A stretch of 64,000 nucleotides of DNA from Methanosarcina horonobensis HB-1 = JCM 15518 (GTDB lineage Archaea > Halobacteriota > Methanosarcinia > Methanosarcinales > Methanosarcinaceae), in NCBI RefSeq assembly GCF_000970285.1, contig NZ_CP009516.1:4009036-4073035 (forward strand), given 5' to 3'. The position numbers were made by a program, and so were the translations under genes. Positions 1-64,000 of the stretch are shown here, one piece after another (positions within the stretch are counted from its first letter, which is position 1; each line of letters begins with the position of its first letter). The notes beneath the pieces were generated by a model. That model was not told the origin of the DNA, made no database searches, and worked only from the letters and a program-made list of their open reading frames with translations.

Positions 1-508
1 GCTGCATGTGACCACCATAAACATTAGAGAAATTAACCTTAGACAAATTAATCTGGAGAAATTTACCTGAGATATTTTAAACGGAGAGATTCCCGAACTA
101 TGGGGATATTTAACTTAAGAATATTTTTGAGTATTTGAATAGAAGGGCATATTAAACGTAAAAAGTGCAGTAGGAAGATTTTATCCGTAAAGCTTTTTTC
201 GCGTACATACGCTGCCTCCTGAGATGTACCTGCTTAACTCTTCCGTCCTATATAATATTTGTGAACACATCCAGCCTTCTATCCGAAAAATGTTACCGGA
301 AAAAGGAGGAAGAGGAAAAAACGAAAATAAGGAAGAGTAAGAATGGAAAATTGAATAGAAATAATTTGAGAGATTTCTGAAACTTAAGATTTCTAATTTC
401 CTGTAGTTGCAGACTCATACTCCAGATAAGACTAACGGTTCGGGTTAAGATTAAAAGTTTGAAAACTTTAAGTTTCAATGCTAAAGTTCAGCTTCAATAT
501 AAAAGGTT
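1..508. other. AT-rich gap at window edge, no gene seen
   Basis: This stretch lies downstream of nadX on the minus strand and holds no convincing reading frame. A weak TATA-like tract is visible near position 249, but no gene that it could serve is evident here. The only short frame on the minus strand (around 293-478) is a low-complexity run rich in Phe, Leu and Ser that looks like chance translation of AT-rich DNA. Confidence 0.6.
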
Positions 509-1321
509 TCATGTCCCTATCTGGAAAGGATTCAGGATCTTTTTCAGGGTAGAAATTGCAGAGAGGGCTGCAAGATAACTTGTTTTAGGGTTATCAGGAG
601 AAGGAAGATTTTCCACTCTTGTGCAGAATTTCCCGAATTCTCCTTCTACATTGACTTCGTGCACGTTTCTGGAAAGGGAAGGATCAGCTATGACTTTTAC
701 CGTCGTCCGCTCAAAACCTATGCCTGCAAGGCTTATGGTCGCTGCCACGTTAACGTTTGCAGGAAAGGCTTTTACGGCTTCCGAAGCAGGTCCTTCAAAG
801 AGTAACATCTCTTTTTCAAGCTTTTCAAGCTCTATACCGTGCTCCACAACATAGGGAGCTCCCATAAGTCCTGACGGAGGCTTCCTTGTGGTCAGGGTAA
901 CAGAGGAAACTCCGGCAGCACATGCCGAATTTATCCCGTCAATTCCGACAACCGCACCAGAGGGGAAGTAAAGCCTGCAGCTATGCTGCTTTGCAAGCCC
1001 GAAAAGAGTTTCCCTCAGTTCTTTGTCTGCAAGGGCACCTACACTCAGAATCATCACATCCCGTCCTGCTTGAAGGGCCTGAGGGACAATGAACCTGACG
1101 GCGTTCTGAGAAGCACTTTCTATAACAAGGTCTACACTGCATATGAGTTCTTCGATCTTCATATATGCAGGCCTGCATGTTTTCAGGGAATTTGCAAGTT
1201 CAAGTGCTTTGCTTTCCGAAGAGTCGCAGAGGGCGTACAGCTCTGCATTAATCTCCCTGTTATCAATTGCCCTGCAAATCTGTCCACCAATGAATCCGCA
1301 ACCAATAATTCCTATTTTCAG
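509..1321 (-). CDS. nadX: L-aspartate dehydrogenase NadX, apparent CTG start
   Basis: NadX oxidises L-aspartate to iminoaspartate with NAD(P)+, the first step of quinolinate and NAD synthesis. Read from the CTG at 1321 the protein has 270 residues, the usual family length. It opens with a beta strand and the dinucleotide loop GCGFIG (residues 7-12). The later conserved block NVNVAATISLAG is present. The first in-frame ATG, at 1162, would delete the whole Rossmann half. Between the preceding in-frame TAA and that ATG there is no ATG, GTG or TTG. A GGAG sequence lies 9 bases before the CTG, so I place the start there. nadC is divergent to it. A nadA gene, which would complete the pathway, is not visible in this window. 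The family call is firm; the start is inferred. Confidence 0.88.
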   Translation of the reverse strand: MKIGIIGCGFIGGQICRAIDNREINAELYALCDSSESKALELANSLKTCRPAYMKIEELICSVDLVIESASQNAVRFIVPQALQAGRDVMILSVGALADKELRETLFGLAKQHSCRLYFPSGAVVGIDGINSACAAGVSSVTLTTRKPPSGLMGAPYVVEHGIELEKLEKEMLLFEGPASEAVKAFPANVNVAATISLAGIGFERTTVKVIADPSLSRNVHEVNVEGEFGKFCTRVENLPSPDNPKTSYLAALSAISTLKKILNPFQIGT

Positions 1322-1630
1322 TATTCCAGGCTCCTGAGAATAATTAGTAAGTTTTTAATTGCCTCAACAATTTAGCTGGTATTTTTCGATCAACTATAAT
1401 TGCTTATATATAATTTTCTTTATATGCCCGGCACAGAGAAACTCCGAGAACGGGAGTACTGTATTCCTTTCTCTATCTTTAAACCTTCTGTTCCTGCATC
1501 TTCTCTTTCGTCTCAAGAATCTTCACTTGAATTAGATCCGCTCTTTACTCTCTGTCCAGAATATCCAAATTGCATACTGTAAAGTAAAAACATGATGGAA
1601 GAAAAAACAGAAGGAAAATGCCCATATCCC

Positions 1631-1639
1631 TTATAAATA
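1631..1639 (+). promoter_or_regulatory. TATA box of nadC
   Basis: TTATAAATA lies about 31-39 bases before the nadC ATG. This is the right place for an archaeal TBP site giving a short leader that carries the ribosome binding site AAGGT. Confidence 0.55.
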
Positions 1640-1669
1640 CGGGAGACATAAAATAGCAAGGTAAAAATT

Positions 1670-2503
1670 ATGTTTATCAGAGAAATTGAAAGCTTCATAG
1701 AAGAAGACCTGGGGTACGACGATGTTTCCTGTACTATTGTTCCGGACAGACCTGTTGAAGCCACTGTTTTTACGAAAGAGGACTGTACGGTTGCCGGGAT
1801 AGATGAGGCAGCATCAATATATTATTACTTCGGAATTCAGGCGGAAACCGATTTTAAAGATGGAGACCGCCTCAGCAAAGGAGATGTGATTTTCAGGCTC
1901 AGGGGAGGAGCCGTATCCATTCTCAGGGCAGAGCGCATTAGCCTTAACTTCCTCGGGCACCTCAGCGGGATTGCCACCCTGACAAGAAACTGCACCGATA
2001 TTGTGAGAAAGCACTCGGAAACTACAAGGGTTGCATGTACAAGGAAGACCACGCCGGGGATAAGGAAGTTTGAGAAGCTTGCTGTTGCTGCCGGAGGAGG
2101 AGATACTCACAGATTTAACCTCTCAGATGCGGTTATGATTAAAGATAACCATGTAAAACTTATGGGAATAGAAGCCGCGATAAAAGCCGCCCGAAAGACC
2201 AGCTTTACTCGGAAAATTGAGGTTGAAGTCGAGTCTGCAGAAGATGCGGTCTTTGCTGCAGAACTGGGAGCTGATATTATAATGCTTGACAATATGCAGC
2301 CCGATGAGATTAAAAAGACTCTTTCCATACTTAAAGAAAAAGAACTCCGAGAATCAGTTCTTATGGAAGCTTCAGGAGGAATTTCCCTCGAAAACCTCGA
2401 AGACTATGCAAAAACAGGAGTAGACATAATATCCATGGGCTCACTTATCCACAAATCAAGATGGATAGATGTCAGCCTGGAAATAGTCGGCTATGAGGCC
2501 TAA
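1670..2503 (+). CDS. nadC: Nicotinate-nucleotide pyrophosphorylase NadC
   Basis: This enzyme condenses quinolinate with phosphoribosyl pyrophosphate to nicotinate mononucleotide, releasing CO2 and pyrophosphate. The 277-residue protein has the family's N-terminal domain followed by the TIM-like barrel. Signature segments are LNFLGHLSGIATLT (about residues 87-100), the basic substrate-binding stretch TRKTTPGIRKFEKLAV (about 124-139), the GGGDTHRFNL loop, and IKDNH. The ATG is preceded by AAGGT at good spacing and by a TATA box. The gene is divergent from nadX, so the two NAD genes share an upstream region of about 350 bp. Nothing looks broken. Confidence 0.95.
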   Translation: MFIREIESFIEEDLGYDDVSCTIVPDRPVEATVFTKEDCTVAGIDEAASIYYYFGIQAETDFKDGDRLSKGDVIFRLRGGAVSILRAERISLNFLGHLSGIATLTRNCTDIVRKHSETTRVACTRKTTPGIRKFEKLAVAAGGGDTHRFNLSDAVMIKDNHVKLMGIEAAIKAARKTSFTRKIEVEVESAEDAVFAAELGADIIMLDNMQPDEIKKTLSILKEKELRESVLMEASGGISLENLEDYAKTGVDIISMGSLIHKSRWIDVSLEIVGYEA

Positions 2504-3100
2504 AATGTATTTAGACTGATTAAGAAATATTATATATAAATTTAATTTAAAGAATTTATCATTTCTTTTTTTATTTAAAAGATTTTCCTGTTGAATACTG
2601 TTTGTTTTTTAAATTCTTTACATCTTTGAGTGTACTTTTATTTATAAACGAATTTAATTTTTTACCGCAAATTTAAAAACACCGAAAAGATAAAAAGGAA
2701 GAAAAGAATAAAGATTACAAAGATAATAATAAAAAAATATGAGCTGATAATATGAGAGTAAATAGAAAAATCCAGATAAAAAACTGTAAAAATCCAGCCT
2801 TTTAAAGTCCACTTAATTTGGAATCTATGCTCTATAAGGAATCGAATATCACGTATTCATTCACAGAATTTACGAGTGGATGGGATATAAGAGTTAAAAA
2901 ATATACAAACATTTAATCTGGTTTTTTTCTAAAAACTTAATGAAATAATTAATCAGTTTAAAACTATATTCATTTCGAACTTACTGATAATATTTAGCAG
3001 TCTAAAAAAGCTGATCTAAAAAGTATTAGTTTGAAAATAATTAGAAGGAGAATAACCTGCCGTAAATCGACTTTTTTATCAGGTTTTTGAGGTAGCAGAA
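2504..3100. other. AT-rich intergenic region
   Basis: No reading frame of note occurs in this 600-bp gap. A T-rich tract just after nadC (about 2560-2580) may end transcription. The rest is strongly AT-rich leader for the membrane-protein gene at 3101. No structured RNA or repeat was recognised. Confidence 0.5.
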
Positions 3101-4369
3101 TTGAAGGTGAAAGGGTTTCATAGAACTATTTTATTTACGTTTCTCATCCTGTTGACGCTTGGCAGTACAGCATCGGCAAGAACTGCTGTATATGACGGAG
3201 ACATTGAGGAAGGGGAGGTATATCAGCTTAACAATTACATAATAGAAATTACCGATATCTTTCCTGAAGCAGGTACAGCCTCATATTATGTGTATGAGAG
3301 AGACAAGAAAATAACAACAGGCCTGCTGGATGTGAACGAGAGCTTCGAGTTCGACTTTGAGGATGAGGGTAAAGTGCAGATGCGCCTGAAGTCCGTTCAT
3401 ACCGGAGGCGTATTACCCAGAGCTACAGTTGAGATTACCATGTCAAATTACAAGATAGGAGATCTTTACATTAACGAGGTCGTTGAAGGGGGGCGTTCCC
3501 AGGCAGCCTTTGCAGGAGATCCTAAACTTGTGATAACTAAAAGTGTCGATAAATCCGAAATAGAAGTGGGAGATTTAATAACCGTTACCGTAAACGCAAA
3601 AACTACCGGAAACGATGCTGCACATGATGTGCTGTTTACGGACCCGAAGCAGGAACATTTTGTCCTGAAGGAAACTACTTACGAAATTTCAACCACAATA
3701 CCAAAAATTGATTACGGACAATCAATGCCTGAAACTCTTGTTTATATTTATAAATTGAAAGCAACCGAGGCAGGAACTTTCGATCTCAGAGCTGTGACTG
3801 CTACATACAGAAACAGTGCGAGCCAGACCTACCAATCATCTTCTAACACTCCCACAGTAACTGTACTTGAAGGGAATAAACTGAGGGCGGATGTTGAGAC
3901 CACGATGGTTATGGATCTGCTATCTGTTAGAAGAAACGAAAAAGTCACCTCAACAATTATTCTGAGGAACACGGGAAGTGCTCCTGCTCAGGCTGTCCGT
4001 CTTGACATCATGGTTCCGGATGGTATGGAATATGTCAGCGGAGACGAAGGGATTGAAACCGTAGGTGGAAAACCCAGAATATACATAGAAACTCTGCAAC
4101 CCAACAATGACAAAGAGTTCACGTGCACTTTAAAAGCAAAGGATGTGGGCACTTACAGTATAAACTCAGAGCTCTCTTATGAGTACAGTAACGGGGTAGA
4201 TGCCCAGAAAGTTAAGCAAAACGGTAAATTTGCAACTTCCAACATCAATGTAAAAGAAGGAAAGTTCGACTTCATGTTGAAAAATCCGTTATACATCATA
4301 ATTCCGGTAGCCATTCTTGCTGTTATTGGAGTTCATATATACAGGCGGCACAGGCAATACAGATATTAA
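3101..4369 (+). CDS. Secreted, C-terminally anchored DUF11/CARDB-like protein
   Basis: The 422-residue protein has an N-terminal signal segment (hydrophobic residues about 10-26, ending near SASA) and a C-terminal transmembrane helix (about 393-411) followed by a short basic tail RRHRQYRY. Between them lie an N-terminal beta domain of about 120 residues and two beta-sandwich repeats, starting near residues 143 and 263. Phrases such as VDKSEIEVGDLITVTVNA and ILRNTGSAPAQAVRLDIMVP are typical of DUF11 or CARDB-like extracellular domains. The start is TTG at 3101 with GAGGT upstream. It lies about 100 bp ahead of a tubulin-like GTPase on the same strand, so co-transcription is likely. No enzymatic motif is visible. 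Role unknown; a surface or envelope function is inferred. Confidence 0.7.
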   Translation: MKVKGFHRTILFTFLILLTLGSTASARTAVYDGDIEEGEVYQLNNYIIEITDIFPEAGTASYYVYERDKKITTGLLDVNESFEFDFEDEGKVQMRLKSVHTGGVLPRATVEITMSNYKIGDLYINEVVEGGRSQAAFAGDPKLVITKSVDKSEIEVGDLITVTVNAKTTGNDAAHDVLFTDPKQEHFVLKETTYEISTTIPKIDYGQSMPETLVYIYKLKATEAGTFDLRAVTATYRNSASQTYQSSSNTPTVTVLEGNKLRADVETTMVMDLLSVRRNEKVTSTIILRNTGSAPAQAVRLDIMVPDGMEYVSGDEGIETVGGKPRIYIETLQPNNDKEFTCTLKAKDVGTYSINSELSYEYSNGVDAQKVKQNGKFATSNINVKEGKFDFMLKNPLYIIIPVAILAVIGVHIYRRHRQYRY

Positions 4370-4465
4370 AGAAAAAACTTAATAAATAATATAAAAAAGT
4401 GTGAAAATCCCGCTCAATCCGGGATAGAAAAATGGAAATTTACCTTTAAGATGGAGGAGTTTTTT

Positions 4466-5581
4466 TTGCTCAATATACTTGTAATAGGAAACGGGCAATG
4501 TGGAAACAGAATTCTGGATTCCATTAACCGGCATGCGATGGGAGGAGGAAAAAACTGCAACAGGCTTGCCAAATTCTATTCGAAGCAGAGATTTAAAAGC
4601 CATGTTGAAACCCTTGCTTTTAACACTGCTGTTAATGACCTAAAAGAGATGAAGTTTACAAAAGCAAGGGACAGAGTCCACATCCCCCACCTGCATGGAG
4701 TTGGTGCAAACAGGAATGTTGGAAAACAGGTCTTTGAAGAAAATAAAGAGATGATTATGCGGCAGGTTGAGGAAAGGGGTAATTTTGATATTGCTTTTGT
4801 ACTGACCTCAGCCTCGGGTGGTACAGGCTCTTCTTTTACTCCTCTTCTCATAAGGGAAATGAAAAATCGCTACGACTATCCTGTTTATTGTGTTGTTGTC
4901 CTTCCTTTCAGGGAAGAAGGAACTCTTTACCTTCAAAACTCAGCGTTTTCGATCAGGGATATCCGTCAGAGCGGGGTAGACGGAATTATACTTGCCGATA
5001 ACCAGTACCTGAAAAACATCGGAGGAAGTATTCAGGAAGCCTATAACGGTATAAATGACATGATTGCAGAGCGTCTTCTTTTCCTTCTTGATGCCCTTGA
5101 CAGTGAAATGATGATGGTAACGGATCTCGGTGACTTCAAGACAGTAATGAGCGGAGGTGCAGGGCTTGCAACTATCGGTTTTTTCAAGGCTGATAAAGAC
5201 ATGCCTATCAAAACGACAATACAGAACTCGCTCTCCCCTTCAGGACTTCTGTTTTCAACCAATGTTTATGAAGAAGCAAGCAGAGCAATGATAGTAATCA
5301 AAGGTGACCGCAAATACCTGAGTATAGACGAGATCTCAACTGAGATCGAAAAACTTTCCGGAGCCGTGGGACATGTCTTCAAAGGAATAGTTGTGCGCGA
5401 CGGCGAGTATCCTCAGATTCTTTCGCTCCTTACCCTGGAATCTGCTCATGAACTTGAAAAACTTTATAATGTAGCGGTTCAGGCTATTCATTACGAGAAA
5501 GCAAAAAAGCAGCGTGTTGAAGAAGGAGTCGAAATGAAAAGGACTTTTTCCCAGATTGAAGGGATGGAACCTGAATATTGA
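4466..5581 (+). CDS. Divergent FtsZ/tubulin-superfamily GTPase
   Basis: The 371-residue protein keeps the GTPase landmarks of the FtsZ/tubulin fold. The N-terminal ILVIGNGQCGNRI recalls the tubulin GQCGNQI loop. The T4 phosphate loop reads ASGGTGSSF, and NNINDM-like sequence (NGINDMIAER) follows in the right place. The T7 region reads TDLGDFKTVMSGGAG and keeps two acidic residues spaced as in FtsZ. It is not classical FtsZ1/FtsZ2: loops differ and no FtsZ C-terminal tail is present. I start at TTG 4466, preceded by GGAGGAG; the ATG at 4451 overlaps that ribosome binding site and would add five residues. The upstream neighbour is a membrane-anchored secreted protein. It could belong to CetZ or another non-canonical FtsZ-like family; I cannot decide which. 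Confidence 0.85.
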   Translation: MLNILVIGNGQCGNRILDSINRHAMGGGKNCNRLAKFYSKQRFKSHVETLAFNTAVNDLKEMKFTKARDRVHIPHLHGVGANRNVGKQVFEENKEMIMRQVEERGNFDIAFVLTSASGGTGSSFTPLLIREMKNRYDYPVYCVVVLPFREEGTLYLQNSAFSIRDIRQSGVDGIILADNQYLKNIGGSIQEAYNGINDMIAERLLFLLDALDSEMMMVTDLGDFKTVMSGGAGLATIGFFKADKDMPIKTTIQNSLSPSGLLFSTNVYEEASRAMIVIKGDRKYLSIDEISTEIEKLSGAVGHVFKGIVVRDGEYPQILSLLTLESAHELEKLYNVAVQAIHYEKAKKQRVEEGVEMKRTFSQIEGMEPEY

Positions 5582-5734
5582 GGATTCAGGTTTTTCTCTT
5601 TAGAACCTTTTTTATTACTGATCATTTTTCTTCCGGTCTTTATGTTAAGGATCTTTACTCTGTTATAATAAATATTAGGAAAAATTAATTACTTTATGTA
5701 ACACTCTTCCTTTAATAAACCAGAGGAAAGTAAC

Positions 5735-6665
5735 ATGAAAACGATTTCTGTGTTAAATTTAAAAAATTATTTTTATAGGAGTACTTATCCTTGCTCTGAT
5801 CGCAAGCTCAGGGTGTACGAGCGAAGAGTCCAGTCTGATGAAAACGTGGAAGGTGCAGCCCCCGGTTGAGGCTGCCGGAGCCATCACAGGTACCGATAAT
5901 TCAACAGAGTCTGCCGAGATCACAATCACTGACGGATGTGGTAGAGAATTAACCATACCCACAAATGTCGAAAGTACTATCTGCTCGGGGGCAGGGTGCC
6001 TGCGCTATCTTGTATACCTGCAGGCACAGGACCTTATTGTTAGAGTTGACAGCATAGAGTTAGAAGAATCTGAGTTAGAAGGTCGCCCCTATGCCCTTGC
6101 AAACCCACAGCGTGTTGAGACCGGAAGGCTGACAGCTTTTGATGCAGTCCTGCTAGGGCAGCGGCCTCATATCAAATGGGACGTAAGAGAAAAAAACCTT
6201 AAAATCGTTGATTCGGTCTTCAAGTTACTTTCAATGGAAAACCTGCGCCTGTTCTATATCGATGAGATGAGCAGGGGCGAACTTCAGAAAGTAGCAATAG
6301 CACGTTCCCTTGTCCAGGAGCCAAAAGTCCTCCTTCTTGACGAGCCTACAAGCAGCCTTGACCTGAAAAACCAGGTGGAGATCCTGACCACTATCAGGCA
6401 GATAGTTCTCGAGCACAGGATTGCGGCTGTAATGACAATGCACGACCTCAACCAGGCACTCAGGTATGCAGACCGGTTCATTCTTTTGAAGGGAGGAAAA
6501 ATTCATGCCCACGGAGGAGTGGAAGTAGTTACCCCTCAGGTGATCGAAGATGTATACGGCCTTACAGTTGTCATAGGGGAAATTGCAGGTATGAGATGCG
6601 TAGTTCCCGGAAGCCCCTCATGGGATTGTACATATAACCAGCTGGAAAAAGCGGGACAAGAATAA
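5735..6665 (+). pseudogene. Deletion fusion of ABC binding protein and ABC ATPase
   Basis: The first part encodes the lipoprotein signal and N-terminus of a siderophore/cobalamin-type substrate-binding protein: hydrophobic stretch, lipobox ALIASSGC, then ITDGCGRELTIPTNVE. Near 6107-6120 the reading passes straight into the C-terminal two thirds of the partner ATPase (FDAVLLGQRPHIKWD, Walker B VLLLDEPTSSLD, H-loop MTMHDLNQ). The rest of the binding protein, the permease and the ATPase Walker A are missing. The ABC signature reads MSRGELQK instead of LSGGELQK. At the 5' end the ATG at 5735, preceded by AGAGGAAAG, is one base out of frame with the lipoprotein signal; the break lies at an A6 run near 5761. 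I therefore call it dead, although an internal ATG at 5838 opens the fused frame. Confidence 0.85.
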
Positions 6666-7460
6666 AAGCTGTTCTGGGACAGTGTAGCACTGATTGAAAT
6701 GCTAAAGATGCCTGTGAATTTATTCGCGGGGCTGCCATAACTGATCCAAAAAATCTATTTTTTATTATTAATCAACAAAATTTTCTTAAGACTGTTTTCA
6801 CGATCAGAAACTCACTTAATTATTAAAAAAAGGAAAATTCAAAAAGCAGATTTTGAGTTTTAGGGTCGGCTCATTAATTGAGAAAGGAGCACTTGTATTG
6901 TAACCAGGATTGGATTGATATTTGGTTGTTGTAACTTGGTTGTTGTAACCAGAATCGGATTAATATTTGGTGTTATACCAAACAAGTTGGAAATATACCA
7001 AACATTAAACCGGTACTTTGATCCAGAGTAGATTTACGGACCTGAGCCTTTGAATAAATCGATAGACCCTTAAAACTGAAAAAACACTACCAATGAACCA
7101 CATACATAGTTGAAAAAATTGAGCGATATACCAGATATAGTAGTAATTATTTGCTATTGATCCAAAATTATAAATATACCATATGAAAAATAGAATCGTA
7201 AGAGAAATCAACAATCAAAAAGGCAGCTCGCTGAAGTTTACTCATGAATCTTAATAGCCAGAAAGAAGCGCTGGGACGAAATGTTACAGGAAAGTAAAAT
7301 GTACCTTTCCAGGCTATCAGAAAAAAATTCTAACCATGCTGTGGAGTGTGTACTGAAAAGTTAGGGGGAAATCTACAACCGGATTAGTCAGGATTCACAG
7401 CTAAACTAAAAATAAGAAACACGGAGATTCGCAAGAAAGAGAACAAAGGAAATGAAAGAA
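6666..7460. other. Gene-free AT-rich region with repeats
   Basis: No intact gene is seen. Positions 6857-6872 match one end of the MITE family described at 34.4-34.8 kb (GTTTTAGGGTCGGCTC). Positions 6901-6975 hold a direct repeat. Around 7250-7365 a short plus-strand frame with coding-like composition (KKRWDEMLQESKMYLSRL) is bounded by stops and has no credible start; it may be a gene remnant. Confidence 0.45.
6901..6975. repeat. Imperfect direct repeat, 45-bp period
   Basis: Two copies of a roughly 30-base unit begin at 6901 (TAACCAGGATTGGATTGATA) and 6946 (TAACCAGAATCGGATTAATA), each followed by TTTGG. Within the first period GGTTGTTGTAAC is itself repeated. TTTGGTGTTATACCAAA at the right edge is a near palindrome. 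Confidence 0.6.
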
Positions 7461-7934
7461 ATGAGTTTTGATTCTTCAAATCTAAAACCCTTCAACAATG
7501 GAGTTAATACACTTGCCAAAGTTAAGGCTGAATTTGACTTTGAGCTTGATGATGAAATTGACGAACTTATTAAAAATCCAGATTTCAAGTCCAATGTTCT
7601 GAAGATGTACAGGTCCGTGGGTGAGGATATCTTGTTGAGCTTACGTGACTACCTAAAAAACGAAGACGCGGAATTTAAGGCAGCATTCTGCTATTACTAT
7701 ATAACGGAGATGGGAATGTCTCAATCAAATGTCTGTGCTATGATCGGAATATCCACCCGTAACTATCGCGAACTCCAGGACAAGTATGAAGCTGAATGGA
7801 AAAAATTTGCAACTGAATTGAAGAATAGTGAAATTCGAGAACATACCGCATATCTCGCTTATACTGCACTCTGGAATTATCTAAATATAGACAAGATTCT
7901 CGCAGATTTGGATTTATCATTGGTAAAAGAATAA
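7461..7934 (+). CDS. Unrecognised acidic helical protein
   Basis: I do not recognise this 157-residue protein. It is predicted to be mostly helical and acidic, without signal or membrane segment. The central part, MSQSNVCAMIGISTRNYREL (about residues 91-110), could form a helix-turn-helix, since the spacing resembles a recognition helix after a tight turn. Two in-frame ATGs are close together, 7452 and 7461. The AAGGA at 7446-7450 is at proper distance only from 7461, so I use that. It stands alone between a repeat-rich gap and rps15 on the opposite strand. A DNA-binding role is only a guess. Confidence 0.55.
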   Translation: MSFDSSNLKPFNNGVNTLAKVKAEFDFELDDEIDELIKNPDFKSNVLKMYRSVGEDILLSLRDYLKNEDAEFKAAFCYYYITEMGMSQSNVCAMIGISTRNYRELQDKYEAEWKKFATELKNSEIREHTAYLAYTALWNYLNIDKILADLDLSLVKE

Positions 7935-8046
7935 TAAATAACTTTAAAAAATTGGCTCATACCAGATTGGTTTTCGGATTTTTATCAAAAATAGTTAGAG
8001 GTACGGTTTGCAGATCGGGCAAACCGACCATAAAAAATTTCCAGGT

Positions 8047-8562
<516 letters not shown>

Positions 8563-8772
8563 TTATATCTTTACCGACTATAACGGACCAACACATCGAT
8601 CGGGAGATTTTAATCCGCCACAACAAACTGCTGCGTGGCTTTTCAGGAATTCCTGCAAAAGCTTGAGTTTTTCGGTAAAAACATGACTAGAGAGCGCACC
8701 ATATAATATATACTTTGTGTAGGAATCCCGGGGCCGGACAGGAAATGGTTTTTAAATAATTTTTAAATAATT

Positions 8773-10032
8773 TTAGTATGGTTTCCAGAGATAGAGGATT
8801 ATACGTGCTCCTCCGGGGTTGATCTGCCTGTAAATTGCCTCTATCTGAGAATCCCTTAAAGCCTGAGCCTCGGAGAGGTCTTCAGTCTCAACTATGGCAT
8901 GAATAGTCTCGTTAATCTTATCTGAAAATTCAGCTTCAAGTTCCGCTCTGATCTCTGCCCTGATATAGTCTGCCAGCAGGACTTGAAGTTGAGAAAATTC
9001 TGCAGTGGATGCATTTTCAGAAGAATTTTCGGATTTGAGTGCAAATCCCGTTTCAAGCAGGTCAGAGAGGTAGACATTAAATTTCTCTTCCGTTGAGGAG
9101 GAGTGTTCTTCATCCGGGTTTTCAGAAATTCCATAAAGCAGGGTCTCAAAGGACTCATCTGCTTCCCCACCGAAGACAGGTCCCGAATAATCAGATGGGA
9201 AAAGCAGCTCAACGGCTGTCTCCGCTCCTTCAAGGGCTGCAGCATCAAGAGAAACATTAAAAGCCTGAGAAAGTGCTGTTGAAGCCTCTTCGTCAGAAGA
9301 GTTAAGGGAATCTTCAAGCAAGGAATCATTTATGCAGGCAAGAAGAGAGTCCTTAGAAGGCGTACCCTCATAGAGTGGCATGGAAAGTTTTGCACTCTGC
9401 CGGATAGCATCTGCAGACGGCTCTTCTCCAATAATAAATTCGCTTCCCAGAGGGAAAGTTTCCACAGGATACCAGTAAGCTTCAAATCGGTAAGAGAACC
9501 TTCCTGCCACCTTTTTGTCCAGATAAGCAGCTATGGTTTCGGAAGCCTGATCGGAATAGTTCTCAGCTAGTGGGTTGAAGGAGAAGGAAGAGCTGTTTCT
9601 CTGCAACTTGAGGGAAATAGCCAGATATTCGGCTGTCAGGTCAGCAAAAGTCCTGTGCTTCTGTTCCTTTTCAAAAAGGGTGTGAGCAGGACTTTCCACA
9701 ATTGAATCCTCCGGAACTGAAACATTAAGCACCGAAAGAGGTGAGATTTCATACTTAAAATCCTCAAGTTTGCAGGAAAGAAATGATTCAAGCAGATAGG
9801 TATCCAGTTCTGAAGAAGTCAAATATCCGGCTGCAGTATATTGCTCATCAGCCTGCTGAGATGGCATAAGAATAATACCGGAAAGTGAAATTAACACAAG
9901 CAAAAATAGGGCATCAAAAACTGTAGAGTAGCCAGAAGATTCTCTAACAGCGTCGATCTCTACTTTTTTACTTTTAATTTCTTGCATCTGTCCGGAGTTT
10001 TTAGAAGCTCTCAAGGATTTCACCTGTTTCAC
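8773..10032 (-). CDS. Large single-pass pilin-like protein, cluster gene 4
   Basis: This is the last of four same-strand genes that each encode one N-terminal hydrophobic helix and an extracellular domain. In this 419-residue protein a charged cytoplasmic segment of about 36 residues (ending RESSGYSTVFDA) precedes the helix LFLLVLISLSGIILM. The exterior is acidic, Ser- and Glu-rich, with many NxS/T sequons, and contains a long helical stretch near residues 360-400. No catalytic motif is visible. GTG at 10032 and GTG at 10023 are both possible starts; the second has the better-spaced AGGTG. The order of the cluster and helix-first topology suggest minor pilin-like or envelope proteins. No secretion ATPase lies next to it. 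Confidence 0.6.
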   Translation of the reverse strand: MKQVKSLRASKNSGQMQEIKSKKVEIDAVRESSGYSTVFDALFLLVLISLSGIILMPSQQADEQYTAAGYLTSSELDTYLLESFLSCKLEDFKYEISPLSVLNVSVPEDSIVESPAHTLFEKEQKHRTFADLTAEYLAISLKLQRNSSSFSFNPLAENYSDQASETIAAYLDKKVAGRFSYRFEAYWYPVETFPLGSEFIIGEEPSADAIRQSAKLSMPLYEGTPSKDSLLACINDSLLEDSLNSSDEEASTALSQAFNVSLDAAALEGAETAVELLFPSDYSGPVFGGEADESFETLLYGISENPDEEHSSSTEEKFNVYLSDLLETGFALKSENSSENASTAEFSQLQVLLADYIRAEIRAELEAEFSDKINETIHAIVETEDLSEAQALRDSQIEAIYRQINPGGARIILYLWKPY

Positions 10033-10139
10033 CTATTTACCGGTTTATTTTCCGAACCATCAGTTCCTTTCCCGAACCATATCTGATTTTCAGGATCAAT
10101 CATCCCCACTTTCGACGTTTATACCACCAGAATTCTGTT

Positions 10140-10727
10140 TTACATCCATGGAGTGTTATAGAGAATTACAGTAAGGGTTCCCGGAACCGACTCTGCTGGA
10201 CCTATCTTGACCACAACCGGCACTGAAGCCGCGACTTTCTCCTGTTTTCCCATGAGGTAACCGGGTTCTACAATCCTGGACTCTATAACCCACTGCCATC
10301 GCCCGTCATCTGTCCGGATTTCGACCAGAAACGGATAATTTCCGGAAAATGCTGCAAAAAATTTATTTCTCTCATCTTCTCCTTCATGACCTGAAAGCCT
10401 ATCAAGGGCTGATGCAGAAAGAGTGCCCGGATTTTCTGCTTTCAGGACAGGTTCTTCTGCCACGGTTGCTGCAAGAAGGGAAGCACTTTCATAATTCTCA
10501 AGGGCAAAGGAGCGGTCTTCATATCCCAGATATGTCCTCGAAAGAAGGGCCGCAAGAACCACGAAACCTATAACAGCAAGAGCAGTGGCGATAAGATCTG
10601 AATGAGGTTCAAGAACTCCTTTTTCGTCCTGCAGAATTGTATCATCAGGCTTTTTCACAGTATTTTTCACAGATGCCATCCAGTTATTGATAAACGAGAA
10701 CATACTCAAAAGCAGAAACCCCCTCAC
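10140..10727 (-). CDS. Single-pass pilin-like protein, cluster gene 3
   Basis: The protein has up to 195 residues. A cytoplasmic segment of about 45 residues is followed by the helix LIATALAVIGFVVLAALL and an extracellular domain of about 130 residues ending in SVPGTLTVILYNTPWM. The exterior contains WQWVIESRIVEPGY, suggesting a beta-rich fold. Its 5' end overlaps the 3' end of cluster gene 2, so translation is probably coupled. The start is uncertain: GTG 10727, TTG 10709 and ATG 10703 are all in frame, and the G-rich stretch after 10727 fits the TTG best. No named family was recognised. Confidence 0.6.
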   Translation of the reverse strand: MRGFLLLSMFSFINNWMASVKNTVKKPDDTILQDEKGVLEPHSDLIATALAVIGFVVLAALLSRTYLGYEDRSFALENYESASLLAATVAEEPVLKAENPGTLSASALDRLSGHEGEDERNKFFAAFSGNYPFLVEIRTDDGRWQWVIESRIVEPGYLMGKQEKVAASVPVVVKIGPAESVPGTLTVILYNTPWM

Positions 10728-11322
10728 TACCCCTTATATAAACAAATTCTTTCTTTATTGAGATGTTTTCATCTGCGCTTAAAAGAGCCTCTTTGGTTCC
10801 TGATGCCCTGAGGAAATCAATGACTTCCTGAAAATTAGCTGTAAGGGGAGATTCTTTACTGCCATCAGCTCCAAACCTTGCATATAGTTTTCCCCTGAGT
10901 TCTGACTCGTTGAAAGGCAGTACTCTGAAGGTAAAGGGTCTTACAGCATTGAAATTTCTTCCATCTGATTCAGCCTTTAAATGGACATACTCTCCTGACA
11001 CGTAAACCTCTATATTCTCCCCAAAAGGAGAGGTTAGAAAGACTTCATTTTCATCAAAACGATAAGAGATTTCCTGAGTTTCCCCTGTTTCCCCAGGAAA
11101 ATTCTCTGCTCCGGCTTTATCTACTGCGGCTTTGAAATCCCTGGAAAGGAAATCCAGCTGCTCCTGTGCCTCAAGACCCTTAAAACCGGCAGCCAGTTGA
11201 AAAAGGGCTGCAAAAAGGACTACACTGGCGAGAACCAGTGCAGCTTTCGATATCAAAAAGTCAGCCCATGCAGACTCGTCTCCTGAGAGCTCCTTTACCG
11301 TACAGGTCTTTTCCAACTTCAT
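10684..11322 (-). CDS. Single-pass pilin-like protein, cluster gene 2
   Basis: The 212-residue protein begins with a short charged segment (KELSGDESAWADF) followed by the hydrophobic stretch SKAALVLASVVLFAALFQLA. The remaining 165 residues are predicted extracellular. The GDES(A)-before-helix arrangement matches GDEAA in cluster gene 1, which supports a common origin or common processing. The gene starts five bases after the stop of cluster gene 1 and overlaps gene 3. Function is unknown; a pilus-like or surface assembly is inferred from the layout only. Confidence 0.62.
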   Translation of the reverse strand: MKLEKTCTVKELSGDESAWADFLISKAALVLASVVLFAALFQLAAGFKGLEAQEQLDFLSRDFKAAVDKAGAENFPGETGETQEISYRFDENEVFLTSPFGENIEVYVSGEYVHLKAESDGRNFNAVRPFTFRVLPFNESELRGKLYARFGADGSKESPLTANFQEVIDFLRASGTKEALLSADENISIKKEFVYIRGSEGVSAFEYVLVYQ

Positions 11323-11327
11323 GTTCT

Positions 11328-11831
11328 TCAGTCAACTCCGGTTTCGGAGATCAGGACAAAAAGCCTGCCTGACTCATGGTCAATTTTCGTTGAGAGAAGT
11401 AGTCTATGCCTGCCCGAACCAAGAAACACGGGCCCGTTAAACTCAGGGTTAGAAAAGGAAGCAAGTGCAGGATAAAATTTTGATTTTCCTTTAACTGTTG
11501 TGCCATAATTGTCCGCATCCTCAGGCCAATTACCCTCCCGACCCGGCAGAGCCCCAAAGACCACAGATGTTCCCTGCGGCACTTTTATTTCAAGGACAAC
11601 TTCACTCCCTTCTCCGCGTATGGAAAGCTGTTCGGCAACACCTGTTAGTCTTGAAATCTCGTCAAAGGTTTCCCGTTCCTTTACCCCCTCCAGAAAACCG
11701 GAAAGGGAGACTGAAGAGATAAGTACAAGTACCGCAAAAAGAATACCTGTGACTGTAAGCCTGAAAGGAAGCCCGCATACTGCAGCCTCATCTCCAATCT
11801 GACAGGCTAAAGCCTGTGCCTTCCCAGCCGT
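11328..11831 (-). CDS. Single-pass pilin-like protein, cluster gene 1, apparent ACG start
   Basis: The conserved N-terminus, with GDEAAVCGLPFRLTVTG followed by ILFAVLVLIS, extends well upstream of the first in-frame GTG (11582). Reading back to the stop near 11897 finds no ATG, GTG or TTG. An excellent ribosome binding site AGGGGGGT lies seven bases before an in-frame ACG at 11831, so ACG is the most likely initiation codon. It could equally be a mutated ATG. The product would have 167 residues: a cytoplasmic segment of about 22, one helix, and an extracellular beta-rich domain ending LLLSTKIDHESGRLFVLISE. It heads the four-gene cluster. If ACG does not work, this gene is silent. Confidence 0.55.
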   Translation of the reverse strand, partial: TAGKAQALACQIGDEAAVCGLPFRLTVTGILFAVLVLISSVSLSGFLEGVKERETFDEISRLTGVAEQLSIRGEGSEVVLEIKVPQGTSVVFGALPGREGNWPEDADNYGTTVKGKSKFYPALASFSNPEFNGPVFLGSGRHRLLLSTKIDHESGRLFVLISETGVD

Positions 11832-12269
11832 AAATTTACCCCCTGAAGTCCAGATTCTGGAAAATTTTGGAGATTAAATGTAATAAAAATTAGGCTTTTT
11901 GACTATAAAAAGATTATAGTTTATTTATGGACAAAAGTTGGTCAATTTATAGACAATGGAGAATAGAATTAAAACGTAGAAGGTAGCTGAGAATCAGAAT
12001 TTACCCGATGCACTTATGGAACACAAAGTCATTTTCGCCTCACTCGAAGATTAACTAAACTCTAACCAGTACAACCTTACTCACTATACCGAACCGTTCC
12101 TGTCACGCTCGACGAAGGAGAGCGGCCTGCAGACACAAAAATAAACAAAATAGGTTACTTTTCTGAAAATATCCTTTTTAAGATTCCTCTTTTTACTTCT
12201 TTCTTCCACTCCTTATTGCTTTTCGGGCAGGGCCACCAGACAAGCTGGCGGAGGCTCTTTATGCATCTG
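11832..12269. other. Intergenic region upstream of the pilin-like cluster
   Basis: No gene is seen. The region should contain the promoter for the minus-strand cluster; several AT-rich tracts near 11900-11940 are candidates and none stands out. Confidence 0.4.
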
Positions 12270-12699
12270 TAATGTGAACTACCCCTCCCTAAACTCTTCG
12301 CGAAGCTCAGAGTTTTGAGGGAGGAGCTTCCTGAGTCACCCCTCCGCCTAATGGCGACAAGTCATACAGGCTCTTCCCCGCGTTCCGCAGGTGATGGAAT
12401 TTGAATTGGAATCTATGAGCGTGATATACTTGAGATGCTTTACAGCTTCCACCTTTCAGTGGCGTTATCTCCCGATCCCTTCAGGAGTTGCCATATCCTG
12501 TTTCCAACCGCCTTGCTTGGTTCTCGCTTCAGCTTGTGGTGACAATACAGCACTATATAATGGCCTTAATAATACAAGTAAGTTAGCAGAATCAATAACA
12601 AGAGAACGTGAGGAAGTTGACGGCTTTCATCCCCCACCTGTCGCTTCGCTCCGAGGAAGGGGACTTCCCGCCTTAAAGTTAAACGGATTTCCGGGGTAA
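12270..12699 (+). mobile_element. Probable IS200/IS605 (TnpB-type) remnant
   Basis: Two hairpin-rich segments frame about 430 bp. The first, 12284-12324, is a long stem (CCTCCCTAAACTC against GAGTTTTGAGGGAGG) within a block reading AACTACCCCTCCC. The second, about 12624-12682, runs from GTTGACGGCTTTCATCCCC to GGGACTTCCCGCC and also forms a stem. A third block of the same type occurs at 45.04 kb. Such subterminal hairpins next to a TTGAC-like end are characteristic of IS200/IS605 elements. The plus-strand frame between them (with SACGDNTALYNGLNNTSK) resembles a decayed TnpB C-terminus. No transposase core remains, so the element is dead. The family call is pattern-based. Confidence 0.45.
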
Positions 12700-12947
12700 A
12701 AGAAGTGTTTTTTCAGTCCCAGGGACATTTCTTCAGTGAATATTCTTTCTTAACTGCTTTCCAGGTTTTTAAGTCTCTTTTTTCTGGCTTGTAGGCTGGC
12801 CCCATCCCTGGCGGTGCAGTGAGAGAAAAAACGAAAAATTATCTTCGAGATTCCCAAATGGATTAACAATAAATCAGGGACTACCAGAACACATGCAAAG
12901 AGAAAAAGAGAGGAAAAAAGAGGCAGAAAAAGGACAAAGGGAAAATT

Positions 12948-14189
12948 TCAGTCCTGTTGTCCCTTAACCTTTTCAATAATTTCTTTCAGGGTAAGAAGTT
13001 CCTGTTCTCCGGAGACCATATCCCTGAGAGTCAGTTTTCCTGCTTCAAGTTCTTTTTCCCCTACAATTACCACATAATCAGCATTGATAGTATTCGCATA
13101 TGTGAGCTGGGCTTTGAAGTTGCGCTCCATAAGGTCGATCTGGACCGGCAGGTAGTTCCTTAATTCGGTTGCAACTTTTACGGCTTCCAGATGAGTATCG
13201 GGCTTTGAGACCAGCACAAGGCTTTTGACTGCTGGCGGCACGAGAGGACAGATCTCCATTATCCTGTCAAAGCCGATTCCGAAGCCTGTTGAAGGCACAT
13301 CACCGCCTCCGAAAAGCTGGATAAGCTGATAGGATCCACCTCCGCAGACTTGCTTCTGGGCACCGAGACCTTCTGCATAGATCTCAAAAACCATACCCGT
13401 GTAATAGTCAAGCCCGCGGGCAATTCCGAAGTCAAGTGAGTAATTGACGCCATATGCATCAAGAAGCTTAAGGGTCTTTTCAAAGCTTACAAGCTCAGGG
13501 ATGTTTCCGACTATTTCTTTTACCTGTGGGAGAATATACCTGCCTTCGAGGTGTATCAGACGGAAAAGGTCAGACTTCAACTGTTCTTCTGCCCCGATCT
13601 CCTCAAGCAGAGCTTCAAGGCCTGCATACTCCTTCTTGTCCACAAGCCTCATGACCTTGCTCACAATCTCGGGTTCAAGCCCTTTCAAAAGAGTACGGAT
13701 TACTGCAAGGTTTCCGAGCTTCATATCGCCCTGTATGCCTACAGCCTTTAGCAGGGCATCGGCAAGGGCAATAACCTCTGCATCAGAGTCTGACTTCCCG
13801 CTCCCTATGAGTTCGACCCCGAACTGCCAGAACTCCCTGAAACGGCCTTTCTGGGGGCGTTCATAGCGGAAACAGTTCTCGAAGTAGAACAACTTCAGAG
13901 GTTTGGGGAAAGGCTGGAGTTCATTAACATACAGCCGCATGACAGGAGCTGTGAGTTCCGGCCTGAGGGTCATTTCCCTGCCTCCTTTGTCCGTGAAGTT
14001 GTAGAGTTCCCCTACAATGCCTTCTCCGGACTTAAGGGTAAAAAGGTCCAGATGTTCAAACGTGGGCGTAATGATTTCACTGTAGCCCCAGTTACGGACA
14101 ACATTTCGCATAACGCTTTCCACGTACCTTCTCCGGGCAGTATCTGCGGGTAAAAAATCCCGGGTCCCTCTTGGCCTGTTAACTGTCAT
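12948..14189 (-). CDS. hisS: Histidyl-tRNA synthetase
   Basis: The 413-residue protein charges tRNA-His. It starts PRGTRDFLP, the class II HisRS N-terminal motif. Motif 2 is visible as [19 protein letters not shown], and the histidine-specific loop as [19 protein letters not shown]. Motif 3 lies at [14 protein letters not shown]. The last 90 residues form the anticodon-binding domain ([13 protein letters not shown] onward). The length is normal. It is monocistronic and divergent from cobD across about 480 bp. The other his genes in the window (hisH, hisI) are scattered. Confidence 0.97.
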
Positions 14190-14667
14190 TTTTTAATGCA
14201 CCTGGTAGATATCGAATTTAGAGAAATATCGAAATTAGAAATTTATGTCGGAGGCATAATCTGCTGAATACACATCCACCTGTTCGGATAAATAATCCTA
14301 TACATTCCACAAACAGGATATAAATTCTTGTAAATGCCCTATTCATGTACTATAAGGGATTTTCTAAGGAATTTATTCTATTCCTTTTCAGCTTTTCTGG
14401 ATGTAGTTAAAAGCAAGCTATTTTACTTTTTCGTTATTTACTCTTCACAGACTGAAAATATGAATATAGAATTGGGCAGAAAAGCTGTTTTAGAAGAGGA
14501 TAAAAAACAAAATTAATATATTTATTTTGTAAAATAAAGTAGAATGGATTCCAGAAGCTAAAGTTTTCGCAATCAAATAACCATAAAGCAAATAAAGGCA
14601 AGTTTGCACGGGCCAATATAATAAACAACTTAATATACATGATTCACGCTAAATATTTGCGATCAAC
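14190..14667. other. Divergent hisS/cobD intergenic region
   Basis: It must hold the promoters of both hisS and cobD. A plus-strand frame at 14334-14516 is unlikely to be a gene: it is hydrophobic low-complexity sequence with no ribosome binding site. Confidence 0.45.
14629..14637 (+). promoter_or_regulatory. TATA-like box of cobD
   Basis: TTAATATAC lies about 30-38 bases before the GTG start of cobD. With initiation about 25 bases downstream, the leader would be very short, which fits the absence of a ribosome binding site before that GTG. Confidence 0.45.
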
Positions 14668-16158
14668 GTGTCAGAGCAAAGAAGTGTACCTTTAAGGGAG
14701 CATCTGCTGGCCCTGAAGCCCTGCAGACATGGAGGGCTAATCCAGGAAACTTCGGAGACGTACGGGATCCCCGAAAACGAGATTCTCGACTTCAGTGCAA
14801 ACTTTAACCCATTGGGAAGTCCTTTTGACTATCCGGAAACAGGGCTAAACTTTGAAGATATTATCAAGAAGAGTTACGGGAAACTCCTGGAATACCCTGA
14901 CAACAGGTATGTAGAGTTCAGGGAAGCTGCTGCAAGATTCGTAGGACCTGGAGTAGCACCGCAGAGCATCGTTCCGGGTAACGGTTCAACGGAAATAGTC
15001 CGGCTTGTAGTTGAATCCATGATAGAAAAAGGGGATATTGTCCTTTTACCCTGGCCCACCTTCGGAGAATATGAAATGCAGTGCCGGATTATGGGAGCAA
15101 AACCGGTATATCCTGCTCAGGATGAAATAAATACACTCTCTGATGAGATGCTGGAAGAAGCAAAAATCCTTTTTATCTGCAATCCGAACAATCCAACAGG
15201 AAAACTCCGCAGCAGGGAAGAACTTAAAGCCCTTGCAGAACGCTGCCGGGAACATAAGACCCTTCTCTACGTAGATGAAGCTTTCATAGAGCTTTCCGAC
15301 CCTTCTCAGAGCGTCGCAGACCTTCCTGCGGATAATGATTATGTCTTCGTCATGCGTTCCCTTACAAAGGACTTTGCAATCCCTGGAATAAGAATGGGCT
15401 TCGGAATAGCTTCTCCGGCCATGTCTGACATCCTGAATACGGCAAGGCTTTCCTGGAACCTCGGAGCTATTGCAAACACTACAGGAACTGCACTTCTCAA
15501 TATAGAAGGCGGGATTGACAGCCCATACCTGAAAAAAGCCAGGGAAATGATCCTGAAAGAAGGAGAGACGCTCAAAGCCAAACTTGACAGGATAAGGGGT
15601 TTTGAAGCCGGAGAAGTGAATGTTAATTTTATTTTCGTTGATGTAAGCAAATTCATGCTTAACTCGAGTGAACTGGCTGCACGTCTTGCATCCCGCGGAG
15701 TCCTTATCCGGGACTGTGCTTCTTTCCACGGCCTTGGAAAAAATTACATAAGGATTGCGGTCAGGACCGAAAAAGAAAACGACAGACTCATTGCCGCAAT
15801 CGGGGACGTCATCACCGAGTGGGGCAGAGAACAGGCAAAGAACGAACTGCAGCACGTAATAGAAAAAGCCAGTGAAGAAGGCATAGGAGGCAGGAAGACC
15901 TGTGAATATTACCCATGCCATTTTGAAGGCCAGAACTGCACCTTCTGTTTCTGTCCGTTTTATCCCTGTGAAAACGAAAAAACCGGAGGAAAATGGATCC
16001 AGAGCTCAAGAGGCGGCAGGGTATGGAGCTGTGTCGACTGCCACCTTGTCCATAAGAAAGAAATAGCCCAGAAAATCCTTGACTGCCTTATGCAGGAAGG
16101 AGATACTGACGAACTCGTAAAAGTAGCCTGGAAAAAAGTAATGGAGCCTATCTTATGA
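14668..16158 (+). CDS. cobD: CobD: threonine-phosphate decarboxylase with C-terminal Cys domain
   Basis: CobD is a PLP enzyme that makes the aminopropanol phosphate linker of cobamides. The aminotransferase fold covers about residues 20-385, with NPNNPTGKL and the PLP lysine in SLTKDFAIPGIRMGF. A C-terminal extension of about 100 residues carries many Cys and His: CEYYPCHFEGQNCTFCFC, then CVDCHLVHKK. To my knowledge the M. mazei homologue with this extension also phosphorylates L-threonine, so a bifunctional enzyme is likely here. The GTG start has no ribosome binding site; a leaderless message is plausible. An alternative CTG after AAGGGAG, at about codon 12, would shorten the N-terminus. 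The stop overlaps the start of cbiB by four bases (ATGA). Confidence 0.93.
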   Translation: MSEQRSVPLREHLLALKPCRHGGLIQETSETYGIPENEILDFSANFNPLGSPFDYPETGLNFEDIIKKSYGKLLEYPDNRYVEFREAAARFVGPGVAPQSIVPGNGSTEIVRLVVESMIEKGDIVLLPWPTFGEYEMQCRIMGAKPVYPAQDEINTLSDEMLEEAKILFICNPNNPTGKLRSREELKALAERCREHKTLLYVDEAFIELSDPSQSVADLPADNDYVFVMRSLTKDFAIPGIRMGFGIASPAMSDILNTARLSWNLGAIANTTGTALLNIEGGIDSPYLKKAREMILKEGETLKAKLDRIRGFEAGEVNVNFIFVDVSKFMLNSSELAARLASRGVLIRDCASFHGLGKNYIRIAVRTEKENDRLIAAIGDVITEWGREQAKNELQHVIEKASEEGIGGRKTCEYYPCHFEGQNCTFCFCPFYPCENEKTGGKWIQSSRGGRVWSCVDCHLVHKKEIAQKILDCLMQEGDTDELVKVAWKKVMEPIL

Positions 16159-17141
16159 TTATCCCGGACAGCGGGCACCTTGCTCTGGTACTTCTGTTAG
16201 CCGCAGTCATAGACATAGTTTTCGGGGAACCTCCTGCTGCTGTCCACCCCGTTGTCTGGATAGGAAAATTAATCAATTTTTTGAAAAATGCAGCCCCTAA
16301 AACCCACAGGAAACTTTACGGCACTGCAATGGCTCTTTGCTGCGTTCTCTTTGCATCTCTACTCGGATACTCCGTCCTCTACATTGCAGCCCTTCCCGGA
16401 ATTCCCTGGATTTTAGCTCTCCTTATAGAAGCTTATTTCCTTAAAGCCACGTTTGCAATTAACTGCCTGCTGAGCCCTGCAAGAGAGATTTACAAACACC
16501 TTGAAGAAGACAGGCTGGAAAAAGTAAGGGAACTGCTCCCTATCTACGTAAGCCGGAACACTTCCAAACTGACAAAAACCCAGATGTCTTCGGCTGTTGT
16601 GGAGTCCGTATCAGAGAACTATGTGGATGGCATACTGAGCCCTATTTTCTATTATGCAATCTTCGGAGAACTCGGGCTTGTAGCAGCATACGCATTTAAA
16701 GCCATAAGCACGCTGGACTCAATGGTAGGATACAAAACCGAACCTTACAGGGAACTGGGGTATTTCTCGGCCAAGTCCGATGACGTATTGAACTGGATTC
16801 CTGCCCGGATTTCGGTTATCTTTATCCTTGCTGCAGCCTTTACAGTATCTTTATTCTCTAAAAAAGGAAGAAAAATCAATCCTTTTGACAGTGTAAAGAT
16901 TGCATTCGAAGACGGGATGAAGACTCCTTCCCCAAATTCCGGTTATCCCATGGCTGCTACTGCCGGAGCTCTCGGGGTTAAGCTCGAAAAACCTGACACT
17001 TATGTTTTGGGAGCCTCGTACCCCCCTACCGAAGTAAAAGATATAAAACGGGTGTCCCAATTAATAGCAATTGCTTCAGGGTTTTCACTTGTTGCTTTTG
17101 TGGCAGTAATCCAGATGGCGGGAATCCACCTTTACCCGTAA
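16155..17141 (+). CDS. cbiB: Adenosylcobinamide-phosphate synthase CbiB
   Basis: CbiB is an integral membrane enzyme that attaches aminopropanol phosphate to adenosylcobyrate, making it the direct consumer of the CobD product. The 328-residue protein has several hydrophobic segments. Family motifs seen are DIVFGEPPAAVHPVVWIG near the N-terminus, NYVDGILSPIFYYAIFG, and PSPNSGYPMAATAGALGV. It is translationally coupled to cobD through a 4-base overlap. Length and motifs are normal. Confidence 0.95.
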   Translation: MIIPDSGHLALVLLLAAVIDIVFGEPPAAVHPVVWIGKLINFLKNAAPKTHRKLYGTAMALCCVLFASLLGYSVLYIAALPGIPWILALLIEAYFLKATFAINCLLSPAREIYKHLEEDRLEKVRELLPIYVSRNTSKLTKTQMSSAVVESVSENYVDGILSPIFYYAIFGELGLVAAYAFKAISTLDSMVGYKTEPYRELGYFSAKSDDVLNWIPARISVIFILAAAFTVSLFSKKGRKINPFDSVKIAFEDGMKTPSPNSGYPMAATAGALGVKLEKPDTYVLGASYPPTEVKDIKRVSQLIAIASGFSLVAFVAVIQMAGIHLYP

Positions 17142-17173
17142 TTCGTGACATACATCCGTTAATTGTCCCCTTT

Positions 17174-17215
17174 AATTCAAACCCATCAATTTAAACCCAT
17201 CAATTTAAACCCATT
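17174..17215. repeat. 14-bp tandem repeat, three copies
   Basis: AATTCAAACCCATC, AATTTAAACCCATC and AATTTAAACCCATT follow one another without spacers, and a decayed fourth copy begins at 17216. The array lies between cbiB and cobZ in a non-coding gap of about 330 bp. Confidence 0.8.
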
Positions 17216-17358
17216 AATTGAAATTCGCTAATTTACAGAGTTCCGGTCAATTACAGTCCTGAGTTTTATGTGGAATCATGGACTCTGAGAAAACTAAGTG
17301 TGCCCGGCAGGTGATGCTGGAAGCATTAACCCATTACATTACCTGTATAGAAGTTTAA

Positions 17359-17397
17359 AACCAGGCTTATAAACCATTTTTCATTTTAAGCCTGGTT
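17359..17397 (+). promoter_or_regulatory. TATA box inside an 11-bp inverted repeat before cobZ
   Basis: AACCAGGCTTA (17359-17369) and TAAGCCTGGTT (17387-17397) are perfect inverted copies separated by 17 bases. CTTATAAACC at the start of the spacer is a good archaeal TATA box. Transcription would begin near 17395, about 75 bases before cobZ. The arrangement suits an operator that overlaps the promoter; an RNA hairpin at the 5' end of the message is a second possibility. Confidence 0.5.
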
Positions 17398-17470
17398 ATT
17401 TCAAGACCGACCGTTTTAATAATTTAAAGAAGCCTGAAATGACCGTTTTGACAACCCCGGAGTGATCAGT

Positions 17471-18013
17471 ATGAAATTATCAGATATTGAGGAAAAGGAC
17501 CTGAAAAAAGTGCAGCCTGAAAAAATAGAGGAAAAAGCTACCACCGATATCCTTGACGTCCTGGCTGAAGAAGGCATAAGCGTCCAGGATCTTGCGGATA
17601 CGGCTCTGGAAATGTATGTCCCTCACCCTGGACTTGAGACAAGGGAAAAAGCCGAAGCTCTGTTTGAAAGGGAACTCAGGTTCGCTCTTTCCGACCCCAA
17701 TCTCTGCCTTTTGATCTATTCCGGGGTTCTGCTGGAAAGAGAAGGCAGAGCAGGAAACCTTCCTAACCTCAGCAAAAGTTCTTATGAAAAAGACCTGACT
17801 TTCATAATTGCTGACGAAGTTCTCGGAACAAGTATTGCAACATATATCAGTGGCTCCAAAGGTGCATTCGAGTTTGTCAGGTATGACAAGCAAAAACCCG
17901 GAATTCTTGCAAACCTGGGGCCTTTTATGGACGATGTCATAGGAGGTCTCATAGGAGGGGTATCTTCCAATATGTATTCAAGAGGTATGGCAGAGCTTGA
18001 AAGAAAAGACTGA
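17471..18013 (+). CDS. cobZ: Alpha-ribazole-5'-phosphate phosphatase CobZ
   Basis: CobZ removes the phosphate from alpha-ribazole phosphate or adenosylcobalamin phosphate at the end of cobamide assembly; it is the archaeal replacement for CobC. The 180-residue protein belongs to the phosphatidylglycerophosphatase A-like family. Typical segments are [25 protein letters not shown] and [15 protein letters not shown] use ATG 17471, eight bases after GGAG; the in-frame GTG at 17462 overlaps that site. It leads a tight run with cobS and cobY. Confidence 0.9.
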
Positions 18014-18030
18014 AAAATAGGCGGTACATA

Positions 18031-18867
18031 ATGAATTCATATTTACTTGCGTTTAAGTCAGGTTTTGGCTTCCTGTCCACGATCCCTGTAGGAATCAGTA
18101 TGGAAGGGATCGACGAACTCATGAAAAAGATCTATTTTTACCCTGTAGTGGGAGCCGTACTCGGGCTTCTGATAGGGATAATTTCATATATAGGACAGCT
18201 TATATTTCCGGATTCTGTCCTGGCAGCTCTTATCATGGGAATCGTATATTACTTTACAGGCTTTAACCACCTTGATGGAGTCACGGACATGGGAGATGGC
18301 TTTATGGCCCACGGATCCCGTGAGAAAAAGATCAAAGCCTTAAAAGACACAACCCTCGGGACAGGAGGAGTTGCTTTCGGCATGCTTGTACTGCTCGCCT
18401 TTTACAGTTCCATAAGATCTGTGCAGGAAGAAGGAATTACCGCTTTTGGTTCAAACCTTCCGCTCCTTATGTTTGCATCCATGTTTATAGCGGAAGTCAG
18501 CGCCAAGCAGTCTATGTTAACAATTGCAGCTTTTGGAAAACCGCTCCCACGGCCGAAGGAGCAGACTTACCCTGGCCTGGGAGAAATGACAATAAACGGA
18601 GCAACTCGAAAAAATTACCTGATAGGATTTATTTTCGGAGCGGTTGTATGCTTCCTGCCCTTTGGGCTAATAGGACTGCTTCCATATCTTGCAGCATGCA
18701 TCTCTGCTCTGGTACTCCTTAACAGGAGTTATGCCCACTTTGGAGGCTTAAACGGCGACGGAATCGGTACGGCTAACGAGATTGGAAGGATAACTGCCCT
18801 GATTGTTATCGCAGTTCTCCTCAAACTTTCATCAAACACCGGAGGTTTAGAATGGACGCTATTGTAA
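18031..18867 (+). CDS. cobS: Cobalamin synthase CobS
   Basis: CobS (adenosylcobinamide-GDP ribazoletransferase) joins adenosylcobinamide-GDP and alpha-ribazole. It is a polytopic membrane protein of 278 residues. The acidic motif [16 protein letters not shown] after a hydrophobic helix is the family's metal-binding hallmark, and [16 protein letters not shown] near the C-terminus is also conserved. It follows cobZ by 17 bases and overlaps cobY by 16 bases, so the three are one transcription unit. Confidence 0.96.
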
Positions 18868-19463
18868 TGGCAGGAGGGTTCGGGCAGAGGCTTGGGATGG
18901 GGGAAAAGCCCTGCGTTGAACTGCTCGGAAAGCCGCTCATTACCTATGTAATAGATACCCTTAGATCTGCAAAAAATATAGACCGCGTTTTCGTAGCGGT
19001 CTCCCCTGTTACCCCGAAAACCGAAATTATGATCCAGGAACGCTATAAAGGAGAGGTTCAGGTAATCAGGACCTTTGGCGGGAACTATGTAGGAGACATG
19101 ATTCACGCAGTGGAAACTGCAAATACGACAGGTCCGGTAATGATTATCATGTCCGATCTACCTTTGATAAATCCTGAACTTATTGATTCGGTAATCGAGA
19201 AGTACAGGGAAGAAGGAAAACCTGCACTTTCCGTTTATGTCCCTATCAATGTCTGCAAAGGAGCAGGGACCAGGCCTGATACTGTATTTAACAAGGATGG
19301 AAAACTTATCGTGCCCGCGGGAGTAAATATCCTTGACAGTTCTCAAATCAGGAACGAACAGGAAGACTTTAATCTCATACTTGATAATCCCAGACTAGCA
19401 ATAAACGTAAATACCGTTAAAGACCTGCAGCGCTGCAAAGATTTGCTGCAGTGCTCAAACTAA
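18852..19463 (+). CDS. cobY: GTP:adenosylcobinamide-phosphate guanylyltransferase CobY
   Basis: CobY activates adenosylcobinamide phosphate with GTP; archaea use it in place of the bacterial CobU nucleotidyltransferase. The 203-residue protein starts with the nucleotidyltransferase signature [20 protein letters not shown], and [19 protein letters not shown] holds the acidic metal site. The ATG lies inside the 3' end of cobS, implying coupling. Length is normal. Confidence 0.95.
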
Positions 19464-19484
19464 AATTTGCTAGAGGTGTCATAG

Positions 19485-20216
19485 ATTCTATCCTTAAAAA
19501 ACCTGATATTGAGCCGTGATGGGAAAAAAATTCTGCGTGGAATCAACCTTGAGGTAGGTGACCGTGAAATTCACAGCATCATAGGCGCAAATGGTGCAGG
19601 AAAAAGTACACTTGCCTATACCCTGATGGGGCTCCAGGGTTATGAACATGAGGAAGGCAGCATCATTTTTAACGGGGAAGATGTTGCAGCACTTTCGATA
19701 ACGGAACGTGCAAGAAAAGGCATAACCCTTGCCTGGCAGGAGCCAGCCCGCTTTGAGGGGCTAAAGGTCAGAGATTACCTCGCAATAGGGGCAAGAGGTA
19801 ACGGCGGAATCACGGAAGAAGAAATAAAGGAAGCCCTCAGAAAAGTCGATCTGAAACCCGAGAAATACCTTAACAGAGAAGTGGGCGAAGCGCTGAGTGG
19901 GGGCGAAAGGAAACGTATCGAGCTTGCCTCTATTATTACCATGAAGCCGAAACTTGCAGTCCTTGATGAGCCGGATTCCGGAATTGATGTGGTCTCACTA
20001 AAAGAAATTGTTTCCCTGATCCGGACTCTCAAAGAAAACGGCTCGTCAGTGCTCGTTATTACACACAGGGAAGAGATTGCAGCCGCCTCGGATAAAGCAT
20101 CCCTGATGTGTGAAGGGGTAATCCTCAGGAGCGGGGACCCCGTGGAAATAAGTGAATTTTTCAAAAACAGATGCATACCCTGTGACAGCCGGGTATCTCC
20201 CCCGAAGGTGGCATAA
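19485..20216 (+). CDS. sufC: Fe-S assembly ATPase SufC, apparent ATT start
   Basis: SufC is the ABC-type ATPase of the SUF iron-sulfur scaffold complex. Walker A is GANGAGKS, the Q-loop AWQEPARFEGL, the signature ALSGGERKRIE, Walker B LAVLDEPDSGID and the H-loop VITHREE. The conserved first beta strand (LSLKNLILSRDGKK) lies upstream of the first in-frame TTG at 19509. Reading back to the TAG at 19482 the only codon with a good ribosome binding site is ATT at 19485: GAGGTG sits six bases before it. I therefore start at ATT; TTG 19509 has no such site and would cut the fold. The gene lies 21 bases after cobY and overlaps sufB by one base. Confidence 0.9.
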   Translation: MLSLKNLILSRDGKKILRGINLEVGDREIHSIIGANGAGKSTLAYTLMGLQGYEHEEGSIIFNGEDVAALSITERARKGITLAWQEPARFEGLKVRDYLAIGARGNGGITEEEIKEALRKVDLKPEKYLNREVGEALSGGERKRIELASIITMKPKLAVLDEPDSGIDVVSLKEIVSLIRTLKENGSSVLVITHREEIAAASDKASLMCEGVILRSGDPVEISEFFKNRCIPCDSRVSPPKVA

Positions 20217-21178
20217 TGACTCAGATTACATTGAATGCGCTTTCAAGAGAAGCAGAAGATATAACCTCAGCTTACACGGCAGCCGGAGGAGATGCTGCAG
20301 TCCTTCATAACCATGAGCTTGCAAGCCTTGTGATAAGCGGGAACAAAGTGCTCAGTGCAAACGGGACCGAAGGCATAGTGCTTGAAAAAAAAGAGACCGA
20401 ACATGGCGTGGATATCAAAATGATCATTAAAAAAGGTTATAAGATCCCTCTTCCTGTCCACCTCTGCTTCGGGCTCGTCCCTAAAGACGGACTTCAGGAA
20501 ATCAAAATGGACTTCGTAGCTGAAGAAGACTCGGCTGTAGAACTTATCGCTCACTGCACTTTTCCTAACGCTGAAAAGGTAATCCACAAAATGGATGCCG
20601 AGATGGTTATCGGAAAGAACGCAGCCTTGAAATACACCGAGACTCATTTCCACGGCCCTCACGGCGGAATTCAGGTACTCCCTAAAGCCCACATAAAGAT
20701 TGAAGAAGGAGGCAGCTATTACACGAACTTTTCCCTTATCTCCGGGAGAGTTGGGTACCTCGAATTCGATTACAGTGTAGATGCCGAGAAAGACTCGATC
20801 TGCGAGATGGTCACCAAGGTCTATGGAAAAGCGGACGATAAAATAAAGATCCTTGAGAGAATTTCTCTTAACGGGGAAAATGCTCGCAGTGTAATTAAAA
20901 GCCGGCTTGCCATAACAGATAATGCAGAATCCGTGTTCAGAGGAGTAACCGAAGGGCATGCCCCGAGAGCCCGCGGACATGTTGACTGTATGGAAGTTAT
21001 CCAGGGCAATGCAAAAGCCGAAGCTGTGCCTATTGTAAGGGTGGACAACCCTCTTGCAAAAGTTACACATGAAGCTGCTATCGGCTGCGTGGACAAAAAA
21101 GAAGTAGAAACTCTTATGGCACGCGGGCTTGAAGAGGATGATGCAATAGACATCATAGTAAAGGGAATGCTGGCTTAA
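20216..21178 (+). CDS. sufB: SufB/SufD-family Fe-S scaffold protein
   Basis: This protein pairs with SufC to form the scaffold on which Fe-S clusters are built. At 320 residues it is shorter than bacterial SufB and represents the compact archaeal SufBD type. The beta-helix core is seen in ETHFHGPHGGIQVLPKAHIK, followed by IVRVDNPLAKVTHEAAIGCVDKKEVETLMARGL, the conserved C-terminal block with an invariant His/Glu pair (THEAAIG). The ATG overlaps the sufC stop. A single gene probably serves as both SufB and SufD. Confidence 0.93.
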   Translation: MTQITLNALSREAEDITSAYTAAGGDAAVLHNHELASLVISGNKVLSANGTEGIVLEKKETEHGVDIKMIIKKGYKIPLPVHLCFGLVPKDGLQEIKMDFVAEEDSAVELIAHCTFPNAEKVIHKMDAEMVIGKNAALKYTETHFHGPHGGIQVLPKAHIKIEEGGSYYTNFSLISGRVGYLEFDYSVDAEKDSICEMVTKVYGKADDKIKILERISLNGENARSVIKSRLAITDNAESVFRGVTEGHAPRARGHVDCMEVIQGNAKAEAVPIVRVDNPLAKVTHEAAIGCVDKKEVETLMARGLEEDDAIDIIVKGMLA

Positions 21179-21183
21179 ATTTA

Positions 21184-21210
21184 CCTTTTATTCCTTTTTT
21201 ATTTTAATCC
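21184..21210 (+). terminator. T-rich terminator after sufB
   Basis: Several T runs (CCTTTTATTCCTTTTTTATT) start six bases after the sufB stop. Oligo-T tracts without a stem are the usual archaeal termination signal. Confidence 0.5.
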
Positions 21211-21297
21211 GCCATCTTGATAAACCGGAGTTTTCATTTATATATAGTAGTTTATCAGGAAAACTCAGATATTTCTATATGGATGGAGGTGGAAAGT

Positions 21298-21660
21298 TTG
21301 GGTGAAATAATCATTCTTGAGAAAAAGTATTCGGAAAAAAACCTGCAGCTTATTACCGGAAAAAAGGATATTTGTTCGCATGCTATGGATATTCCCGAAG
21401 AAATGTTACTTTTAAGTGAAGTTATCGAAGATCCCAGAAAACTTCCTTACCTGCTGGAAACCTTTCATACTGCGCAGATAAAGAATGAAAAAGCTTTTCA
21501 TTTTGCCCTGCTCAGGGTCCAGGTAGATTCGGATATAAGGATGCATGAAGACATCCAGAGATATCAGCAGAGAAAATACGTAGCTGAAACTCTTGAGAAA
21601 TTGCTATATGGGGAGCTTATGCTTTCAGTCGGAGAAAACTCAGGGCTTGAGGATGACTGA
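21298..21660 (+). CDS. Small conserved-looking helical protein, unknown
   Basis: The 120-residue protein is not recognised. It has no signal or membrane segment, and the second half is predicted helical and charged (IQRYQQRKYVAETLEKLLYG). I start at TTG 21298 because a textbook site GGAGGTG precedes it by six bases. An upstream in-frame start at 21217 would add 27 residues from sequence with no ribosome binding site. It follows sufB by 120 bp after a T-rich terminator, so it is probably its own unit. Two cysteines or a metal site are not apparent; only one Cys occurs (in DICSHAMD). Confidence 0.6.
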   Translation: MGEIIILEKKYSEKNLQLITGKKDICSHAMDIPEEMLLLSEVIEDPRKLPYLLETFHTAQIKNEKAFHFALLRVQVDSDIRMHEDIQRYQQRKYVAETLEKLLYGELMLSVGENSGLEDD

Positions 21661-22183
21661 GCTATCTGCGGGCAAAACTCATTCTTTTTACTGACTTTCA
21701 CGTCTTATATACCTCATGCTATCAGGCCTAAATAGCCTGATATACTTTTTTGAAATTCGTTTTTATTAAAAACGGTAGTTTGATCAGTAGATCATACTTA
21801 CGCTTTCTTTTCAGAAAACAAATTTTATTTTTGAGATCCATCCTTGAAAATTTTCATACTGTAGAGAGAAAAACTAGAGAATAAAAATCAAATTATATGC
21901 TATAAAGAAAGAATTTATTGTTTTTAAACCTATTAATAAAAGAAAGGTTATTATCTTTTAATTTACAACTATTTTACACAGTCTGTAATCTTCATTATTT
22001 AGCCGTTTTTATGAGCGCACTCGGTTGCGATAACTAACTTAACCTGAAAAATCCTGATTTCAATGAATTGCTGTAAAACTCTGACTTCAATAAATTGCTA
22101 TATTATTTAATAAAAATCGATCAAATTTCAAGATTTTCCGAAATTTTCAACAAATTTAATGAATTATACATAAGGGGTCTAGA
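21661..22183. other. Long AT-rich leader of the surface-protein gene
   Basis: There is no gene in this 520-bp gap. It contains short near-repeats (GCTGTAAAACTCTGACTTCAA against an earlier AATCCTGATTTCAATGAATT) just before the surface-protein gene, and AT-rich stretches that could be TATA boxes. A long untranslated leader is possible. Confidence 0.4.
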
Positions 22184-25100
22184 ATGAAAAGAACGAAATG
22201 CAATAAAACATTTAGTAGGCAGACCTTCAATAAAGCTTTGGGGATAACGGTGCTTGCTTTTTTAATGTTGGTGAGTATCGCAGGCGCTTCGCCGTTTGCA
22301 TACATCACAAATGGAGAGAGTAACAACATTTCAGTAATTGATACAACCACAAACAAAGTTACAGCTACAATACCTGTAGGACTCAATCCTATAGGAGCTG
22401 CAATTAATCCGAACGGAACAAAAGTATACGTGACAAATTCTCACAGCAACAGCATATCTGTAATTGACACGGCAACAAATACTATTATAGCCACGGTGCC
22501 TGTAGGAAGTTCTCCTCGGGGGGTTGCAGTCAGCCCGAATGGAAAAAAGGTATACGTGACAAACCTGGCCAGTAATACTATTTCTCTAATTGATACCAGC
22601 TCAAATACTGTTGAAAGTACAATGAAAATGGGAAAAGATCCAACTGGAGTAGTGGTAAGTCCGGATGGGAAAAAGGTATATGTAACAAATTACGGGGACA
22701 AAACCGTCTCTATAATCGACACTGCCACAAAAGCTGTTATAACCGCGGTATCCGTAGAAAAAGGCCCTAAGGAAATTGCAGTCACACCAGATGGAACTAA
22801 GGTGTACGTAGCAAACTCCGATGGTGGGAGCATCTCTGTAATTGACACGGCAACAAACAGTGTTACAAACACAGTAAAGGTAGGAGGAGCCCCTTTTGGA
22901 GTTGCGGTCAACCCGGCGGGAACAAAAGCATATGTGACTAATAATGATAAATATTTCAGCACTGTCTCTATAATTGACATTTCTACAGACAAAGTTACAG
23001 CCACGATACCTGTGGGACCCAATCCTGCGGGAGTTGCAGTCACACCGGACGGAACAAAAGTATATGTGGCAATCAACCCCTATAACGCTGTCTCTGTAAT
23101 TGACACCGCGACCAACACTGTCACAGCCACGATGCTTGTAGGAAAAAGTCCTTATGCTTCAGGCCGGTTCATAGGTTCCATTCCGGTACAACCAGTTTAT
23201 CCTTTAGCGAAATTCAGCAGCAATATCACATCAGATTATGTTTTCCTTTCCGTACCTGTGCAGTTTACAGATCTATCTGAGAATGCAACCAAATGGAACT
23301 GGGATTTTGGAGACGGGTCCGGTTCAACAAAACAAAATCCCATACATACCTATTCTGCAGCAGGAGTCTATACTGTTAGCCTGACAGTAAGCAATTCAAA
23401 CGGCACAGATTCAAAGCTTGCTACGGTAAGTGTTGTACCAAAAGGTTCTCCTGCGCCTTCATATGCATTTATTACAAACCTCAACAGCAACACTGTTTCT
23501 GTAATTAATACCGGAAACAACACCGTTACAGCCACCGTGCCGGTAGGAAAAAGTCCTTATGGAGTTGCAGTCAGCCCGGATGGAACAAAAGTATATGTGA
23601 CAAATGCCAACTATGGCTACCGTGGTACTGTCTCTGTAATTGACACAGCCACAAACAAGATTACAGCCACTGTGGATCTAGGACCTAAGTATAGTCCTTG
23701 TGGAATTGCAGTCACACCGGATGGAAGAAAACTATATTTGGCAAATCGTGATATCAATGGCGTCTCTGTGATTGACACGTCTACAAACACTGTTACAGCC
23801 ACGTTGCCTGTAGGAATTAACCCATTAGGGGTTTTAATCACACCGGATGGGACAAAGGTATATGTGACAAATCGTTATAGCAACAATGTTTCTGTAATTG
23901 ACACAGCAACCAACACTGTTACAGAGACTGTGAAAGTTGGACTTGGTCCTTGTGGAATTACAGTCAACCAGGAAGGAACGAAACTATATGTGACTAATTG
24001 CGAAAGTAACACTATTTCTGTAATTGACACGAGTTCAAACACTGTTACAGCCACAGTCCCTGTGGAAAAATGGCCTATGGGAGTTACAATCATCCCGGAT
24101 GGAACAAAAGTATATGTGGCAAATGAACGCAGCAACAATGTTTCCGTAATTGACACCGCAACAAAAACCGTTATAGGCACCGTTAAAGTCGGAAGGAGTC
24201 CTTACGGAATTGCAGTCACACCGGATGGAACAAAGGTATATGTAGCGAACTGCGGCAATGACAATAATCTCGGAAAAACTGTCTCTATAATTGATACAAC
24301 TACAGACAAGGTTACAGCTACGGTAAAAACAGGTTTCAGTCCTATTGCTTTTGGTCAGTTTATGAGTCCTCTCCCGGCACAACCAGTACTTCCCGCTGCA
24401 AACTTCAGCAGCAATATCACATCCGGTTATGCTCCTCTTTCTATCCAGCTTACGGATTTCTCAAAGAATGTAAATGAGCGAAACTGGAACTTTGGAGACG
24501 GATCCAATTCAACACAGCAGGATCCAGCACATACTTACTCCCGAGCAGGAAATTACAATGTAACGCTTACAGTAAACAATACAAACGGTACCGATTCGAA
24601 ATTTGTCACAATAACTGTTCTGGCACAGCCAATATTTTCTGCATCTCTAACTTCAGGAAAAACACCACTCAGTGTTAGTTTTACTGACCAGAGCACAGGA
24701 TCGCCAACATCGTGGAACTGGACTTTTGGAGATGGAACTTATTCAACGAAAGAAAATCCTGTACACATATATAGGAAACCAGGAAAGTACTCTGTTACGT
24801 TGATATTAAACGAAACTGGGAACAAGAGTACAGTAACAAAATCAGGTTATATTACTGTTTCAAACGGTTTTGAAGCCCCTGTTACTGCTTTTTCTGCATC
24901 TCCAGTTTCAGGAAAAGCGCCTCTTACCGTTAGTTTTACTGACCAGAGCACAGGATCGCCAACCTCAAGGAAATGGACTTTTGGAGACGGTACACATTCA
25001 ATCGGAGAGAACCCTGTACACACATACAATAAGCCAGGACGATATAATGTTACATTAACAGCAAGTAATGCAGATGGCAGTAATAAGTTAACAAAATCCA

Positions 25101-27181
25101 GCTATATTATTGTCTCAAACGTTTTAGATAGTCCTGTCACCAGCTTTTCTGCATATCCCACTTCAGGAAAAGCACCGCTTACTGTTAATTTTACAGGCCA
25201 GGGCAAAGGATCTCCAACTGAATGGAAATGGTTTTTCGGAGATGGAAATAATTCAACAGAGAAAAATCCTGTATACACATTCAATAAATCAGGACTTTAT
25301 TCTGTTAGATTAACAGCAAGTAATGAAAAAGGCAGTAATACGTTGACTAAAACCGGCTACGTAGCTGTCTCAAGCGTTTCAGATACTCCTGTGTCCAAAT
25401 TCTCTGCATCCCCAACTTCAGGAAAAGGGCCTTTGAAAGTTCAGTTTACTGACCAGAGTACAGGGTCACCAACCTCATGGAAATGGTATTTTGGAGATGG
25501 AAGCAATTCTACAGAAAGAAATCCTGTACATACATACAATGATTCAGGACTGTACTCTGTTTCATTGACAGCAATTAATGAGAACGGAAGTAATGCGTTA
25601 ACTAAAACCGGTTACATTGCTGTCTCAAGCGTTTTAAGTACACCTGTTACCAGCTTTTCTGTATCTCAGACTTCAGAGAAAACGCCTCTTATTGTTCGAT
25701 TTACTGACCAGAGCACTGGATCGCCAACTGAATGGAAATGGACTTTCGGAGACGGAAATGATTCAACAGAAAAGAATCCCGTACACACATACAGTAAATC
25801 AGGAAATTATAATGTTTCTTTGACAACGACTAATGAGGGAGGCAGTAACAAGGTGCAAAAATCAGGTTATATAAATGTAATTGCTGAGAGCGGTACTGTA
25901 ACGTCAAATCCGAGATACACTGTCCCTGTTACTGCCTTTTCAGCAACTCCAACTTCAGGAAGCATGCCTCTTACTGTTAGTTTTACTGACCAGAGCACAG
26001 GATCGCCAACTGAATGGAAATGGACTTTCGGAGACGGAAGTAATTCAACAGAAAAGAATCCTGTACATATATACAATAAGTCAGGACGATATAATGTTAC
26101 ATTAACAGCAAGTAACGCAAATGGTAGTAATGCGTTGACAAAATCAAGCTGCATTCTTGTCTCAAATGTTTTAGATGCTCCTGTTTCCAAATTTTCTGCA
26201 TCCCCTACTGCAGGAAGCATGCCTCTTACTGTTAGCTTTACTGACCAGAGCACAGGATCACCAGTTGCATGGAAGTGGAGCTTCGGAGATGGAAATTATT
26301 CTACAGATAAAAATCCTGTACACATATACAATAAGTCAGGAAGATACACTGTTTCATTGACAGCAAGTAATGTAAACGGCAGCAACACGTTGACAAAATC
26401 CAGCTATATTGTTGTTTCAAATGTTTTAGATGGTCCTGCTACTAACTTCTCTTCATCTACTACTTCAGGAAAAGCACCGCTTACGGTTAGTTTTACTGAC
26501 CAGAGTACAGGATCTCCAATTGAATGGAAATGGACTTTCGGAGATGGAGGTAATTCAACAGAAAAGAATCCTGTACATACATACAATAAATCAGGACTGT
26601 ATTCTGTTACATTGACGGCAAGTAATGAAAACGGCAGTAATGTGTTGACTAAAACCGGTTATATTGCCGTCTCAGGCGTTTCAAATACTCCTGTTGTCAA
26701 TTTTTCCGCATCTCCTGCTTCAGGAAAAGCACCGCTTACGGTTAGTTTTACTGACCAGAGTACAGGATCGCCAACCTCATGGAAATGGACTTTCGGAGAT
26801 GGAGGTAATTCAACAGAAAAGAATCCTGTATATACATACAATAAATCAGGACTGTATTCTGTTACATTGACGGCAAGTAATGAAAACGGCAGTAATGTAT
26901 TGACTAAAACCGGTTATATTGCCGTCTCAAACTCCCTTGTAGCTGCTTTTTCTGCGTCTCCAACTTCAGGAGGCATGCCTCTTACGGTCAGTTTTACTGA
27001 CCAGAGTACTGGATCACCAGATGCATGGAAATGGGCTTTTGGAGATGGAAATACTTCAACGGAAAAGAATCCCGTACACACATACAGTAAAACAGGACAA
27101 TACGCAGTTAGTTTAACGGTAAACAATTCCGGTAACGTTAGTACTGAAACCAGGTCCAGATATATTGTAGTAAGTAAGTAA
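22184..27181 (+). CDS. Giant surface protein: two YVTN propellers and twelve PKD domains
   Basis: The 1665-residue protein has a signal peptide (hydrophobic LGITVLAFLMLVSIAGASP). Residues about 40-325 hold seven YVTN blades, each with a pattern like YVTNxxxNxxSVIDTxTN and VAVSPDGTKV. One PKD domain follows, then a second seven-bladed set (about 425-720). Eleven further PKD domains of about 85 residues, each with WxFGDGxxSTxxNPVHTY, run to the end. Adjacent PKD units are highly similar in DNA, indicating recent duplication. There is no C-terminal membrane helix or sorting tail: the protein stops at YIVVSK. Methanosarcina surface proteins with YVTN and PKD modules are known; a role in cell-cell contact or envelope is inferred. 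A proper AGGGGT site precedes the ATG. Confidence 0.93.
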   Translation: MKRTKCNKTFSRQTFNKALGITVLAFLMLVSIAGASPFAYITNGESNNISVIDTTTNKVTATIPVGLNPIGAAINPNGTKVYVTNSHSNSISVIDTATNTIIATVPVGSSPRGVAVSPNGKKVYVTNLASNTISLIDTSSNTVESTMKMGKDPTGVVVSPDGKKVYVTNYGDKTVSIIDTATKAVITAVSVEKGPKEIAVTPDGTKVYVANSDGGSISVIDTATNSVTNTVKVGGAPFGVAVNPAGTKAYVTNNDKYFSTVSIIDISTDKVTATIPVGPNPAGVAVTPDGTKVYVAINPYNAVSVIDTATNTVTATMLVGKSPYASGRFIGSIPVQPVYPLAKFSSNITSDYVFLSVPVQFTDLSENATKWNWDFGDGSGSTKQNPIHTYSAAGVYTVSLTVSNSNGTDSKLATVSVVPKGSPAPSYAFITNLNSNTVSVINTGNNTVTATVPVGKSPYGVAVSPDGTKVYVTNANYGYRGTVSVIDTATNKITATVDLGPKYSPCGIAVTPDGRKLYLANRDINGVSVIDTSTNTVTATLPVGINPLGVLITPDGTKVYVTNRYSNNVSVIDTATNTVTETVKVGLGPCGITVNQEGTKLYVTNCESNTISVIDTSSNTVTATVPVEKWPMGVTIIPDGTKVYVANERSNNVSVIDTATKTVIGTVKVGRSPYGIAVTPDGTKVYVANCGNDNNLGKTVSIIDTTTDKVTATVKTGFSPIAFGQFMSPLPAQPVLPAANFSSNITSGYAPLSIQLTDFSKNVNERNWNFGDGSNSTQQDPAHTYSRAGNYNVTLTVNNTNGTDSKFVTITVLAQPIFSASLTSGKTPLSVSFTDQSTGSPTSWNWTFGDGTYSTKENPVHIYRKPGKYSVTLILNETGNKSTVTKSGYITVSNGFEAPVTAFSASPVSGKAPLTVSFTDQSTGSPTSRKWTFGDGTHSIGENPVHTYNKPGRYNVTLTASNADGSNKLTKSSYIIVSNVLDSPVTSFSAYPTSGKAPLTVNFTGQGKGSPTEWKWFFGDGNNSTEKNPVYTFNKSGLYSVRLTASNEKGSNTLTKTGYVAVSSVSDTPVSKFSASPTSGKGPLKVQFTDQSTGSPTSWKWYFGDGSNSTERNPVHTYNDSGLYSVSLTAINENGSNALTKTGYIAVSSVLSTPVTSFSVSQTSEKTPLIVRFTDQSTGSPTEWKWTFGDGNDSTEKNPVHTYSKSGNYNVSLTTTNEGGSNKVQKSGYINVIAESGTVTSNPRYTVPVTAFSATPTSGSMPLTVSFTDQSTGSPTEWKWTFGDGSNSTEKNPVHIYNKSGRYNVTLTASNANGSNALTKSSCILVSNVLDAPVSKFSASPTAGSMPLTVSFTDQSTGSPVAWKWSFGDGNYSTDKNPVHIYNKSGRYTVSLTASNVNGSNTLTKSSYIVVSNVLDGPATNFSSSTTSGKAPLTVSFTDQSTGSPIEWKWTFGDGGNSTEKNPVHTYNKSGLYSVTLTASNENGSNVLTKTGYIAVSGVSNTPVVNFSASPASGKAPLTVSFTDQSTGSPTSWKWTFGDGGNSTEKNPVYTYNKSGLYSVTLTASNENGSNVLTKTGYIAVSNSLVAAFSASPTSGGMPLTVSFTDQSTGSPDAWKWAFGDGNTSTEKNPVHTYSKTGQYAVSLTVNNSGNVSTETRSRYIVVSK

Positions 27182-27319
27182 ATGTCTAGATAGAAAAAAT
27201 GGTTTTGCAGAAACTAAGGACTATAAATTAGGTATTTGGGAAAAAGGAACTACAGGCTTTATCTAAACTAAAAGATAAAAGGGAGCTATACCTTAAAGGA
27301 CATACCAGTCAGTATATTG

Positions 27320-28640
27320 GGTTATAACTTTTCTCAATAGAATCCTTTTCCCGATATATTTCCAATGCCTTTTCAAATGTCAAATTCTTGTTTGATTTAA
27401 GGCAGAAAAATCCTTCTCTTCCATTAATTATCGAACTTTTCAGGAGTTCTATTGCTTCTTGCTCACTAATTGCTTCTTACTCACTAAGCTCTTCGAGCTT
27501 AGTCTTAAAAGAATAGTCAATCTCAATCAACTCATTGTTTATTCTGAATTTTTTGGGAAGCTTTTTGTTTTTGACAATTATCTCTTGTATCTCTTTTGCT
27601 TCCTGTAACTTCTTCAGAACAGTTCTTGCCTTTGCTTCCAGCTGTTTTTTCTTGTAATGCTTCTGAGAAACAGAAATACTTAATGCTATTTGGCTTGAGG
27701 ATTTTTATTCCGTAAATACCTTTTTCAGAATCTATCAGTTCTGCTTTATCTTTTTCAAATTTCTCAATGATTTTATCGGCACTTGAACTCAGTTTCATGG
27801 AAGTAAGATACGTCATCTCATCTTCCTGTATTAGCTTAATTGTCAACTGTATTAGCGCCTGTATCAAAAACAATAAGAGATCCTCTTTTAAGTTTACTTT
27901 TTACCTAGTGTCTAGAATACTTAGTTATTAGTCATTAGAATTATGAAAATGACTGCAGATGTGTATTTTCTAATTATTAATGCCCAACAATTAAATTGTC
28001 ATGAAACTAGTTATAAGTCTCAGGAAAATGTTGCAGATCAAGAACATTTCCTTTGTTGACTGTAATTCCAATGGGTATGTTAATTGGTTTTTAAGTTCAC
28101 TGACTCCGATAGTTATCTGCAACTTATCAGGTCTATGATCTCTACTATATCCATATTTACCAAGTTTGGATTTAGTGCCGTAAAGAGTTATACTTGTCCA
28201 GTCAAGGTTTATATTTGTCTCTTCAAAATCATAAACGGAAAATAGATTACCTAAAATATCAGAAAGAATCTCCTCTTTGTTACGTCCTAAGAGCTCAAAT
28301 GTTCTGTAAAGAACTTTCTCATGAAAACTCTCGAGATTCAAAATCTCGAGAATTTCTTCCTGATTTAGCCATTTACCAGTTTCTTTAACACTAAAATTCT
28401 CGGTGAGCTTGTAGCTCACCAAGCCAATTAATAAGCTATTGAGATCTAAACCTCGGCTTTTATGCTTACTAAAAACAGCAGAAAAATTAAGTTTTTCGTA
28501 AAAGTATTGAACAGCAAGCATCGATCCGATAGGAACACATATATTCTTGTTAGGAACAGTAGGAATGCTCTTATTTTTGTTTTTAGATTCATCAAACCAA
28601 TGACGAAAATAAGAGTACTTACTTTTATATAAATGTCAAA
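27320..28640 (-). pseudogene. Decayed IS1634-type (IS4 superfamily) transposase
   Basis: Three reading-frame segments on the minus strand together cover much of a transposase. The N-terminal part has VPIGSMLAVQYFYEKLNFSA and the first acidic box region NINLDWTSITLYGTKSKLGK followed by YGYSRDHRPDKLQI. A middle part has MTYLTSMKLSSSADKIIEKF, and a C-terminal part has IDYSFKTKLEELSE and LEIYREKDSIEKSYNPI. Frameshifts, an internal deletion and stops separate them. Near 27450-27486 an 18-base tandem duplication introduces an in-frame stop. Terminal inverted repeats were not identified, so the element ends are unknown. It is immobile. Confidence 0.75.
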
Positions 28641-28653
28641 TTAAGGATGAAAA

Positions 28654-28912
28654 CTAGAGAGCAGCTCCTAGTCCAAAGGCAGACTTTCCAAGACCTCTAT
28701 CTCCTACTATGGTTATATCGTAGCTTTCATTATATCGTTTTACTCTATTGACAATCACTTTAAAAAAATCGTAGTTTTGATTAAGCCTCATATCAGTCTT
28801 GTAGATAGGTCTCCAAGGCCTGGTGAAATGTACTATCCCAGATCTGCTGAAAATTAGCGATTAGTTGGGAATCAAAACTAGGTTTAATTCGTCTTCCGTT
28901 TGCGTTTTCCAT
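28654..28912 (-). pseudogene. Truncated, frameshifted P-loop ATPase fragment
   Basis: From ATG 28912 the frame reads ENANGRRIKPSFDSQLIANF, shifts near 28810, and continues as PWRPIYKTDMRLNQNYDFF and SYDITIVGDRLGKSAFGLGA. The last segment is a Walker A-like loop (GDRLGKS). A stop falls directly after it, and the transposase remnant begins within about 20 bases. The form suggests the N-terminus of an AAA-type ATPase from an archaeal plasmid or virus, cut off by insertion. The exact family is not determined. Confidence 0.5.
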
Positions 28913-28983
28913 TTATGAATATATAAAAAACTACGGATAAGTAAGTTATTACCGTAAGTGGCTATTAGAAAGAAGAGTAATAG

Positions 28984-29109
28984 GAAATAGGACTTACGCA
29001 CTTGAAGTTCAAAATCAAGGTCAATAGACATCACTAATAACTCGATGCTTTAGACGGTTGAAGGTTTGACGCTGTTGATTATTCAATTCAACTGCGTAAG
29101 TCCTATTTC
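28984..29109. mobile_element. 126-bp MITE with 17-bp perfect terminal inverted repeats
   Basis: GAAATAGGACTTACGCA at 28984-29000 is exactly inverted as TGCGTAAGTCCTATTTC at 29093-29109. The 92 bases between have no reading frame. This is the structure of a miniature inverted-repeat element that depends on a transposase elsewhere. It lies 12 bases beyond the stop of the AlbA_2 gene. The outermost bases may include a short target duplication. Confidence 0.75.
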
Positions 29110-29121
29110 ATTAAATTAATT

Positions 29122-30276
29122 TTATTTTCTGAACACAAATTTACCTTCTTCCTCAGTAAATAAAAGTGAGTTGAACCATAATCCGTAATAATTGCTAAAC
29201 TCGTCAATTATACTTCTTCCAATCTCCAAATAATCTTCAGTTAATCTCCATGAATCCCATTCTCGCTCAATATATATCTCATCTGTTTCACACTTAGCAG
29301 AGTAGCTAGAAGGGTTATAGCCCGTGGGAATCACAGATCCAGCTGCATTCTTAACTTTAAGTATTATCTTTACTTTTCCCACAAAGTTTAGTTTTGAGTA
29401 AACTGCTTCAGAAAATTGAATTGTTTGTAACAAATTTATAGCTAAACCGCGAGTCCAGAGTAATTTATTTCCATCTTGAGATTCTCCAAAATCCTCCATG
29501 CAGTGGATTAGTCCGTTTCTGTGAACTTCTACATTATGATGATTATATCCGCTTATCCATCTAATTCCGTATCTAGAAGGTCTACCAATACCTTCCAAAT
29601 AAATATCTTCTTTTTTTGGTTCAAACCTCATTTTGTTCCGATCGAAATCTAATTCTTTTAAGTTTGAGTTATCTATTATTTGTTTATCAACTTTTAAAGG
29701 AGTAATAATTATATGAGTATCCATTAGAAAAGCATTGTCTGTAAGTATTAGGAGGCGGTTAGAAAAAATGGTATCTTCAACGTACTTAGTAAGTTTGCCA
29801 ACTCCAAAAAATCTTTTTTGATAAAGAGCTTCAATCTCATGTGCATCCATTTCTGTCGCTTCAAAATTATACCTTTTATAAAATTTTTTTGCTCTATTAT
29901 TGTAATAAGGTTGATTTTGACCTTCTGGAATGTGGATTATTAAAACTATTTTTCCAGGTTTCTCTGGTACATTAATTGATTTAATCTTAACTCCAATTCT
30001 AGGTATGATGTTACTTATTATAATTTGCTCTAATCTATCTGTATCAATGTCATCAATACCGTCTATGGCTGCAGGATATCCTCCTTTTCCACTTTCTTGG
30101 ACGCCATAAATTAAAAAGCCTCCTGAAGAATTTGAAAAAGCAGTTACTTCTTTCAATAAATTATTTTCATGCTCCTTTATTTCCGAATATTCTTTTTTGT
30201 AATCTAAGATTTCTGATTCTTCTATTTTTTGAGACTTTAATTTACAAATATCTTCGTAATTCACTTCGGATAACAT
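29122..30276 (-). CDS. AlbA_2/Schlafen-domain protein
   Basis: The N-terminal 150 residues are an AlbA_2 (Schlafen-type, formerly AAA_4) nucleic-acid-binding domain. Its hallmarks are LDYKKEYSEIKEHENNLLKEV, FSNSSGGFLIYGVQE, IDRLEQIIISNIIPRIGVK-like spacing, and the basic KKFYKRYNFEATEMDAHEIE. The remaining 230 residues are a mixed alpha/beta domain I cannot name. ATG 30276 is the third of several in-frame starts; none has a ribosome binding site, so a leaderless message is likely. It is divergent from a STAND-like NTPase gene, with a MITE directly downstream. Such proteins often occur in defence or mobile contexts. Codon use is AT-rich compared with the housekeeping genes nearby, in keeping with transfer. 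Confidence 0.8.
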   Translation of the reverse strand: MLSEVNYEDICKLKSQKIEESEILDYKKEYSEIKEHENNLLKEVTAFSNSSGGFLIYGVQESGKGGYPAAIDGIDDIDTDRLEQIIISNIIPRIGVKIKSINVPEKPGKIVLIIHIPEGQNQPYYNNRAKKFYKRYNFEATEMDAHEIEALYQKRFFGVGKLTKYVEDTIFSNRLLILTDNAFLMDTHIIITPLKVDKQIIDNSNLKELDFDRNKMRFEPKKEDIYLEGIGRPSRYGIRWISGYNHHNVEVHRNGLIHCMEDFGESQDGNKLLWTRGLAINLLQTIQFSEAVYSKLNFVGKVKIILKVKNAAGSVIPTGYNPSSYSAKCETDEIYIEREWDSWRLTEDYLEIGRSIIDEFSNYYGLWFNSLLFTEEEGKFVFRK

Positions 30277-30581
30277 TTTATTAAAAAACATGCATAGTAA
30301 GAGCAATAATTAGGTGATAAAGTTTACTAATGTAACTATAATTACTCAAATTACTTAATAACTCAGTAAGACAAATATGAAATCGTATTAACTTATTAAT
30401 TAAATCGCCATCTGTAAAAAATGACCTATTGATATTGTTTTTTGATCTGCTATGTGTTCCTAAAACTTTTTTAATCATAATAATATATTAAAGAATTTCC
30501 AAAATGTAATATAGATCGATTAATAATGTATCAAAAGTTCCAAAGTAAAAACGGTGGTTGAGCTTGTGGAGATTTTTATAA
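30277..30581. other. Divergent promoter region of the defence-like genes
   Basis: This AT-rich gap separates the AlbA_2 gene from the NTPase-TPR gene. TAATAATATATTAAAG near 30478-30493 is a possible TATA region for the rightward gene. No other feature is seen. Confidence 0.4.
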
Positions 30582-33338
30582 ATGGCACTTCATCCGACTG
30601 ATTATTTTAGGAAGGAAAGGGTTTTTGTTGATCGCGAAACTTGCATTGATAATTTTAAAAAAATCATTCAAAATCCCAATAATCAAGATTATAATGCTCT
30701 ATTTTACTATGGTATAGCAGGCATTGGTAAAAGCAAGTTGCAACATGAGTTGCAAAATATATTGAACACGGAATATCCTGAAATGCTTTGGGTATCTATG
30801 GATTTGGAAAACGATACTCACAGAAATGTGAGTACTTTTTTAATAGCACTCAGGAACGAAATTCAGAAAAAACGCAATGTAAAATTTTATAAGTTTAACT
30901 TGGCTCATGCCATATTTTCGAAAAAAAGTAGGCCTGACATTCCGTTAAATAAAGAGACATATCCAATGCTTAAAGAAGATGAATTTTTTTACAATATACT
31001 AAATGCTCTTAATGAAAACGCATTTGGACCTTTTATATCAGTACCTGTAAAACGGATAGTTGATGCTATAAATCACGCTCCTGAAAAAGTCAGAAAATAT
31101 TTTGGAGAGTTGCCTATAGATATTAATAAACTTGAATCTATGGAGGCTCATGAAATCGAAAAGAAATTGCCTGGTATTTTTGCTGCAGATTTTACAGGTA
31201 GTTTAGGCACTAATTCAAGAGCTTGTATTTTTATTGATACTTATGAAGCTATTTGGAAAGACTGGAGGGGAATAGGTAGCTTCAGTGAAAAAGATAAATG
31301 GATACGAAAATGCCTAATTCCCAATATGCCAGGCGTCTCATGGGTGATATGTGGGAGAGAACAGATAAAATCACTATGGGTAGAAGACGAGCAAGAATGG
31401 AAAATGTGCATGAAAGAGTATCCTATAGAGGATCTATCAGAAAAATATAGTGAACAATTCTTAAAAGAATATATAGAAGAGGAAGATATTCGAAATGTAA
31501 TAGTTAAAGCAAGTGAAGGAGTTCCATATTACCTTAATCTATCTGTTGACATCTATGAGCAAGTCAGTAGAATCAAAAAACCAGAAATCAAGGACTTCCC
31601 AAACACGAAAAAAGAAGTTTTTGAAAAGTTTGTGAAATACCTTGATAATAATGAAAAAAGAACTCTTTATATCCTCTCAGCACCGAACTCATGGGATCGA
31701 AGTCTTTTCGAAATATTAATAAAAAAATTCAATCCAATTTATTCAGTTTATGAATTCCCAGACTTAATTAAATATTCATTTATAAAAAAAATGACGGATG
31801 AGAAATTTTCACTCCATCAACTAATGAGGAAAAATCTTCAAGAATATCAAGATCCGACATATAGAAAAGAAGTTCATCTATTTTTGCATAATTACTATAG
31901 TAACAAAATCAAAGACATCGATGTTAAATCGATCACCCAAGAACATGAAATTGCATTAATCGAAGCTTATTACCATACAAAAGAAGTACTGGAATTCGAC
32001 GATTTAGGTGGATGGATTGTTGAATATACCGAACCATTTGATAAAGCTGGATACTGGAAAACAATTCATCCGATGTTTAACGATCTTGTTGAGGTTTTTA
32101 AGGAAAGGCTCGGGTCAGAACATCCTTATGTTGGAATTCTTACGAAAAAATTAGCTTATTTAAGTGAAGATAGAGGGAGATACAACGAAGCAATATCGTA
32201 TTACCAACAAGTTCTTGAAATATATGAAAAAAATTTAGGCAAAAAATATAGAGGGGTTGACCTTGTAATTGATGACCTTGCAATTGCAATGGCATCTAAC
32301 GATTTAGCAAATTCTTATACGGGTATTGGTGAGTATGAAAAAGCACTTACACTGCAACAAAAGGCACTTTACATACTTCAGAATGAAATTGACAAAGAGC
32401 ATCTTTATTTTACACTTGTACAACAAAATATAGCAATGACTTATCAATTCTTAGGTCAGTATAACAAAGCAATGGAGCTATGCCAAGAAGCTCTAACTGT
32501 TCGAGAAGCTCTTTTGGGGGAAGAAGATCTCGAAGTTGCTAAAACGGCAGAAAATCTGGCAGTAATTCATCAGCAACTAGGTAATTATAAAGAAGCTTTT
32601 GCCCTTGTTCAAAGAGCACTTAATATAAGAGAAAAAAAGCTTGGTCCTAAACATCCCGTAGTTGCAACAAATCTGTCTAGTTTGGGAGTATTGTGTACTA
32701 TGATGGACAACCTTGAAGAAGCCTTGAAATACAATCACAGGGCTGCTGAAATTGCAGAAGAAAGATTTGAGGGAAACCATATAAATATTGCACAAACGTT
32801 ATCCAACTTAGGAGCTACTTATCAATATATACTTAGATATGATGATGCATTAGAGGCATATCAACGAGCTTTACAAATAACTGAATACAGTTTGGGATCA
32901 GATAACCCAATTCTTGTAAATACATTAAATAACATAGCAGAGACATATCGCAAAATGGAAAATTATGATAAAGCACTAGAATTTTATCAAAGAGCCTTAA
33001 ATATAGCTAGAAATCGTCTTGGAAAGGAACACCCTCATGTTGCATTAATTCTGAACAATATTGGAAGGCTCTACATTGATATAGGAGAATTTGACAAAGC
33101 ACATCCAATTTGCCAACAAGCGCTCGATATTCGTGGGAAAACTTTAGGAACGGATCACGTTGATTTCGCAATAACACTACAAAATCTAGGAATTATTTAT
33201 GGATGTGTTGGAAGGCGTGATTACGCTTTACCCTTATCTGAACGCTCGCTACATATATTTGAACAAAAATTAGGTTCTGATCATATACGTACCAAGGAGG
33301 CTAAACTGTTAGTTGATACTCTAAAGGAATCTGTATAA
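30582..33338 (+). CDS. STAND-like NTPase with C-terminal TPR array
   Basis: The 918-residue protein starts with a P-loop NTPase: Walker A GIAGIGKSK at about residues 45-53, Walker B ACIFIDTYEAIW near 215-226, and a sensor-like WVICGREQIKSLW near 257-269. A winged-helix-like section follows (about 340-430, ending FSLHQLMRKNLQEY). From about residue 500 come some nine tetratricopeptide repeats of the 42-residue kinesin-light-chain type, each near the pattern A-L-x-IxExxLGxxHPxVAxTLxNLG. This is the layout of signal-transduction NTPases that sense a ligand through the repeats. No N- or C-terminal effector domain (nuclease, TIR, protease) is recognisable, so the effector may be a neighbour. It lies between an AlbA_2 and an AbiTii gene. 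Low-GC codon use suggests acquisition. Confidence 0.85.
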   Translation: MALHPTDYFRKERVFVDRETCIDNFKKIIQNPNNQDYNALFYYGIAGIGKSKLQHELQNILNTEYPEMLWVSMDLENDTHRNVSTFLIALRNEIQKKRNVKFYKFNLAHAIFSKKSRPDIPLNKETYPMLKEDEFFYNILNALNENAFGPFISVPVKRIVDAINHAPEKVRKYFGELPIDINKLESMEAHEIEKKLPGIFAADFTGSLGTNSRACIFIDTYEAIWKDWRGIGSFSEKDKWIRKCLIPNMPGVSWVICGREQIKSLWVEDEQEWKMCMKEYPIEDLSEKYSEQFLKEYIEEEDIRNVIVKASEGVPYYLNLSVDIYEQVSRIKKPEIKDFPNTKKEVFEKFVKYLDNNEKRTLYILSAPNSWDRSLFEILIKKFNPIYSVYEFPDLIKYSFIKKMTDEKFSLHQLMRKNLQEYQDPTYRKEVHLFLHNYYSNKIKDIDVKSITQEHEIALIEAYYHTKEVLEFDDLGGWIVEYTEPFDKAGYWKTIHPMFNDLVEVFKERLGSEHPYVGILTKKLAYLSEDRGRYNEAISYYQQVLEIYEKNLGKKYRGVDLVIDDLAIAMASNDLANSYTGIGEYEKALTLQQKALYILQNEIDKEHLYFTLVQQNIAMTYQFLGQYNKAMELCQEALTVREALLGEEDLEVAKTAENLAVIHQQLGNYKEAFALVQRALNIREKKLGPKHPVVATNLSSLGVLCTMMDNLEEALKYNHRAAEIAEERFEGNHINIAQTLSNLGATYQYILRYDDALEAYQRALQITEYSLGSDNPILVNTLNNIAETYRKMENYDKALEFYQRALNIARNRLGKEHPHVALILNNIGRLYIDIGEFDKAHPICQQALDIRGKTLGTDHVDFAITLQNLGIIYGCVGRRDYALPLSERSLHIFEQKLGSDHIRTKEAKLLVDTLKESV

Positions 33339-33411
33339 AAGATTCCTACCAAATTTATTTTTAAACTTTTCTTAATTTGGTCAGGATTCAAGTCTTAAAG
33401 GGTATGACGAC

Positions 33412-34320
33412 TTAGGTATTATTTAAGCCAAAATAAGCTAATATTGCCATCTTGACTACATCAAGAGATATATCTAAAGTTTTGTCAGCAGCGCTTGACA
33501 TCACTTTCTCGGATAAGTTAGAAATCCATTTTTTAACATTTGAGCCAATGTTTTTTGAATTTCCATCTTGTTTATCTTTTTTTATTAATATTTCTAAATC
33601 ATCTATTTCGTTTGAAGGAACTCCAATTTTCTTAAGATATTCTAATAGGCTTGTTAAATTATTTTCTTGAACATATTGTTGTACTACTTGGCAATTGTCA
33701 AAATTATTAATAGAAAAATGTCCCCCGTAAATATTATTGTTGAAAATTTGTGCAATTTCTCTTTCTGGTATTTTCGGTGTATCAATGGAGGACCCTTTAA
33801 TCTCAGGATACTTTTCTTGAAGTTCTAATAGAAAATCTAATAAACGATTCCTTATATTGTCTAAAATCTGTTCAAAAAATCCGATAGGAATATCTTTCCA
33901 TGCGTCTACACATATATCATTTTGACAAAGATTATAAAGTTTTATCAGGTCAGCCGGCCAGCGACGCTTAAGATTTAGCTCTCCAGCTTTTACTATACTT
34001 TCTATAGATTTTACACCATCGTATATGTTATTCTCCTGAAGACCATTTCTTATTGTTTCATCTGGTATGCACATAACAGATATTGGGATATTTTCAATTT
34101 TATAATTATAACTAATAAAATTTCCCCTGTTAAAAGCAGAAAATTTTCTATATTCGGGTAACTCTTCTTTACTTTGATACCCATTTAATTCGTGATCTAC
34201 CCACGTTTTAATTTCTATGTTATTTAATTCTGAAGCAAGTACTTTTGCTTTTCTTAAAATTGATGAGAGCTCCGTATTTGGCTCAAGAATGTCACTTTGT
34301 AAACTTTCTATAATCGCCAT
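33412..34320 (-). CDS. AbiTii-domain protein
   Basis: The first 190 residues match the AbiTii domain pattern: LQSDILEPNTELSSILRKAK, VLASELNNIEIKTWVDHELN, and GYQSKEELPEYRKF. AbiTii-type proteins are linked with abortive infection. A linker with IFNNNIYGGHFSINNF follows. The C-terminal 80 residues include LEYLKKIGVPSNEIDDLEIL and an amphipathic or hydrophobic end (LDISLDVVKMAILAYFGL) that might contact a membrane. ATG 34320 is used; no strong ribosome binding site precedes it. It is convergent with the NTPase-TPR gene, with 70 bp between the stops. Membership of the domain family is fairly clear; the activity is not. Confidence 0.8.
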   Translation of the reverse strand: MAIIESLQSDILEPNTELSSILRKAKVLASELNNIEIKTWVDHELNGYQSKEELPEYRKFSAFNRGNFISYNYKIENIPISVMCIPDETIRNGLQENNIYDGVKSIESIVKAGELNLKRRWPADLIKLYNLCQNDICVDAWKDIPIGFFEQILDNIRNRLLDFLLELQEKYPEIKGSSIDTPKIPEREIAQIFNNNIYGGHFSINNFDNCQVVQQYVQENNLTSLLEYLKKIGVPSNEIDDLEILIKKDKQDGNSKNIGSNVKKWISNLSEKVMSSAADKTLDISLDVVKMAILAYFGLNNT

Positions 34321-34374
34321 AGAATCTATTTAATTTGATCATGTCATTATATTTTAATAATTCTGTATATGTGT

Positions 34375-34504
34375 GAGCTGATCCTAAAACTCTAAATTTC
34401 CTTCCTTAATCTCGAATTTGGAACAATCACTCACTCCTCCAACAACGAACCCAGTTATGAACTTCTTATTGATGTGGAAATAAAATTGGTTTTGGAATGA
34501 ACTC
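34375..34504. mobile_element. 130-bp MITE, copy B
   Basis: The ends GAGCTGATCCTAAAAC (34375-34390) and GTTTTGGAATGAACTC (34489-34504) are imperfect inverted repeats. They match the ends of copy A at 34746-34832, in which the interior is shorter. The two copies are in opposite orientation; TAAAATTGGTTTTGG here is the inverse of CCAAAACCAATTTTA there. Confidence 0.65.
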
Positions 34505-34745
34505 TATTATTGCCCTTCAATTACTCACCCCGAGCCTCTATACTCAATTAAAAACAGTTACCTTACCTCTTTTACCCCGAAAAGTCACTGGCTCCCCTAC
34601 ACCCCGACTGCCTCAGCCTCTTCAGCCCCACTCTCACACTTAAAACCTCTAAAAAAGCCAATCCACAACTCCCTCAACTATCAAAAATAGTATCCCCTTT
34701 CAATCTATCTTTTTTCAGTCAAACACTCGAATCAGGTTAGTGCAT
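34505..34745. other. Gene-free spacer between two MITE copies
   Basis: No reading frame of interest occurs. The plus strand is unusually C-rich and G-poor between 34560 and 34690 for this region. No repeat or RNA fold was recognised. Confidence 0.4.
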
Positions 34746-34832
34746 GAGCTCATCCCAAAACCAATTTTATTCTCACATCAAGATCCTAAATTAGAGATTA
34801 AAAGGGCTAATTTCAAGTTTTGGGATCGGCTC
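34746..34832. mobile_element. 87-bp MITE, copy A
   Basis: GAGCTCATCCCAAAAC (34746-34761) and GTTTTGGGATCGGCTC (34817-34832) form a 16-bp terminal inverted repeat with two mismatches. A related single end is present at 6857-6872. No coding capacity. Confidence 0.7.
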
Positions 34833-35462
34833 CATAAGAGCCGGATCTTTAACATAACCTTTGAAGCATACAAGGTTATTACAGATAATATTCTAAAGCC
34901 TCTTCGAAAATTTATTTTAGAATAGATAACCAAAGATGCGCTTGATGCATTCTGCCGCAAGCAACAGGTATGTCAGCGCCAAACCCGTCTTGATTTCTTA
35001 CAACTTTCCAAAAGCCCCTGCAGTCATAAAAAATAGCTACCTTATTTCTTTGTCAGAGGCAGGCAGAAGCTTTAAGTGAGCAGTAGCAGTAAAACTAAAC
35101 CTAATGCTCACAGTGGGGTTTTTGAAGCAAAGCTAATATCTCATGCTGAATTCAGCACATCTATTTTTCAAATTACTGCTTAAAAATACGGATTAATGCT
35201 GCTAAAAAGTTCTTTTTAACGAGGTCTTTTTTGAGGCTCTCAAATTAGAATCTTGACTTAAAAATCTATTGTCAATTAGATCAGAGGTTTTTAGAGCTAA
35301 TTTGAGAGTTATTGTACTAATAACAGATATAGAAAAGTATAAGCCAAAGTTGACTATATATCTATTAAATAGTGTGGTATTGTGAATACCATACTCAACT
35401 TAAAACAGCTCATTATGAGCTGGTGATGTAAAGATTATTGACCGCGCATACTAATCTTTTTC
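34833..35462. other. Gene-free AT-rich region before the CcdA-like gene
   Basis: No gene is seen in this 630 bp. It includes a 72-bp inverted-repeat element listed separately. The last 130 bp presumably hold the promoter of the CcdA-like gene; AAAGTATAAGCC near 35334 and TATATATC near 35356 are TATA candidates. Confidence 0.4.
35237..35308. repeat. 72-bp element with 12-bp inverted repeats
   Basis: CTCTCAAATTAG at 35237-35248 is perfectly inverted as CTAATTTGAGAG at 35297-35308. The 48 bases between are non-coding. It may be a small inverted-repeat element or a solo hairpin. Confidence 0.55.
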
Positions 35463-36131
35463 ATGACAGCCACATTCGATCCTTCCATAACTGGTATATT
35501 CATGTTTGGGCTATTAGCAGGTATATGTCCATGTAATAGTGTACTGTGCCTAGGGTTGATAGGTTACCTTACAAGTGGAAAGACAAACTTATCGCCTATT
35601 AATATTCTCAAGTTAGTCATCTCATTTTCAATAGGCACTGTGTTAGTACTGTTACCACTCGGGTTTATTGCCGGATACATTGGGAAATATGTATTGTTTT
35701 TAAACAGTGCAATTGCCTGGACAATTGGCGGAATATTAATGATTGGAATGGGATTACAACTATTGCATGTTTACAAACCACCAATAAGAAGCATATTTAA
35801 TTTTTTCAGATTACCTAATTCTTACACAATAACGGGAGCATTTTTACTTGGGCTTTCATTCGGAGCAATTACAGTAGGTAGAGGTGCTCCAATGTTAATA
35901 GTTGTATTAACGTATATCGCATTATATCAAACTCCAATTCAAGGATTGCTTACTATATTGATATACGCAACAGGCCTAAGTATCCCCCTCATTATAATCA
36001 GTTCTATCGGCGGTTCATTTGGCAAAAAGATAAAAGATACTACAAAAATAAGTGGCAATCTAGCTGATAAAGTAATAGGAGTATCAATAATAGTAATTGG
36101 TATATATTTCCTATATTTAGCCCTGCAATAA
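35463..36131 (+). CDS. CcdA/DsbD-like membrane protein with one Cys cluster
   Basis: The 222-residue protein has about six membrane helices and resembles CcdA, which carries electrons across the membrane to extracytoplasmic thiols. The first helix has FGLLAGICPCNSVLCLG, the counterpart of the CcdA Cys-Pro motif. The pseudo-repeat appears at LGLSFGAITVGRGAPMLIVV, but the matching cysteine of helix 4 is replaced (GRGAP). All three cysteines are in helix 1, so the standard intramembrane disulfide cannot form and electron transfer would have to differ. The ATG has no obvious ribosome binding site. It sits alone in a decayed region. An altered or non-redox transport role is possible. Confidence 0.75.
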   Translation: MTATFDPSITGIFMFGLLAGICPCNSVLCLGLIGYLTSGKTNLSPINILKLVISFSIGTVLVLLPLGFIAGYIGKYVLFLNSAIAWTIGGILMIGMGLQLLHVYKPPIRSIFNFFRLPNSYTITGAFLLGLSFGAITVGRGAPMLIVVLTYIALYQTPIQGLLTILIYATGLSIPLIIISSIGGSFGKKIKDTTKISGNLADKVIGVSIIVIGIYFLYLALQ

Positions 36132-36149
36132 AAAAGCTCATTAAAAAAT

Positions 36150-36372
36150 ATCTGTTTTCGATGTTAGTTCCTGCATAGCCTGTGTAGTACGCAAAATGAT
36201 TCGATAAAGTTCATCAGACCAATATATTTTATCATCGATTATGATATTCCAATCCCAATTTCCAACATGAGCCATTCTCTGAGCTTCAGCAAGGCTTTCT
36301 TTGTTTTCTTTCAACGAGGTGTAAATAGCCTCAAGTTCTTCTGTACACTCTCTGACCTTTCCTTTTAAGTCC
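36150..36372 (-). pseudogene. Fragment of a PAS-domain sensor kinase
   Basis: Read on the minus strand the segment encodes VRECTEELEAIYTSLKENKE then LAEAQRMAHVGNWDWNIIID and IYWSDELYRII. This is the coiled-coil and first part of a PAS domain as found in Methanosarcina histidine kinases. There is no start codon, no kinase domain and no continuation, so it is a remnant. Confidence 0.7.
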
Positions 36373-36376
36373 TAAA

Positions 36377-36583
36377 TCATTTTTTCCTGAATTCCCACTC
36401 TCCATACAGGCATGTCAAGCTTCCCAATAATCCGAAACCTAGAATAGAGTTATTTTTGTTTGATTCATTTCCACCTGAGCTACTACCGTAATCAGATTCA
36501 GAATTGTTATTATTTGAATTATTGAGTCCGATAGCGTTTATTTCTGTAGAGACTGATGGATGAGATGCCTGGTGAAATCGCAA
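36377..36583 (-). pseudogene. C-terminal tail of a secreted protein
   Basis: The 68-residue frame has an Asn/Ser/Gly-rich linker (NNSNNNNSESDYGSSSGGNE) followed by a hydrophobic helix SILGFGLLGSLTCLYG and a basic end EFRKK. This is the layout of an archaeal C-terminal surface-anchoring tail. No extracellular domain precedes it, so it appears to be the end of a lost gene, next to the PAS fragment. Confidence 0.5.
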
Positions 36584-36731
36584 TATAATATGGAGTTAAT
36601 TGGGAATCGATGCACAAGTTCTCCCGTTATTTTATCCTATGGAAAAAATATGATGGTCAAAGATTTTTTTGATCTGATTGCCGGAATTAACTTTCCATAT
36701 CTGTGAATCCAATTCCCATTTGGACTATTCT

Positions 36732-37130
36732 TCAGTTAATCCCTTTCTTATTCATGTATAAAAGGATTAAAGTGATTAAAAGTATTGTAATGTAACCTCC
36801 CGTCCCAATCGCAGTCCGATTAATTTCTATATTCAACAAGGTTGCAATTATTATTACAATAAGCCATAGGAAAAAACCCAGTAGATTACTTTTAAGACCT
36901 ATTATGTCTTCAATTCTCTTTTTTTCGTCAATTACTTTTCTTGAGACTATATAATGCCCCAGTATTATGAAGAAAACGATAAGACCAGTATTGAACCCAA
37001 ACAACTATTTGATTAGAAAAATGTAATACATCGCTCGCCCTAATAGACAAAGTGAACATAATAAAACTAAATACAATGCCTAACAGAAGTCCCCAAATCT
37101 CTTCTCAGGTTTGAGTTTTTGTATTTTCAT
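36732..37130 (-). pseudogene. Small membrane protein gene with two frameshifts
   Basis: Starting from ATG 37130 the frame reads MKIQKLKPEKRFG, breaks at a G4 run near 37090, continues in a second frame as LLLGIVFSFIMFTLSIRASD, and breaks again near 37000 into the third segment (FNTGLIVFFIILGHYIVSRK to ILLYMNKKGIN). Joined, they give a protein of about 132 residues with four membrane helices. Two single-base changes would restore it. The last 90 residues can also be read from a TTG at 37004, but no ribosome binding site precedes that. Confidence 0.55.
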
Positions 37131-37338
37131 AAATACATCACTTTTTAAATTTAATTATATAATCATCAAATTAACCAGGGCTTACTCACTTATGATGCCA
37201 GATCAAGTACAGGAAACATCATAATTGAAATTTAAGTTTTAGAAAGTTATGAGTTTTCTACTGTTGTTTTTGTAGTTTAAACCGTAAGTCCTATTAACTT
37301 AGATTTGAAGTACGAGAGAACATAATTCAAAAATGTAA

Positions 37339-37367
37339 AAGGACGAAATTTATACAAGTTCGTCCTT
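37339..37367 (-). terminator. Hairpin downstream of the 59-residue membrane gene
   Basis: AAGGACGAA (37339-37347) pairs with TTCGTCCTT (37359-37367) across an 11-base loop. It lies about 50 bases past the stop of the minus-strand gene at 37420 and could mark its transcript end or stabilise its 3' end. Confidence 0.35.
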
Positions 37368-37419
37368 GTGCTGCATCATTCATGATGTATGTTTATGGGT
37401 TTGAGATCTTCTCTTTTAA

Positions 37420-37599
37420 TTATTGTTTTTCTGAATATTCTTTAACAGCTACTGATAATATTACAAGTATCAACGTAAGAGATAATAAATTTGAACTATA
37501 GTTATCTTCAAACCATGAAAGGTACACATTATATAACGCCATAACTATGGCTATTAGTGATAACACATGCCATACCATATTAACTAACTTTTTTCCCAT
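37420..37599 (-). CDS. 59-residue two-helix membrane protein
   Basis: This short gene has an ATG at 37599 preceded by AAGGGA at good spacing. The product starts MGKKLVNMVWHVLSLIAIVM, has a polar loop LSWFEDNYSSN, a second helix LLSLTLILVILSVAV, and ends KEYSEKQ. The helix-loop-helix pattern with charged ends is typical of real small membrane proteins and is not expected from random AT-rich DNA. Function is unknown. The neighbours on both sides are decayed small membrane-protein genes, so this may be the survivor of a small family. Confidence 0.55.
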   Translation of the reverse strand: MGKKLVNMVWHVLSLIAIVMALYNVYLSWFEDNYSSNLLSLTLILVILSVAVKEYSEKQ

Positions 37600-37702
37600 T
37601 GTAATCCCTTAAAACTTAATTGGGTCAAACGGAATGAAGCGGCTACCTGCATTGCTTTGCGTCTTTATTCAATTGTAGAAATATTGGATTTTAAGGCCGT
37701 CT

Positions 37703-37902
37703 CTAAGACAATTTGCTGTAACGATTTACGATATAAGTGATCAGGATTATGATTAAGTATATGATGAGAGATTCAATAAAAGTTCCAACAACTACGCCCA
37801 TAATAGTTGATAAATCAGCAGGTACAATCACGAAGAACGAATTAAAAATTAAAAAAAGGCGAAGCAAGCGATAAATAATATTCCATAACTTGATTTTTTC
37901 AT
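37703..37902 (-). pseudogene. Small membrane protein gene with one frameshift in a T run
   Basis: From ATG 37902 the frame reads MKKSSYGILFIACFAFF and stops at a T7 run near 37850. Adding one T continues it as LIFNSFFVIVPADLSTIMGV and a second long helix ESLIIYLIIILITYIVNRY, ending SKLS at 37703. The restored protein would have about 66 residues. Homopolymer slippage, a sequencing error or true decay could explain it. Confidence 0.45.
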
Positions 37903-38252
37903 TATAAATTCTTTTTACCTAATCCTTTATAAGTTTTCTATGTAAATTTTCAAACTATTCGTTTTTAGAATTCATTCAAAGCGGTAATTATCCTTGGTCT
38001 TGTTTGTTTGATAATCTGGCGAAAGATTATAAATATATGTAATTTGCTCATTCATATTCAATGACTTTAATAAAAGATAAAATGATACAATATAAAATCC
38101 TTTAACCGTAATATACTGGTAAGTAAGTGCATAACTTATGATATTCTTAATCTACTCATAGCCCCAAAACTGTGAGAGTGCCAGAAGATTGGTACGTTCT
38201 TATCTCCGCCATTTGGGAGAATATAGGGTTGGAATTCATCCGACTCTGGATA
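37903..38252. other. Gene-free AT-rich region
   Basis: No intact gene. Near 38160-38220 a plus-strand frame (VPEDWYVLISAIWENIGLEF) has coding-like composition but no start and no recognisable family; it may be a remnant. Confidence 0.35.
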
Positions 38253-38936
38253 TCACAAAACATACCAGTCAGTATCATCCACAGAGAAGTCTTCCTTTAA
38301 GCCTACTTCCCTTCTGGGAAGCCCGAATGCGTCGGTAATTGCGTCGGAAAGGTCCTGAAGGTACTCTTTAGATGAGAGGCTGTTGTAGATGAAGGGTTTA
38401 TCGGGCTGAGTCATCTTCTGGATTGTAGATTCCCTCGGGACAACATCCACTTTAATGTCAACCATTTCCAGAGCTTTTTCCATTGCAGTCCTGAAGTCCC
38501 CGATGCAGTAGGCTATCCTGTGTCTGTAGTTTTCCCTTGTTTTTTCAAGATAAGCGGCAATCCTCTCGCTTTCGATTTTTATGAAGTCCCTTTTGATCTT
38601 TGTCACGTTGCACTTGCCCATCATAAAAGTATAGTTCATAAAGGGATATTGAGTATCAAGTTCCCTTGGAGCGATCCCGCAGGTTCCGAAGGTTACTATA
38701 TGCACATCCTCGGGTTTTAAAATCCCAAAGATTATCCTGTCAAACTTTTTATGGGACGGGCTTTCATGGTAAGGCTTTCTCTTGGCGCAGGGAACAAAAA
38801 TACATACTTCCCTGAAAGGAGCTTCATACTCGGTGAGAACCCAGTCATTGGCTCTTATCATGTCAGGATGATAAATTATTCTCTCGGTATCAAGAGGTTC
38901 TCTGGAACGTTCGTCTTCAGGGATAATTGGCTTCAT
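38253..38936 (-). CDS. Stand-alone DUF5591-domain protein
   Basis: The 227-residue protein resembles the DUF5591 domain that, in archaeosine synthase and related tRNA-guanine transglycosylase paralogues, sits next to the catalytic and PUA domains. The diagnostic segment is VCIFVPCAKRKPYHESPSHK (about residues 45-64), where Cys and the basic KRKPY are conserved. Other conserved parts are TFGTCGIAPRELDTQYPFMN and IAYCIGDFRTAMEKAL. No transglycosylase or PUA domain is attached. The ATG at 38936 lies about 35 bases downstream of an AT-rich TATATATA-like tract on the same strand. A role in tRNA modification or nucleic-acid binding is inferred from the domain only. Confidence 0.7.
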   Translation of the reverse strand: MKPIIPEDERSREPLDTERIIYHPDMIRANDWVLTEYEAPFREVCIFVPCAKRKPYHESPSHKKFDRIIFGILKPEDVHIVTFGTCGIAPRELDTQYPFMNYTFMMGKCNVTKIKRDFIKIESERIAAYLEKTRENYRHRIAYCIGDFRTAMEKALEMVDIKVDVVPRESTIQKMTQPDKPFIYNSLSSKEYLQDLSDAITDAFGLPRREVGLKEDFSVDDTDWYVL

Positions 38937-39338
38937 AAGACCTCAGAGCTTATTGAGCCTGGAAATTATATATATAATTTCCTGAGCAGAATCTCTCTGG
39001 GCTTGTTATGTTTTTTTGAAAACAACCGGAAAAGATATAACTGAATATTTAGCACATACTACCGGACGAAAGTGATATGATTTAAGAGAGATAAATAAGT
39101 TTATAAATATATTCATCAATATTGATAGCTAAAAACACATAAAGGTAATTAACCTAATAATAATTAACGAAACTGAGGAGTATGCTTTTGAAAGCAAGTC
39201 TGGAGACCGGAACAAGGTTTTCTATTTTGTAAGCATCTCAGTCTACCCTTAAGTAATTCCTGAACATGCTGCCGGTATCCTCAAAGAACTAAAAAATTCT
39301 AAAAACAACAGGGCGAACTGTCCTTAAATAGTGGTTTT
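38937..39338. other. Divergent intergenic region with a possible gene remnant
   Basis: It contains the promoter of the minus-strand DUF5591 gene (AATTATATATATAATTT near 38964-38980, itself palindromic). A plus-strand TATA box TTTATAAATATA lies near 39100. The part from 39130 on may be a remnant and is listed separately. Confidence 0.45.
39130..39327 (+). pseudogene. Possible gene remnant interrupted by one stop
   Basis: One plus-strand frame reads INETEEYAFESKSGDRNKVF, continues YFVSISVYP, meets TAA, and resumes VIPEHAAGILKELKNSKNN before stopping again. Composition is that of real coding sequence, but there is no start codon with a ribosome binding site and I recognise no family. A TATA box lies about 30 bases upstream, so the segment could instead be leader RNA of the regulator gene at 39339. 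Confidence 0.25.
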
Positions 39339-39749
39339 ATGGCGAATTCTATTCATGAAATGATCAGAGCAAGCTTCAGATGCGAGGACATGGTAAAATG
39401 TGTGCTCGGCTTGAAATCCCTTGATATCGATGCATACAAGGCTCTGCTTATGCATGGACCCCTGACGGCAGAAAGACTGGGAGAGATTCTTAACAGGGAA
39501 AGGAGCACTGCGTACCGTTCTCTGCAGAACCTTATAGCCTGCGGAATTGTTTACAGGGAAACAAGATCCATCGACAGCGGAGGATACTATTATGAATATG
39601 TAGCCATCGAGCCTCAGGAAATGAAGCAGATGGTTAAGAAGAACGTTGACGAATGGTACAATCAGATGAACGAACTGATTGAAAAACTTGATGATAAAGT
39701 AAGTGTCCTCGTCATGCGGATGGACGATGAGGAAGCTGAACACAAATAA
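39339..39749 (+). CDS. TrmB-type winged-helix transcription regulator
   Basis: The 136-residue protein contains an N-terminal winged helix: LDIDAYKALLMHGPLTAERL, GEILNRERSTAYRSLQNLIA, and the wing CGIVYRETRSIDSGGYYYEY. The C-terminal 50 residues form a coiled-coil-like dimerisation helix (MKQMVKKNVDEWYNQMNELI). There is no sugar-binding TrmB domain, so it is a short, single-domain member. Three cysteines lie outside the helix-turn-helix. It is transcribed alone; its target is unknown. The leader region is unusually long for an archaeal gene. Confidence 0.8.
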   Translation: MANSIHEMIRASFRCEDMVKCVLGLKSLDIDAYKALLMHGPLTAERLGEILNRERSTAYRSLQNLIACGIVYRETRSIDSGGYYYEYVAIEPQEMKQMVKKNVDEWYNQMNELIEKLDDKVSVLVMRMDDEEAEHK

Positions 39750-39829
39750 CTAGAGTAAAAATTAAAGTAAAAAGTTACATAAGTAACAGGAATAAGAAAA
39801 AGGCAGACCGAATAAAGATTCGGCCAGAT

Positions 39830-41011
39830 TTACTGTTTTAATCCGTCTACAAAGTCTCCCATTCTTTCTATTGCTTTTCTGATGTCATCCAGAGATGCTG
39901 CATAAGCACAACGAAGGAAACCTTCACCTGCTTCTCCGAATACGTCTCCGGGGATTGTAACGATTTTCTTTTCATTCAGCAGGCGTTCTGCAAAGTCAGA
40001 AGAGGAAAGACCTGTACACCCAATATAAGGGAAAGCATAGAAAGCGCCTTTAGGGTTACAGCATTCAAGTCCTATTCTGTTAAAGCCTTTTACAATAAAG
40101 TGCCTGCGCCGGTCGTATTCACGAACCATTCGTTCCATTTCCCCTTTACCGTTGCGGAGAGCCTCGATTGCTCCTACCTGAGCAGTTGTAGGAGCACAGA
40201 GCATGGAATACTGGTGGATCATCATCATTGAATGAATGATATCCGGAGCTCCCATGGCAAAACCAAGTCTTAACCCTGTCATAGCATAGGCTTTGGAAAA
40301 ACCGTTCAGCATTACAGTCCGATCCTTCATGCCTTCGAGGGAAGAGAATGGAACGTGAGTGCCTTCATAAGTCAGGCATTCATAAACTTCGTCCGAAATT
40401 ACAAATAAATCATTCTCGACAACGAGGTCCGCAATATCCTCCATTCCTTCCTGCTGCATAATTGCACCTGTAGGGTTGTTAGGGAAATTGAGGACAATTG
40501 CCTTTGTCTTGCTGGTGATTGCAGGTTTAAGAGCTTCTGCAGTAAGGCTGAAATCATCATTCCTGTGCGTGGAAACAATAACAGGCTTGCCTCCTGCCAG
40601 AATTACTGAAGGAACGTATGCCACATATGATGGCTGAACCACAATTACTTCGTCTCCGGGATTTACCACTGCCCTGATTGCTATATCAAGAGCTTCGCTT
40701 ACTCCTGTAGTAATCAGGATTTCGGATGCAGGGTCATAGTCCAGACCGTAGCGCCTATAATAGGTTCTTGTAAGTTCGTCTCTGAGTTCCGGAAGCCCGT
40801 AGTTTGAGGTATATGATGTCTGCCCTTTTTCAAGAGAATGGATACACATCTCACGGATGTGCCAGGGAGTAATGAAATCAGGCTCTCCCACACCAAGGGA
40901 GATTATATCCTCAAGTCCGGAAACCAGATCAAAAAAACGGCGTATTCCCGATGGAGGGATACTCTTTACAGCTTCCGCAATGAATTTTGAAGGATCGCAT
41001 GGAGGTCTCAA
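39830..41011 (-). CDS. Class I/II PLP aminotransferase
   Basis: The 393-residue protein belongs to the aspartate aminotransferase fold-type I family, subgroup I-gamma. Visible motifs are SLGVGEPDF, TSYTSNYGLPELRDELTRTY, LNFPNNPTGA with the substrate-orienting Asn, SDEVYECLTYEG, and the PLP lysine in NGFSKAYAMTGLRLGF. The arginine that binds the substrate carboxylate is in FLRCAYA. Related archaeal enzymes use aspartate, alanine or aromatic amino acids; I cannot tell which applies. The Lrp-type regulator lies directly upstream on the same strand, about 80 bases away, and is a good candidate to control it in response to an amino acid. Confidence 0.9.
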   Translation of the reverse strand: MRPPCDPSKFIAEAVKSIPPSGIRRFFDLVSGLEDIISLGVGEPDFITPWHIREMCIHSLEKGQTSYTSNYGLPELRDELTRTYYRRYGLDYDPASEILITTGVSEALDIAIRAVVNPGDEVIVVQPSYVAYVPSVILAGGKPVIVSTHRNDDFSLTAEALKPAITSKTKAIVLNFPNNPTGAIMQQEGMEDIADLVVENDLFVISDEVYECLTYEGTHVPFSSLEGMKDRTVMLNGFSKAYAMTGLRLGFAMGAPDIIHSMMMIHQYSMLCAPTTAQVGAIEALRNGKGEMERMVREYDRRRHFIVKGFNRIGLECCNPKGAFYAFPYIGCTGLSSSDFAERLLNEKKIVTIPGDVFGEAGEGFLRCAYAASLDDIRKAIERMGDFVDGLKQ

Positions 41012-41091
41012 GCAAACACCCCTATAAAAAATTATGTGAGTTGGATAGAATATAAAACGGGATAAGAGGGATAAAGTTAAGCAGTCCCGAA

Positions 41092-41583
41092 TTAAAACGA
41101 GACAGGAAGTCTCTGAATTGTCTCCGGTTCGTGAAGGATTACCCCGTCTTCTTTATAGGTCTTCAGCACGAAATGCGTGGACGTACTCTGGACCTGGTCA
41201 AGAGTGGCGATTTTTTCTGCCACAAAAAAGGCCACATCCTTCATTGACTTCCCCCGGACTGTAAGGGAGATGTCGTAGTCCCCGGACAGAAGCCTGACAG
41301 ACCTGACTTCCGGGAACTTATAGATCCTTTCTGCAATTGCCTGATAGCCCTGGTTACGCTCGAGAGTGACCTTCAACTCAATTACGGCGTAAACATAATT
41401 TTCCCCAACCAGGTCCCAATCAACTATGGTTTTGTAGTGCCGGATAACTCCTGTTTCTTCAAGCTTTGCGATCGTCTGGGAAACTTCCTGTGCAGACGTT
41501 CCTATTAGGGTTGCGATTTCTTCCGGACTTGCTCGGGCATCATTTTCAAGAATTTCCAGTATATGTCGAATCATTTCGTCCAT
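41092..41583 (-). CDS. Lrp/AsnC-family transcription regulator
   Basis: The 163-residue protein has an N-terminal helix-turn-helix (ASPEEIATLIGTSAQEVSQT, about residues 19-38) and a C-terminal RAM ligand-binding domain (YVYAVIELKVTLERNQGYQA, and VRSVRLLSGDYDISLTVRGK). I use ATG 41583 with GGTGG five bases upstream; the in-frame GTG 41598 would add five residues without a ribosome binding site. It precedes the aminotransferase in the same direction, suggesting local control of amino-acid metabolism. Confidence 0.92.
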   Translation of the reverse strand: MDEMIRHILEILENDARASPEEIATLIGTSAQEVSQTIAKLEETGVIRHYKTIVDWDLVGENYVYAVIELKVTLERNQGYQAIAERIYKFPEVRSVRLLSGDYDISLTVRGKSMKDVAFFVAEKIATLDQVQSTSTHFVLKTYKEDGVILHEPETIQRLPVSF

Positions 41584-41653
41584 TTTGACCACCGGCACAA
41601 AGTTTAGGGAAAATTGGCACAGAACCCCGGGTTGGGGTCAGGGCTCTCTTCAA

Positions 41654-42584
<931 letters not shown>

Positions 42585-42911
42585 ATGGTCACTGAAATTT
42601 CACTTAATACTATATGCGGACATACAACAAAAGTTATAGCTACAAAAGAAGGCAAAAACACCCATGTGCATATCAAAACCACCTGTGAAAAACTCAGGAA
42701 ATGGGGTACGCATTTTGATATGGGCATGAAAGATCTTATGGGCGGCCCGGATACCGTGCTTGCCCAGAAAATGGCTGAAGCTCCTCTTACTCCCACCTGT
42801 CTTGTCCCGGCTACAGTAATGAATGCCTGCTGGCTCGAAAACGGCATGATCTCTAAAAACCTTGCCAGGGAAATGGGAAAAATGGAGATTATTTTTGACA
42901 AACTTGAGTGA
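42585..42911 (+). CDS. Small Cys-containing protein, unknown
   Basis: The 108-residue protein has four cysteines: ICGHTT, TTCEKLRKWG, LTPTCLVPAT and NACWLENGMIS. Together with nearby His residues (CGH, HVHI) they suggest metal or cluster binding. There is no signal or membrane segment. The ATG is preceded by AGAGGAGG at good spacing, so expression is likely strong. I believe similar proteins occur in other methanogens, but I cannot name a function. Its 3' end overlaps the possible small gene at 42895. Confidence 0.7.
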   Translation: MVTEISLNTICGHTTKVIATKEGKNTHVHIKTTCEKLRKWGTHFDMGMKDLMGGPDTVLAQKMAEAPLTPTCLVPATVMNACWLENGMISKNLAREMGKMEIIFDKLE

Positions 42912-43077
42912 GGATTCTTGTCAAATCCTCCTTAATTTACTTCCTGTCCAGGCAAGAAGCTGTCTAAAGCAGGAAACTGAGAACGGCATAACTGGCTTAA
43001 AAATTAAGAGTACTGCGAAAAACTTCCTTTCAGAATCAGAACTCGAGAATATTTATATCGAATCTGGTTGTGTATAA
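42895..43077 (+). CDS. Possible coupled 60-residue protein
   Basis: A TTG at 42895 opens a 60-codon frame that overlaps the end of the preceding gene by 17 bases. GGAG lies seven bases before it, within the upstream gene. The product reads MTNLSEDSCQILLNLLPVQA and continues with charged, coding-like sequence (KQETENGITGLKIKSTAKNF) to the end at ESGCV. There is no homologue I recognise. It could be a real translationally coupled partner or the remnant of a longer gene. Confidence 0.4.
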   Translation: MTNLSEDSCQILLNLLPVQARSCLKQETENGITGLKIKSTAKNFLSESELENIYIESGCV

Positions 43078-43172
43078 TTTAGTCAAAACTCAACAAATAT
43101 ACATATAATAAAATAATATACAATTGTTTTTTCAAATTGGTTTTTCTATAAATTCATACCCTGAGTGATAAA

Positions 43173-43859
43173 ATGGACATAAAAGAAATTAACAGCTACG
43201 GACAGGAAATGATCGAGTGTCTTAAACTCACAACTTCTCCAGTTGCGGTTAAACTGGTCCCGAAGGGAGAAAAAGTTCCGGAAGGAATTAAAAAGGCGGA
43301 TGAGGGAATGAGACACTGCCAGTTCATCGACCGGGTGAGAAAAACCGGAGAGGAGCTATACACTCTGGGAGAAGACCAGATGTGCAAAGGCGGAGCAGGT
43401 GTCATGGGCCTTGGAGCACTCCCTCCGAAAGTCGCAAGCGGAGAGTTTTATTATAAAGGCTTAAAGCAGTTCAGCACCCAGGAGGCTGCAAAGCTCACTA
43501 TAGAAATGGTGCCGACACTGGCTCCGGACTCTACGGAGGCTGTCCTGTATGCCTCCCTTGAAAAGGTTACGTTCATGCCGGATCTTGTACTGATAATCTG
43601 CAACCCGAAGCAGATAATGCTACTCACCCAGGCTTACATGTATAAAACCGGAGGCAGGCTTGAAGTCAGTTTCGCAGGCAAACAGAGCCTCTGTTCCGAT
43701 GGTGTGGTGCAGGCTAAAGAAGGTGAAATAGGAGTTACAGTAGGCTGCAGCGGTAGCAGGGCTTATACAGAAATTACAGACGACGAAATGACAATGGGCA
43801 TCCCGATCGACTTCCTTCCCGACATCGCAGCCGGACTTAAGGAAATCTGCCCTAACTGA
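43173..43859 (+). CDS. DUF169-family protein
   Basis: The 228-residue protein matches the DUF169 pattern: LTTSPVAVKLVPKGEKVPEG near the N-terminus, then MRHCQFIDRVR, EDQMCKGGAGVMGLGALPPK and a C-terminal VGCSGSRAYTEITDDEMTMG. Conserved cysteines (HCQF, QMCKGG, LCSDG, GCSG) are spaced for a metal or Fe-S site. DUF169 proteins are widespread in methanogens and anaerobes and have no firmly assigned activity known to me. It follows the small genes at 42.6-43.1 kb on the same strand after about 95 AT-rich bases, which may hold its own promoter. Confidence 0.85.
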   Translation: MDIKEINSYGQEMIECLKLTTSPVAVKLVPKGEKVPEGIKKADEGMRHCQFIDRVRKTGEELYTLGEDQMCKGGAGVMGLGALPPKVASGEFYYKGLKQFSTQEAAKLTIEMVPTLAPDSTEAVLYASLEKVTFMPDLVLIICNPKQIMLLTQAYMYKTGGRLEVSFAGKQSLCSDGVVQAKEGEIGVTVGCSGSRAYTEITDDEMTMGIPIDFLPDIAAGLKEICPN

Positions 43860-44038
43860 GTATAAAACCTGCTTCATTTAAATATAAATTCCTCCATGCT
43901 TAAGCCCTATACAGGGTGAGCTATTGATCAAATATAACATAGTAGACACAGCCTATTTGTTATATTTGAGAACTATTTTTCTACTTCACTTTAGTAATTG
44001 CCCGTCAGTGACTTTTTATTAACAGAGCCAATAACACT
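43860..44038. other. Spacer before a hairpin cluster
   Basis: No gene. AACATAGTAGACACAGCCTA is flanked by ATATTT/AAATATA-type sequences: GATCAAATATAACATAG and GTTATATTTGAG form an imperfect inverted repeat near 43926-43972. Confidence 0.35.
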
Positions 44039-44133
44039 CCCGAGGTGCAATTCGGGAAGGACAGCGGACTGTTGCGATGTAATCGCAACTACAAGAAAAA
44101 TCATCGATTTTTCTGTCCCGAGGCACATTCGGG
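44039..44133. repeat. Cluster of four short palindromes
   Basis: In order: CCCGAGGTGCAATTCGGG, GTTGCGATGTAATCGCAAC, GAAAAATCATCGATTTTTC and CCCGAGGCACATTCGGG. The first and last are near-identical hairpins in direct orientation and bracket the other two. The cluster ends 20 bases beyond the stop of the minus-strand flavoprotein gene. It could be that gene's 3' end structure, a small RNA or a mobile-element relic. Confidence 0.6.
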
Positions 44134-44153
44134 CGTGAAAAAGGATAAACTAT

Positions 44154-44705
44154 TTAAATATGAGTGCCGAAAGCTTGTGCTTTAGCCAACCAATCCCCTT
44201 GTAAAACGTCTCCTTTTGCTGCTACACTGGTAGCTATTAAGATACCTCTGTCTTTCCATTTCATATAATCTGCCGTATACTTGTAAGTATCTATGGCACC
44301 ACTAAAAAATCGTTCTTCATCGCACTCTCCGCACATAATCAAAGCAGATTCCTTTATATTAAGCGATTTTTTACAGTTATCCACACAATAGGCACAAAAT
44401 CTGTCAATCACAGCCTTCAACTGTGCAGAAATCCCAAAAAAATACAAAGGAGAAACCAGTACAAGCATATCTGCGCTTTCGAGCAGTGGTTCAATCTCTG
44501 CCATATCATCACACTGAATGCAGGCTCCATCCTTTGTCCAGCACATGATACAGGCCTTACATCCACTAATATTGAGTTTTGCCACTTCGATTTTGTTTAC
44601 TGTATGCCCTTTTTCCTGTGCTCCTTTCATAAAGGCATCTGCCAGCATATCGCTATTCCCGTTCTTTCGTGGACTACCAGTAAGTATCAGTATTTTTTTA
44701 TTCAT
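44154..44705 (-). CDS. Iron-sulfur flavoprotein (Isf-like)
   Basis: The 183-residue protein has the flavodoxin-like FMN fold of NADPH-dependent FMN reductases: ILILTGSPRKNGNSDMLADA at the N-terminus and LVLVSPLYFFGISAQLKAVI. The compact motif CKACIMCWTKDGACIQC (C-x2-C-x2-C-x6-C, about residues 45-61) binds a 4Fe-4S cluster in Methanosarcina Isf proteins. Isf family members take electrons from ferredoxin and can reduce O2 or peroxide. ATG 44705 follows GGAG by nine bases. Additional C-terminal cysteines (CAYCVDNCKK, MCGECDEE) are notable. The start overlaps an acetyltransferase remnant. Confidence 0.85.
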   Translation of the reverse strand: MNKKILILTGSPRKNGNSDMLADAFMKGAQEKGHTVNKIEVAKLNISGCKACIMCWTKDGACIQCDDMAEIEPLLESADMLVLVSPLYFFGISAQLKAVIDRFCAYCVDNCKKSLNIKESALIMCGECDEERFFSGAIDTYKYTADYMKWKDRGILIATSVAAKGDVLQGDWLAKAQAFGTHI

Positions 44706-45010
44706 TACATAGCATCTCCAGAAAACTACTTTTATCTTTTTCAGTAATTTTATTTTTCGCTCTGCACGGATTGCCAACAGCTACTACATTAACCGGAACA
44801 TCTTTTGTCACTACACTCCCGGAACCGATGACTGTGCCATCGCCAATGGAAAAACCCGGATTCACAATAGAGCTACACCAAACCAAACATTGTTGCCTAT
44901 GAAAATAGGAGTGGCATGTTCCAGCCGAGTATTCCGTACATCGGAACGCATGGGATGTCCTGCATATGATTGCAGTAGAAAGCAGCCATTCCATATAGTC
45001 GTCATATATG
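44698..45010 (-). pseudogene. Remnant of a hexapeptide O-acetyltransferase
   Basis: The C-terminal frame reads NPGFSIGDGTVIGSGSVVTK then DVPVNVVAVGNPCRAKNKI, the left-handed beta-helix end of the maltose/galactoside acetyltransferase family. Upstream the homology shifts frame near 44880 (sequence such as FIGNNVWFG can be read in another frame). The N-terminal half is missing, and an IS200/IS605-type end begins about 30 bases further on. It is therefore truncated and frameshifted. Confidence 0.75.
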
Positions 45011-45039
45011 TTTTTGGTTTTCAAGAGTGCTGGGAAGCC

Positions 45040-45092
45040 AGTCAACTACCCCTCTCTGCCCGCTGATGCGGTCGAGGAGGGAGTCTCCTGCT
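45040..45092. mobile_element. Solo IS200/IS605-type end
   Basis: GTCAACTACCCCTCTCTGCC, a short loop, then GAGGAGGGAGTCTCCTGC forms a stem like that at 12284-12324; both share the ACTACCCCTC arm and a CTCC/CTTCCTG arm. It lies between a truncated acetyltransferase gene and nob1, with no transposase. Confidence 0.5.
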
Positions 45093-45134
45093 TATGAGGA
45101 TGAATTATATACTAACAAGGAAAAGAGAAAGAAA

Positions 45135-45641
45135 ATGACCTCTTACATAGCAGACTCGGCAGTTTTTATTATGGGAAACTGCAACGTGGACAGCTCGCTG
45201 CTTATTACAGTCCCTTCGGTTGCGGACGAGTTAAAAAGCAGTGACTCCATACTCCGTTTTGACCTTGCAAAAGAGGGAGGACTCAGGGTAGAATGGCCGG
45301 AACCTGAAATGGTAAAAGAGGTTCGGAAAAAAGCTGAACAGACCCGGGACTCAGAAGAGCTATCAAAAACAGATCTGGAAGTTCTTGCAAAAGCACTTGA
45401 ACACAGGGAAACGGCGGTACTGCTTACAGATGATTATGCAGTCCAGAACGTTGCCGTGCAGCTCGGGATTCAGGTTAAACCGATTGCCCAGAAAAAGATA
45501 AAGGATGTTCTTATCTGGCAAAAACAGTGTATTGGCTGTAGAAAAACCTTTGAGAAAGGGGACGAATGCCCTATTTGCGGTTCACCCCTGAAAAAAAAGA
45601 GAAAAAAAAGACTTAAAGGCAAAGGTTATCAGGAAAACTGA
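45135..45641 (+). CDS. nob1: Nob1-type rRNA-processing PIN nuclease
   Basis: The 168-residue protein has a PIN domain followed by a zinc ribbon, the layout of archaeal Nob1, which cleaves the 3' end of pre-16S rRNA. Acidic PIN residues are in IADSAVFI (Asp), SVADELKS (Asp, Glu), LSKTDLEVLA (Asp) and LLTDDYAVQN (Asp pair). The zinc ribbon is CIGCRKTFEKGDECPICG. The basic tail KKKRKKRLKGKG suits RNA binding. ATG 45135 gives the conserved start; longer frames run into the IS end upstream. Confidence 0.93.
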   Translation: MTSYIADSAVFIMGNCNVDSSLLITVPSVADELKSSDSILRFDLAKEGGLRVEWPEPEMVKEVRKKAEQTRDSEELSKTDLEVLAKALEHRETAVLLTDDYAVQNVAVQLGIQVKPIAQKKIKDVLIWQKQCIGCRKTFEKGDECPICGSPLKKKRKKRLKGKGYQEN

Positions 45642-45805
45642 AGAAAAAGATATAACGCTTGATAGTGTAATAATGTCTTTAACTGAGAAAAGATATACTT
45701 GAATTATAATTTTTCAGGCAGTAATTCCAGGCAGTATTCCAAAGAATAACTGCAAAATCGGCCGGAAATACCGCCAGATAAAAAATTTCAGGTGGGAATG
45801 GAGGC

Positions 45806-46420
45806 ATGAAGAATATAGAAGATCTCATTCAGAAAGCTGTGGAACTGCAGAACAACGGACTTGGAACCGGCCAGATTGCCGATGAACTTAATGTTTCAAG
45901 AGAAACAGTTACATGGCTTTTAACCCGTTCGAAAAAAGAAATCGCAGCCCCCGCTCCAAAAGACATATCCGTAAACTGGAGCAGCATAGGAAAGAGCGCT
46001 ACACGGCTTCACTACATCTCACTTGCACTCTGTGACATGGTGCTTGAGACCCTGGAAAAGACAAACACTGAAGTGGATGTAGTAGTTGGCGTTGCAGCTA
46101 GCGGCATTCCCCTGGCAAGCATGATGGCAAACGAGCTGGGAGCAGATTTTGCCCTTTACCATTCCCGTAAAGGACATGACATGGTCCAGCCCGGCCAGAA
46201 AGGTACCATTAGCAGAAACTTCGGAAGCGTCGCAGGTAAGAACTGCGTAATTGTTGATGATGTAATTACCACAGGTTCAACCACAATGGAAGTAATCGAG
46301 CAGTTGCGCGAAATGGACGCAAAGCCCAGAGTAGTTGTGGTTCTTGTGGACAAAAAAGGCGCGGATACAATTGCCAATGTTCCTATCCAGTCTCTGGTAA
46401 GGATAGTGCGCGTGGACTGA
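45806..46420 (+). CDS. HTH-phosphoribosyltransferase regulator (GfcR/PyrE-like)
   Basis: The 204-residue protein joins an N-terminal helix-turn-helix ([20 protein letters not shown], about residues 18-37) to a type I phosphoribosyltransferase domain. The PRPP loop reads [16 protein letters not shown] (about 147-162), preceded by [20 protein letters not shown]. The family includes the haloarchaeal sugar-catabolism regulator GfcR and was often annotated as a PyrE-like enzyme. A transcription regulator that senses PRPP or a nucleotide is the likely role; residual enzymatic activity is possible. It is monocistronic. Confidence 0.88.
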
Positions 46421-46499
46421 AAATATCGAAAGATAAAACAGAAGTAAATCTCTTTTATATGGAAGGCCTTTCACAAGAGAGGTTTTCCAAAACCTATAC

Positions 46500-46550
46500 T
46501 TATACCTGTTTACATTTCTTAGTTTTTTCTTTTTTATTTATTTTATCTTC
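46500..46550. terminator. T-rich tract between convergent genes
   Basis: TTAGTTTTTTCTTTTTTATT and further T runs lie about 90 bases past the HTH-phosphoribosyltransferase gene. The next gene is convergent, so this is the natural site for termination of the rightward message. Confidence 0.4.
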
Positions 46551-46637
46551 TTCAGGCATTTCTGAACCAGTACTTTAAAAAATTATTCTTTTCAGAATCG
46601 AGAAGAGAAAAATTAACAGGTTTATTTAAAAGGCCTG

Positions 46638-48770
46638 TTAATACTCAACTTCCGTAGATGCAATCTTTTCTGCAAGCCTTGAGAGCACTTCGGTTCTCAT
46701 TCCTTCCACAAACTTGATACTGCCGACAACAAGATGTCCGCCTCCGCTGACTCCGGCACCTTTCATTTCTTCGCGAAGCTCCCTGACAATCCTGGGGATA
46801 TTCATAAGCACGCCTTTTGAACGGATAACAGCAAAGTCAGGACCATAGCCAATAGTAACTACAGGCTTGTCCGGGTTTCTTTTAACAAGCACATCATGCA
46901 CTTCCCCGGAGGTTTTTCCCGGTGGCGGGAAGGTAAACTTCTGGGCATAGTTTTCGACATCTATTACATTCATAATCGCGCCATTCGCCAGTTTCTGAGA
47001 TTTGACGTTGAAGAGACAGGTCTCAAGCTGTTCTTTTATCATGGTATTTGCCTGTTCGCAAAGCAGAGATACCAGATTTTTGTGGATTGTGTGGTCGCCC
47101 ATATCCAGGATATCGTCAATAAGACCCTTTCCACTGCTGAATTTAAGCCAGAACTGCTCATAATCCAAAGCCAGAGCCATTTCTTTTAATTCCTCAAGTG
47201 TATAGCGATCCGAGACCAAGGAGATGTACCTTCCGGCCTCCGGGGCTTCAGAACGGTCTCCTACTGCCGAAACAGCAGGAAGGTGCTTTATAGTATCACT
47301 GATGCCGGGATTGATCATACGGGCGACCTCAGCACAGAGCATTCCCGCAGTAACCCCGAAGTCTCCTCCTACATGAGCAGGGTTAACGTGCCCTATCAGA
47401 TACTGGTCAACAATGTCATCAGGGTGATGGTGGTCAATGACAAGCATATCGATGCCGTAGACACTGGCCTGTCGCATAGCAGGGACATCCTCTTCGGTTG
47501 AGCCGTTGTCTACCTGGATAATAAGAGGCATTTTCTGTCCGTGCCTGGCATAATCCTCTAGTGCAAAGGAAATATCCCTTGTAACATCGGCAAGTTCATA
47601 AAAAGGAGCCTTTGAAGGAGCACGCTTATAGAAATAGTATTCCGCATCTGTTCCACCGATTTCTGTAATAAGGGGAAGAATTGCTCGCTCAATGGCTATT
47701 GCGGAAGTAATTCCATCGGCATCGGCATGGTGCCTGAGGATAATAGGTGTCGAATGGAGAATTGCCTTTTTGATCTCTTTGGCGACATGAAGCATTCTGG
47801 GTTTGAGCTTTTCCATAATCTCGCTTTCGATCAGGAAAGGAATATCAGCAGGTGCGGCTTTCTCATCGATTACCTTCTCGACCCTTGTCTTGACAGCAGC
47901 CTCTTTTTCTCCGGTAAGCAGTTTCATGCTCATGACTTCAATCTGGACCTGCTCATCCCTTGGAGTCACTTCCCCGGTAATCGAGACAATCATTCCTACG
48001 TCGATATGGGGGTAAGACCGTTTCCCTGCACTCTCAAAAGCTGCACACGGGATAAAGCCTCCTTCATCGCTTATAGTGAAGATTGTCGGCCCGCTTGTCT
48101 GTTTTATCTGAATAACCTCTCCTTCGATCCGGATGAGCCTGCCCTTCATGCTGGTATCTATCTGGGAGGAGTTCTTAAGAGGAAGCTCTTTTTCAAGCTC
48201 AATGGTTTCGTACTTTGTAAGAGTTTTCGGAATAAGATCGAGCTTTCCTCCCGCTTTAATGCTTTTTACCAGGACGATTACAGCATCCCCGACTTCCGGC
48301 TGAACCCCGACATTGCTGGAATGCATAAGCCCTCTTACGTGAGGGTTCAAGTCCACAAAGACCCCGAAAGAGGCGATACTGCTCACTATACCGTGATAAA
48401 GCTTTCCTGCTTCCACATCTTTAAGATCACATGACTCGTCCAGAGCATAAACATGCTGGGAACGTGAACAGGTAGTACAGATCTCTTCATCCGTATCCTG
48501 TGGGTTATGAATTCTTACTCCGCAAACCTTGCAGGTATAGATCTTTCCAAGTCCCTCACAGGCCTCACAGGGTCTGGTAACTTCGATACTCCCCTTGCCT
48601 TTGCATTTCTCACATACTGCACCATTTTTCAAGAAACTGTCAATATCTTTTTCTGAAATTTTCATAAAGTCAACTGATTTAGACTTGCCTTTTCCCTTAC
48701 ATACAGGGCAGATCTCAGTTGAAATAGCTTCGTAGCCACGTCCGTGGCAATCTGGACATTCCTTACTCAT
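46638..48770 (-). CDS. RecJ-like DHH phosphoesterase with zinc fingers and S1 domain
   Basis: The 710-residue protein begins with DnaJ-type zinc repeats: CPDCHGRG, CPVCKGKG, CEKCKGKG and CEACEGLG, then a CxxC pair (CKVC, CTTC). An S1 RNA/DNA-binding domain follows (YHGIVSSIASFGVFVDLN), then an OB domain (GEVIQIKQTSGPTIFTISDE). The DHH catalytic part has ILRHHADADGITSAIAIERA, IIQVDNGSTEED and MLVIDHHHPDD, and the DHHA1 end has GVSGGGHLVVGSIKF. Archaeal RecJ-like proteins act as single-strand nucleases in DNA or RNA metabolism. ATG 48770 has GGTG eight bases upstream. The fusion is unusual compared with bacterial RecJ but I believe it is typical of Methanosarcinales. Confidence 0.88.
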   Translation of the reverse strand: MSKECPDCHGRGYEAISTEICPVCKGKGKSKSVDFMKISEKDIDSFLKNGAVCEKCKGKGSIEVTRPCEACEGLGKIYTCKVCGVRIHNPQDTDEEICTTCSRSQHVYALDESCDLKDVEAGKLYHGIVSSIASFGVFVDLNPHVRGLMHSSNVGVQPEVGDAVIVLVKSIKAGGKLDLIPKTLTKYETIELEKELPLKNSSQIDTSMKGRLIRIEGEVIQIKQTSGPTIFTISDEGGFIPCAAFESAGKRSYPHIDVGMIVSITGEVTPRDEQVQIEVMSMKLLTGEKEAAVKTRVEKVIDEKAAPADIPFLIESEIMEKLKPRMLHVAKEIKKAILHSTPIILRHHADADGITSAIAIERAILPLITEIGGTDAEYYFYKRAPSKAPFYELADVTRDISFALEDYARHGQKMPLIIQVDNGSTEEDVPAMRQASVYGIDMLVIDHHHPDDIVDQYLIGHVNPAHVGGDFGVTAGMLCAEVARMINPGISDTIKHLPAVSAVGDRSEAPEAGRYISLVSDRYTLEELKEMALALDYEQFWLKFSSGKGLIDDILDMGDHTIHKNLVSLLCEQANTMIKEQLETCLFNVKSQKLANGAIMNVIDVENYAQKFTFPPPGKTSGEVHDVLVKRNPDKPVVTIGYGPDFAVIRSKGVLMNIPRIVRELREEMKGAGVSGGGHLVVGSIKFVEGMRTEVLSRLAEKIASTEVEY

Positions 48771-49321
48771 TAATATCAACACCAGTGGTTCTTCCGAACC
48801 TTCGTTTTCTTAATCTCAAAATCTTTGGAATTAAAATATTGTTTTGAACCCTATACATTTATTGTATTCTTTGTCGGCCCTCAGTCTACTGGTAACTGTA
48901 GGATCTTCCCCAGGTCCGGATTAGTGCCTGCCGACTAGCCCTCTTTCTGCATATCTCCTTTTTGAGTTCAATATCTTGTGTATGCAAGATATAAGTATTT
49001 GTCAGCAAGTTATTTTGCATAGCGTCTACAGATATCCAGAAATTTCAGGATTTTGTGGTTTCTGTTATTTTTATTATGTTATTTTTTATATTATGTTATT
49101 TTTATATTATATATGAAAATGACAGTGACCGCAACCCATTGAAAATCGGAAAGAAGGTTTGATGTGAGTACTTATATAGATTCGCAGATATTTTAGGTAG
49201 ACGACAGAATGTAAAATTTTTAACCTATAAAAGCTTAATTTATATTAATTTCACAAGTTTCTCAAATAAAGAACACTTACTAAGTTCAATTTTAAGACCA
49301 ATTGATAGGAGGGAATAAATT
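48771..49321. other. Divergent intergenic region
   Basis: No gene is seen. TATA candidates for the rightward slipin gene are CCTATAAAAG near 49222 and TATATTA near 49241. ATGTTATTTTTATATTATAT is repeated imperfectly at 49076-49112. GC-richer sequence at 48880-48960 does not fold into a tRNA that I can find. Confidence 0.4.
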
Positions 49322-50104
49322 ATGGTTGATTTCATCGGTGAATTATTGCTCCCTGTATTAATAATTGTAATATTAATACTCTCACAATCTATAAAAATGG
49401 TTAATGAATACGAACGTGTGGTTATATTCAGGCTTGGTCGCCTTAGTGGTGTAAAGGGCCCGGGACTTTTCCTTATCATCCCTTTCATTGATAGAGCCAT
49501 GAAAATCGACCTGAGAGTCGTTGCAATCGATGTCCCAAAGCAGGCCGTTATCACGCGGGATAACGTCACAGTTGAAGTTGATGCCGTTGTTTATTATAAG
49601 GTCGTAGAGCCAGGGGCTGCAATTACGCAGGTTGAAAACTATATGTTTGCAACTTCAACCCTGTCCCAGACTACGCTTAGAGACGTGCTGGGCCAGATGG
49701 AACTGGATGAGTTGCTTTCGGAAAGAGAGAACATCAACAAGCAGATTCAGGAATTGCTGGATGCTTACACAGACCCCTGGGGTATCAAGGTTACAGGCGT
49801 AACTATCCGGGATGTATCCCTGCCTGAAACAATGAAAAGAGCAATCGCAAAACAGGCTGAAGCAGAAAGAGAAAAACGTGCCAGGATCATCCTTGCAGAA
49901 GGAGAATACCAAGCTGCTGAAAGGATGAAAGATGCGGCCAGCCTTTACCAGGGACTTCCTACTGCTATCAAGCTAAGGGAACTTCAGACCCTTGCTGAGA
50001 TTGCAAGAGAGAAAAATCTGATCGTAGTTACACAAACTCAGACTCTTGAAACCGGGAACATAGCCGCCCTTTCTCAGGCTATATCCGGAAAGAAAGAGCA
50101 ATAA
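49322..50104 (+). CDS. SPFH/Band 7 protein (slipin)
   Basis: The 260-residue protein has an N-terminal membrane anchor (LLLPVLIIVILILSQSIKM) and a Band 7 domain: EYERVVIFRLGRLSGVKGPG, TRDNVTVEVDAVVYYKVVEP and LSQTTLRDVLGQMELDELLS. A coiled-coil (AIAKQAEAEREKRARIILAE) and a C-terminal helix follow. Such proteins form oligomeric membrane scaffolds. It is followed after 51 bases by an NfeD-family protease gene, a pairing conserved in archaea and bacteria, in which the protease cleaves or regulates the slipin. A strong site GGAGG precedes the ATG. Confidence 0.95.
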   Translation: MVDFIGELLLPVLIIVILILSQSIKMVNEYERVVIFRLGRLSGVKGPGLFLIIPFIDRAMKIDLRVVAIDVPKQAVITRDNVTVEVDAVVYYKVVEPGAAITQVENYMFATSTLSQTTLRDVLGQMELDELLSERENINKQIQELLDAYTDPWGIKVTGVTIRDVSLPETMKRAIAKQAEAEREKRARIILAEGEYQAAERMKDAASLYQGLPTAIKLRELQTLAEIAREKNLIVVTQTQTLETGNIAALSQAISGKKEQ

Positions 50105-50155
50105 GGGCAGATTAAAAGCCGAAAAACATGTAAAGGCGAGAAAGGATCATTAATT

Positions 50156-51460
50156 ATGCAAACGAAAAGGATTTTCCATTCTCTCTTTATTTTTTTTCTC
50201 TGCATAACTCTCACAGCTGTTCTCGCGCTTCCTGCAGGGGCAGCAGCCGAAGATAGAGTGCTCTTGCTTGAAATAACCGGAGCTATTACCCCAGCTTCCG
50301 ATAATTTGATAGCTGACGCAATAGAAGAAGCTGAGAGCGGGAACTTTGAGGTTCTCGTAATTACCCTGGATACTCCAGGGGGAGGGCTTGAAGAGACCCA
50401 AACAATCATAAAGTTAATTGAGAACACGACCGTGCCTGTTATAGGGTACGTGCCTGAGAGTGGAAAAGCCTGGTCAGCAGGAACCCTCATCCTTATGGGA
50501 ACCGATATTGCTGCAATGGCTCCTTTTACAGTTATAGGGTCAGCCCAGCCGGTGCGGGTGTCTGCAGAAGGGACAGTACCTGTAGAGGATGAGAAAGTAA
50601 TAAATGCCCTCGTTAAATTTTCGACTGAAACGGCAAGAAAACACGGGAGAAATGAAACTTTTGCAGAAGAAGTAATTACCAAGAACAGAAATCTGAATGA
50701 CGAAGAAGCCTTAGAAGAAGGAGTAATCGAATATAGAGCCTCTTCCGTTCCGGACCTGCTGGTTCAGGTCGATGGGGAGGTTGTGAAAAGTAAAGAACTG
50801 AATACCGCAAATGCAACAATAGAGATCTACGAACCTCCTCTTCCTCTTGCTTTCCTGACGTTAATTTCAAACCCGATTCTTTCCTCTCTTCTTCTGACAA
50901 TAGGGCTCTATGGGATTATCTTCGGGATTTCAAACCCGGGAGCAGGAGCAGAGATTTTCGGAATTATTGCAATCGTGCTGGGATTGATAGGCACAGGATT
51001 CGATATTAATATAGCAGCAATTTTCCTGATTATTGTCGGAATAGGGCTTCTTATCCTGGAACTTCAATCCCCGGGGTTTGGAATTTTCGGGCTTGCAGGA
51101 CTTATTTGCCTGGTAATAGGGAGCATCTTCCTTGTGCCTCTGGGAGGCGAGAATATTTACACACCGGAGTTCAGGAGGCTACTAATCCTGACAATTGTTA
51201 CTCCTACAATTGTTTTTGGGATATTCCTGGTCTTTGCAATATATAAAGTAGCCGAAACGAGGAAGAAAAAGCCCGTTATCGGGTCCATTATAGGAGATAC
51301 TGCCCGGACAATAGACCCGATAAGCCCTGAAAGTCCTGGTTTTGTCCGCTATAAAGGAGAGTACTGGCAAGCCAGATCCGAAGAGAAAATTGGAGCTAAC
51401 GAAGAAGTTGAAATTACAGGAAAAGACATGGAAGTGCTGCTTGTAAAAAGAAAAGTCTAA
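50156..51460 (+). CDS. NfeD-family membrane serine protease (ClpP class)
   Basis: The 434-residue protein has a signal peptide, an extracellular ClpP-like protease domain (residues about 35-230), four or five membrane helices (about 235-375) and a C-terminal OB-fold NfeD domain (PGFVRYKGEYWQARSEEKIG). In the protease, TLDTPGGGLEETQTIIKLIE and the serine in GKAWSAGTLILMG match the homologous Pyrococcus enzyme known to cut the C-terminus of its partner stomatin; the catalytic lysine is probably in RKHGRN. It is the second gene of the slipin operon. Full length and intact. Confidence 0.94.
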   Translation: MQTKRIFHSLFIFFLCITLTAVLALPAGAAAEDRVLLLEITGAITPASDNLIADAIEEAESGNFEVLVITLDTPGGGLEETQTIIKLIENTTVPVIGYVPESGKAWSAGTLILMGTDIAAMAPFTVIGSAQPVRVSAEGTVPVEDEKVINALVKFSTETARKHGRNETFAEEVITKNRNLNDEEALEEGVIEYRASSVPDLLVQVDGEVVKSKELNTANATIEIYEPPLPLAFLTLISNPILSSLLLTIGLYGIIFGISNPGAGAEIFGIIAIVLGLIGTGFDINIAAIFLIIVGIGLLILELQSPGFGIFGLAGLICLVIGSIFLVPLGGENIYTPEFRRLLILTIVTPTIVFGIFLVFAIYKVAETRKKKPVIGSIIGDTARTIDPISPESPGFVRYKGEYWQARSEEKIGANEEVEITGKDMEVLLVKRKV

Positions 51461-51534
51461 CACTTCTTGTGTCTAACACTTCCTGTCTGTTTTTTCTTTT
51501 TCCGGATTTCTTCTTCCAGAGTTTTTTTTCGGTT

Positions 51535-52869
51535 TTAGCTTTTCTTTTTGGCCATTATTTTTTCAAGAACCTTCTGCTTTTTATTGATGGCTTCTTCGGC
51601 TGCCCTGTCAATTGCGTGCCTCATCTCCTCGAAATCTCGTGGATTATCTTCCCCGTGAACTTTTTTGACAGGAGTATAGGCAGATTCTCTAAACCTGGGT
51701 GCAAAGTCCCTGATCTCTCCATTGACAATTATTTCAGCCCCGATTCCTTCTTCCACACGCCCTATGATATCAATCTCAACCCCGGCAGCCCTGACTATTT
51801 CAAGAATTTCTCCGGCATACTCAGGTGGGACGATAACCAGCAGGGCATCAAGAGATACGCCGAGATAATCGATTTTAAGGGTTTCAAGCATGGAGAGGAC
51901 CTTTGAGTTAACGAGAGTCCGCATTTTATTTTCTTCAAAGACCATTTTTACTTGCGCAGTCTTTGAAATTTCCCGGGCGTCCCCGCGGATTCCTCCATTG
52001 GTGACATCAGTCATGGAATGGACTTTTTTGTACAGGCCGGACCGAAGGAGTGCCTCACAGGCTTCCAGAAAACGGATGTTAATAGTTTCCTCCACCACGT
52101 CATGCATTCCGTAATAGAGTGCGGTTGTAGAAACCGTACCTCCGCCTGCACCCTCCGTCATAAGGATCAGGTCTCCTGCCCGGGTCTGGTTGCGGGAGGT
52201 AAGAGAAGATGTAACACCAACCGCCCCCACACCTCCTGTCATTCTTTCACCTATAACCATATCCCCGCCTATCCGGAGAGTGCTTCCTGTAATTAGGGGA
52301 ATTCCGGTTAGCTCTGAAACCGTGGTGATTCCTGCGATATGGTCGAAGATTTTTGCCACATCCCCATCGTCTGCGATATGGATGTCTGAAAGCATGGCAA
52401 GGGGACGGGCTCCCATTGAATAGACATCACGCAGGGCTGCTCTGGCGACATGAAAACCCGAAAGGAAAGGAAAATCACTGAGGCGGGAGTGTATACCGTC
52501 AATTGTGATCACAAGGTACTCATCTCCTATTTTCACAACGCCTGAGTCATCAAGCTGGGAACTGTCAACTACCGCACCGGTCTTGCCTATAACCTCACCA
52601 AGCTTGGAGTGAACGTAAAAGTCTCCCGTACCCCTGGAACCCACTCCGAACTCACCCATAACAACTCCCGAAATAATGGGGCTTAATACGTCTCCCTCGG
52701 TGTGAAGAGTTGCTTTTGCTTCACAAATAACTGCAGCTGCAATCTCTTTAGCCCTTTCGGAGCTTATGTTCTTGATTTCAAGAATTCTTGAAGCAAGCTG
52801 TGCCTCAATCCCGGTTTCGTTTGAAGGGTCTTTCCTGAGAGCCCGTTTTGCATAGCCTTCTATATCCAT
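51535..52869 (-). CDS. PurM/AIR synthase-like ATP-binding protein
   Basis: The 444-residue protein has the PurM/HypE/SelD fold. The N-terminal glycine-rich strand (GDFYVHSKLGEVIGKTGAVV) and the acidic phosphate-binding part (DEYLVITIDGIHSRLSDFPF, MLSDIHIADDGDVAKIF) are recognisable. The C-terminal half has VHSMTDVTNGGIRGDAREIS and LGVSLDALLVIVPPE, typical of the family. A 100-residue N-terminal helical extension and a lysine-rich tail (KVLEKIMAKKKS) are extra. Such proteins form acyl-phosphate intermediates; the substrate here is unknown. I use ATG 52869, eight bases after GAGG; a longer frame would overlap hisH. It follows hisH on the same strand by 67 bases. Confidence 0.8.
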   Translation of the reverse strand: MDIEGYAKRALRKDPSNETGIEAQLASRILEIKNISSERAKEIAAAVICEAKATLHTEGDVLSPIISGVVMGEFGVGSRGTGDFYVHSKLGEVIGKTGAVVDSSQLDDSGVVKIGDEYLVITIDGIHSRLSDFPFLSGFHVARAALRDVYSMGARPLAMLSDIHIADDGDVAKIFDHIAGITTVSELTGIPLITGSTLRIGGDMVIGERMTGGVGAVGVTSSLTSRNQTRAGDLILMTEGAGGGTVSTTALYYGMHDVVEETINIRFLEACEALLRSGLYKKVHSMTDVTNGGIRGDAREISKTAQVKMVFEENKMRTLVNSKVLSMLETLKIDYLGVSLDALLVIVPPEYAGEILEIVRAAGVEIDIIGRVEEGIGAEIIVNGEIRDFAPRFRESAYTPVKKVHGEDNPRDFEEMRHAIDRAAEEAINKKQKVLEKIMAKKKS

Positions 52870-52936
52870 AGTACCATCCTCTCGCAGATACCTGTCACTG
52901 TTTTGAAAGACGCAGGACAGGAAATTTGAAATTAAA

Positions 52937-53545
52937 TCAACACATCTCAACGAAGTTTTTCAGAATCTTCAGCCCTGTTGCTCCGCTTTTTTCAGGGTGG
53001 AACTGGGTGCCCATAACGTTACCATTAGAATTCACCACAGATGCCGAATATTCCAGTCCGTACTCACATGACGCAAGGGTGTTTTCCGCAGTGGTATCGA
53101 CATAGTACGAGTGTACGAAATACACGAAAGAGCCGTCAGGGATACCTCTAAACAGAGGGTGGTCCTGTTTAATCCTGATGTTGTTCCAGCCCATGTGTGG
53201 TACTTTCAGTTCAGATTTTGGAAAGCGAAGTACCCTGCCCTGAATGAGATCGAGTCCATCGGTCAACCTGCCTTCCTCAGAAGAGCTCATCAAAACCTGC
53301 TGCCCGAGACATATTCCAAGCATTGGTTTTCCCGATGCTGCAAATTCCTCAATAGTCTCTTTGAGAGGAACCAGACACTTCATTGCATCTATAAAAGCAC
53401 CTACTCCAGGGAGAATAATACCGTCTGCTGCCAGGATCTCTTCAGGGTTCCCGGAGATTACAGGACTTGCTCCAACGTGTTCAAGCCCCTTTTGAACACT
53501 TCTGAGATTTCCAAGCCCGTAATCGATAATCACGATTCGTTTCAT
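52937..53545 (-). CDS. hisH: Imidazole glycerol phosphate synthase subunit HisH
   Basis: HisH is the glutaminase that feeds ammonia to HisF for histidine and AICAR synthesis. The 202-residue protein starts IVIIDYGLGNLRSV, has the nucleophile in MLGICLGQQVLMSSSEE, and the His-Glu pair in MGTQFHPEKSG. ATG 53545 is used; in-frame starts further upstream add a few residues without a ribosome binding site. hisF is not in the window, and hisI is 6 kb away, so the histidine genes are dispersed. The PurM-like gene downstream may share its transcript. Confidence 0.95.
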   Translation of the reverse strand: MKRIVIIDYGLGNLRSVQKGLEHVGASPVISGNPEEILAADGIILPGVGAFIDAMKCLVPLKETIEEFAASGKPMLGICLGQQVLMSSSEEGRLTDGLDLIQGRVLRFPKSELKVPHMGWNNIRIKQDHPLFRGIPDGSFVYFVHSYYVDTTAENTLASCEYGLEYSASVVNSNGNVMGTQFHPEKSGATGLKILKNFVEMC

Positions 53546-53688
53546 AGTTCTAACAAACAAAGTTAAGATAGATTAAGCTTACGAACAAAGAATTTCAGAA
53601 ATGTGGGAAAAATTAGGAAAATATGAAGTAAGGAAAAATAAGAAAAATATACCTGAAAAATATAAAAGCAAACATTTCAGGTCAGTAT

Positions 53689-53764
53689 CTGTCTGCAGAA
53701 AGATTACAGAGAAAGATTACAGGGCACTGTCTGCAGAAAGACTACAGAGAAAGATTACAGGGCA
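53689..53764. repeat. 38-bp tandem duplication
   Basis: Two head-to-tail copies of 38 bases, each beginning CTGTCTGCAGAAAGA(T/C)TACA and ending GATTACAGGGCA, differ at about two positions. AGAGAAAGATTACAG forms an inner sub-repeat. The array sits between hisH and the small Cys protein gene and touches the latter's stop codon. Confidence 0.8.
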
Positions 53765-53967
53765 CTTTCTCCTTTACAGGGTACTTTCTCCTGCTCAAAA
53801 ATCACCTTGTATTTGCCACAGCGAACGCATTCGTAGCGCTTTTCAAGCACTGTTGACCTGCAACATAGCGCTCCGCTTTTTCGTTTCCAGTCGTGCAGTC
53901 CTAAAAGACACAAAAAATTTCGTCTATGGTCCGATTCACTTGGCTCATCAGAACATTCTTGAGTCAA
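53755..53967 (-). CDS. 70-residue Cys-rich protein
   Basis: The product has the sequence NFLCLLGLHDWKRKSGALCC and, after a short linker, YECVRCGKYKVIF. The LLGLHDW segment with a following Cys-x2-Cys pair resembles a small zinc-binding protein. The TTG start at 53967 has AGAGG upstream at short distance. Its stop codon lies in the 38-bp repeat array, so the last residues (KVPCKGESAL) come from repeat sequence. It may be a real small gene whose end was altered by the duplication. Confidence 0.5.
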   Translation of the reverse strand: MTQECSDEPSESDHRRNFLCLLGLHDWKRKSGALCCRSTVLEKRYECVRCGKYKVIFEQEKVPCKGESAL

Positions 53968-54038
53968 AAACCTCTTTCCCTCGCTATAGTCAGTAAGGCT
54001 GTTTTGCGGTATTAGGGGAATTTATGCACAAAAGAACT

Positions 54039-54052
54039 ATATAAATATATAG
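54039..54052 (+). promoter_or_regulatory. TATA region of the pilin-like pair
   Basis: CTATATAAATATAT is a strong TATA-like sequence 143 bases before the first pilin-like gene, implying a leader of more than 100 bases. A second weaker tract (TTATAAATAG) lies at 54117, closer to the gene. Confidence 0.4.
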
Positions 54053-54194
54053 TTTTTAAGATCAAATACAAAGAGATGAGTCTACGAAAAGATAGTTTGG
54101 AATAAATATCGAAAAGTTATAAATAGAATGATCAATATTGATAGAATGTTGTACAGTTAAAATGTTAACAATAGAATCAAAGTGAGGAGGAAAT

Positions 54195-54680
54195 ATGCGG
54201 GGATTTCAGCTATTCAGACATGATGAGAAAGCAATGGAATTACCAATTAATATCGTAGTGATGCTCGTTGTAGCGATGGTCGCTCTTGCAACGCTTATTT
54301 CGATAATACCGACTCCTACAAAGGAAATGTCAGTCTTTGTTGAAAAAACAGGACTCGGGACAGGAAGCCTTCAGTCAGGAAACTCAATAATAGTAGGTGC
54401 TACCACTGCACAGAATCCTTTTGCCGTATCAGCGGTAGTAAAGGTAACAGATAAAGACGGAAATCCGGTTCGGGATGCAAACGTCATCCTCAAAGGACTC
54501 GGAGGTGCAGCATCGAACACAACTGACATTAACGGAGTCACTGTGCTGACAACGCCAAGCACTGCACTGGTAAGGCTTGACCCGAACCAGAATGAAGGCA
54601 CAATGGACCTGAAAATTCTGGCAGACGGTTTCTATGATTATGAGAAGAAAGATGCAGTTATGATCGTCAAGACTCGTTAA
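54195..54680 (+). CDS. Pilin-like protein with extracellular Ig-like domain (A)
   Basis: The 161-residue protein starts with a short charged segment (FRHDEKAMELPIN) and a long hydrophobic helix (IVVMLVVAMVALATLISIIP). An extracellular beta-sandwich follows, with VVKVTDKDGNPVRDANVILK and a TTDINGVTVLTTPST turn typical of carboxypeptidase-regulatory or Big-1-like domains. GAGGAGG precedes the ATG. The next gene has the same build and the shared LPIxIVV motif at the membrane entry, so the two are related partners. They resemble archaeal type IV pilins or surface tethers; a prepilin peptidase site is not certain. Confidence 0.65.
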   Translation: MRGFQLFRHDEKAMELPINIVVMLVVAMVALATLISIIPTPTKEMSVFVEKTGLGTGSLQSGNSIIVGATTAQNPFAVSAVVKVTDKDGNPVRDANVILKGLGGAASNTTDINGVTVLTTPSTALVRLDPNQNEGTMDLKILADGFYDYEKKDAVMIVKTR

Positions 54681-54734
54681 ATGCACACTTAGCACGGGCA
54701 AAAATGGGCACAGATAAAACTGGGAGAAGCCGCT

Positions 54735-55181
54735 ATGCTGCCTGATAACCTAAGAGAGAACGAAGCAGGAACTGTTGGGCTTCCAATAAGGATTGTAGTT
54801 CTTTCGATAATTGGATTCATCGGTTTTTGTGCGATTCTCTCAGCCATTTCAGCTGCTCCAAAACCTCCTGAATCTATGTATGCAGCATCAAACGTAAGCA
54901 CACTCTCAATAACCTCGGGAGAGAAAGGAAACTTTAGCTTGCAGATAAGCGTTTTTGACAGGGAAAACCGCGGTATGGGAGAAGCAAACGTGATTATCTG
55001 GAGCCCGGACAGAAAAAAAGCTTATTCAGGCATTACGGATTCTAATGGAAACACAATAATAAAGATTTCTAACCCTGAATTACCTCCCGGGAAAACAGAA
55101 GGATATGTTTCAATAAAAGTGATGAGAAGCGGATACAAAGATTTTGATGAGGAGTATTTTGTAAAGGTAAAGAGAAGTTAA
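54735..55181 (+). CDS. Pilin-like protein with extracellular Ig-like domain (B)
   Basis: The 148-residue protein repeats the layout of its upstream neighbour. Segment NEAGTVGLPIR leads into the helix IVVLSIIGFIGFCAILSAIS, and the outside domain has LQISVFDRENRGMGEANVII and GITDSNGNTIIKISN. It follows 54 bases after protein A on the same strand and is probably co-expressed. The stem EAGTVGLPIRIVV is similar to GDEAAVCGLPFRLTV in the cluster at 11.3-11.8 kb, which points to one extended family in this genome. Assembly into a filament is inferred, not shown. Confidence 0.65.
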   Translation: MLPDNLRENEAGTVGLPIRIVVLSIIGFIGFCAILSAISAAPKPPESMYAASNVSTLSITSGEKGNFSLQISVFDRENRGMGEANVIIWSPDRKKAYSGITDSNGNTIIKISNPELPPGKTEGYVSIKVMRSGYKDFDEEYFVKVKRS

Positions 55182-55414
55182 ACCATTTTAAAAGATTCAG
55201 GACCTTAAAACCGATTCAAGATAGTTAAGTTTTAAGAGCTATTCATTCAACAATTTAATTTCTTAACAGGTTAAGACTCCAAAACAGCTCTTTCTTTTTG
55301 GATATTCATCCCTTTTCAAATCTTCATTATATATTTGATACACGTTTACTCATACCTGATATATTTGAACCTGAAAGACAGAATTTAGAGAATTTTTACA
55401 AAGCCAGAGAATAA

Positions 55415-56095
55415 TCATTGCAAAACACTATTGTTATTGACCATAAACCACAGCCCAAAGAATGCCATAAAACTTCCGCACAGGTATACCAGTTTTCTAT
55501 GTGTAGGCTGTGAAATTATTTCCGTCCCTCTGGAAAAAGCAGAGGATACGGTTAAAAGAAATCCAAGATCTGCTATCCAGTGCCCGGCGATAAACGAAAT
55601 TACTGCAAGGACACCTATAAGATACTCCTCAAGGAGGATTGCGCTACCAGCCGTTAACCACCATGCAACAAAAAAAGGATTTAATGCTGAGGTTATAATT
55701 CCTGCGGATACTGTACCTGAAAAAGGGTTCAGTGCCGAAGTTACAATTCCTGAAGATATGAACCCCGTAGAAAGATTCATACTGCTGGCTGAAATCGAGA
55801 CATCCATTGTAGAGACTTCTTTTGCTTTTTTGATCATCGTAAGTCCGAAAACGACCATAATCAGGCCGCCTATTATAGCCAGATACGAGATAACCGATCT
55901 CCTGAGAAAAGATGATGCACCTATCAGAATAAGCATGAAGAAGACGAATTCTACAAGGGCGTGACCCATAAATATCGAAGGTCCTGCTCTCCAGCCTTTA
56001 TGAAAAGACGCCTCTATTGTTGCAAACATCATGGGCCCGGGAATAATGGCTGCGGATATACCTACTGTGAAACCTAGAATAAGAGCTTTAATCAA
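55415..56095 (-). CDS. LysE/RhtB-type exporter with internal duplication
   Basis: The 226-residue protein has about six membrane helices and LysE-family signatures: GISAAIIPGPMMFATIEASF at the N-terminus, YLAIIGGLIMVVFGLTMI, and NPFFVAWWLTAG. The family exports amino acids or other small solutes. The motif SALNPF occurs twice in succession: SSGIVTSALNPFSGT and then VSAGIITSALNPFFVA. About 45 bp of DNA are duplicated in tandem, extending the loop before helix 4. The frame stays open, so the protein may still fold, but one copy is extra compared with usual members. Confidence 0.85.
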   Translation of the reverse strand: MIKALILGFTVGISAAIIPGPMMFATIEASFHKGWRAGPSIFMGHALVEFVFFMLILIGASSFLRRSVISYLAIIGGLIMVVFGLTMIKKAKEVSTMDVSISASSMNLSTGFISSGIVTSALNPFSGTVSAGIITSALNPFFVAWWLTAGSAILLEEYLIGVLAVISFIAGHWIADLGFLLTVSSAFSRGTEIISQPTHRKLVYLCGSFMAFFGLWFMVNNNSVLQ

Positions 56096-56216
56096 TTCAA
56101 TTATGGCGCCACCCCGGATAAGATCTTAATACATAAATGTAGAAAGTATTTATATAAAAATGTTTTGAGACTGAGCGAAAAATAGCTATTATAACATCAG
56201 TCTGGAAAAATACTCG

Positions 56217-56273
56217 ATCTTACCTTAATCGGTACCCTATCTTACCTTAATCGGTACCCTATCTTACTTAATC
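56217..56273. repeat. 22-bp tandem repeat, two and a half copies
   Basis: ATCTTACCTTAATCGGTACC followed by CT is present at 56217-56238 and 56239-56260; a third, shortened copy ATCTTACTTAATC follows and runs into the stop of the coiled-coil gene. GGTACC in each unit is palindromic. The array lies in the 3' region between two minus-strand genes. Confidence 0.8.
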
Positions 56274-57152
56274 TATTTTTTTATTATTAATCATCAGGGG
56301 TTTTTGTTTCCGGTTAACCAGGAAAAATTTCAGAAGTACGGCTCCTGCCATAGTTACCGCAAGTCCGATAGAAAAGTAAGGAGACCTTATTAGATCCCAT
56401 CGGCCAGACCATATAAGAAAACCTGTAAGCAAAAGGACGGAAGACCCGACAATTCCTGAGACTTCCACAGGTACTTTTATCGAACCCAGGGTAAACCTGT
56501 CTCTATTTTCAAGAAATTCAATACGGGACTCAAGTTTACTTACATATTCTTCTGATATGTTCTCCTGAGTTTTAATGCTCCTGACTTCACTCTCCAGTCT
56601 TTCGAGCTCTGGACTAAGACTACCATGCACAAAATCGGAAAGTTCGGATACTGCAGTGTGTATAGAACGAATGCTTTCGGAAAGTCTGGAAAAAACAACA
56701 CTTATATCCTTTACTCTGTAGCTGGCCCCGGAAATCTCAGAAGAGCTATCCAGGAATGTCATGGAGGCATTTGATGCCTCTGAAGAGGGAAGTACAGCAC
56801 CGAAGGCAAAACTTGAAATATCTTCTTCTGTAAACGAAGGAACAAAGTCTGAAAGCAAAGAATTCCCAGGAAGAGGGAAAGAAACTTCAGGAGACACAGA
56901 AGGCCCCTGAGGGGTAACCGAAGACTCTGCTGCAAAATTTGCAAAATTTACTTCCTGAGAAGAATCTGAAGGAACTGCCGAATAAGCCTTTCCTGCCTGC
57001 AGAGCCTGAGACGCATCAAGAGACAAGCGACGCTCAACTGCCCTCAATCTTTTTTCAAAACTTCTGATGTTCTGGTCAAAGACCTCGATTCTTCCCTGAA
57101 GATCATTCCTGATTTCTGGCTCTGTCTGATACGATTTGCTCAATTGAACCAT
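56268..57152 (-). CDS. Coiled-coil protein with C-terminal membrane hairpin
   Basis: The 294-residue protein has an N-terminal coiled-coil (IEVFDQNIRSFEKRLRAVER), a Ser/Pro/Val-rich middle (about residues 60-145), a second coiled-coil (ELERLESEVRSIKTQENISE to KLESRIEFLENR) and two membrane helices (VSGIVGSSVLLLTGFLIWSG and FSIGLAVTMAGAVLLKFFLV) near the C-terminus. No enzymatic motif is visible. It lies downstream of the PIN-ATPase-KH gene on the same strand, 150 bases away. A structural or tethering role is possible. Family unknown. Confidence 0.65.
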   Translation of the reverse strand: MVQLSKSYQTEPEIRNDLQGRIEVFDQNIRSFEKRLRAVERRLSLDASQALQAGKAYSAVPSDSSQEVNFANFAAESSVTPQGPSVSPEVSFPLPGNSLLSDFVPSFTEEDISSFAFGAVLPSSEASNASMTFLDSSSEISGASYRVKDISVVFSRLSESIRSIHTAVSELSDFVHGSLSPELERLESEVRSIKTQENISEEYVSKLESRIEFLENRDRFTLGSIKVPVEVSGIVGSSVLLLTGFLIWSGRWDLIRSPYFSIGLAVTMAGAVLLKFFLVNRKQKPLMINNKKID

Positions 57153-57305
57153 AACCCCCCATAAATCCCTGATATGAAATCAGACTTCAACAGTATATAA
57201 ATTTTTTTGAGTAGTAGAGAAAAATATTGGAAGTGTAATTTGAAAAATCTAAAAGCAAGAGAAAAGTAAAAAGTAAGAAAGTAAAGAGTACAAAAAACGA
57301 GAAGA

Positions 57306-59228
57306 TCAGATAAGTCTGACTTCAACAAAGTCCCCACTGTCCTGAGCTTCCATGATTTCCATCGCAAGGTCTGAGTTTATCCTTAATTTCACATCTCCAT
57401 GCCGGCTAACAGTTGCACTGAAAAGATATTCGTCTTCGATAAAGATCTCAACATCCCTTCCTGCAAGTTCGGGAGCCCCGATAATAAGGTGTTTTTTTGT
57501 CCTTTCGATAACAGGATGAACCGGGGACGCTGGAGCACTTATCTCGGGCGCCGGTTCTCGAGCTTTTCCAGGAAAAGCTTTACGTTCAGCCCCTTGCTTC
57601 AGGCCTTTTGTGCTTTTTGGTGTTTCGGCTTCTATCTCCCTAACATCGATATGGAGTCCCAGTATATTTTCGATCCTGTCAATGACATTTCCGCCTTTGC
57701 CGATAACCTTTCTCATGTCTTCGTCGAAGACTTTTACGATTGCGCTATCGTCCGAGGTTACTTCCACTTCAACAGGGCCTGTAGCATATCTGCTAATAAC
57801 GTTTCTTATCTCTTCTTCGGCAAGCCTCCAGGCAGGTTTACGGCTTTCCCTGGAGGGGCCGATTGGCATGACTACGACCTGTTCTCCGTAAGTATAAATC
57901 TCATATTCGACCTTGCCTGTTTCGAAATCTGCAATGGTAATTACCGGTCTTGCAAGATCCTGCTCGGTCATCCCGTGAGGAACCTTAACTGTAAAGGCAA
58001 GAACGAGAACCTTTGCAACCTCTCCTTTATCGATGAAAATTACAGTATCAACTACCTGCGGGATCACACCCAGTTCAACTCTTCCTATAAGACGCTGGAT
58101 TGCATCCACTGCTCTGGTTGCATGCACTACCCCGATCATCCCGACTCCCGCAAGCCGCATGTCCGCAAAGATCAGAAAATCCCCGGTTTTTCGCACTTCA
58201 TCATAAATGGTGTAGTCCGGCCTTACAAGGAGCAAGAGATCAGCAGTATTCTCCATCCTCCCATTCAGGGGAGAATATTGAGTAATCTCAGCAGGCACCT
58301 GCAGGTCCCTTGGAGACTCCATGGTCTTGACTACCTGCCCGTGGTCATTCAGATAACGTGCAACCCCGGCAGCAAAAGTTGACTTTCCTGCTCCAGGAGG
58401 CCCTGCAATAAGGATTCCACGCTGGCTTATTATGCGCTCTTTCAGTTTGTCGCTCAGACGGTAGTGCTCAAGGTCAACAACAACTGTAGGTCTGACGACA
58501 GTTATCTCCATATCATCGGAAAAAGGCGGATGTGCAATTGCAATCCTCATGTTTCTGATTTGCAGTACCGTTGCCCCGCTTGAAGACATCTCTATGAAGG
58601 ACTCGGGGTCAAACCTTGCCCTCTCGATAAGTTCTTTTGAGATACTGGAAAGCTCCTGTGAACTTGCAGGTTCTTCCCTGATCCGTACATAACGTACCTG
58701 TCCAACAGGACCCTTTTTGGCCATTGGAGAAACCCCATTTTTGAGATGCACGGACATCGTATCATCAGTAAAGAAGTGCTCTACTTTGAGAGGACCTAAT
58801 TCCGAGGGATCCAGAACTTTAGGATGCATGTACTCAACATCAAGTCCCTTTGCCCTGGCTATCAGACTTTGTACGCGGTCCTCACTAACGAACAGTCCCC
58901 CCATATCAAGAGCTGTCTGCCGGATAAGGGCATCCACCCTTCCTTCCTTGGAAAGCTTGATCTCCTCAAGAGTCGGCTGAACCCCGCTGAACTGAAGTTG
59001 AATATCCCCCCTGTCTGCCAGTTTACGAAGCTCCGAAAGTTCTTCAAGCCCTTTGAAACCTATTTCTCTGCCCTTGTTTGCCTGGGCTTCAAGTTCCGAT
59101 ACTACAGCTTCGGGAATGATGATCTCAGCGCTCCCGAACTCACCACTTTTAATTCGGGACGAAAGCCTCCCGTCAATAATCACGCTTGTATCCGGAACGA
59201 TTCTCCATATCCGCTTCTCATCAGCCAT
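57306..59228 (-). CDS. PIN-domain, PilT/VirB11-type ATPase, KH-domain protein
   Basis: The 640-residue protein joins three parts. The PIN domain (about residues 1-145) keeps acidic residues in VPDTSVIIDGRL, PEAVVSELEAQ and SKEGRVDALI. The ATPase (about 225-480) has Walker A GPPGAGKSTFA, the Asp box MESPRDLQVPAEITQYSP, a Walker B-like YTIYDEVRKTGDF and the His box VGVVHATRAVDAIQRLIGR. A KH domain follows (VIGKGGNVIDRIENIL, about 520-535), then a linker and a C-terminal beta domain. The family is widespread in archaea as a soluble relative of secretion ATPases. RNA processing or quality control is the likely setting, since PIN and KH both handle RNA, but no substrate is established to my knowledge. 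Confidence 0.9.
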   Translation of the reverse strand: MADEKRIWRIVPDTSVIIDGRLSSRIKSGEFGSAEIIIPEAVVSELEAQANKGREIGFKGLEELSELRKLADRGDIQLQFSGVQPTLEEIKLSKEGRVDALIRQTALDMGGLFVSEDRVQSLIARAKGLDVEYMHPKVLDPSELGPLKVEHFFTDDTMSVHLKNGVSPMAKKGPVGQVRYVRIREEPASSQELSSISKELIERARFDPESFIEMSSSGATVLQIRNMRIAIAHPPFSDDMEITVVRPTVVVDLEHYRLSDKLKERIISQRGILIAGPPGAGKSTFAAGVARYLNDHGQVVKTMESPRDLQVPAEITQYSPLNGRMENTADLLLLVRPDYTIYDEVRKTGDFLIFADMRLAGVGMIGVVHATRAVDAIQRLIGRVELGVIPQVVDTVIFIDKGEVAKVLVLAFTVKVPHGMTEQDLARPVITIADFETGKVEYEIYTYGEQVVVMPIGPSRESRKPAWRLAEEEIRNVISRYATGPVEVEVTSDDSAIVKVFDEDMRKVIGKGGNVIDRIENILGLHIDVREIEAETPKSTKGLKQGAERKAFPGKAREPAPEISAPASPVHPVIERTKKHLIIGAPELAGRDVEIFIEDEYLFSATVSRHGDVKLRINSDLAMEIMEAQDSGDFVEVRLI

Positions 59229-59422
59229 ATAAAGGGATATAGAGTCAGAAAGTATATAATAAAACTTCTCCTGCTTTTTTTCAGATGAATGGAGTTAGGA
59301 AAGCGGTTAGTAAAAAATAAAGTTTTAAAAGATCTGAGAATAAAAACGATTAAAAATAGAATAGAGTGATAAAAATATAATACTATGATTTAGCAAACGT
59401 AATTGAAGCAATATAGTTGAAC

Positions 59423-59785
59423 TCAGTAAACATCTTCAGGCTCAAAGACCTTTTCGCCGACGACATCTCCTTCGAGATTCCGATAAAAACATGACCTGTA
59501 TCCCATATGACAGGCTCCACCTATCTGTTCTACCAGCAGGAGAACAGAATCCATATCACAGTCAATCCTGATTTCCTTTATTTTTTGCAGATGCCCCGAC
59601 GTTTCACCTTTTTTCCATAATTTTTGCCGGCTTCGGCTCCAGAAGTGAGCAATTCCGGTCTCGACGGTCTTTTCAAGAGCTTCCCGATTCATATAGGCAC
59701 ACATCAGAACCTCCTTGCTGGTCTGGTCCTGAACAATAGCAATAATCAAACCGTTTTCGTATTTCAGGGTATCAAAGTCAATCAT
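59423..59785 (-). CDS. hisI: Phosphoribosyl-AMP cyclohydrolase HisI
   Basis: HisI opens the adenine ring of phosphoribosyl-AMP in histidine synthesis. The 120-residue protein has the family core: [40 protein letters not shown], the metal site [16 protein letters not shown], and the zinc-binding cysteines in [14 protein letters not shown]. It is the stand-alone archaeal form without a HisE domain. ATG 59785 is used. Monocistronic. Confidence 0.96.
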
Positions 59786-60120
59786 GTGGGATAAATTGCC
59801 AAACTAGTATAAAAAGAGGAGTTTAGTAAAAAAATTTCCGAATAGATAGGAAACTTTAGAGAACAAAAAAGATTCCAGGTAAAAATTTCAGTACACATCC
59901 TGCCATCCTTCAAAAATAGGAATAAAAATCCTACAAGGAGAATAAATGTTGAAGCTAATAAAGAATAATAATATTAAAATTATGTAAAACAAGTAATAAA
60001 GTTATAAAAATATATATTATATTCTGCATAAAAGCTTCTGAGGAAAAAGAAAGTTCAGCACTTATTTTCTAATAAAAAAGGGCCATAACAGTGATTTATT
60101 AAGCTTTATGGGTGGGAAGG
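59786..60120. other. Divergent hisI/subtilase intergenic region
   Basis: No gene is seen. AAAATATATATTATATTC near 60006-60023 is the likely TATA region for the subtilase gene. T-rich sequence is absent. Confidence 0.4.
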
Positions 60121-61524
60121 ATGGATTTCAGATTTAAGAGCAAATTTGTGCCTCTATTGTTACTAAGTGGACTGCTTTTAGGGTCAATTTTGCCGGTTTC
60201 TTCACTGAGTACAGTGAACAAAGAACCTTATTCAGTGAACAAAGAACCTTATTATATCTTTGAAAAATTGCCAACCGACATACCCAGTGACCAGAAATAC
60301 GTTCCCGGGGAAATACTTGTGAAGTTTAAGCCTGGTGTCTCTGAAGAAGAGGTAAAAAATATCACCGAAGAAAATGGAACTCAGGTAACTTATACCAGTC
60401 CCTACGCAGGATTCAAGATAATGGAAATCCCAAAGACAAAAACCGTTGAAGAAATGATGGAGATCTATAGCAAAAACCCGAATGTGGAATACGCAATCCC
60501 CAATGTCATCATGAACGCGCTTATGGTACCCAATGACCCATATTACGGTCTTTACCAGTGGAATTTCAAAGCCTTCGAAACCGGAGTGGGAGGTGGAATC
60601 AATCTCGAACCTGCATGGAATATTTCCACCGGAAAGGGAGTAATCGTTGCAGTGCTTGATACGGGAGTTGCATACGAAAACTACTCCATATACAAAAAAG
60701 CTCCTGACCTTACGAACACTATTTTTGTTTCGGGTTATGACTTTGTCAATAACGATGCCCACCCGAACGATGATAACGGGCATGGAACGCATGTTACTGG
60801 AACTATAGCCCAGAGCACCAATAACAATTATGGTGTAGCTGGCGTGGCTTATGACTGCTCAATAATGCCTGTGAAAGTTCTTAATGATGAAGGCAGCGGA
60901 ACCCTCGCGCAGATAGCAGATGGAATTTACTACGCGACTGAACATGAAGTGGATATTATAAGTATGAGTCTTGGATATCAGGCTCCCAAGATAGATCCTG
61001 TCCTTAAAGCTGCTCTTGATACTGCTTACAATAATGGAGTCACCATTGTGGCGGCTTCCGGAAACGACAAGAAAAGTACGGTCAGCTATCCAGCTGCCTA
61101 TGAGAAATGTATTGCAGTCGGAGCTACAAGATATGACGGAAGTCGCACGTATTACTCAAATTACGGTGAAACCCTGGATATTATGGCCCCGGGGGGAGAC
61201 ATGAGGGTAGACCAGAGCGGGGATGGTTATGGAGATGGAATCCTTCAGAATACATTCAACACTACAACTAAAGACCCTACAGACTTCGGTTACTGGTTCT
61301 TCCAGGGAACATCCATGGCAACTCCACATATATCAGGCGTTGCCGCATTGTTGATATCCGAAGGAGCAAACGGGCCCGACGAAGTAAGGGCTGCAATACA
61401 AAACACAGCTGTAGATCTGGGAACTTCGAGTTGGGATAGTTATTACGGATACGGGCTTGTAAACGCAACTGCTGCCCTTAACTACGTTCAGGGAGCCAAC
61501 TGTACACAATCCTCAGGTAGCTGA
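60121..61524 (+). CDS. Secreted subtilisin-family serine protease
   Basis: The 467-residue protein has a signal peptide (FVPLLLLSGLLLGSILPV), a propeptide of the I9/fervidolysin type (VPGEILVKFKPGVSEEEVKN) and the S8 protease domain from about residue 145. The catalytic triad is Asp in VIVAVLDTGVAY, His in DNGHGTHVTGTIAQ and Ser in FFQGTSMATPHISGVAALL; the oxyanion Asn is in VAASGNDKKS. No membrane anchor or binding domain follows. A 21-base tandem duplication near the N-terminus gives VNKEPYSVNKEPY. ATG 60121 with GGTGG upstream is preferred over the in-frame GTG 60112. Confidence 0.93.
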   Translation: MDFRFKSKFVPLLLLSGLLLGSILPVSSLSTVNKEPYSVNKEPYYIFEKLPTDIPSDQKYVPGEILVKFKPGVSEEEVKNITEENGTQVTYTSPYAGFKIMEIPKTKTVEEMMEIYSKNPNVEYAIPNVIMNALMVPNDPYYGLYQWNFKAFETGVGGGINLEPAWNISTGKGVIVAVLDTGVAYENYSIYKKAPDLTNTIFVSGYDFVNNDAHPNDDNGHGTHVTGTIAQSTNNNYGVAGVAYDCSIMPVKVLNDEGSGTLAQIADGIYYATEHEVDIISMSLGYQAPKIDPVLKAALDTAYNNGVTIVAASGNDKKSTVSYPAAYEKCIAVGATRYDGSRTYYSNYGETLDIMAPGGDMRVDQSGDGYGDGILQNTFNTTTKDPTDFGYWFFQGTSMATPHISGVAALLISEGANGPDEVRAAIQNTAVDLGTSSWDSYYGYGLVNATAALNYVQGANCTQSSGS

Positions 61525-61661
61525 AGCAGGAAGCCCGTGTGCCTGAATCGCATGAACTGCAATAAAAGTTGATGTTTAGCTTCATACGACTCTGACGAAA
61601 GCATCATGTCATATGAATGAACTTTAGTTGATAAACTTCTGGAAAAACAGAAACCTTGTTT

Positions 61662-63641
61662 TCACGGTGCGATTCCAAGGACATCCTCAACGTATGCCCT
61701 TAAAAGTTCTGCAACGCTCCATGCCTGAGCAATGCAGCCATCCGGAGAGTAAGGATAATTACCATCAAATAGCTCAGAAACCGTACCTATACCTGCTATT
61801 TCAAGATGTGTATCAAAGCCCTGGAGCAGAGAGCGCATATCCTCAAGACTCTTTTTCGAATAGTTGTGCACTTTTCTATAGGCTTTAACATAGGGTCCGA
61901 GAAGCCATGGCCAGACTGTTCCATTGTGGTAAGCTGAGTCCCTTCCTTCAGGCCCTCCCTTATAAAACCCTATATAAGAAGGATTATCCGCTGAGAGTGT
62001 CCTGAGCCCGAAAGGCGTGAGCAGATCTTTTTCTACCCGGTCTACAATAGCCTTTTCTTTTTCCGGAGAAAGCATGGTGTAAGGGAGAGAGACAGCAAAA
62101 ATCTGGTTCGGACGAATTGAAGGATCTTTAATCTGATTTCCTTCTTTATCCTCAGATACGATATCATAGAGGCAGTTAGCTTCCGGGTTCCAGAAGACTT
62201 TTTCAAAGTTAGAGGCAACTCCGGCTGCAAGAGTATCATATGAAGAGGTTTCTTTGCCAAGCAGATCTCCCAGGCTGCAAGCAGTTCTAAGAGCATTATA
62301 CCAGAGAGCATTAATCTCACATGCTTTACCTGCTCTTGGAGTCACCGGATTATTGTTTACTTTAGCATCCATCCAGGTCAGCTGAGGACCCTGCTTGATA
62401 AGGTAATCAGAATCCATTCCAATCCCAAAGTCCGTACCTTTGCTGTAATTATCTATTATTTCTTCCACAGTTTCCCATATATCCGAAAGGAACAGGAGAT
62501 CTTCGGTATATGCAAAATAACGGCTCAGGGAGTGAATAAACCACAGGGATGCGTCAACTGTATTATAGGCTGGCTCTCCTCCAAAAGCCGGGAAATTATT
62601 GGGGATCAAGCCTTTCCTGCAATTACCGGCAAAATTTTTTAGTATGGATTTGGCATCTTCAAAACGCCTGGGGATCAAAACCAGACCAGGCAGAGAGATC
62701 ATTGCATCCCTCCCCCAGTCTGAGAACCAGGGATAACCGGCTATTATTGTCTTTTCACCTGTGGAAGGGTGTTTTACGATAAAAGAGTCCGTTGCCCTGA
62801 GAAGTTTGAGTGCGAAAGGTTCGGTAAGCCTTGAATTAAAAGCAAAAAGATTCTGTCGGTAAACCTCTCTTGTATAGAGATCTTCAGCTTTTTCGAGAGT
62901 AAAAGAAGAAATATTTTCAGTTGAAGCAGCAATAAAAAAATAAGAGGTCCCCAATTTAAGTTTACTTTCAAAGTAACCGGGATTGAAGTTGTCTTCCTGG
63001 AATGAGAGCCCCCGGTCTTTCTCAATATCGTATTCGAAGTTATAGTACCACTTTGGCTCGGCATGGTACTGGAGATTGGATGAAAGCCAGAAAACAAAAC
63101 CATTAGAGCTTTCCAGTTTCACTCCTTTAGGTTCAGTTCTCTGAGAAAAAGAGATATCATTAGAACGTGTGGTCCCATGAAAGCTTCTTGCGTTCACCAG
63201 AGGAGAGATTCTCAGCAAAGCTCCCTCCCTGCGACACCTTATCTCATAGAGAACGCATGTCGTGTTACTATTGTGAACCATGAAAATCTTTTTTTTCACG
63301 GTAAAGTCTCCGGGCTGGTAAACCCAGAGAGGAGAAGGTGCCAGGATAAACTTGGAAAGATGAGTAAATCCTTCTGGATGAACTGTACCTGGATATTTGT
63401 GGGTTGCAAGCGGATAGGTCTCTTCATTTATAGAAAGCTCTTCATCCAGGGAGGAGAGCAGTAAAACCCTTCCAGGGGAATTCTTCGGAGCCGCAACAAG
63501 GAGTCCATGGTAGGTTCTTGCCCCAGCTCCAATGATAGTAGATGAAGCATATCCTCCGATCCCGTTCCCTACTATCCATTCTCTTTTTATACCTTCTTCA
63601 TAAGTATGAAACGAATCTGTTCCAAGTCTGATCCCACTCAT
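61662..63641 (-). CDS. Glycogen debranching enzyme (amylo-alpha-1,6-glucosidase)
   Basis: The 659-residue protein hydrolyses alpha-1,6 branches in glycogen-like polymers. The N-terminal beta domain has REWIVGNGIGGYASSTIIGA and ARTYHGLLVAA. The (alpha/alpha)6 barrel has IIAGYPWFSDWGRDAMISLP with a catalytic Asp, PRAGKACEINALWYNAL with a catalytic Glu, and the C-terminal GRDSAYHNGTVWPWLLGPY. The domain order is that of archaeal GDE-type enzymes. It is monocistronic on the minus strand. Methanosarcina store glycogen, so a role in its use is expected. Confidence 0.93.
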   Translation of the reverse strand: MSGIRLGTDSFHTYEEGIKREWIVGNGIGGYASSTIIGAGARTYHGLLVAAPKNSPGRVLLLSSLDEELSINEETYPLATHKYPGTVHPEGFTHLSKFILAPSPLWVYQPGDFTVKKKIFMVHNSNTTCVLYEIRCRREGALLRISPLVNARSFHGTTRSNDISFSQRTEPKGVKLESSNGFVFWLSSNLQYHAEPKWYYNFEYDIEKDRGLSFQEDNFNPGYFESKLKLGTSYFFIAASTENISSFTLEKAEDLYTREVYRQNLFAFNSRLTEPFALKLLRATDSFIVKHPSTGEKTIIAGYPWFSDWGRDAMISLPGLVLIPRRFEDAKSILKNFAGNCRKGLIPNNFPAFGGEPAYNTVDASLWFIHSLSRYFAYTEDLLFLSDIWETVEEIIDNYSKGTDFGIGMDSDYLIKQGPQLTWMDAKVNNNPVTPRAGKACEINALWYNALRTACSLGDLLGKETSSYDTLAAGVASNFEKVFWNPEANCLYDIVSEDKEGNQIKDPSIRPNQIFAVSLPYTMLSPEKEKAIVDRVEKDLLTPFGLRTLSADNPSYIGFYKGGPEGRDSAYHNGTVWPWLLGPYVKAYRKVHNYSKKSLEDMRSLLQGFDTHLEIAGIGTVSELFDGNYPYSPDGCIAQAWSVAELLRAYVEDVLGIAP

Positions 63642-63799
63642 ACATACCTGATTAGGATTTGATTTCTTATATAGTTGTACGTTTAGAAAGAGGTTTAAAC
63701 AGAGAAGTAGGCATACGGTATAATAAGTTTTAAGATAATTATATTTAAATTGTAAACATAAACTATTTTAGCTGTGCAGGACATAAGAAAGTGAGAATC
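63642..63799. other. Divergent promoter region
   Basis: This gap separates the debranching enzyme from the gene running off the right edge. TTATATTTAAATTG near 63738 is a TATA candidate for the rightward gene, and TTATATAGTTG near 63668 for the leftward one. Confidence 0.4.
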
Positions 63800-64000
63800 A
63801 TGAAGCAAGACCTTTTAGAACTCCTTGTTGATATCTTCAAATCATCCGGATACAATGTCATAATATCCAGCCAGTATGACATCCTTGTAGAGAAAAATGG
63901 GCATAAGGCTTATGTCATGTGTGCCCTGAGACCAGACTACGAGGAAATAAGATCTTTTTCGGAAAAGATAAAAGGTTGTACCGGAATCTATGTGATGACC
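63800..64000 (+). CDS. Start of an unknown gene, cut by the window edge
   Basis: The 67 visible residues read MKQDLLELLVDIFKSSGYNV, then IISSQYDILVEKNGHKAYVM and end in KIKGCTGIYVM. The helix-strand-strand layout, with ILVEKNGHKAYV, resembles the opening of a restriction-endonuclease-like (PD-(D/E)xK) fold, but the catalytic residues would lie partly beyond the edge. GTG 63791 is also in frame; ATG 63800 has GTGAG upstream. Not assigned. Confidence 0.5.
   Translation, partial: MKQDLLELLVDIFKSSGYNVIISSQYDILVEKNGHKAYVMCALRPDYEEIRSFSEKIKGCTGIYVMT

Follow-up and report, generated by a model that had tools for sequence, protein, structure and literature searches.

The window, a 64,000-nucleotide stretch of the 5.02 Mb genome of Methanosarcina horonobensis HB-1, carries a cetZ gene of the Methanosarcinales type that is preceded by a gene for a predicted membrane protein, here termed the partner gene, with nadC and nadX further upstream (Table 1). 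The initial annotation had read a tubulin/FtsZ-type GTPase from the cetZ frame, and this was borne out: the frame was open, and the Pfam Tubulin profile of the tubulin/FtsZ GTPase domain matched its product with E = 2.8e-34. The TTG was taken as the correct start codon, because the Shine-Dalgarno-like GGAGGAG lies seven bases before it and orthologues begin with MLN at the matching position. The GTP-binding loop and the T7 acidic residues were also found as described there. T4 has a Ser in place of the first Gly of GGGTGSG, and D220 and D223 of T7 fall on the catalytic acids of FtsZ in the alignment. The T1, T4 and T7 loops were nearly invariant across more than 120 orthologues. A chance resemblance was excluded by these loops, by the Pfam match and by the match to the best solved relative, 3ZID (E = 1.7e-134 over residues 1–369, about 59% identity), the 2013 crystal structure of CetZ from Methanosaeta (Methanothrix) thermophila.

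Table 1. Genes and sequence features at the cetZ locus, in window coordinates.
Feature	Position	Strand	Basis
nadX (aspartate dehydrogenase), neighbour	509..1354	-	Homology; reported near Methanosarcinales cetZ (PMC9856176)
nadC, neighbour	1670..2503	+	Reported near Methanosarcinales cetZ (PMC9856176)
Partner gene, 422 aa: signal peptide, three beta-sandwich (DUF11/BatD-like) domains, one C-terminal membrane helix	3101..4369	+	Profiles, model
Predicted membrane helix of partner	4286..4342	+	Prediction, model
Basic, presumably cytoplasmic C-terminal heptapeptide RHRQYRY of partner	4346..4366	+	Tail comparison across loci
Shine-Dalgarno-like GGAGGAG before the cetZ start	4453..4459	+	Read from sequence
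cetZ (Methanosarcinales type), 371 aa, TTG start	4466..5581	+	Open frame; profile, structure-relative and orthologue matches
T1 loop GNGQCGNRI of CetZ, residues 8–16	4487..4513	+	Orthologue alignment
T4 tubulin signature SGGTGSS of CetZ, residues 117–123	4814..4834	+	Orthologue alignment
T7 loop VTDLGD of CetZ, residues 218–223, two acidic residues	5117..5134	+	Orthologue alignment
CetZ C-terminal peptide FSQIEGMEPEY-COOH, residues 361–371	5546..5578	+	Conserved in orthologues; disordered in model after long helix

The AlphaFold2 model of the window CetZ (pLDDT 83), a check suggested by the initial annotation, matched 3ZID first among PDB folds, followed by 4B46 and 4B45 (Haloferax CetZ1 and CetZ2) and then FtsZ. 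3ZID is a full-length orthologue with an identical GQCGNRI in T1 and the same SGGTGSS and T7, and differs at the C-terminal peptide, which is INDLEEIY instead of IEGMEPEY. The Haloferax volcanii proteins share the fold, the GQ of T1, the HGVG of T3 and a C-terminal end of the LEPLF type, but are only about 25% identical and read GGGTGSG in T4 and DSSEIINTL in T7. Hence the window protein is a CetZ of the Methanosarcinales type and not a separate non-canonical family: its nearest relative is a structure already named CetZ, and Brown & Duggin (2023; PMC9856176) placed the Methanosarcinales protein in CetZ with a larger tree than ours. Such a placement is the outcome that the initial annotation had named as speaking against its own reading, although the AU tests described below do not by themselves settle the deep branch. 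The CetZ_C profile (PF21011) gave a marginal pass for the window protein, at 22.3 bits against a cut-off of 21.6 and covering just positions 1–65 of the 180-position profile, and matched 23 of the 24 members of the Methanosarcinales-type group at E ≤ 0.01.

The first loop, GQCGNRI, had been read as closer to eukaryotic tubulin than to FtsZ. This reading did not hold, because GQ, with Gln for the FtsZ Gly, is a general CetZ trait that was present in all 22 canonical CetZs sampled; the window protein adds only the Cys and the Asn. Similarity scores ranked CetZ above FtsZ and FtsZ above tubulin (4e-27 for CetZ2 versus E = 3.6e-6 for BtubA), and a profile search for Tubulin_C gave no match in the window CetZ. 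An argument for tubulin kinship from this loop was therefore rejected.

The lack of an FtsZ tail was confirmed in so far as FtsZ's own tail is absent, but the protein does end in a separate conserved peptide, FSQIEGMEPEY. All 127 complete Methanosarcinales-type CetZs ended in Tyr-COOH, most of them with [IL][ED]G[LM][ED]PxY, and those of Methanothrix and its neighbours with DLEEIY. Canonical CetZs mostly ended in LEPLF, IEPLF(E) or similar, so that xLEPLF matches the [LM][ED]PxY end of the Methanosarcinales-type group; an LEPLF-like end was seen at nearly all of the canonical loci L033–L062. By the [LI]xPLF-type end, a criterion for CetZ that was defined in this analysis and not taken from the literature, the window protein counts as a CetZ. 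In the AlphaFold2 model, residues 328–364 form one helix and residues 364–371 are disordered. The motif looks like a docking peptide that is apparently common to CetZs, and our literature search found no description of it.

The partner matched two DUF11 stretches and a BatD-like profile, and in its structure model three beta-sandwich domains stand between a signal helix and a membrane helix at the C-terminal end. Foldseek returned integrins and other beta-sandwich proteins at a TM of about 0.2, which we took as generic similarity. Since the protein combines a signal peptide with one C-terminal helix, it is probably a single-pass membrane protein, with the beta-sandwich domains outside the cell and the short tail in the cytoplasm.

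Based on tblastn, the partner lay directly upstream of cetZ and on the same strand at 79 of 80 loci in the class Methanosarcinia, compared with 55 for nadC and 48 for nadX, counts in which contig ends explain some of the absences. At the 80th locus the contig begins inside the partner, and the edge piece carries the matching tail, so that the partner accompanied cetZ at all 80 loci. The partner was kept even at loci without nadC and nadX (ANME-2 and several Methanoperedens loci), and in the Methanoperedens and ANME lineages the gap to cetZ was often 6–39 bp. Outside the class, the partner adjoined cetZ at two of three loci (L200 and L202); the third (L201, genome G068) has cetZ without an adjacent partner. 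Searches for the partner gave only weak matches to DUF11 paralogues in five genomes lacking cetZ, and no match in seven genomes that carry canonical CetZ alone or lack the Methanosarcinales-type group. In the five searched genomes whose only CetZ is canonical, as in Haloferax volcanii CetZ1 and CetZ2, no partner homologue was found.

The pair is also lost and duplicated as a unit. Among 30 Methanosarcina genomes, the closest relatives compared, full-length cetZ and the partner occurred in the same 10. The probability of this co-occurrence (3e-8) was not counted as a test, as one deletion can remove adjacent genes together, which makes the co-loss weaker evidence than it appears. Five Methanosarcina loci without the gene retained decayed 3' remnants of cetZ at the syntenic place with differing break points; the pair is therefore ancestral and was lost repeatedly and recently. 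Five genomes had two full-length cetZ genes, and a separate partner accompanied each of them. Tandem duplications of the partner-cetZ pair were observed at four loci, and at one of these (L205, genome G014) the second cetZ is fragmentary and contains an in-frame TAG. A half-length second cetZ, comprising the C-terminal part with an intact tail, lies without a partner beside CRISPR-associated-looking genes (L203:4849-5364). A mobile or phage origin of cetZ was rejected, as plasmid matches were restricted to haloarchaeal CetZ at 25–30% identity and synteny at the locus extends throughout the class.

The partner tail follows the pattern [RK]xx[QE][YF][KRS][FYM]-COOH in 76 of 79 extracted reading frames, corresponding to 76 of the 77 with a readable end; of the three exceptions, one has an extra Gly, one derives from a wrongly picked frame and one is masked by N. 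Among about 1600 other reading frames, the motif matched further partner copies only and no unrelated frame, and the three other DUF11 proteins of the host genome are without it. A scan for the tail beside canonical cetZ genes gave nothing convincing. Because other stretches of the partner are more conserved, the claim made here is for a fixed motif anchored at the protein end, not for the strongest conservation.

Taken together, we lean towards the view that CetZ and the upstream membrane protein form a two-gene module, in which the tail of the latter would dock on CetZ and tether its filaments to the membrane. CetZ would probably bind GTP and polymerise head to tail, with hydrolysis in one subunit completed by T7 acids from the next. 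The basic partner tail would face the acidic CetZ end and could dock on CetZ, perhaps on the GLEPEY end, tethering the filaments to the membrane and linking them to the surface protein. CetZ may then serve cell shape or the organisation of the envelope at the cytoplasmic membrane, and not division, which would be left to FtsZ1 and FtsZ2. More tentatively, the pair could form a dedicated transmembrane linkage, in which the outer beta-sandwich protein is coupled through its seven-residue inner tail to the CetZ filament; the cytoskeleton would thereby be fixed to the S-layer side of the cell, or sense it. The closest working comparison is FtsZ with its SepF/FtsA anchor, which likewise ties a cytosolic tubulin-fold filament to the membrane through a tether and a short conserved peptide. 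In the proposed CetZ module, however, the role of tether would fall to a transmembrane surface protein, and the C-terminal peptide of FtsZ is absent. Several observations weigh against anchoring: short basic tails are common after a membrane helix, genome G068 has cetZ without the adjacent partner, and neither the co-loss nor the conservation of the tail is as telling as it might be, for the reasons given above.

An ordinary CetZ without a special partner, meeting the membrane by other means, with the upstream gene a stable neighbour that shares its promoter, is a reading that we regard as credible while giving it less weight than the module. The CetZ identity itself is solid, and nadC and nadX are also widely kept without an obvious functional link. 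A mere neighbour sits less well with the loss of nadC and nadX from ANME-2 and several Methanoperedens loci at which the partner stays, with duplications that copy the whole pair, and with a tail that is fixed to the last residue in a protein whose outer domains show only about 26% identity between distant species.

Phylogeny had been proposed as a further check, and here the answer was divided. In a tree of 71 sequences the Methanosarcinales-type group formed its own clan (97.6/97), and the best tree separated this group and CetZ from FtsZ and tubulin (83.5/97), in agreement with the published tree (PMC9856176). AU tests on constrained trees, however, gave p = 0.71, 0.38, and 0.24 for three deep placements and rejected none of them, including a grouping with FtsZ or tubulin. 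At the 37 positions by which canonical CetZ and FtsZ could be told apart in the sampled sequences, the group was CetZ-like in 14 cases, FtsZ-like in 6 and neither in 17. Both the AU tests and the low share of CetZ-like sites count against the assignment to CetZ. Given the separate clan, the undecided AU tests, the 14 CetZ-like sites and the narrow CetZ_C pass, the group is therefore regarded as divergent, deep CetZ, with our own tree data alone leaving the deep branch unproven. A separate, non-CetZ branch of the tubulin superfamily, diverging close to the point where tubulins, FtsZ and CetZ arose, would fit the own clan, the permissive AU tests, the FtsZ-like T7 (DFKTVM) and the SGGTGSS of T4, as well as the tubulin-like N-terminal blocks noted in Methanosarcina CetZ-like sequences (PMC9871819, 2023). 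We nevertheless consider it unlikely in view of the best tree, the larger published trees (PMC9856176), and the features that the group has in common with CetZ, namely Q in T1, HG[VI]G in T3, V in T7 where FtsZ has Asn, and the C-terminal motif.

The FtsZ signatures, T1 GxGGxGxN and the T7 Asn, are absent from the window CetZ, with Q replacing G and V replacing N. A third division FtsZ that aids constriction would account for the FtsZ-like T7 loop but is highly improbable, as the genome already encodes two further FtsZ genes, the protein scored 70.7 bits against the FtsZ equivalog cut-off of 295.2, and the many losses of cetZ within Methanosarcina indicate that division does not require it. 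The initial reading of a polymerising-type GTPase other than the division FtsZ was thus supported, and because of these two FtsZ genes it is likely that any filament it builds is separate from the division ring, as first suggested. FtsZl1 and FtsZl2 belong to the same FtsZ-tubulin superfamily, and membrane remodelling has been proposed for them. Membership in either was ruled out by loops and distribution: FtsZl1 lacks a recognisable T6-H7 and FtsZl2 is proteobacterial (Makarova & Koonin, 2010; PMC2875224), whereas all loops are present in the window CetZ, with T6-H7 and T7 conserved.

The protein and much of its gene neighbourhood are already described in the literature. Brown & Duggin (2023; PMC9856176) reported the nadC/nadA/nadX neighbourhood of Methanosarcinales cetZ and named arCOG00476 as a fourth neighbour, which may be the partner gene, in which case they had already seen it. 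Beyond the literature found, our data show a conserved C-terminal peptide in this CetZ group and a co-inherited upstream gene for a predicted membrane protein with a conserved tail. In the literature on CetZ and archaeal division we found no membrane anchor named for any CetZ, and no function for any CetZ outside the haloarchaea. If true, the proposed module would provide the first identified membrane anchor for a CetZ. A concrete CetZ binding test follows from a class-wide partner that is inherited, lost and duplicated with cetZ and carries a fixed inner tail. Methanosarcina acetivorans is genetically tractable, and the genus includes natural strains without the cetZ-partner pair that are usable for comparison.

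Some further features of the neighbourhood were observed. Homology to nadX extends to about position 1354 without a stop codon, with no ATG, GTG or TTG upstream of 1162. Downstream of cetZ, the frame at 5838–6665 (+) starts as a BtuF-like binding protein and ends as a BtuD-like ATPase, keeping the N-terminal portion of the former and the C-terminal portion of the latter. Because the permease between the fused parts is missing, this frame was interpreted as what a deletion has left of a corrinoid/iron-type ABC transporter. A gene run on the minus strand (8773–11322) encodes proteins that each have a single membrane helix at the N-terminus; one protein matches DUF7284, and the set resembles pilin or secretion components.
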